A stretch of 26,405 nt of DNA, from positions 1 through 26,405 of the IMG/VR virus record IMGVR_UViG_3300032093_012416; one strand, given 5' to 3'. This stretch comes from a virus. The notes beneath the pieces were generated by a model. That model was not told where the DNA came from, made no database searches, and saw only the letters and a program-made list of their open reading frames with translations. Shown piece by piece: positions 1-26,405 of this stretch; the stretch's first letter is position 1; each line of letters begins with the position of its first letter. A program made the position numbers and the translations under genes.

Positions 1-3000
1 GTCCAGGCAAGAGAATTAACACAACTACAAACCATCCTTCAAAATCAAATTGAACGCTTCGGCAATCATATATTCAAGGATGGTTCAGTCGTATTAGGTT
101 GTGCAGAAACATTTCAATTCTCTGTGCCATATGTGAAAATTAAAGATGAAAATTCAGCTGGTGTGACTATTACAGCAGCTAATTATGCTACTTATCAAAC
201 AAGTTTAGTTGGTGCAACTATTAGTAATGAGGCAGGAGTAAATGCTAAAATTTTATTAGTAGAATTTGATCCTGTTTCAGAACAAAAAGTATTATATTTG
301 AATTATCAAACAGCTTCTGCTGATGGCGCATCAACAGAATTTTTAGCGGATGATGTTTTAACTGTGGTGGATGTAAGTAACAACACGTTATCATCTCGTT
401 TTGTAGCAAAATCTTCATTGCCTACTGGTTTTGGATCTCTGTATACAATTGCGGACGGAATTGTTTATGCGGAAGGTAACTTTATTCGCCATGTGGAAAC
501 TACCAAAGTACTAGATTATTTTTCAAGCACACCTTCTAAAAATGTAGGGTTCAGAATTGTTTCTGAAACTGTGACATCTGAAGATGATGTAAGTTTACTA
601 GATCCTGCTGCAGGATCGTACAACTACTCAGCTCCTGGCGCCGACAGATATAAACTTTCAACACAACTAGAAAGTAATTCCCTTAGTACAGTTCCAGACG
701 AAGGATTTCATCTATTGTTTGTTGTGGATACCGGTGAGATTAAACGTGCATATAATAAGCCACAATATGCGGAATTACAAAAAGTTTTAGCACAAAGAAC
801 GTTTGATGAGTCAGGTAATTACACAGTTCGCGGTTTAAATGTTGTAGTGAGAGAACATTTAAAAACTGCAAATAATAATGGACGCTACACTTCAGGTGAT
901 TCATCTAAATTATTATATGGTATTGAACCTGGAAAAGCCTATGTGGAAGGATATGATGCAGAATTAAAATCTACAGAATATCTTCCTATATCCAAGGCAA
1001 CTGACACATTACTTTTAGAAGAAAAAATCATCAGTTCTACATATGGCAACTATGTCTATGTGAAAGATGTTTCGGGTGACTGGAATATCGGAGATACAAA
1101 TTTAGTTGTTAATTTGAAAGCCGGCGGTCTATTAGGAACTACAATGGCCACTGCTCGCGTACAATTATTAAGACATCACATGGGACCCCCGGGCACTGGT
1201 CCTACCTCTTATTACAAGTTATATTTGTATGAAATTACGCCAGCAAGTACCTACACGATAGATGACCTAGGACCAGTAGATACTATCACTGATGGTTCTT
1301 TAAATGATGCTACTGTTGCTATAACACCAGGAGATTCTTTAGGCACAGGTATTATCCAAACAGGGTTTACTACACATGAATCCAGTTATAATACATTGTT
1401 ATTTTCAACACCTGTGCGTGCTGTAGAACATTATGAAGATGACACAGATTATTTCTTTTGGAAAAAACTAGGTGACACCTACTCCGGCACCATCTCGAAT
1501 CCCAATAGAATAGACCTTTCATTAAGCGGTACCGGCATAACATTTACTACTAGTGTTGCGCCTTCTGGTCCTGAAAATATTGCAAGACATTTCCTTGTAG
1601 TAAATAATACCACAGGTAATATTTTAGCAGTTACTGATATACCGACTAGCACTTCAGATTACCAATTAGGTAATGCAAATTTATTATTCTCCGCGCCAAT
1701 TACTGGCAATCACACAGTATATGCTTATGTAAAACAAACCAACGGGGCTCCTGTCGGGCTAACATTAACAAATTCCATTTTGCGCTCAAATTTACAAACG
1801 TTTACCGGACCATCGTTTGATAACTTAGAGGCAAACAAAATATATCTTGGTGTATCATACGCATTTGATGTGGAAGCTGTATACATGGCAGACCATACTT
1901 CAACATGGCCAGCAACTTACGCATTAGTTACTACAGACGCTAATTGGACAGATGTTACTGAAGATTTTAACCTAGTTATCAATCAAGATGATAATGTGTT
2001 TAGAACATCATATCTTGAATATACAGGTGCTTCAACTTTATCACAAAAGAAGATTGTTGTGAAGTTCAGAAACTTCTTGCGCGATTCTAGTTTTGGATAT
2101 ATTAACAAAAACTCTTATGCCTCAGCATTGATTGATTTTGATCCATTGAATCCAGACACAGGAAAACAAATATACACATATCAGCTACCTTTACACACAT
2201 CTAAAAATACTGGAATCACCTATGATTTACGGGATGCTATAGATTTCCGTCCTGCGATGCAAAATCGCAGTAATTATAGTGGATCTGCATACGGTGTATC
2301 AGAAATAGTTGACGGAGAAAATGTACCAGTAACAACAATTGATGTGTCCACAGGAGCAGGCGGTCTTGTTATACCAGATCCTGATAGCGTGATTACTACG
2401 TCATTCACTGTGAATCTTCCACGGCAGGATAAAGTAGTTTTAACTAAAGATGGTGAATTCAAAGTAATTACAGGAATATCTGCATTATATCCAAAAGTAC
2501 CAGCAGATGCAGCTGATTCCATGACTTTAGCAACTATTGAATTGGCACCGTATCCCTCTATGTCAACCTACGCTTCTCGTGTATACGAAAGAGAGGATTA
2601 TGCATCTGTAATTCGTTTGGCAGACAATCGTAGATTCACTATGCGTGATATTGGTAATTTGGAGCAACGTGTAAATCGCTTAGAATACTATACAGCATTA
2701 TCCATCATGGAAAATAAAGTGGCTAACATGTTTATTGCAGATAGTGTTGGCGACGCTATGGTTAAAAAAGGTATATTAGTTGATGGATTTGATGGTCATG
2801 ATGTAGGCAACGTGTTTGATACCAATTATAATGTTGCAATAGATGTTAAAAATAAAGAAATGCGCGCACCTATTTCCATCGAAGATGTGAACTTCCAAGT
2901 TGTTTCTGGAGGGCATCAGCAAGGGTCATTAGTATTAAATGGCATAGCTCATACCCATGTCAACTTCATTAATAACTCAGCTGCATCTAAAGGTAGAGTG

Positions 3001-5733
3001 TGCGGCAACTCTCTGTTACGAAACTATAAATCTGGTAATTTATACCTAGACCCGCAACAAGATATGTGGTTGGATGAAAACATTCGTCCTGACGTACAGT
3101 TAAATTACAACAATACTAATGATGGTTGGATGTATGATAACACCCCCTTTAATATTCATTGGAACAGTTGGTTAAATAACTGGCAAGGTATAGACACAGA
3201 ATACCTATCACCTGTGATTAATAGCGTGAATGGAATTCTAGGCGCACGTAGCTACAATCAATCTACAAAATTTGTGTCAGATGTCACTCGCTCAGCTATT
3301 ACGGCTATGCGTTTACCTGAACACAACATTCGTGTGGTTGGAAATAAATTATTAGACATTTCTGTGGTTCCGTATATCCGGGAACAAGTCATCACATTTA
3401 TCGCAACAGAATTGAAGCCTAACACCATCGTGAAAGCATATTTTGATGGTGAAGATGTGTCAGAAAATTGTCGATATTTCACATTACCAACAGGTGTAAC
3501 AAAAGACACTATCAAAAATTTAAAAGCTGCGTTATTAGCTTCCAAGTATGAAGCAACAGCTTCCAACTATGGTGATGACTTAATTGTTAATAGCAATGGT
3601 TTATTAGTAGGACAATTTTTAATACCCGCTAATAAATTCCGCACAGGTAGTAAAATATTTAAACTTGAAGATGTGGCATCCACTACACTAGCTGCCACAC
3701 AATTTCAAAATTCTGGTTTAGCTAACTTTAATGAGGGATCTATTTTTTCCACTAGATTTACAGATTTCCGTCAGGACAGTTTAACTAGTGCACAAAACAA
3801 AGTAGTTGAAAGATTAATTGTCAGCAATCCTTCTTCATTTGATGCTTCATCGTATGGCGATCCAATGGCCCAGACCTTCATAGTTGAAGGAGAAACCCAT
3901 GGAGCGTTTATAACAAAGTTGGATTTGTATTTCCGAACAAAGTCTGCAACCAAGGCCTTCACAGTTCAAATTCGTGAAGTGGTGAATGGATATCCCGGAG
4001 ATAAAATATTACCTTTCAGCACAAAAACATTACCTTCTAGCTCTATTAATACAAGCGAAACTGCTTCAGTTGCAACCACATTTACATTTGAATCTCCAGT
4101 ATTTTTGAAAAATAATACTGAATATTCATTGGTGTTGTTACCTGAAAATAATGATCCTGATTATCAAGTTTGGGTTTCTGAATTAGGTCAAAGAAAAATT
4201 GGTTCATCGGAAACCATAACACAACAGCCATATGTTGGCGTGCTTTTTGTTCCAAACAATAACACAATATGGTCAGCATTAGAAACTGAAGATTTGAAGT
4301 TTACTTTGTATAAGGGTGAATTTACAACGGCTGATACCATCATCTCAATGAAATCTGATCCTATTGATTACATCACATTTAGTTCTTCTGGTGAACATGT
4401 ACTAGCACCAGGTGATGTAGTAAAAGTATATGATGATACTCAATCATCTATATATGGAACTGTAAGTATATCAGGAAATGTTGTATCTGGCGAACCTCTT
4501 GAGGCCCCTATCACAACATTCACAACACAAACTGCGGTTGGTGATAGATTACGTGTATTGATAACTAACGTTTCTGGTACAATTTCTGTCACAGGAACTT
4601 CAGTCGCCGGCGTCGGCACTTCATTTAATACTCAACTTCAAGTTGGTGATATCCTATATAAAACGGATAATACTGTTATAGGTAAAGTTGCATCTATTAC
4701 AGATGAAAATAATTTGACACTTGAAACTGCTGGACCAACTGTATCTGCTGAAAATTATAAAGTGAGAAAAATTTTAGGTGTAGTGAAGGATGTAGTCAGT
4801 AATAATTCATTGATTTTAGAAGAGCCGTATACCTTCTCTGCTCCACTTGGAAACTATACCATATATAAAGATGGGACTTCTGGCGTGGGCGTTGTACAAG
4901 AGGTACAAGATAATACAGCTAAAATTTACATCACTTCTGGGTTCTTGGCATCAGGAAACAGTTTCCAAGTTAGAACTGCTGTTACGGGTGATACTAGTCC
5001 AACAAAATACACTGTGAATAGTATTGATACTAGAATTGTAACTACATTGGTTCCAAATTTTAGTTCTTTGGAACTAGATCCTGCAACATCTGTTACATTG
5101 AAATATAAGTTGAAAGATGCTTTAGGCATGCAACAAGCAGTATTTACAACATGTAAAAATGGTGATACCATTGAGTTGGAGCAACCATACACAGTGTTTT
5201 CATACTCATCGCCTAGTTATGGTGAGCATATCACGGGAACACCTGCCATTTCTATGCAGGCAGTGCTACACACAGATTCATCATCCTTGACACCGGTGTT
5301 AGACACTAGAAAGTTATCATTGTTAGCAGTTGGTAATCTTATCAATTATAATGGTGCATCTGAAGCTATTGCTCAATATGTAACACGTGCAGTAACCATG
5401 TCTGGAAATAGTAATGAATTACCAGATGATTTACGTGTGTTCATGGACATTAAAATGCCAGAAAATTGTAGTGTTCGAGTATTTGCTAAACTACAAAATA
5501 ATGTCGATGACGGGTTGTTTGAAGATGTACCTGAAATTGAAATGACGGAACATGCACCTCTGATTATTAATAGAACAGAATTCCAAGAATACATGTATTC
5601 ATTACCTTCAATTGTTGCTGATTATTTCAAATTTGCTATTCGTGTGGAATTATATTCTGGAAATAGTTCATCAACATTAGATGTTAGTAAAACTCCCCTT
5701 ATTAAAAACTTTAGAGCCGTGGCATTGATATAA
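1..5733 (+). CDS. DUF4815-type giant tail/virion protein, 5' end outside window
   Basis: The frame is open from base 1 with no stop, so the gene begins upstream. An internal GTG at 124 is only an apparent start, because the preceding codons read QARELTQLQTILQNQIERFG, which resembles the conserved N-terminal part of DUF4815 proteins of T4-like phages. At least 1,910 residues are present. The protein is rich in Thr, Ser, Asn and Val and looks mostly beta-structured, with no membrane segment. DUF4815 proteins are large virion proteins, generally placed in the baseplate or tail-fibre region; their exact role is not settled. The C-terminal third (about residues 1480-1720) has short beta-domains reminiscent of fibre or adhesin repeats. 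The stop overlaps the next start by one base (TAATG), so the two genes are probably translationally coupled. Family assignment is from remembered motif and size, not a search. Confidence 0.85.
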   Translation, partial: VQARELTQLQTILQNQIERFGNHIFKDGSVVLGCAETFQFSVPYVKIKDENSAGVTITAANYATYQTSLVGATISNEAGVNAKILLVEFDPVSEQKVLYLNYQTASADGASTEFLADDVLTVVDVSNNTLSSRFVAKSSLPTGFGSLYTIADGIVYAEGNFIRHVETTKVLDYFSSTPSKNVGFRIVSETVTSEDDVSLLDPAAGSYNYSAPGADRYKLSTQLESNSLSTVPDEGFHLLFVVDTGEIKRAYNKPQYAELQKVLAQRTFDESGNYTVRGLNVVVREHLKTANNNGRYTSGDSSKLLYGIEPGKAYVEGYDAELKSTEYLPISKATDTLLLEEKIISSTYGNYVYVKDVSGDWNIGDTNLVVNLKAGGLLGTTMATARVQLLRHHMGPPGTGPTSYYKLYLYEITPASTYTIDDLGPVDTITDGSLNDATVAITPGDSLGTGIIQTGFTTHESSYNTLLFSTPVRAVEHYEDDTDYFFWKKLGDTYSGTISNPNRIDLSLSGTGITFTTSVAPSGPENIARHFLVVNNTTGNILAVTDIPTSTSDYQLGNANLLFSAPITGNHTVYAYVKQTNGAPVGLTLTNSILRSNLQTFTGPSFDNLEANKIYLGVSYAFDVEAVYMADHTSTWPATYALVTTDANWTDVTEDFNLVINQDDNVFRTSYLEYTGASTLSQKKIVVKFRNFLRDSSFGYINKNSYASALIDFDPLNPDTGKQIYTYQLPLHTSKNTGITYDLRDAIDFRPAMQNRSNYSGSAYGVSEIVDGENVPVTTIDVSTGAGGLVIPDPDSVITTSFTVNLPRQDKVVLTKDGEFKVITGISALYPKVPADAADSMTLATIELAPYPSMSTYASRVYEREDYASVIRLADNRRFTMRDIGNLEQRVNRLEYYTALSIMENKVANMFIADSVGDAMVKKGILVDGFDGHDVGNVFDTNYNVAIDVKNKEMRAPISIEDVNFQVVSGGHQQGSLVLNGIAHTHVNFINNSAASKGRVCGNSLLRNYKSGNLYLDPQQDMWLDENIRPDVQLNYNNTNDGWMYDNTPFNIHWNSWLNNWQGIDTEYLSPVINSVNGILGARSYNQSTKFVSDVTRSAITAMRLPEHNIRVVGNKLLDISVVPYIREQVITFIATELKPNTIVKAYFDGEDVSENCRYFTLPTGVTKDTIKNLKAALLASKYEATASNYGDDLIVNSNGLLVGQFLIPANKFRTGSKIFKLEDVASTTLAATQFQNSGLANFNEGSIFSTRFTDFRQDSLTSAQNKVVERLIVSNPSSFDASSYGDPMAQTFIVEGETHGAFITKLDLYFRTKSATKAFTVQIREVVNGYPGDKILPFSTKTLPSSSINTSETASVATTFTFESPVFLKNNTEYSLVLLPENNDPDYQVWVSELGQRKIGSSETITQQPYVGVLFVPNNNTIWSALETEDLKFTLYKGEFTTADTIISMKSDPIDYITFSSSGEHVLAPGDVVKVYDDTQSSIYGTVSISGNVVSGEPLEAPITTFTTQTAVGDRLRVLITNVSGTISVTGTSVAGVGTSFNTQLQVGDILYKTDNTVIGKVASITDENNLTLETAGPTVSAENYKVRKILGVVKDVVSNNSLILEEPYTFSAPLGNYTIYKDGTSGVGVVQEVQDNTAKIYITSGFLASGNSFQVRTAVTGDTSPTKYTVNSIDTRIVTTLVPNFSSLELDPATSVTLKYKLKDALGMQQAVFTTCKNGDTIELEQPYTVFSYSSPSYGEHITGTPAISMQAVLHTDSSSLTPVLDTRKLSLLAVGNLINYNGASEAIAQYVTRAVTMSGNSNELPDDLRVFMDIKMPENCSVRVFAKLQNNVDDGLFEDVPEIEMTEHAPLIINRTEFQEYMYSLPSIVADYFKFAIRVELYSGNSSSTLDVSKTPLIKNFRAVALI

Positions 5734-5927
5734 TGGAAGCCCCATTCGTCCGAGACCAGAATTCTAAAGCCCTTATAAATACTGACGTATCATCCATTAC
5801 CGCTCGACGCCAGCAAAAGCGACAAGCACAGCAGGTTTCTGAGCTACAAAAAGAAATATCTGAAGTCAAAAATGACTTATTAGAAATAAAACAACTTCTT
5901 CAATCAATTCTGTCCAACCGAGGATAA
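5733..5927 (+). CDS. Small coiled-coil virion-associated protein
   Basis: This 64-residue protein starts at an ATG overlapping the stop of the DUF4815 gene (TAATG), a sign of coupled translation. The first 20 residues contain KALINTD. The rest is basic and then strongly heptad-like (VSELQKEISEVKNDLLEIKQ), predicting a C-terminal coiled coil that could trimerise. Small proteins of this type commonly sit next to large tail genes in T4-like phages. I do not know a defined function; a neck, baseplate or fibre-attachment role is inference from its position. A late promoter octamer lies inside the gene and probably serves the following fibre gene. Confidence 0.7.
   Translation: MEAPFVRDQNSKALINTDVSSITARRQQKRQAQQVSELQKEISEVKNDLLEIKQLLQSILSNRG
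5774..5781 (+). promoter_or_regulatory. T4-type late promoter (TATAAATA)
   Basis: This is an exact match to the T4 late-promoter -10 octamer recognised by the phage sigma factor gp55. It lies inside the small coiled-coil gene, about 150 bases before the S74 fibre gene at 5931, and would allow separate late transcription of that gene. T4 late promoters have no -35 element, so the octamer is the whole signal. In AT-rich DNA a chance match is possible, but three other copies sit in intergenic positions before structural genes. Confidence 0.6.
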
Positions 5928-5930
5928 TAT

Positions 5931-7568
5931 ATGGCTACATTAAATCTACGCCAAACTGCTGCTGTTAACGCTGGCGAAACCAATCAAAACCGTCCATTAA
6001 CTAACGCTGAAGTTGATGCCAATTTTATCAACTTGAATAGTGACAAATTAGAAAAGACTGGCGGAACATTAACAGGACTTTTAACATTACGTGCAGGTGC
6101 AGCCGGAACTAACGGTGCACCACTTCGTTTTCAAAGTGGTATAAGTTTAGCTACCCCAGTTACAGGCGCCATGGAATTCGATGGTACTAATTTATACTTT
6201 ACACCATTAGGAACACGAAAGACTGTAGCTTTTACAGATGGTAACATCACAGGTAATGCAGCAACTGCATCCGCATGGCAAACAGCTAGAACAGTCACTT
6301 TAACAGGCGATGTCACTGGATCTGCAACATTTAATGGTTCCACGGATTTTTCCATCGCCACAACTATATCAGCAGATGCCACGGTATTAGGAACAGATAC
6401 TACAGGTAACTATGTAGCTAGTATCACGAACGGTAGCTTCATGACTGGAGGTAATGGTGGCTCAGAAGGAGCCGCTCTTACATTGGCTGTAGACGCTACA
6501 AGTGCCAACACAGCTTCTAAGGTTGTGGCTCGTGATGCCTCGGGTAATTTCAGTGCTGGTACTATCACAGCATCTCTTTCAGGTAACGCATCAACAGCTA
6601 CTGCATGGCAAACAGCTAGAACATTAACATTAACCGGTGATGTGACAGGTACTTCAGCATCATTTGACGGTTCAGGCAATATCACTATTGCCACTACTAT
6701 TTCAGGTGATGCCACAGTTTTAGGCACAGACACCACAGGTAACTATGTAGCTAGTATCACCAACGGTAGCTATATTACTGGCGGTAACGGTGGTTCTGAA
6801 GGCGCTGCCTTAACTATTGCGGTAGACGCTACAAGTGCCAACACAGCTTCTAAGGTTGTGGCTCGTGACGCCTCAGGTAATTTTGCAGCAGGTACTATTA
6901 CTGCCAGTTTATCAGGTAACGCATCAACAGTTACGAACGGTGTATACACTGTCGGTGACCAATCTATTTCTGGTATCAAAACTTTTAACTCAACTATTAT
7001 TGGTAACATTGCTGGTAATGCCACAACAGCAACAACATTACAAACAGGTAGAAATATTCAAGGTGTATCCTTCAACGGATCAGGTGATATCACAGTAGTT
7101 ACAGCAGGTACTGGCGTTTCAGTTTCAGGTACTTCAGTGAGTATTGGACAAGCAGTCGCTACAACAAGCGATGTGCAATTCAATAATGCCCGTGTTTATT
7201 CATTGGGAGCAGGCCTTGCAGCACCTAATATTGACGGTCGTATTGAAGCTAAACAAGATGTTGTAGCTTATGCATCGTCCGATGAACGCTTAAAGAAAGA
7301 TATTCATAACATCCCAGAAGCTCTTGAGAAAGTATTAAAATTGAACGGTGTTCTTTTTACTTGGGATGAAGAAAAGAAAGATGTTCATGGTTATACAGGA
7401 CAAGACACAGGTGTGATTGCTCAACAAGTGGCAGCAGTTCTTCCTGAAGTTGTTATAACTCGTGAAGATGGTTTCATGGCGGTTAAATATGAAAAGATGA
7501 TGGGATTATTAATTGAAGCCATTAAAGAATTAGATGCAAAAGTAAGTGCATGCACTTGTAACAAGTAA
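5931..7568 (+). CDS. Tail fibre with C-terminal S74 self-cleaving chaperone domain
   Basis: This 545-residue tail fibre has a GAGGA ribosome site upstream of the ATG. The N-terminus carries a short attachment-type motif (LTNAEVDANFINLN) shared in pattern with the protein at 18135. Residues about 100-340 hold two near-identical 110-111-residue beta-repeats rich in Thr, Gly and Ala. From residue 449 onward the sequence (SSDERLKKDI, then GVIAQQVAAVLPEVV and YEKMMGLLIEAIKEL) is a typical S74 intramolecular chaperone, the endosialidase-type domain that trimerises the fibre and then cuts itself off. S450 and K455 have the spacing of the known Ser/Lys catalytic pair, so cleavage near residue 449/450 is expected. 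It most likely binds a host receptor. The chaperone call is strong; the receptor is unknown. Confidence 0.9.
   Translation: MATLNLRQTAAVNAGETNQNRPLTNAEVDANFINLNSDKLEKTGGTLTGLLTLRAGAAGTNGAPLRFQSGISLATPVTGAMEFDGTNLYFTPLGTRKTVAFTDGNITGNAATASAWQTARTVTLTGDVTGSATFNGSTDFSIATTISADATVLGTDTTGNYVASITNGSFMTGGNGGSEGAALTLAVDATSANTASKVVARDASGNFSAGTITASLSGNASTATAWQTARTLTLTGDVTGTSASFDGSGNITIATTISGDATVLGTDTTGNYVASITNGSYITGGNGGSEGAALTIAVDATSANTASKVVARDASGNFAAGTITASLSGNASTVTNGVYTVGDQSISGIKTFNSTIIGNIAGNATTATTLQTGRNIQGVSFNGSGDITVVTAGTGVSVSGTSVSIGQAVATTSDVQFNNARVYSLGAGLAAPNIDGRIEAKQDVVAYASSDERLKKDIHNIPEALEKVLKLNGVLFTWDEEKKDVHGYTGQDTGVIAQQVAAVLPEVVITREDGFMAVKYEKMMGLLIEAIKELDAKVSACTCNK
6273..6935 (+). repeat. Two-copy direct repeat (330-333 bp) within S74 fibre gene
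   Basis: Two consecutive units encode almost the same segment, beginning at the WQTART motif and including LGTDTTGNYVASITNG and ANTASKVVARDASGNF. A 47-base stretch at 6489-6535 recurs unchanged at 6822-6868. The identity at the DNA level, including third codon positions, points to recent duplication or gene conversion. The repeat could lengthen or shorten the fibre shaft by recombination. Confidence 0.85.
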
Positions 7569-7581
7569 GGGAGAATAAATC

Positions 7582-9045
7582 ATGGCATGTAATGATTGCA
7601 CACAATTTCAAATATACTGTTGTGACGGAGAGTGTTCAGTGGAGCCTTGCAGTACTCTCGCTCCAGATCCTCCAACTGTAACAGATCCTCCAGCAACGGA
7701 TCCTCCGTCACCTCCAACTGTAACAGATCCTCCAGCAACGGATCCTCCGTCACCTCCAACTGTAACAGATCCTCCAGCAACGGATCCTCCGTCACCTCCA
7801 ACTGTAACGGATCCTCCAACTACGCTCTTTATAACAGATCCTCCAGTAACAACTCCTCCGTCACCTCCAACTGTAACGGATCCTCCGTCACCACCAACTG
7901 TGACGGATCCTCCAACTACGCTCTTTATAACAGATCCTCCAGTAACAGATCCTCCGTCACCACCAACTGTTACTCCGTCTCCAACTACTACGTATACAGC
8001 ATGTGGAAAAACATGCACTGGTGAGGGAGCAGAATGTGATGCAGTTTGTTTTGTTTGTTGTAACGGAATATGTCAAAGTGGCGCGTGTACCACTGATGCA
8101 CCAACAACAGCGCCGCCGACGACAGCGCCGCCGACGACAGCTCCTCCAGTAACATGTCCTGGAAATTCATGTATATTGGAAGACGGTTCTGATTGTCCTA
8201 CTATACCTTTATATGAAAAAGATTGTGTTAATGGTTGCTGTGTTTATACATTAATACCTACAACACCACCGCCGACCACTGCTGCACCAACAACGGCGCC
8301 GCCAACGACACCTTGTCCACAATATACGAATTGTTGTATAGAAGATGTATCTAATCCTGGATTTTGTGTTTCTGGATCTTGTTTTCAGGCATGTACTGCA
8401 AATTGCTCTACATTGAATCAAGGAACAACTACTTATGTTGTTTGCGTAGATCCACCAACAACGCCGCCACCAACAACAGCGCCACCAACAACAGCGCCAC
8501 CAACAACAGCGCCACCAACAACAGCTCCGCCGACGACAGCTCCACCGACGACAGCTCCACCGACGACAGCGCCACCAACAACAGCGCCACCAACAACAGC
8601 TCCACCAACAACAGCGCCACCAACAACGGCGCCACCAACAACAGCTCCACCGCCTCCGGCACCGACTCCAAGTCCAACACCGGCACCGACTCCAAGTCCA
8701 ACACCGGCACCGACACCTGCACCAACAACACCGGCTCCGACACCGGCACCGACTCCAAGTCCAACACCGGCACCGACTCCAAGTCCAACACCGGCACCGA
8801 CTCCAAGTCCAACTTTACCACCTGTTCCAAATGTAGTAACACCAATTTCTATTGGTTCGGTAACTCTACATAAAGGGGGTACGGTATTGACTGGTGGGAA
8901 CTATAGTCTTGCAACAATTTCACAGGACGGCGATCCAAATGCCAGTCCATCATCAATTAATCCGAACAGTCCATCCAAGCCAGATAAAGTAGCACCTCAT
9001 GGTTTAGGTGAGTTCCTTAACTACAATCATAATATCGGAAGATAA
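7582..9045 (+). CDS. Mucin-like Pro/Thr-rich protein with four Cys-rich modules
   Basis: This 487-residue protein has a clear ribosome site (AAGGGAGA) and follows the S74 fibre directly. It alternates Cys-rich modules with Pro/Thr stalks. Module 1 is residues 3-23 (6 Cys), and a PTVTDPP-type stalk follows to about residue 137. Module 2 is about residues 141-169 (8 Cys), module 3 about 190-220 (6 Cys) and module 4 about 244-287 (8 Cys). Then come twelve PPTTA repeats and a PTPSPTPAP stalk to about residue 412. The C-terminal 75 residues are a non-repetitive domain ending in [12 protein letters not shown]. Even Cys counts suggest disulphide-bonded knots. I see no signal peptide or membrane segment, which fits a virion appendage rather than a secreted protein. 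The stalk resembles mucin O-glycosylation substrates, and eight sugar-related genes follow at once. I know no named family; the fibre role and glycosylation are inference. Confidence 0.8.
7669..7794 (+). repeat. 42-bp tandem repeat, three perfect copies ([14 protein letters not shown])
   Basis: Three identical 42-base units lie head to tail at 7669, 7711 and 7753, each encoding 14 residues of the first Pro/Thr stalk. A diverged partial unit follows at 7795. Identity at silent positions shows very recent expansion or homogenisation. Confidence 0.95.
8467..8646 (+). repeat. 15-bp tandem repeat, twelve PPTTA units
   Basis: Twelve consecutive 15-base units encode PPTTA. They differ only at silent positions (CCA/CCG, ACA/ACG, GCG/GCT/GCC-type choices). 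The unit length keeps the reading frame whatever the copy number. Shorter PPTTA runs also separate the Cys modules near 8100 and 8290. Confidence 0.95.
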
Positions 9046-9052
9046 TTAAAAT

Positions 9053-10021
9053 ATGTCTACAATATTGGTTACTGGTGCAGGAGGATTTATAGGAGGTCAT
9101 CTTGTCAAGAAGCTATCAGAATCTCATGAGGTTCGGGCTCTTGACAAGAAGCCTCTTTCCTCTTGGTATCAAATTACAGAGAATGTTACAAACATCGTGG
9201 GTGATTTAACTGATTATGAAGTTGCATTAAAAGCCACGGAAAATGTTGATGAAGTATATCATTTAGCATGTGATATGGGCGGCATGGGCTTCATTGAATT
9301 AAACAAGACATTGTGTATGTTGTCCATCATTCCAGACACAAATACCATCAAAGCATCACAAGTAAATGGTGTGAAAAAGTTTCTGTTTGCTTCTACTGCA
9401 TGTGTGTATCCAGTGTACAAACAACATACAATTGAGCCAGAACCTTTGATTGAAGGGACTGAATATCCTGCAGACCCAGAAGATGGATATGGTTGGGAAA
9501 AATTATTCATGGAAAGAATGTGTCGTCATTTCACAGAAGATTACGGTATTGAAACACGTATTGTTCGATATCATAATGTATATGGTCCCGTGGGCACTTG
9601 GCAAGGCGGCAGAGAAAAAGCTCCTGCCGCCTTGTGTAGAAAAATCTCTGAAGCTATTCATACTAAATCTAATGAGATAGAAATTTGGGGCGACGGAGAA
9701 CAACGTCGGTCATTTCTATTCATTGATGATGCAGTAGAAGGTACTATTCGTGTGATGGAAAGTCCACATCAATCAGCATTCAATATTGGATCGGATAGAA
9801 TGGTATCAGTCAATGAATTGGTTGATGTTATTGAAACTATAGCTGATGTTAAAGTTACGAGAAAATACATTCCTGGACCTTTAGGGGTTCGTGGAAGAAA
9901 TTCCCATAATGATAAAGTGAAAGCCTTATTGAATTGGGAGCCAACTATTTCGTTAGAAGAAGGAATGTCTAGAACATTTAAATGGATATCGAGTAAATTT
10001 AATGAACAAATATTGGAATAA
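9053..10021 (+). CDS. gme: GDP-mannose 3,5-epimerase (extended SDR family)
   Basis: This 322-residue protein is predicted to turn GDP-D-mannose into GDP-L-galactose (with GDP-L-gulose as by-product) in the cytoplasm. The NAD-binding Rossmann motif GAGGFIG is at residues 8-14. The segments DMGGMGFI (74-81), FASTACVYP (112-120), YGWEK (146-150), HNVYGPVGTWQGGREKAPAA (174-193) and PGPLGVRGRN closely recall plant GDP-mannose 3,5-epimerases. Catalytic C117, Y146, K150 and K189 all appear to be kept. Length is near the family norm, slightly short. The last 20 bases overlap the next gene, an O-fucosyltransferase-like protein, a class that uses GDP-L-sugars, so the pair may act as donor maker and transferase. 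Another GDP-sugar epimerase activity is possible, but the family match by eye is strong. Confidence 0.88.
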   Translation: MSTILVTGAGGFIGGHLVKKLSESHEVRALDKKPLSSWYQITENVTNIVGDLTDYEVALKATENVDEVYHLACDMGGMGFIELNKTLCMLSIIPDTNTIKASQVNGVKKFLFASTACVYPVYKQHTIEPEPLIEGTEYPADPEDGYGWEKLFMERMCRHFTEDYGIETRIVRYHNVYGPVGTWQGGREKAPAALCRKISEAIHTKSNEIEIWGDGEQRRSFLFIDDAVEGTIRVMESPHQSAFNIGSDRMVSVNELVDVIETIADVKVTRKYIPGPLGVRGRNSHNDKVKALLNWEPTISLEEGMSRTFKWISSKFNEQILE

Positions 10022-11009
10022 TATACCCTTCAATAATACATACAATCCTAAAAATAAATATATACTTTTTGATTGGTATCCTGGTGGTTGGAATAATGTT
10101 CGGATGTCCTTTGAAGTTGCATGCGTGCTAGCCTATAAATTAAATAGAAAATTAGCAATTCCTTCTAATAAAACAATATATTTGTTAAATAAAGATAATT
10201 TATCTTTAAATGATTTTTTTGATATGGATAACAACGTTGTTGAATTTATAGATTATGATACTGTTTCTATGCTAGAAGATAAAAAAACGATATCTTATCC
10301 GTTCCATCAAACTCTGTATATGTTAGAAAATAATACGATTCCGGATTATTTTAACGGAGAACATATTGTAAATTTACATCATTTAGATAATGAAGTCTTA
10401 TATTTTCCCCATAATTTAATGGGTAATTTTTATCATGCTGTTAATTGTTTAGATTTGAAATCTTTATGTCAGTATGTAGCTAAAAATATTCATTATAAGG
10501 AAGAAGTTTTTAATCAAGGTGAGCAATGTATAAAAAAATTAGGTGACCAAGATTATTATTCCATACATATACGTCGCGGAGATTTTACATCTCCTAGCTG
10601 GATGATAGGTGTTGTTGTTATAGATGCAGAAAAAATTTTGCATAACATACAGGACCTAATACCAGCTGGTTCAAAACTTTATATTGCCACTGACGAAAAA
10701 AATAAAAATTATTTTTTACCTTTTAGAGAAAAATATGATGTATATTTTTATGAAGATGTAAAATCACCAGAAACACCTGAGTATTTAAGTGGTTTGGTGG
10801 AACAAATAATTTGTGCTAGGGGAAAAACATTTATAGGTACCTATGTGTCAACATTTTCATCCTATATTAATAGATTACGTGGTTATATGCAAGATATAGA
10901 TGATAAACGAATTATAAATTTTTCAAGTAAATATATTGATCCCCATATAGATGAAGAAAAATTTAATGGACTATTTTCTAGAGAGTATAGTATAGGATGG
11001 AACTTTTAA
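10002..11009 (+). CDS. GDP-fucose protein O-fucosyltransferase-like glycosyltransferase
   Basis: This 335-residue protein starts inside the epimerase gene with a 20-base overlap. The N-terminal GGWNNVRMSFE (residues 28-38), followed by LNRKLAIP, matches the hallmark opening of O-FucT domains. HIRRGDF at 189-195 is the conserved Arg-rich GDP-sugar motif, and TYVSTFSSYINRLRG (280-294) matches the C-terminal TFSxxI.R signature. The family transfers fucose or related L-sugars from GDP to protein or glycan hydroxyls. Given the neighbouring epimerase, the donor may be GDP-L-galactose rather than GDP-L-fucose; that is inference. Base composition is strikingly AT-rich compared with flanking structural genes. 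The acceptor is unknown; the mucin-like protein upstream is the nearest candidate. Confidence 0.75.
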   Translation: MNKYWNNIPFNNTYNPKNKYILFDWYPGGWNNVRMSFEVACVLAYKLNRKLAIPSNKTIYLLNKDNLSLNDFFDMDNNVVEFIDYDTVSMLEDKKTISYPFHQTLYMLENNTIPDYFNGEHIVNLHHLDNEVLYFPHNLMGNFYHAVNCLDLKSLCQYVAKNIHYKEEVFNQGEQCIKKLGDQDYYSIHIRRGDFTSPSWMIGVVVIDAEKILHNIQDLIPAGSKLYIATDEKNKNYFLPFREKYDVYFYEDVKSPETPEYLSGLVEQIICARGKTFIGTYVSTFSSYINRLRGYMQDIDDKRIINFSSKYIDPHIDEEKFNGLFSREYSIGWNF

Positions 11010-11012
11010 AAA

Positions 11013-11852
11013 ATGACTAACATGAATTTAAACAAAGTATCTTGTGTAATGACAACATATCGTAGATTTCATTGTGTAGAACGTTCTATTGCAATGTTTC
11101 TTGGTCAGGATTATTTTAATAATGAATTAATTGTTTATAACACAGACGTTGATTTTCCAGTTTCTTTAGATTCGACTTTTAATGATGTAAAAGATAAAAT
11201 AAAAATTATTAATAATAACATTGATTTTGAAACTAAAAAACCATACACGAATGTAGGTAGTATCCGTCGTGATGCTATGACGTTTGCTTCTGGAGACGGT
11301 TATATCACCTGGGATGATGACGATATATTTTTCCCTTGGAACATAAGACAATGCTTAGATGGAATACTTAGAACTAAAAAATTTTCCTGGAAGCCAACTC
11401 ATAGTTTTATTAAACAGCGCGGTACAGAGCCAAAATTATTTTATAATAATTTAGAAGCTAGTATTTTAACCTATATGTCTAAAATATATGAATACGGTTT
11501 TAATTTACAAAAAACAGGAGCTGAGCATTTAGGGTGGCTAGATAAAATGATAGTAAATAATGAAATAGCTATTGACGATTATGCTGTACCAGGATATTGT
11601 TTTTATTGGTCGGATCCAGAAGATATTGGAGGGCATAAACAAAGTAATGGTAATGAATTTGCTCGACCAGATAATTTCGAACGTCATAAATTATACACTA
11701 CAGATTTTGCAAAAAGGCCTTTCACTAAAACGAGTTTGAAGGATCATAGGGAAATTTTTTCCGACTTCATTCCAAAATTACAAGAGTATGAAAAAACCAA
11801 TAAAGAATTGTATGACCTTTATATAGCACCTAATATTGAGAATTTGTTATGA
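11013..11852 (+). CDS. GT2-type (GT-A fold) glycosyltransferase
   Basis: The 279-residue protein opens with a typical GT-A strand (SCVMTTYRR, residues 10-18). It has a metal-binding acidic cluster, WDDDD, with D101-D104, after IRRDAMTFASGDGYI, matching the usual nucleotide-sugar DxD region of family 2. The later HxxGHKQ and the Trp/Asp-rich segment are not assignable. It starts three bases after the previous stop and so belongs to the same operon. The sugar donor and acceptor cannot be read from sequence. It is AT-rich like its neighbours. Confidence 0.75.
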   Translation: MTNMNLNKVSCVMTTYRRFHCVERSIAMFLGQDYFNNELIVYNTDVDFPVSLDSTFNDVKDKIKIINNNIDFETKKPYTNVGSIRRDAMTFASGDGYITWDDDDIFFPWNIRQCLDGILRTKKFSWKPTHSFIKQRGTEPKLFYNNLEASILTYMSKIYEYGFNLQKTGAEHLGWLDKMIVNNEIAIDDYAVPGYCFYWSDPEDIGGHKQSNGNEFARPDNFERHKLYTTDFAKRPFTKTSLKDHREIFSDFIPKLQEYEKTNKELYDLYIAPNIENLL

Positions 11853-11899
11853 AAATTTTATCAATAGAAGAACTAAAACAGGAGAAAGTAAATGTCTGA
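11849..11899 (+). CDS. Possible 16-codon leader or gene remnant
   Basis: An ATG overlapping the preceding stop (ATGA) opens a 16-codon frame reading MKILSIEELKQEKVNV. It closes with TGA just inside the next gene, and the ribosome site of that gene (CAGGAGA) lies within it. The peptide looks like a normal protein N-terminus. It could be a coupling leader that carries ribosomes to the next start, or the stub of a deleted gene. No homology is recognised. Confidence 0.2.
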   Translation: MKILSIEELKQEKVNV

Positions 11900-12605
11900 C
11901 GTTTTAAATCTTACTCATAAAAATTTTGGTGGTTATATAAAAATGGGAGATTTTATTGCTGTTTTAAATATACTTTCTTTCATTAGAAAATCTTCTGATT
12001 CAATGATTAAATTTCATCTCCCCGAGTCCGAGTTACAAAAAAAAGAACATGTTATAAAATTTAAAAATTTTTTAAATAATCATACAAATTTTTTTTCGGA
12101 AATTCCAGGTGTTAGGAACTATGAGATGAATTGGGAAATTTGGGGGTTTCGTAAAAAATATGGAGAACATGTTATAATAGATAATCCTCATACACAAGAA
12201 AAAAAAATTTGTATTTTTCCGTTATTAAACGCAAGTTATAACACTCAAAGAAATTGGCCTCTAGGTATTTTAGAAAAGAATATAAAAAAATTTTCTATGC
12301 CAGAGTATGATATGTTCAAGCGAATAATTTGTATCGAAGATGCTGGTTTAATTAATGACATTGATATAAAAAATTTTTCGATATCTACAAACTTTGAAGA
12401 TAATCTATTTCATGCGATGACCTGCTCTCATTATGTTGGGGGAGATACTGGGTTTTCACATTTTACCTCAGTTCTGTCGGACACTAAAGATTTAGTATAT
12501 TATTATAGTAAAGGATTACATGGAACATGGGAAAGCAGTTTTACTTCTCCCTTTTATACTGGAAAAAAAGGAAAAATGGAATACTATGAACATTCAGTTA
12601 TTTAA
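11892..12605 (+). CDS. GT9/heptosyltransferase-like protein (short)
   Basis: This 237-residue protein is preceded by CAGGAGA. The segment YVGGDTGFSHFTSVL (D185, H190) resembles the C-terminal nucleotide-sugar motif of GT9 heptosyltransferases (DSGxxH), and QRNWPLGILE resembles their RWP motif. At 237 residues it is well short of the usual GT9 size of roughly 330-350. It may hold a reduced N-terminal half, or be a GT-B relative with another job. The last 20 bases overlap the next gene. Assignment rests on two short motifs only. Confidence 0.5.
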   Translation: MSDVLNLTHKNFGGYIKMGDFIAVLNILSFIRKSSDSMIKFHLPESELQKKEHVIKFKNFLNNHTNFFSEIPGVRNYEMNWEIWGFRKKYGEHVIIDNPHTQEKKICIFPLLNASYNTQRNWPLGILEKNIKKFSMPEYDMFKRIICIEDAGLINDIDIKNFSISTNFEDNLFHAMTCSHYVGGDTGFSHFTSVLSDTKDLVYYYSKGLHGTWESSFTSPFYTGKKGKMEYYEHSVI

Positions 12606-13395
12606 TAAAAAAATTGAAAAGGATTTTTTTTCACATGACAATAATACCATCACTATCTTTGATAGTTTTTGTGAAGTTTTAGGTGCAAGTTATACTTTTA
12701 GTAGATTAGTTAATAATTTAGACTGGTGGAATTCATCTATAATAGTTAATGGAGATATTATTGGCAAAGGTGAAGATCCTAGAGCATTTAATTTTAATGA
12801 TATTATATCATGCTTTAGTGTAAAATGGGAACAAGAAAAAGGAACAACACCACAGCTTTTTTTATTAAAAGATAATCATTGGCAAAATATAGAAATTAAG
12901 TTTTCTATCTCAGATATTAATCTAGGGAAAAATTGGAGTCCTTTTGTTTACGACGAAGAATTATACTTCATACATGAATTCTCTCCTTTCAGAATATTAA
13001 AATTTCATGAAGGTGAAGTTACAGAATTTTTTGTTTCTGACTTTTATTCTGAGAAACAGAAATATGATGGTTATAATATTTTACGGGGAGGATCTAATGG
13101 CTTGCAAATTGGTGATAAGGTGTTAGGTTTTGGTCATACCAACATAATTTCAGACGTAGAAAATTTGTATTCCATAGTACATAGACCTTTTTTATGGATA
13201 TTGGATATGAAGAATTTTACTGTACAAATTGAAAAAATTAATTATGAGTTTGAAGAAGAATATAATATAGTAGACCCAACATCTTTCTTTATTAAGGACA
13301 AAAAAATGTATTTACAAACTGTAGAAACTGAATTTATATGGGAATACCAACCTCAAAATATTAGAAGTTGCTTATATGAGGTTGATATAATATGA
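12586..13395 (+). CDS. GH130/GT108/GT91-like five-bladed beta-propeller protein
   Basis: A longer frame opens at 12520, but I choose ATG 12586 because its protein begins MNIQLFNKK and overlaps the previous gene by 20 bases rather than 86. The 269-residue product carries GEDPRAF (62-68), KNWSPFVYD (115-123), ILRGGSNG (165-172) and GHT (183-185) in order. This motif order recalls the mannoside-active propeller enzymes: GH130 phosphorylases, GT108 and fungal GT91 beta-mannosyltransferases. Such enzymes break or build beta-mannosyl linkages. The activity direction cannot be told, and the catalytic acid is not certain. It ends with an ATGA overlap into the next gene. The location among glycosyltransferases favours a synthetic role (inference). 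Confidence 0.55.
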   Translation: MNIQLFNKKIEKDFFSHDNNTITIFDSFCEVLGASYTFSRLVNNLDWWNSSIIVNGDIIGKGEDPRAFNFNDIISCFSVKWEQEKGTTPQLFLLKDNHWQNIEIKFSISDINLGKNWSPFVYDEELYFIHEFSPFRILKFHEGEVTEFFVSDFYSEKQKYDGYNILRGGSNGLQIGDKVLGFGHTNIISDVENLYSIVHRPFLWILDMKNFTVQIEKINYEFEEEYNIVDPTSFFIKDKKMYLQTVETEFIWEYQPQNIRSCLYEVDII

Positions 13396-14393
13396 AAAAA
13401 CTATCTATAGTCATGCCCTTTTTAAAAGAAGGACTAGAACCAGTTAAAACTATAACTAGCATTAATAATACTACTAATCCCCAAGAAATTGAAATTATTG
13501 CTATTTGTGATGAACCTGAATATGAACATGAGGATTTAATTAATTCTTTTAATAATGTAAAATTTATTAAAAATTCTCATACGGTAGGTATAGACGCTTC
13601 ACGCAGTATAGGAATTCATGCAGCTACTGCACCAGCAACATTAATAATAGATGGTCATATGCGTTTTAGTCGTGATGATTGGGTTAATAAAATTTTAGAG
13701 GCAACTAAAAAAGAGCCAACTACATTATGGTGTACTAAAAGTTTAGTTCTTGATACTACAATGTCTGATGAAGAATTAGATCCTTTTAAGGATGCATTGC
13801 ACAAAGAACGACATTTTTCAGTGGGAGCAGAATTTCATTTTAATAAAGACCATAATTATCCTTTTGGGTTAATCTGGTTACATTTAACCACCTTTAAAGA
13901 TAAATATCAGGATAATGAAGTTCCGTGTGTTTTGGGAGCAAATTACGCATCTAGCACGGAATGGTTGAAACGTTCTAGATTATTTGAAGGTTTAATAGGA
14001 TATGGTTTTTCTGAGCAGTATGCTAGTATTAAAAATTGGTTATTAGGTGGTAAGTGTAAAGGTTTGGAAGACGTAGGTATTGCCCATATTTTTAGAAAAA
14101 ATAGACCATACACAGCTAACTATACACAACATCTTTATAATATGCTGTTTACAGCATATACTTTATTTCCAGATGAGCTTGACTTTTATACAAATTATAT
14201 TAACTTTATTGCATCTAAGAATGTTTCCAACCCTCAGTTTAATCTTGCATTAGAGATGTTGGAACAACGATATGATATAGTGGCTACTTATCGCCATCAT
14301 GCTTTAAGTATGAAAACCATCAAAGTAGTAGATATGCTTTCACACTTGAATATAAATTTTGAAGATATGTATAACCCAGAAACCATTGAATAA
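13392..14393 (+). CDS. GT27-like (polypeptide GalNAc-transferase-like) glycosyltransferase
   Basis: This 333-residue GT-A protein starts in an ATGA overlap. Its motif series mirrors eukaryotic polypeptide N-acetylgalactosaminyltransferases. It has an A-x-R-x-x-G-x-x-A-A segment before the donor site, then the metal motif D87-G-H89 (in place of D-S-H). Next come a GANYASS segment and an acceptor-loop-like region GYGFSEQYASIKNWLLGG (203-220), parallel to the WGGEN...GG motif. Finally VGIAHIFRKNRPY (228-240) holds H232, in the place of the third metal ligand in the VGHxFR motif of GalNAc transferases. No lectin domain is present. Family members start mucin-type O-glycans on Ser/Thr. Here the sugar and acceptor are unknown, but a mucin-like protein is encoded upstream. 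A general GT2 enzyme with a convergent DxH motif is the alternative. Confidence 0.65.
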   Translation: MKKLSIVMPFLKEGLEPVKTITSINNTTNPQEIEIIAICDEPEYEHEDLINSFNNVKFIKNSHTVGIDASRSIGIHAATAPATLIIDGHMRFSRDDWVNKILEATKKEPTTLWCTKSLVLDTTMSDEELDPFKDALHKERHFSVGAEFHFNKDHNYPFGLIWLHLTTFKDKYQDNEVPCVLGANYASSTEWLKRSRLFEGLIGYGFSEQYASIKNWLLGGKCKGLEDVGIAHIFRKNRPYTANYTQHLYNMLFTAYTLFPDELDFYTNYINFIASKNVSNPQFNLALEMLEQRYDIVATYRHHALSMKTIKVVDMLSHLNINFEDMYNPETIE

Positions 14394-14401
14394 CTTACGT
14401 C

Positions 14402-15952
14402 ATGTTTAATTTAGGATTATTTGGTTCTCATAATTCAGCAGTAGCAATCTCTAAAAACGATAAAGTGTTAGAGGTGGTAGAGGTAGAAAGGTTAGTATCC
14501 CAAAAAAATCGCGGATTTTGGTGGTACCATCATGTAGATATTCCATACAATACTTTTGCTGTTTACGAAATCAGAGATTATTTTAAAGAAAAATATGGTG
14601 TAGTTGAATATGAAAATGCTGTATTTAATTCTGTTCCAGGGTCACCTTATTCTGAAATTTTTCCGGCTAAAAATTATATACGTATGGGTCACCATATGGC
14701 TCATGCCTATTCAGGTTTTTATCAATCTTCCTATGAAGATGCACTGATAATATCAGCAGATGGAGGTTCTGATGAAGGTTTTTTTAATGTTTTTATTGCA
14801 AATCGAAAAGAAGGTATAAGAAAAATTTATTCTGGAAAAAAAGATTTAGCGGTACCTTATGGATTGATTGGACACTACATAGAAGATATAAAACGTGAGG
14901 ATATATACATTGGTAATTTAGTATATGCCGGTAAACTTATGGGATTAGCTAGTTATGGAATACCTACTAAGGATTATATAGACAAATTATATAAAATATA
15001 TAATAGTGAAAATGGTGAAGATATAAGGAAAACCCAAACTACCATCCATGATGTTTTAGGTATAATGGAAAATTATAGATTTTCTGGACAAGAAGCAAAA
15101 AATTTAGCAGCATCTAACCAATTTGTTTTTGAAAAAATATTTGAGGAGGAAAGTATACCTTTTCTGAATGAATATCCAAATTTACCCGTAATTCTTGTTG
15201 GTGGTTGCGGCCTGAATATAGTAAATAATACCAGAATATCGAAAACTAAAGAAGTGTTTGTTCCTCCTAATCCAAATGATTGTGGATTAGCGGTTGGGTT
15301 AGTTGCATCATTAATTAAGCCTGATAAACCTATTGACTGCACATACATTGGACCAGAAGTATGGGACCGGCGTGAGCTTATAAGAATCGCTAACGAAAGA
15401 ACAGCAGTTTCTCTTGACATACCAAAAATAGTTGATTATATTATATCAGGAAAAATAGTTGGTGTGGTTAGAGGCAGGTGTGAACATGGCCCTAGAGCTT
15501 TAGGTAACCGTAGTATATTGTGTAATCCTGTTATACCTAATATGAAAGATATTCTTAATTTACGAGTGAAAGGTCGTGAGTATTACAGACCTTTCGCTCC
15601 TGTAGTTCGGTTAGAAGATGTTAATAAATATTTTGAATGGGACAAAGAAAGTCGTTGGATGAGCTTTTGCCCAAATGTAAGAGATGAATATAAAGAAAAG
15701 TTAGGAGCGGTTGTTCATGTAGATGGAACTGCTCGAGTTCAAACGGTCACCAAAGAACAAAATGAATTTTTATACGAAGTTTTAAGTGAAATGCATAATA
15801 AAACTGGAATAGGAATTTTATTGAATACATCGTTCAATATAGCAGGTAAGCCTATATTAAATACATATAAAGAAGCTTTGTGGGTGTTAGATAATAAAGA
15901 CATGGATGCAGTTTTACTAGAGAATTTTTTTATAATAAAACAGGAGAATTAA
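14402..15952 (+). CDS. NodU/CmcH-type O-carbamoyltransferase
   Basis: The 516-residue protein has both domains of the family. The N-terminal ASKHA-like domain shows GSHNSA (8-13), the H97-H98-x-x-H101 cluster in GHHMAHAYSGF, and SADGGSDEG. The C-terminal domain shows EHGPRALGNRSI (361-372), YYRPFAPV and GILLNTSFNIAGKPI. Family members use carbamoyl phosphate and ATP to put a carbamoyl group on a sugar or antibiotic hydroxyl (NodU on Nod factors, TobZ on tobramycin). Length is near the family norm. It follows the GT27-like gene by eight bases and precedes the oxygenase by two. Likely role: decorating the sugar made by the surrounding genes. No strong ribosome site is visible, so translation may be coupled. 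Confidence 0.88.
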   Translation: MFNLGLFGSHNSAVAISKNDKVLEVVEVERLVSQKNRGFWWYHHVDIPYNTFAVYEIRDYFKEKYGVVEYENAVFNSVPGSPYSEIFPAKNYIRMGHHMAHAYSGFYQSSYEDALIISADGGSDEGFFNVFIANRKEGIRKIYSGKKDLAVPYGLIGHYIEDIKREDIYIGNLVYAGKLMGLASYGIPTKDYIDKLYKIYNSENGEDIRKTQTTIHDVLGIMENYRFSGQEAKNLAASNQFVFEKIFEEESIPFLNEYPNLPVILVGGCGLNIVNNTRISKTKEVFVPPNPNDCGLAVGLVASLIKPDKPIDCTYIGPEVWDRRELIRIANERTAVSLDIPKIVDYIISGKIVGVVRGRCEHGPRALGNRSILCNPVIPNMKDILNLRVKGREYYRPFAPVVRLEDVNKYFEWDKESRWMSFCPNVRDEYKEKLGAVVHVDGTARVQTVTKEQNEFLYEVLSEMHNKTGIGILLNTSFNIAGKPILNTYKEALWVLDNKDMDAVLLENFFIIKQEN

Positions 15953-15954
15953 TC

Positions 15955-16485
15955 ATGAATCAGTCAGAATTTTTTGCTAAACATGGATACGCATATATAA
16001 AAAATGTATTAACTCCAGAACAGTGTGACAACTTTTCCAAGATAATGCTAGATATGAAAAATTCTAACATACTAAGGTATGAAGGAGCTGTAGATAGCTA
16101 TCATTATAAAGAATCTTATGGTGGAAATCATAATGATTTTGAAGCGGCATTAAGAGAAGTAACACCCCGTATGGAAGAAGAACTAGGTGTAAAGTTGAAG
16201 CCTGCCAACTCTTTTGCTAGAATTTATTATAATGGTGGTACACTACCTCCTCATAGAGATAGACAAGGTCTAGATTACACATTGTCAATCACATTAAGTT
16301 CTACACTATCCTTTGAATGGCCATTGTGGTGCACAGATAAGCTAGGCAATCAGGTGCCTATTTTTATTCACAAAGGAGATGGTGGGATGATGTTGGGTAC
16401 TTCCATGGATCATTGGCGAACACCGTTAGTATGTGATCCAGAACAATATGCAATACAAATGTTTATGCACTGGTCTTTTTCTTAA
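15955..16485 (+). CDS. 2-oxoglutarate/Fe(II)-dependent dioxygenase
   Basis: This 176-residue protein follows a good ribosome site (CAGGAGAA). The iron triad is visible as H100-x-D102 in PPHRDR and the distal H153 in SMDHWRTP. The flanking SFARIYYNGGTLPPHRD segment is typical of the prolyl-4-hydroxylase-like group, common in T4-like cyanophages. The enzyme would couple 2-oxoglutarate decarboxylation to hydroxylation of a protein or sugar. The 2-oxoglutarate-binding basic residue is not certain, with R155 or a later residue possible. Nearby candidate substrates are the Pro-rich stalk at 7582 and the collagen-like fibre at 24713, whose GSKGD units have the X-Lys-Gly pattern used by lysyl hydroxylases. 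That link is inference. Confidence 0.85.
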   Translation: MNQSEFFAKHGYAYIKNVLTPEQCDNFSKIMLDMKNSNILRYEGAVDSYHYKESYGGNHNDFEAALREVTPRMEEELGVKLKPANSFARIYYNGGTLPPHRDRQGLDYTLSITLSSTLSFEWPLWCTDKLGNQVPIFIHKGDGGMMLGTSMDHWRTPLVCDPEQYAIQMFMHWSFS

Positions 16486-16510
16486 TAGTTAAATAACTAG
16501 GTAATTTATA

Positions 16511-18088
16511 ATGTTCAACGTGACTGCTTATAAAGTTGGTAACGCATTAGAGATGCGCCCAGCTTCTCCAAAACGTGACTGGATGGACATATCCAATGCA
16601 AAAAATCCGTACCGATGTTTGCCACTTAATGTAGCTAATAGTTTTGGGTGGGAAATTATCAACCCATCAAAATTCTCTGTTGAGTGGAATGGTAAAAGTG
16701 GATCTAAAGATGTAACAATAACTAAAGAATCTGGTAGTATTTTTCCTGACGCACATTTTGGTGAAGGAACTTTTACCTGGCATACTGGATACTTATTTAA
16801 AACGGAATATCCATATGCATTGTATGTTATGGGGCCTCCTAATTTTCCTAAACCTAATGTTATTTCTCTAAATGGAATTGTAGAAACTTTCTGGATACCC
16901 TTTACATTTACTATGAATTGGAGATTTACACAACCAGGCAAGGTGGATTTTGAACCAGGTGATGTTATTTGTCAGGTATTTCCAGTAGATATAACAACAT
17001 TCGATAATGTTAATCCAGAGATACGACATCTATCTGAAGATCCAGATTTAGAGGATAAATATTGGAAATGGCATATTTCTAGAAATTCTTTCGCAATACA
17101 GAAAAAAAATGGTACGGCTAAAGGTGACGCTTGGCAAAAAGATTATTTGCGTGGAGAATATGCGGATATAAATGTAACTAATGGTTGTCCAATACACTCA
17201 CTTCGTACTGATGAAGATAAGGAAAAAATACCACACAAATCTAAATTAATAGTACCTGAATTTAAAGTTATTGACGGATCACCATATTACACACCGCATA
17301 AATATGCTGAGCTATTACGAAAAGTACGAGAGAATGATTTTCCAGATACAAATAAACCTATAGAAATTAAACCATCAGGTGATAACATGCTTATAACATA
17401 CCCCAACACAAACGAAAATACTTTACCAGATATAGCAGAAAAAATAAATAACACAAATAATTTAGTGATGTTGTATGTAACAAGTAAAAATGATTGTAAT
17501 GAAGTAAATGATATTACAACTAACCAAGAAACTCTACAAAACAAAATAAGAGAAAGTTTTGTTGACCGAATTGATTTACACATATTATGTGTACCAGAAA
17601 ATGAAATGCCGTTTCCAAAAATACAAACTGACACGCTGTATTATTTCGCACCAAAAAATCAAAAGCCACTATTTTACAGAGAACGTCATTTAATTCTCCA
17701 AGATTTGGATCATGATATTGAAACTGCGTTTAACATGGCATCAACCGGTGCATCCTATTATGATACCAAGTTTGATGCCAAGACCAAAGAAGGTATTTTC
17801 AAAACTGAAAGTTATATGAAGGAAGATACTTCCCGATTCCCATCAGCATTCAAAATGGCTAGAAATTTAGCCAAGGAAATGTGGAAGACATCCAAGAATG
17901 CAGCCAAAGGATTACCTATTCTTGTGCCAGCTGAAGTTGGTATTAGTCGATTTAGTACTTGTGAAATTTGTGAACATTTGGATCAAGCCAACTTCCGTTG
18001 TACACAATGTGGATGTTTCATGAAGACCAAAACACAATTGGCTTCAGCGTCATGTCCAGTAGGTAAGTGGGGCGAATACGCTGGGTGA
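16511..18088 (+). CDS. DUF6065-like protein with C-terminal zinc-ribbon-like tail
   Basis: This 525-residue protein has two recognisable ends. Residues about 10-220 (PASPKRDWMD, YRCLPLNVANSFGWEI, HFGEGTFTWHTGYLF) resemble DUF6065, a family of unknown function often found near sugar-modification genes. Residues 484-520 hold C484-x2-C487, C497-x2-C500-x-C502 and C515 in a CPVGKW context. This Cys pattern, with C-C-GCF then CPxxKW, is a frequent tail on T4-like cyanophage proteins and probably binds zinc. The middle (about 265-440) is low in recognised motifs. Within it, residues about 310-400 look like a separate domain, and residues about 400-470 are denser in Lys and Ala. The protein ends the cassette, and a late promoter follows. 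Molecular function is unknown. Confidence 0.6.
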   Translation: MFNVTAYKVGNALEMRPASPKRDWMDISNAKNPYRCLPLNVANSFGWEIINPSKFSVEWNGKSGSKDVTITKESGSIFPDAHFGEGTFTWHTGYLFKTEYPYALYVMGPPNFPKPNVISLNGIVETFWIPFTFTMNWRFTQPGKVDFEPGDVICQVFPVDITTFDNVNPEIRHLSEDPDLEDKYWKWHISRNSFAIQKKNGTAKGDAWQKDYLRGEYADINVTNGCPIHSLRTDEDKEKIPHKSKLIVPEFKVIDGSPYYTPHKYAELLRKVRENDFPDTNKPIEIKPSGDNMLITYPNTNENTLPDIAEKINNTNNLVMLYVTSKNDCNEVNDITTNQETLQNKIRESFVDRIDLHILCVPENEMPFPKIQTDTLYYFAPKNQKPLFYRERHLILQDLDHDIETAFNMASTGASYYDTKFDAKTKEGIFKTESYMKEDTSRFPSAFKMARNLAKEMWKTSKNAAKGLPILVPAEVGISRFSTCEICEHLDQANFRCTQCGCFMKTKTQLASASCPVGKWGEYAG

Positions 18089-18100
18089 TATTCTTTTCCA

Positions 18101-18108
18101 TATAAATA
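18101..18108 (+). promoter_or_regulatory. T4-type late promoter (TATAAATA)
   Basis: This exact late-promoter octamer lies in the 46-base gap between the cassette and the small structural gene at 18135, about 27 bases before its start. It marks the return from the sugar cassette to late virion genes. Confidence 0.8.
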
Positions 18109-18112
18109 GTTA

Positions 18113-18124
18113 CGTTAATTAACG
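18113..18124 (+). promoter_or_regulatory. 12-bp perfect palindrome in late-promoter leader
   Basis: CGTTAATTAACG reads the same on both strands. It lies four bases downstream of the late promoter octamer and just before the GAGGA ribosome site of the gene at 18135. It could be a protein-binding site at the transcription start or a short RNA self-pairing element. With no known partner it may also be chance. Confidence 0.3.
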
Positions 18125-18134
18125 AGGAATTTAT

Positions 18135-18548
18135 ATGGCAAATATCACGTTACGTTTAGTTAAAGGAACAAGTTTAACATATCAAGAATTGGATGATAAC
18201 GTATCCAATTTAAATAGTCTCAAAGTGGATGGGCGGTCGGGGTCAGTAACCACGACCGCTACCACTGCCAATCAAGTGCTAGATTCCGTATCGGCTTCAA
18301 CTATACGAACACTAAGTTATATAATTCAAGTAACCAATTCAGCAACAGCCAGTTATCACACTACATCCATCATGTTAATTCATGATGGTCTTACTGTCTA
18401 CTTGACAGAATATGCCACAGTGATGACTGGCAGTGCTTTGGCGACCTTCGATGCAGACATTTCTGCTGGCAACGTCCGGCTACTGGTCACACCTACCAAT
18501 GCCAGCAGTACAGTATTTAAGTTCTCAGCCATGACTATAGCCTCATAA
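18135..18548 (+). CDS. Small tail-fibre-type virion protein
   Basis: This 137-residue protein has an ACGAGGA ribosome site and its own late promoter. The N-terminus (ITLRLVKGTSLTYQELDDNV) contains the LTxxExDxN attachment-type motif also seen in the S74 fibre. The remainder (SIMLIHDGLTVYLTEYATV, then DADISAGNVRLLVTPTNASS) is a compact beta domain that I recall as frequent in T4-like cyanophage structural proteins. No catalytic residues are apparent. A short receptor-contact or fibre-cap protein is plausible. Its single-gene transcript is flanked by two late promoters, which suggests separately controlled, high late expression. Confidence 0.7.
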   Translation: MANITLRLVKGTSLTYQELDDNVSNLNSLKVDGRSGSVTTTATTANQVLDSVSASTIRTLSYIIQVTNSATASYHTTSIMLIHDGLTVYLTEYATVMTGSALATFDADISAGNVRLLVTPTNASSTVFKFSAMTIAS

Positions 18549-18552
18549 AAAG

Positions 18553-18560
18553 TATAAATA
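18553..18560 (+). promoter_or_regulatory. T4-type late promoter (TATAAATA)
   Basis: This exact late-promoter octamer lies four bases after the stop of the 137-residue gene and 26 bases before the next start. It would drive the four-gene run 18587-21242 that ends at the hairpin terminator. Confidence 0.8.
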
Positions 18561-18586
18561 ATGGTGTATCTCTTACCGATTATCCC

Positions 18587-18922
18587 ATGGCAACCATTAA
18601 AAATTTAGTCATAGACCAAGGATCAACATTCACAGTTTCCATTGTGGTGTTTGATTCTAATGGTAATGAATTAGATTTAACAGATTACACCATTCGAGCA
18701 CAAATGCGTAAGAGTTATGGATCTAATTCATACACAAGTTTTACCGCATCTAAAGGTGTAGATCCAACCAACGGTGAAATTACTATATCATTAACTGCAA
18801 CACAAACATCAGCACTTCGTAGCGGTCGTTATGTATATGACATAGAGATTGAAGATGATGTTGATGTTGTGACCCGAGTTCTGGAAGGTATCGTCACTGT
18901 CACGCCCGAGGTTACACGATAA
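18587..18922 (+). CDS. Small beta-sandwich virion protein (BppU/Ig-like)
   Basis: The 111-residue product begins MATIKNLVIDQGSTFTVSIV and continues with an NGNELDLTDYTIRAQMRK segment. This opening (a tail-side 'QGS' strand, then 'dLTgyt.raqmr') is like the N-terminal domains of phage baseplate-upper-type and neck-appendage proteins. The rest alternates short beta strands, ending in a strand typical of Ig-like domains (VTRVLEGIVTVTPEV). The stop overlaps the next start by one base (TAATG), which suggests coupled translation at similar levels. A small adaptor in the baseplate or fibre base is inference. Confidence 0.65.
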   Translation: MATIKNLVIDQGSTFTVSIVVFDSNGNELDLTDYTIRAQMRKSYGSNSYTSFTASKGVDPTNGEITISLTATQTSALRSGRYVYDIEIEDDVDVVTRVLEGIVTVTPEVTR

Positions 18923-19179
18923 TGGCTTTAGAAGTACAAGTTAATCGTCCAGGAAAAATTAGCTCAGTACAAGTAACAGGTCCCGGTGTTATCAACACCA
19001 GTGTCAAAAAGGTGCAAATGCCTTTAGTGAAACTTGAAGAATTGGTGAATGTAGATGAGAATGTGAACGGCTTACAAAATGGTTATACTTTGGTTTATAA
19101 TGCTTCGACACAAACATGGATCACCCAAGAAATAGAATCAATTGTAGGGTTAGATAACATAGATGGTGGAACTTATTAA
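18922..19179 (+). CDS. Small virion protein with C-terminal IDGGTY motif
   Basis: The 85-residue product starts in the stop of the previous gene. A Val/Lys-rich N-terminal half (VNRPGKISSVQVTGPGVINT) is followed by VKLEELVNVDENVNGLQNGYTLVYNASTQTWI in two parts, a pattern frequent in phage fibre and attachment proteins. It ends in NIDGGTY, the same terminus as the 600-residue fibre encoded next, though spelled with different codons. The shared terminus suggests a common docking tail (inference). No enzymatic motif is seen. Confidence 0.65.
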   Translation: MALEVQVNRPGKISSVQVTGPGVINTSVKKVQMPLVKLEELVNVDENVNGLQNGYTLVYNASTQTWITQEIESIVGLDNIDGGTY

Positions 19180-19204
19180 AATTTAAACCAAAGAGGTAAC
19201 AAGC

Positions 19205-21007
19205 ATGGCAACACGTATTCAAATCAAGCGTTCTTCTGGCGCAACAGCACCAACAACAGCACAACTACTAGAAGGTGAATTAGCCTACTCCCAAGACCGT
19301 ACAGGTAACGGCGCTGGTGCTATATTATACATTGAATCAGTAGCATCAGATGGTTCAACAGCAGTTATCGACAAGGTAGGTGGTAAGTACTACACAGGCA
19401 CAGTTGATAGTTTCTTAACACCCGCCACATCATCAGTAGCTGACAAAGTAGTTTTCCACGAAGCAACAGCAAACGGTAGTAACAATATTACATTAAAGGC
19501 TCCTGATACACTCAATGCCAATGTCACATACACATTACCTGCCACATACGTCAATGACCAATACTTAAAGGTTGATGGTTCAGGTAATTTGTCATTTGCT
19601 GCCATCCCATCAGGAAGTTTCACAATTGCTGGTGACACAGGCACTGACACATTCACAACTGGTAATACATTAACCTTCACAGGTTCAGACGCCATTGATA
19701 CAACAGTTACAGATGAAACTGTAACAATTTCAGCCAAGGATGCAACAGACACACAAAAGGGTGTGGCATCTTTCGATAGTACCAATTTCACTGTAACAAC
19801 AGGCGCAGTTGCCATCAACAGTGTTCAAGCATCAAAGGTTGATATCACAGGTGCAACAGCTCTTGACCCATTGGCTGGCGATGACTCGTTCCTAGTTTAT
19901 GATTTGTCAGCGACAACAAACAAGAAAATCACAGCAGAAAATGTAGCCGATTACATCTATTCTGGTGTTTCTGGTGCCATCACCATCTCAGAATCTGGTG
20001 TTGCCTCAATGGCAGCTAATTCTGTGGCACTTGGTGCAGACACAACTGGTAACTATGTTGCCACAGTAGCAGGCACAGCCAACCAAATCTCAGTCACAGG
20101 ATCTGGTTCAGAAACAGCAGCCGTTACAATTGCTTTAACCAACGATGTTTCTTTAGTTGGTGATTTAACAGTTGGCGGTAACGACATCAAGATGGCCGGT
20201 GGCACAACAGCATTAACATTCTCTGGTTCAGGTGATGTTGAAGTTGCTGGTGATTTACAAGTCACAGGCAATGACATCAAGATGGCTGCCGGCACAACAG
20301 CATTATCATTCTCTGGCACAGGCGATGTCAAGACTAACGGCGATTTAATTGTTGGTGGCCAAGACATCAAGTCAGGTAACGGCACAACAGCATTAACATT
20401 ATCTGACACATCAGGAAACGTAACTGTTGCTGGTGATTTACAAGTTTCAGGTAATGATATCAAGTCATCATCTGGTACAACTGCCATCACACTTGATGGC
20501 GCCAACGTAACTGTTGCTGGTAACTTGACAATTAACGGTACATCAACTATTGTTAACTCAACAACTGTTACAGTAGATGACTCATTGCTCAAGTTAGGCG
20601 ATGGCAACACAGCCAACTCCATTGATATTGGTCTCTATGGTGAATATGACACCGGCACAACCGCCAAGTATGCTGGTTGGTTCCGTGATGCTTCAGACAA
20701 CAACATCTTCAAGTTGTTCGTGGGTCTTGAAGCAGAACCAGGTACAACTGTTAATACAGCTGGCACAGGCTACACAGTTGGTACACTTCTTGCCAACATC
20801 ACAGGCGGAACAGTTTCAGGATTATCAGCAGCCATTGGTGTTGCAGATGGCGGCACAGGTGCCAGTACATTCACAACAAATGGTGTTTTGTATGGTAACG
20901 GTGCAAGTGCTCTACAAGTAACATCTGCTGGTACAGTTGGACAAGTATTACAAGCTAATTCATCAGGTGTGCCAGTATTCGCACACATTGACGGTGGCAC
21001 ATATTAA
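19205..21007 (+). CDS. Long tail fibre with ND-x-K beta-repeats
   Basis: This 600-residue fibre has an AAGAGGTAA ribosome site. The N-terminus (MATRIQIKRSSG, then LLEGELAYSQD) is the attachment module typical of T4-like cyanophage fibres and shares its pattern with the collagen-like protein at 24713. Residues about 318-440 hold four to five imperfect repeats of about 29 residues built on GDLxVxGxDIKxxxGTTAL. These are followed by a domain with a DDSLLKLGDGN motif and an ADGGTGAST segment found in many phage fibres. The C-terminus is IDGGTY. Codon choice is heavier in ACA, GCC and GGC than in the glycosyltransferase cassette. It is predicted to be a trimeric shaft protein; the receptor is unknown. 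Confidence 0.85.
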   Translation: MATRIQIKRSSGATAPTTAQLLEGELAYSQDRTGNGAGAILYIESVASDGSTAVIDKVGGKYYTGTVDSFLTPATSSVADKVVFHEATANGSNNITLKAPDTLNANVTYTLPATYVNDQYLKVDGSGNLSFAAIPSGSFTIAGDTGTDTFTTGNTLTFTGSDAIDTTVTDETVTISAKDATDTQKGVASFDSTNFTVTTGAVAINSVQASKVDITGATALDPLAGDDSFLVYDLSATTNKKITAENVADYIYSGVSGAITISESGVASMAANSVALGADTTGNYVATVAGTANQISVTGSGSETAAVTIALTNDVSLVGDLTVGGNDIKMAGGTTALTFSGSGDVEVAGDLQVTGNDIKMAAGTTALSFSGTGDVKTNGDLIVGGQDIKSGNGTTALTLSDTSGNVTVAGDLQVSGNDIKSSSGTTAITLDGANVTVAGNLTINGTSTIVNSTTVTVDDSLLKLGDGNTANSIDIGLYGEYDTGTTAKYAGWFRDASDNNIFKLFVGLEAEPGTTVNTAGTGYTVGTLLANITGGTVSGLSAAIGVADGGTGASTFTTNGVLYGNGASALQVTSAGTVGQVLQANSSGVPVFAHIDGGTY

Positions 21008-21029
21008 TCATTAACCGGGGTGATATATT

Positions 21030-21242
21030 ATGGATCAACAAGCATTTGTTAACGAGTATATTCAACAATTAGCTAATCAATGTAAGAACTTCTTGATGGA
21101 AAAAACCATGTTAGGTGTTCAACACGCCATGGCTACAAAACAAGTAGAAGAACAAGCAAAGCGAATTGAAGAATTACAACGACAAGTAGATGATTTGAAC
21201 AGGCAGTTGACAGAACTTCGTCAACAGCAACCAGTAGTATAA
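21030..21242 (+). CDS. Small coiled-coil protein at end of fibre operon
   Basis: This 70-residue protein follows a GGGGTGA-type ribosome site. Residues about 36-66 form a continuous heptad pattern (QVEEQAKRIEELQRQVDDLN), predicting a dimeric or trimeric coiled coil, with a Gln/Pro-rich end. The N-terminal part has a Cys and is helical. It could be a fibre chaperone or a minor structural protein; there is no direct sign of either. Its stop runs directly into the terminator. Confidence 0.7.
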   Translation: MDQQAFVNEYIQQLANQCKNFLMEKTMLGVQHAMATKQVEEQAKRIEELQRQVDDLNRQLTELRQQQPVV

Positions 21243-21270
21243 AAAAAGAGCGCCTTTCGGCGCTCTTTTT
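21243..21270. terminator. Strong hairpin terminator, probably bidirectional
   Basis: A GC-rich 7-bp core stem (GAGCGCC at 21248-21254 with GGCGCTC at 21259-21265) closes on a TTTC loop. It is extended by A residues before and T residues after, giving a 12-bp stem. The T run serves the + strand fibre operon. The A run, read on the other strand, serves the convergent four-domain glycosyltransferase gene, whose stop is at 21281. Confidence 0.95.
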
Positions 21271-21280
21271 ATTTTATCTT

Positions 21281-24200
21281 CTATTTTGGTCTATATATCG
21301 CTGACCCTATATGGTCACATATAATTGTGGAATCAACATATATTGATGCACCATGTTTTGCGGCTTCTCGACAAAAATGTATATCTTCTGATATCGTATG
21401 TTGATGATTAAGAGCTGAATGATATACAAATTGGGGATAAGATATTTTTCTAATTACTTCAGACTTTACTAATACACATCCAAAACCACAACCATCTATT
21501 TTATGCAATCCTGCGGGTGATATATCTTGCATGGAAATATTGCTCATACCTCCATGAGAGTTATATCTATAAATTTCTAAAATTTCTTGATTGGGTTTTC
21601 TTTGAATATAGACACCAGATACCATATCAACATTATGAGCCATCAATTTTATTAATGTATCTTCAGGCAACACAATATCACTGTCAACTGAAAATAGATA
21701 ATCATATTTTTCTGCCCATTGTGCAATTAAATTGCGTATCTGGTCTATTTGATACCCATAAAAATATTGAAATGAAACTTCAACATTTTCAGGTATTTTT
21801 AAATCGTAAATGCTTTTAAAGGTTTCGGGTTCAATATACTTGTTCGTAGGTATAGCGAGCAATACCTTCTTTTTTTCTAAGGGAATATGTTTCTTTTCTA
21901 CTAACGGTTGAGTTCTACTTGGGGGAGGACGATTAGTGAATTTGTAAACGGTATCGTTACAGCTTCCTACTATATCCACAATCTCATATCCTAACTGCTC
22001 AAGTATATGGGTACATACATCATTCGTAGTCTCTGGGCCTTCACACACTATCAAAGGTTTAAACTTTTCAATAGTTTTTATTGCGCCCATCAACGCATAC
22101 ATTTCATACCGTTCTACATCTAGTTGAATTAAATCACACTTTTCAAGATTTAATGAGTCGATGGTCACTACTGGGATATCACCGGTATCATTATTCTCAG
22201 GAATAAAACAACCTGTGTTTTCGTTGTTCCATTTACGTAATGAAATTTTTCGGTCATATGCTCCTACTGCGGCATTTGTTTTTATAATATCAGCCTGAGG
22301 ACAATTCTTCTGTAAATAATAGAAATTAGTAGAATCTGCTTCAAACGTATATACTTTCTTAAAATGATTATGAAATAATCTAGGGTACATGCCTTGATGA
22401 CCGCCTGCTTGTACACACACATCAAAGTTACTCATGTGTTTTAGAATGGCATTTTTTAATGGGAACCAATCTTCTTTAATATATCGCCAGGACAAATCAG
22501 AATCATCAGACCAAAACCATGGTCCAACATTGTCGATATATTCATTCTTAACTACATATGGAATATCGCTCATTTTACGAATACTGTTAGATGTTTTGTT
22601 TTGTTCTTCACGATTCACCTTGTAATCATTTAATGGGTTCACATCATTGTACCGATATACAACATCTGTGATGGCACGAATTTTATTAGGATCAGCTTGT
22701 TCTATGATATTGTAAAACGTGGCATTATCTCCCCCAGCTCGAAACCATTCACCATTCTCATGTCGAAACTTGCTGATTTCAACGTTGTTGATAAGATGTT
22801 TTCTGAATGTACGTAGATGTGTGTATGGAATACCCCATGCGAAAATATGTGTACGATACGACTTGGCTTGCCGCACATAATCAGGATATGGTTGTGCTAT
22901 CAAAGGAATATTGTCTGCCATTGACATCATAGATCCATATGTAAATTCTACCGACCCGTCATAGGTGTTGTTATACTTGTGAAACAAATCATTTCTATTA
23001 ATTAAACTATCATCACCATCCAACATCATGATGATGTCATCATCTGGGAGAGGTAAAATGTTTAATACTTGGTTACATACAGCTCCAACATTTTTTCCGT
23101 TGCGAATAAGCTTATATTTTTTCTGTATCTGAGATGGCAATGAATGAATGATGTCTTGTGCAACATCAAACGAACCATCAGTAGATGCATCATCAATCAA
23201 ATAATGAGTGAAGTTTTCGTAGTCTTGTGTGGCCGTAGAAAGAATACAATCTTTTAAATATTGTTTTGCATTATAGAATGGTGAGATGATGGAAATATGC
23301 TGCTGAGGTCCATGGGAATATTCATTCCATTCTTCAGTATTACTGAAACGTCTACCATACACTTCATGGATACGGCGATTCAATTTTGTTACAGCACGAT
23401 AATCCTCAACTGGAAGATATAAATTCAACTTACGATAGAAGTGTTGTTTCCATTGTAGTGCGATTCCACCCCATCCTGCTACATCATGAACGATGTTACA
23501 GTATTGTGATTTTTGCAAATACAAATAATCGTTACTATATGCATGAAGAACCGTTTCAACAAATTTTTCAACTTGTTCATCTTCATTAATTTCTGGAAAC
23601 AATCCATTTGGCTGAATAGCGTAATCCACTTTATAACAAGCATTATCAATCGCTACTTCTTCCAACGCCCCAAATCTGTTAGTAATCACTGGTGTGTTAT
23701 ACAACATGGATTCTAACGATGAAATGCCAAATGTTTCTGGGAAGGCACCTGGGAATATCATGAAACGTGCAGATGCTAAATGTTGAGCAATTTCTTTTTG
23801 TGGAATCAGACCTGTGAATTCAACATTTAGATTTCTCAAATCATCACGCTGAGACAATTCACGCCATTGCTTTTCTTGCTCGTCAGGTTCAGCCCCATCA
23901 TGAAAACGATAGAAGCCGCCAATGACACGCAACTTAATATCAGGTAATAGTTGCTTTAACTTAGGCCAAATTTTATTTACAAGGGGCATTAATCCTTTGC
24001 TGATAGATGCGTTGTAAATGAATAAGTTTTTATCTTTGGCATTCACATCTACTGAATCAATATATTTGCGTGCCCCGTTTCTTGTGACAAAAACTCGATT
24101 CTTTAATACCTCAAAATTTCTTCTTTTCTGATGTAAACAATTGGTGATGTACGATGTGTGAAAATCTGAAAGTGTGAACAATTCATCAATGTAATTTTTC

Positions 24201-24610
24201 ACTAACAATTCTTCAACAAACTCATCTCCTGAACAAAACGTATCATGTAACCACAAAACCTTTAGTTTCGCAGATTTACGTAAACATTGATACCGGTTCA
24301 TATGTCCAGGATATCTAAAATCTTCTGGTAGAAATGGTAAAATGGTTCTGGATGAAATCAAGATGTCACATGAATAATTCTGGTTATTCTGAAGTTGACG
24401 GATATCAATATACTCCACACCGTCATATATCCCTTCTTTGGCTCGACTGTCGGTGCAGTTATTGAAAACTGTGACATCAAACCCTTGGTTTTTCAGTTCT
24501 CGCGCCATGTAAATTATAGCGGATTCTGAGCCTCCCAACCCATAATTTTCCAAAGTGGTTGGATCATACGACAAGCCCATCACATCAACAATGGCAATTT
24601 TCACCGTCAT
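21281..24610 (-). CDS. Four-domain GT4-GT2-FkbM methyltransferase-GT-A fusion protein
   Basis: I choose ATG at 24610, with TGAGG eight bases ahead; the GTG at 24619 touches that ribosome site. The product has 1,109 residues. Residues 1-400 are a GT4-like GT-B domain with the E-x7-E motif E292/E300 in [12 protein letters not shown]. Residues about 438-690 are a GT2 domain with DDAST and LDGDD (531-535). Residues about 728-895 are an FkbM-type methyltransferase ([24 protein letters not shown]). Residues about 912-1109 form a second GT-A domain with SVDSD (975-979), DGCGFGC and SEDIHFC. It could build, link and O-methylate a short glycan on a single scaffold. It is the only gene on this strand, and is probably read from its own sigma-70-like promoter. 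Acceptor unknown. Confidence 0.85.
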
Positions 24611-24634
24611 TATAAACACCTCAGTTCAAGAACG

Positions 24635-24642
24635 TATAAATA
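24635..24642 (+). promoter_or_regulatory. T4-type late promoter (TATAAATA)
   Basis: This exact late-promoter octamer lies about 70 bases before the collagen-like gene. It overlaps the start region of the divergent promoter for the four-domain glycosyltransferase, so the two transcription units compete for this short region. Confidence 0.8.
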
Positions 24643-24649
24643 TACTTGT

Positions 24650-24679
24650 AATATAACACTACTATATAGTAGTTGTCAA
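24650..24679 (-). promoter_or_regulatory. Sigma-70-like promoter for the opposite-strand glycosyltransferase
   Basis: Read on the minus strand, a perfect -35 box TTGACA (24679-24674) is followed after 18 bases by TATATT (24655-24650). This predicts a start near 24643 and a leader of about 33 bases to the ATG at 24610. It resembles a host-type early promoter rather than a late one, suggesting the enzyme is made before the fibre genes. Confidence 0.6.
24658..24673. promoter_or_regulatory. 16-bp perfect palindrome inside promoter spacer (possible operator)
   Basis: ACTACTATATAGTAGT reads the same on both strands. It fills the spacer between the -35 and -10 boxes of the minus-strand promoter and lies just downstream of the + strand late promoter. 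This placement fits a repressor site, though AT-rich DNA can give such a dyad by chance. Confidence 0.4.
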
Positions 24680-24712
24680 TATCCTTGCTTTATAGCGTTA
24701 TATAGGAGCCAT

Positions 24713-26405
24713 ATGGCGAACTTGATTAAAATTAAGCGCTCCGCAGTTCAGGGAAAAATACCTGTTGTAGGTGATTTGGAACTCGGAGAATTAGCCATCA
24801 ATACACATGATGGTAGAGTATTTCTAAAAAAAGATGACGGAACTGCTTCCGTAGTTGCTATTGGAACAGTTGTAACTTCCACAACTGCCCCCAACTCCCC
24901 TATTGACGGTCTTCTTTGGTGGAATTCTGAAGATGGCCAATTAAAAATTTGGTATGAAGATGAGGACGGTGGTCAATGGGTGGATGCTGTCACAACGTCG
25001 CAGGGATTTACTGGAAGTCAAGGCGCCACAGGTTTTACTGGTAGCAAAGGTGATACTGGATATGCTGGAAGTACTGGATACACAGGAAGTCAATATACCG
25101 TAACAGCTTCAACAACTGCACCAGGATCTCCGGTTGAAGGAGCTATCTGGGTGGATAGCACTACTGGTAAATCCTATTACTATTATAATTCTCAATGGAT
25201 TTTATTCTCTAATCCTATGGTACAAGATGGTGCCACAGGATTTACGGGAAGTCGTGGACTCATAGGATATACAGGAAGCAAAGGCGATTCTGGATTTTCA
25301 GGAAGCAAAGGCGATACTGGCTTTACTGGAAGCATTGGATACACCGGAAGTCAAGGAGCCACAGGATTTAATGGCAGTCAAGGAGTGACAGGATTTGACG
25401 GCAGTACCGGCGCCACTGGTTTTACAGGATCAATTGGTTTCACTGGTAGCAAAGGCGACACAGGTTTTGACGGCAGTACCGGCGCCACTGGTTTTACAGG
25501 ATCAATTGGTTTCACTGGAAGCGTAGGCTTCACCGGAAGCAAAGGCGATACAGGCTTTACCGGAAGCAAAGGTGACACAGGCTTTGACGGTAGTGTAGGT
25601 TTCACCGGAAGTCGTGGCGCCGACGGTAATTTTGGTGGTGCTACTTTTGATTACACCTTTGATACTAACACAAGTAATGTAGATCCGGGTCAGGGAAAAA
25701 TATCATTCAATAATGCCAATTTATCATTAGCCACAGAAATGTATATTGATGATACCAATGATGGTGCAATGGATATTCAAACATTTCTTAGAACCATTGA
25801 TGACAGCACTTCTCAACTAAAAGGTCATTTTAGGTTGTCTAATAAGTTGGATGCTAATGATTTTTCCATTTTTACTATCACATCTATTACTGAAAATGTT
25901 GGTTATTTCACTGTATCATGTGCTTATATCACAGGTTCAACTGCGTTTTCAAACGGCGAAGATGTAATAATTACTTTTGCAAGAACTGGAGATAGGGGTG
26001 ACACTGGTTTCACCGGTAGCAAAGGTGACACGGGATTCGACGGAAGCGTTGGATTCACTGGCAGCAAAGGTGACACTGGTTTCACTGGCAGCAAAGGTGA
26101 CACAGGCTTTGACGGCAGTGTGGGCTTCACAGGTAGCAAGGGCGACACAGGCTTTGACGGCAGTGTGGGCTTCACAGGTAGCAAGGGCGACACAGGCTTT
26201 GACGGCAGTGTGGGCTTCACTGGTAGTAAAGGTGATACTGGTTTCACTGGTAGTAAAGGCGACACAGGCTTTGACGGTAGTGTAGGTTTCACTGGTAGTA
26301 AAGGTGATACAGGATTTGTTGGAAGCAAAGGTGATACTGGTTTTACTGGTAGTAAAGGTGACACGGGATTCGACGGAAGCGTGGGCTTCACCGGTAGCAA
26401 AGGCG
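24713..26405 (+). CDS. Collagen-like tail fibre, 3' end outside window
   Basis: The frame is open from an ATG with an AGGAG site to the window edge (564 codons, no stop). The N-terminus ([13 protein letters not shown], then [13 protein letters not shown]) is the same kind of attachment module as in the 600-residue fibre. A short linker contains [16 protein letters not shown], and a related motif, [16 protein letters not shown], recurs after the first block. Gly-X-Y blocks are at residues about 98-128, 173-305 and from 426 on, with units GFT-GSK-GDT and GFD-GSV. A non-collagen domain (about 306-425: [32 protein letters not shown]) lies between the last two blocks; it is a type I recall from cyanophage collagen-like fibres. 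A trimeric fibre is predicted. Lys in GSKGD and Thr in the Y position are possible modification sites. Confidence 0.9.
26104..26238 (+). repeat. 45-bp tandem collagen repeat
   Basis: Units starting at 26104, 26149 and 26194 each encode [15 protein letters not shown]. The first two are identical in DNA, while the third diverges at silent positions in its second half. Related but shuffled triplet blocks continue to the right edge and also occur at 25380-25625. Recent expansion or gene conversion is likely, and copy number can change without frameshift. Confidence 0.9.

Follow-up and report, generated by a model that had tools for sequence, protein, structure and literature searches.

A GT27-like glycosyltransferase encoded in a phage glycan cassette and its relatives in Bacteroidales: a candidate polypeptide O-glycosyltransferase

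The window, by which we mean the whole stretch of DNA analysed here, is a virus record from IMG/VR, 26405 bases long, that apparently derives from a T4-like aquatic myovirus. It encodes a GT-A glycosyltransferase built like the mucin-initiating enzymes of animals. Enzymes of mucin-type O-glycosylation are regarded as chiefly eukaryotic, and the GT27 polypeptide GalNAc-transferases are known from animals and apicomplexa. We consider it probable that the phage enzyme is a metal-dependent polypeptide O-glycosyltransferase that decorates a Thr/Pro-rich phage protein, where the acceptor and the donor are what we infer.

The enzyme gene starts with ATG, overlaps its upstream neighbour by 4 bases and is followed by the next gene 8 bases after its stop codon, and the open reading frame is real. 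Its features are as follows.
13392 to 14393, + strand: GT27-like GT-A glycosyltransferase of 333 amino acids without a lectin domain (Pfam, phmmer against PDB, profile, AlphaFold2 and Foldseek)
13650 to 13658, + strand: D87-G88-H89 (DxH), predicted first and second metal ligands, aligned with D-S-H of GT27
13998 to 14051, + strand: acceptor-loop region G203-G220, GYGFSEQYASIKNWLLGG, in which WGGEN is not conserved (column comparison of 32 proteins)
14085 to 14111, + strand: H232-IFRKNRP-Y240, comprising the predicted third metal ligand H232 as well as R235 and Y240, aligned with GH(I/V)(Y/F)RK..PY of GT27
The motifs that a sequence-only reading had listed are all found at the positions it gave, namely A69-S-R71-S-I-G74, D87-G-H89, G203-YGFSEQYASIKNWLLGG-220 and the block from V228 to Y240 (V228-GIA-H232-IFRKNRPY-240, nucleotides 14073-14111). 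Pfam assigned the enzyme only to the broad Glycos_transf_2 family (PF00535, 2e-10, 41.2 bits against a curated cut-off of 23.3), and the PHROGs search gave nothing convincing. The DxD metal motif of ordinary GT2 enzymes is not present, and DGH is found instead. A C-terminal ricin-type lectin domain had no Pfam match within the 333 residues, which agrees with the earlier description of the enzyme as lectin-less.

Comparison with known structures placed the enzyme close to GT27. When all PDB chains were searched by phmmer with the single enzyme sequence, the best match was GalNAc-T10 (1e-9), followed by GalNAc-T9 and GalNAc-T2. The alignment to these enzymes spanned residues 4-248, with D87 and H89 on D-S-H and H232 on G-H-I-Y-R-K. 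A 17-sequence family profile matched GT27 enzymes in the PDB at 1.4e-28 to 5e-16, nearly all across the whole domain, while the best match outside GT27, chondroitin synthase (3e-13), covered only the first 105 positions, the N-terminal third. The profile of three DxH-type phage proteins led to the same GT27 outcome (1e-21). We then compared an AlphaFold2 model of the enzyme (pLDDT 84.4, pTM 0.88) with the PDB using Foldseek, and the best 50 matches were all GT27 GalNAc-transferases (E 4e-17 to 3e-14, TMq 0.56-0.74). The GT27-like fold proposed from the sequence is supported by phmmer, profile and Foldseek alike, and the profile and predicted-structure checks proposed with it returned GT27 enzymes rather than ordinary GT2 enzymes as best matches. 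The proposed metal site of DxH plus a third His is also supported by the alignment, in which D87, H89 and H232 lie on the GT27 ligands, and the enzyme is most likely metal-dependent with ligand residues of the GT27 type.

The GT27 GalNAc-transferases share with the enzyme the GT-A fold, DxH, the third His, the Arg and Tyr of HxxR....Y and an alignment over the full length. They differ from it in that the enzyme has no ricin-type lectin domain and no membrane anchor that we could see, carries YGFSE for WGGEN and GA for GG, stands outside the GT27 clade and is about 17% identical. Because it lacks the lectin domain, the WGGEN and GG motifs and a place in the clade, we did not file the enzyme as GT27.

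The active-site columns were examined across 32 family and reference proteins, among which D87 is kept in 24, H89 in 24, H232 in 30, R235 in 24 and Y240 in 23. The GG donor-site motif (GGLF in GT27) is replaced by G-A-x-Y in nearly the whole group, with GA in the enzyme, and WGGEN is replaced almost group-wide by [WY]Gxx-E, in which the acidic residue lies one position later. The claim of a WGGEN-like loop is therefore only partly right, since the framework [WY]GxxE...S.K.W..GG is common to both but WGGEN itself is absent. As the WGGEN and GG motifs are changed, the donor or the acceptor may differ from those of GT27, and UDP-GalNAc should not be assumed to be the donor of the enzyme. Judging from the alignment, a DxH metal site universal in the group is contradicted by the homologues with GxD and NxR. 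Six phage homologues have GxD...H in place of DxH, and two in the column comparison have NxR...N in place of DxH...H; these variants indicate that the ligand set shifts as a unit within sublineages. The GxD...H variants (L018, L019, L021, L022, L037 and L041) carry an aspartate at the usual His position. The DxH ligands are lost in the NxR variants (L020 7998-8888, L038 9035-9913 and L049 8725-end), as is the third His wherever the 3' end is present, and the NxR genes of L020 and L038 sit just before an apparent major tail protein gene. The NxR homologues are possibly metal-independent or inactive.

The sequence-only reading had proposed that the enzyme would be a notable outlier, a phage relative of a chiefly eukaryotic family, but the search for relatives showed that it does not stand alone. 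Scans of IMG/VR viral contigs yielded about 15 related phage lineages, and a genome scan yielded seven Bacteroidales loci; sampling of 393 Bacteroidales genomes gave 4 clear cases, and sampling of 395 Bacteroidota genomes gave 1, in a genome already counted among those four. Of all the relatives, the Bacteroidales genes come closest to the window protein (29-39% identity), and they carry DGHMRF and GH(I/L)(F/Y)R..PY motifs as it does. In the tree, which held only three GT27 and three outgroup rows, GT27 formed its own clade (100/99) with the window protein outside, so that nesting of the enzyme within GT27 is not borne out. The Bacteroidales clade (100/98) likewise formed without the window protein, which branched singly and had no sister group resolved in a tree of long branches and few reference rows. 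The enzyme belongs, as one of several branches, to a GT27-like group of prokaryotes and phages in which the Bacteroidales RiPP-cluster enzymes are included. The scan of viral contigs with the window protein alone as query gave no match. A tblastn search of the 50,697 deposited phage records of INPHARED yielded no homologue for the window protein, even at E 10, or for the proteins of L046, L021 and L031; with L239 and P0002 as queries, the only matches were weak ones of GT2 type, almost all of them partial. The DNA pattern for HIFRKxRPY hit 15 contigs, all by chance (short or in wrong frames), and L051 was dropped from the family as a non-member GT2.

The Bacteroidales relatives reside mostly in RiPP-type clusters. 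RiPP machinery was present in 10 of 11 Bacteroidales loci, which include two same-genome pairs (L240 with L272, and L243 with L245). TIGR04149 GG-leader precursors were detected at L239 (1e-13, 8e-12), L271 (4e-12) and L269 (4e-8), and borderline at L240. Radical SAM/SPASM peptide maturases occur at L242, L243, L245 and L271, C39-peptidase ABC exporters at L240, L241, L271 and L272, and a LanB dehydratase at L269 (8e-137). For L244, the RiPP assignment comes solely from the LanC-like domain fused to the transferase and from a weak match to SPASM, and L270, which begins at a contig end, shows no RiPP machinery there. The precursor cores beside the glycosyltransferase are often Ser/Thr-rich; that of L242 ends in PTTEETTEETTPEEITTPEA and that of L245 contains SSTPTPTQEG. 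A LanC-like domain is fused C-terminally to the glycosyltransferase in L239, L244 and L269 (PF05147 at 1e-3 to 3e-4, below the curated cut-off) and is encoded beside it at L271 (7e-6). These GT27-like and LanC-like fusions lie at L239 8001-9644, L244 1886-3520 and L269 8029-9687, and it is possible that they represent combined glycosylation and cyclisation enzymes. Peptide S-glycosyltransferase domains have been described in some radical SAM plus LanC regions of B. fragilis and P. distasonis (PMC10352776), to which we liken our loci by description only. Since RiPP regions are common in Bacteroidales and some radical SAM plus LanC regions hold peptide glycosyltransferase genes, this is a known kind of site for a peptide glycosyltransferase. 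Compared with the phage enzyme, several of the Bacteroidales enzymes carry the LanC-like C-terminal domain, and their likely acceptor is a small GG-leader peptide instead of a long repeat protein.

In the window, the enzyme gene belongs to a glycan cassette that is headed by the gene of a Thr/Pro-rich protein, 4.3 kb upstream of the enzyme. The surrounding genes are as follows.
5931 to 7568, + strand: tail fibre protein, whose gene immediately precedes that of the Thr/Pro-rich protein (PHROGs long tail fiber distal subunit, 1e-40)
7582 to 9045, + strand: Thr/Pro-rich repeat protein of 487 amino acids, candidate acceptor (open reading frame and repeats)
9053 to 10021, + strand: GDP-mannose 3,5-epimerase-like enzyme, for nucleotide-sugar supply (PDB 2c59, 2e-90; Pfam Epimerase, 5e-44)
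10002 to 11009, + strand: O-FucT-like glycosyltransferase (PF10250, 6.4e-27, above the curated cut-off; weak POFUT2 match, 3e-4)
11013 to 11852, + strand: second, unrelated GT2-like enzyme with aspartates DDDD and without DxH (weak PF00535, 0.005; far outside the family in the tree)
14402 to 15952, + strand: NodU/CmcH-type carbamoyltransferase (Pfam Carbam_trans_C, 8e-61; Carbam_trans_N, 6e-18)
15955 to 16485, + strand: small protein, possibly 2-oxoglutarate dioxygenase-like (weak, PhyH at E 0.09 only)
16511 to 18088, + strand: DUF6065 protein at the end of the cassette (Pfam DUF6065, 4e-76)
The Thr/Pro-rich protein contains 104 Thr and 130 Pro among its 487 residues, with PPTTAPPTT and TDPPSPPTV repeats between Cys-rich segments, and had no passing match in Pfam, PHROG or cultured phages. 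Two unassigned proteins are encoded between the GT2-like gene and the enzyme gene. The G+C content is about 32% in the cassette (9053-18088) and 37% in the adjacent tail gene, a difference compatible with separate acquisition of the cassette.

We infer a protein acceptor, and from here the identity of that protein, an initiating role and the purpose of the modification are proposals. The enzyme would transfer one sugar from a nucleotide-sugar donor onto Ser/Thr side chains of a polypeptide in the infected cell. The most plausible acceptor would be the Thr/Pro-rich repeat protein, whose gene has the tail-fibre gene on one side and the glycan cassette on the other. The remaining cassette enzymes (GDP-mannose 3,5-epimerase, O-FucT-like enzyme, GT2-like enzyme and carbamoyltransferase) would then elaborate or cap the glycan, and the outcome would be a virion with a mucin-like decorated fibre. 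Two points in the window count against this pairing, namely that the enzyme gene and the tract gene are not direct neighbours and that other transferases are nearby; the O-FucT-like protein, weakly similar to protein O-fucosyltransferase 2, is itself a second candidate protein glycosyltransferase of the cassette.

Genes with Thr/Ser/Pro tracts were found near the phage homologues in 6 of 15 lineages, compared with 3 of 67 viral loci taken at random (Fisher 9e-4), where a tract gene had at least 18 T, P or S in 30 residues within 8 kb of the homologue. When the window was left out, the association was 5 of 14 lineages (Fisher 3e-3). These figures are to be read with the threshold and the lineage counting set after inspection, with small numbers and with random loci unmatched for glycan cassettes. 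By type, the association was seen in 6 of 9 DxH-type lineages and in 0 of 6 others (p 0.017). The tract gene lies immediately upstream in L044/45 and L046 (T9EAPPPT9; a run of at least 22 T), and tract genes also occur near the homologues of L050, L023 and the L031 group. In L019 (T10) and L021 ((TTTAAA)n), weaker tracts below the threshold are encoded directly upstream. The reverse test argued against Thr tracts generally implying a GT27-like enzyme, since 80 of 83 phage loci with a Thr9 tract had no such enzyme in the DNA examined; the tracts therefore do not require the enzyme. The enzymes of the other three (L058, L165 and L168) look like other GT-A families and were rejected.

Because the Bacteroidales relatives lie in RiPP-type clusters and the phage relatives repeatedly beside Thr-rich proteins, the enzyme probably glycosylates protein. 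A polypeptide acceptor is supported by these two independent genomic contexts, and the suggestion that it is Thr-rich gains circumstantial support from them. A broader proposal, which we offer tentatively, is that the superfamily of mucin-type O-glycosylation enzymes has a cytoplasmic branch without lectin domains, common to phages and Bacteroidales, and that this branch acts directly on ribosomal products, namely RiPP precursors in the bacteria and mucin-like virion proteins with Thr/Ser/Pro tracts in the phages.

The main rival explanation is that the enzyme lengthens a glycan that is present beforehand on the fibre or in the O-antigen or capsule of the host and is not a polypeptide transferase, and that its likeness to GT27 reflects the common GT-A core. 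The other transferases and the sugar-nucleotide epimerase of the cassette would fit this, as would the altered WGGEN and GG motifs and the broad GT2 assignment by Pfam. However, the match to GT27 is full-length and includes the C-terminal His/Arg/Tyr block, whereas other GT2 structures match the N-terminal part only, and the nearest relatives are in RiPP clusters and not in polysaccharide loci. We regard glycan extension as unlikely, while giving it more weight than the following two alternatives. Phage GtrB-type transferases modify the surface glycan of the host, and the enzyme could act likewise in seroconversion or superinfection exclusion instead of on a phage protein. This is improbable, as the GtrB PHROG match of the enzyme was only 0.08, no GtrA/GtrB flippase pair was recognised in the cassette, and the cassette sits among T4-like tail-fibre genes in a window where no integration genes were seen. 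Glycosylation of phage DNA at 5-hydroxymethyl-pyrimidine, as in T-even phages, appears more improbable still. T4 glucosylates its own DNA according to a passage of PMC13216743, and virus-encoded transferases put diverse glycans on DNA according to work cited in a passage of PMC12619734. The gene considered here, in contrast, is in a tail-fibre region, no nucleotide-modification gene was recognised across the 26 kb by Pfam or PHROGs, and the relatives adjoin peptide precursors and tract genes.

Two other known systems resemble the proposed polypeptide O-glycosyltransferase in part. The virion glycosyltransferases gp108-gp110 of mycobacteriophage Che8 are likewise encoded by a phage, and Che8 virion proteins are reported to carry glycans (Freeman et al. 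2023, as relayed in passages of PMC11256854, PMC12363180 and PMC12619734). They differ in family, gp110 being GT25-like and gp108 a GT2 plus methyltransferase, and kinship was rejected as they had no real match to the family profile. The SunS-type glycocin S-glycosyltransferase is also GT-A, acts on a ribosomal peptide and matched the profile weakly (0.003), but this match is far weaker than that of GT27 and covers the N-terminal part only. Our literature search, the coverage of which was partial so that existing accounts are possible, found no description of phage GT27-like enzymes. Small single-domain relatives of the mucin-type enzymes, present both in phages and in RiPP clusters of Bacteroidales, would be informative about the origin of the fold and the metal site. 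They would also suggest a role for the Thr/Pro tracts of many uncultured phage proteins, form a second family of candidate virion glycosyltransferases and provide a soluble bacterial enzyme as a tool for protein O-glycosylation. If the shared lectin-less branch exists, phages would encode a mucin-like system of protein O-glycosylation that has no relation to that of the mycobacteriophages.

Several further observations were made on the loci. Tracts of Thr9 or longer are common in the proteins of uncultured phages (83 of 120 pattern-matched loci, L052-L171). Other DxH-type GT-A enzymes are encoded near phage Thr tracts at L065 2863-3831 (IDAHMRF), L165 4243-5091 on the - strand (MDCHVLL) and L168 158-1009 on the - strand (IDSHVIL), and they are not close to the window family. 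In a large phage contig, L044 and L045 each encode at 8651-10894, right behind the Thr-tract gene, a 747-residue protein that combines two GT-A domains, of which the second is GT27-like. In the window, the unassigned protein at 12520-13395 had no PDB match and carries GEDPRAF and NWSPF motifs, in which it resembles five-bladed propellers of the GH130/GT108 type. The closest solved structures to the product of 9053-10021 are the GDP-mannose 3,5-epimerases 2c59 and 8sg0 (2e-90), and the phage enzyme is a possible source of GDP-L-galactose or GDP-L-gulose. The view that the window comes from a T4-like aquatic myovirus draws on its 1869-residue tail protein, which is closest to VrlC-type proteins of Ochrobactrum, Methylophilales, Acidovorax, Pelagibacter and Synechococcus phages, and on the tail fibre gene that comes next. 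After the fibre genes, 21281-24619 on the - strand encodes a composite protein of 1112 residues with glycosyltransferase and methyltransferase PHROG matches. Finally, 25378-26400 is a long low-complexity repeat region with antisense open reading frames, possibly a collagen-like Gly-X-Y gene that runs off the contig.
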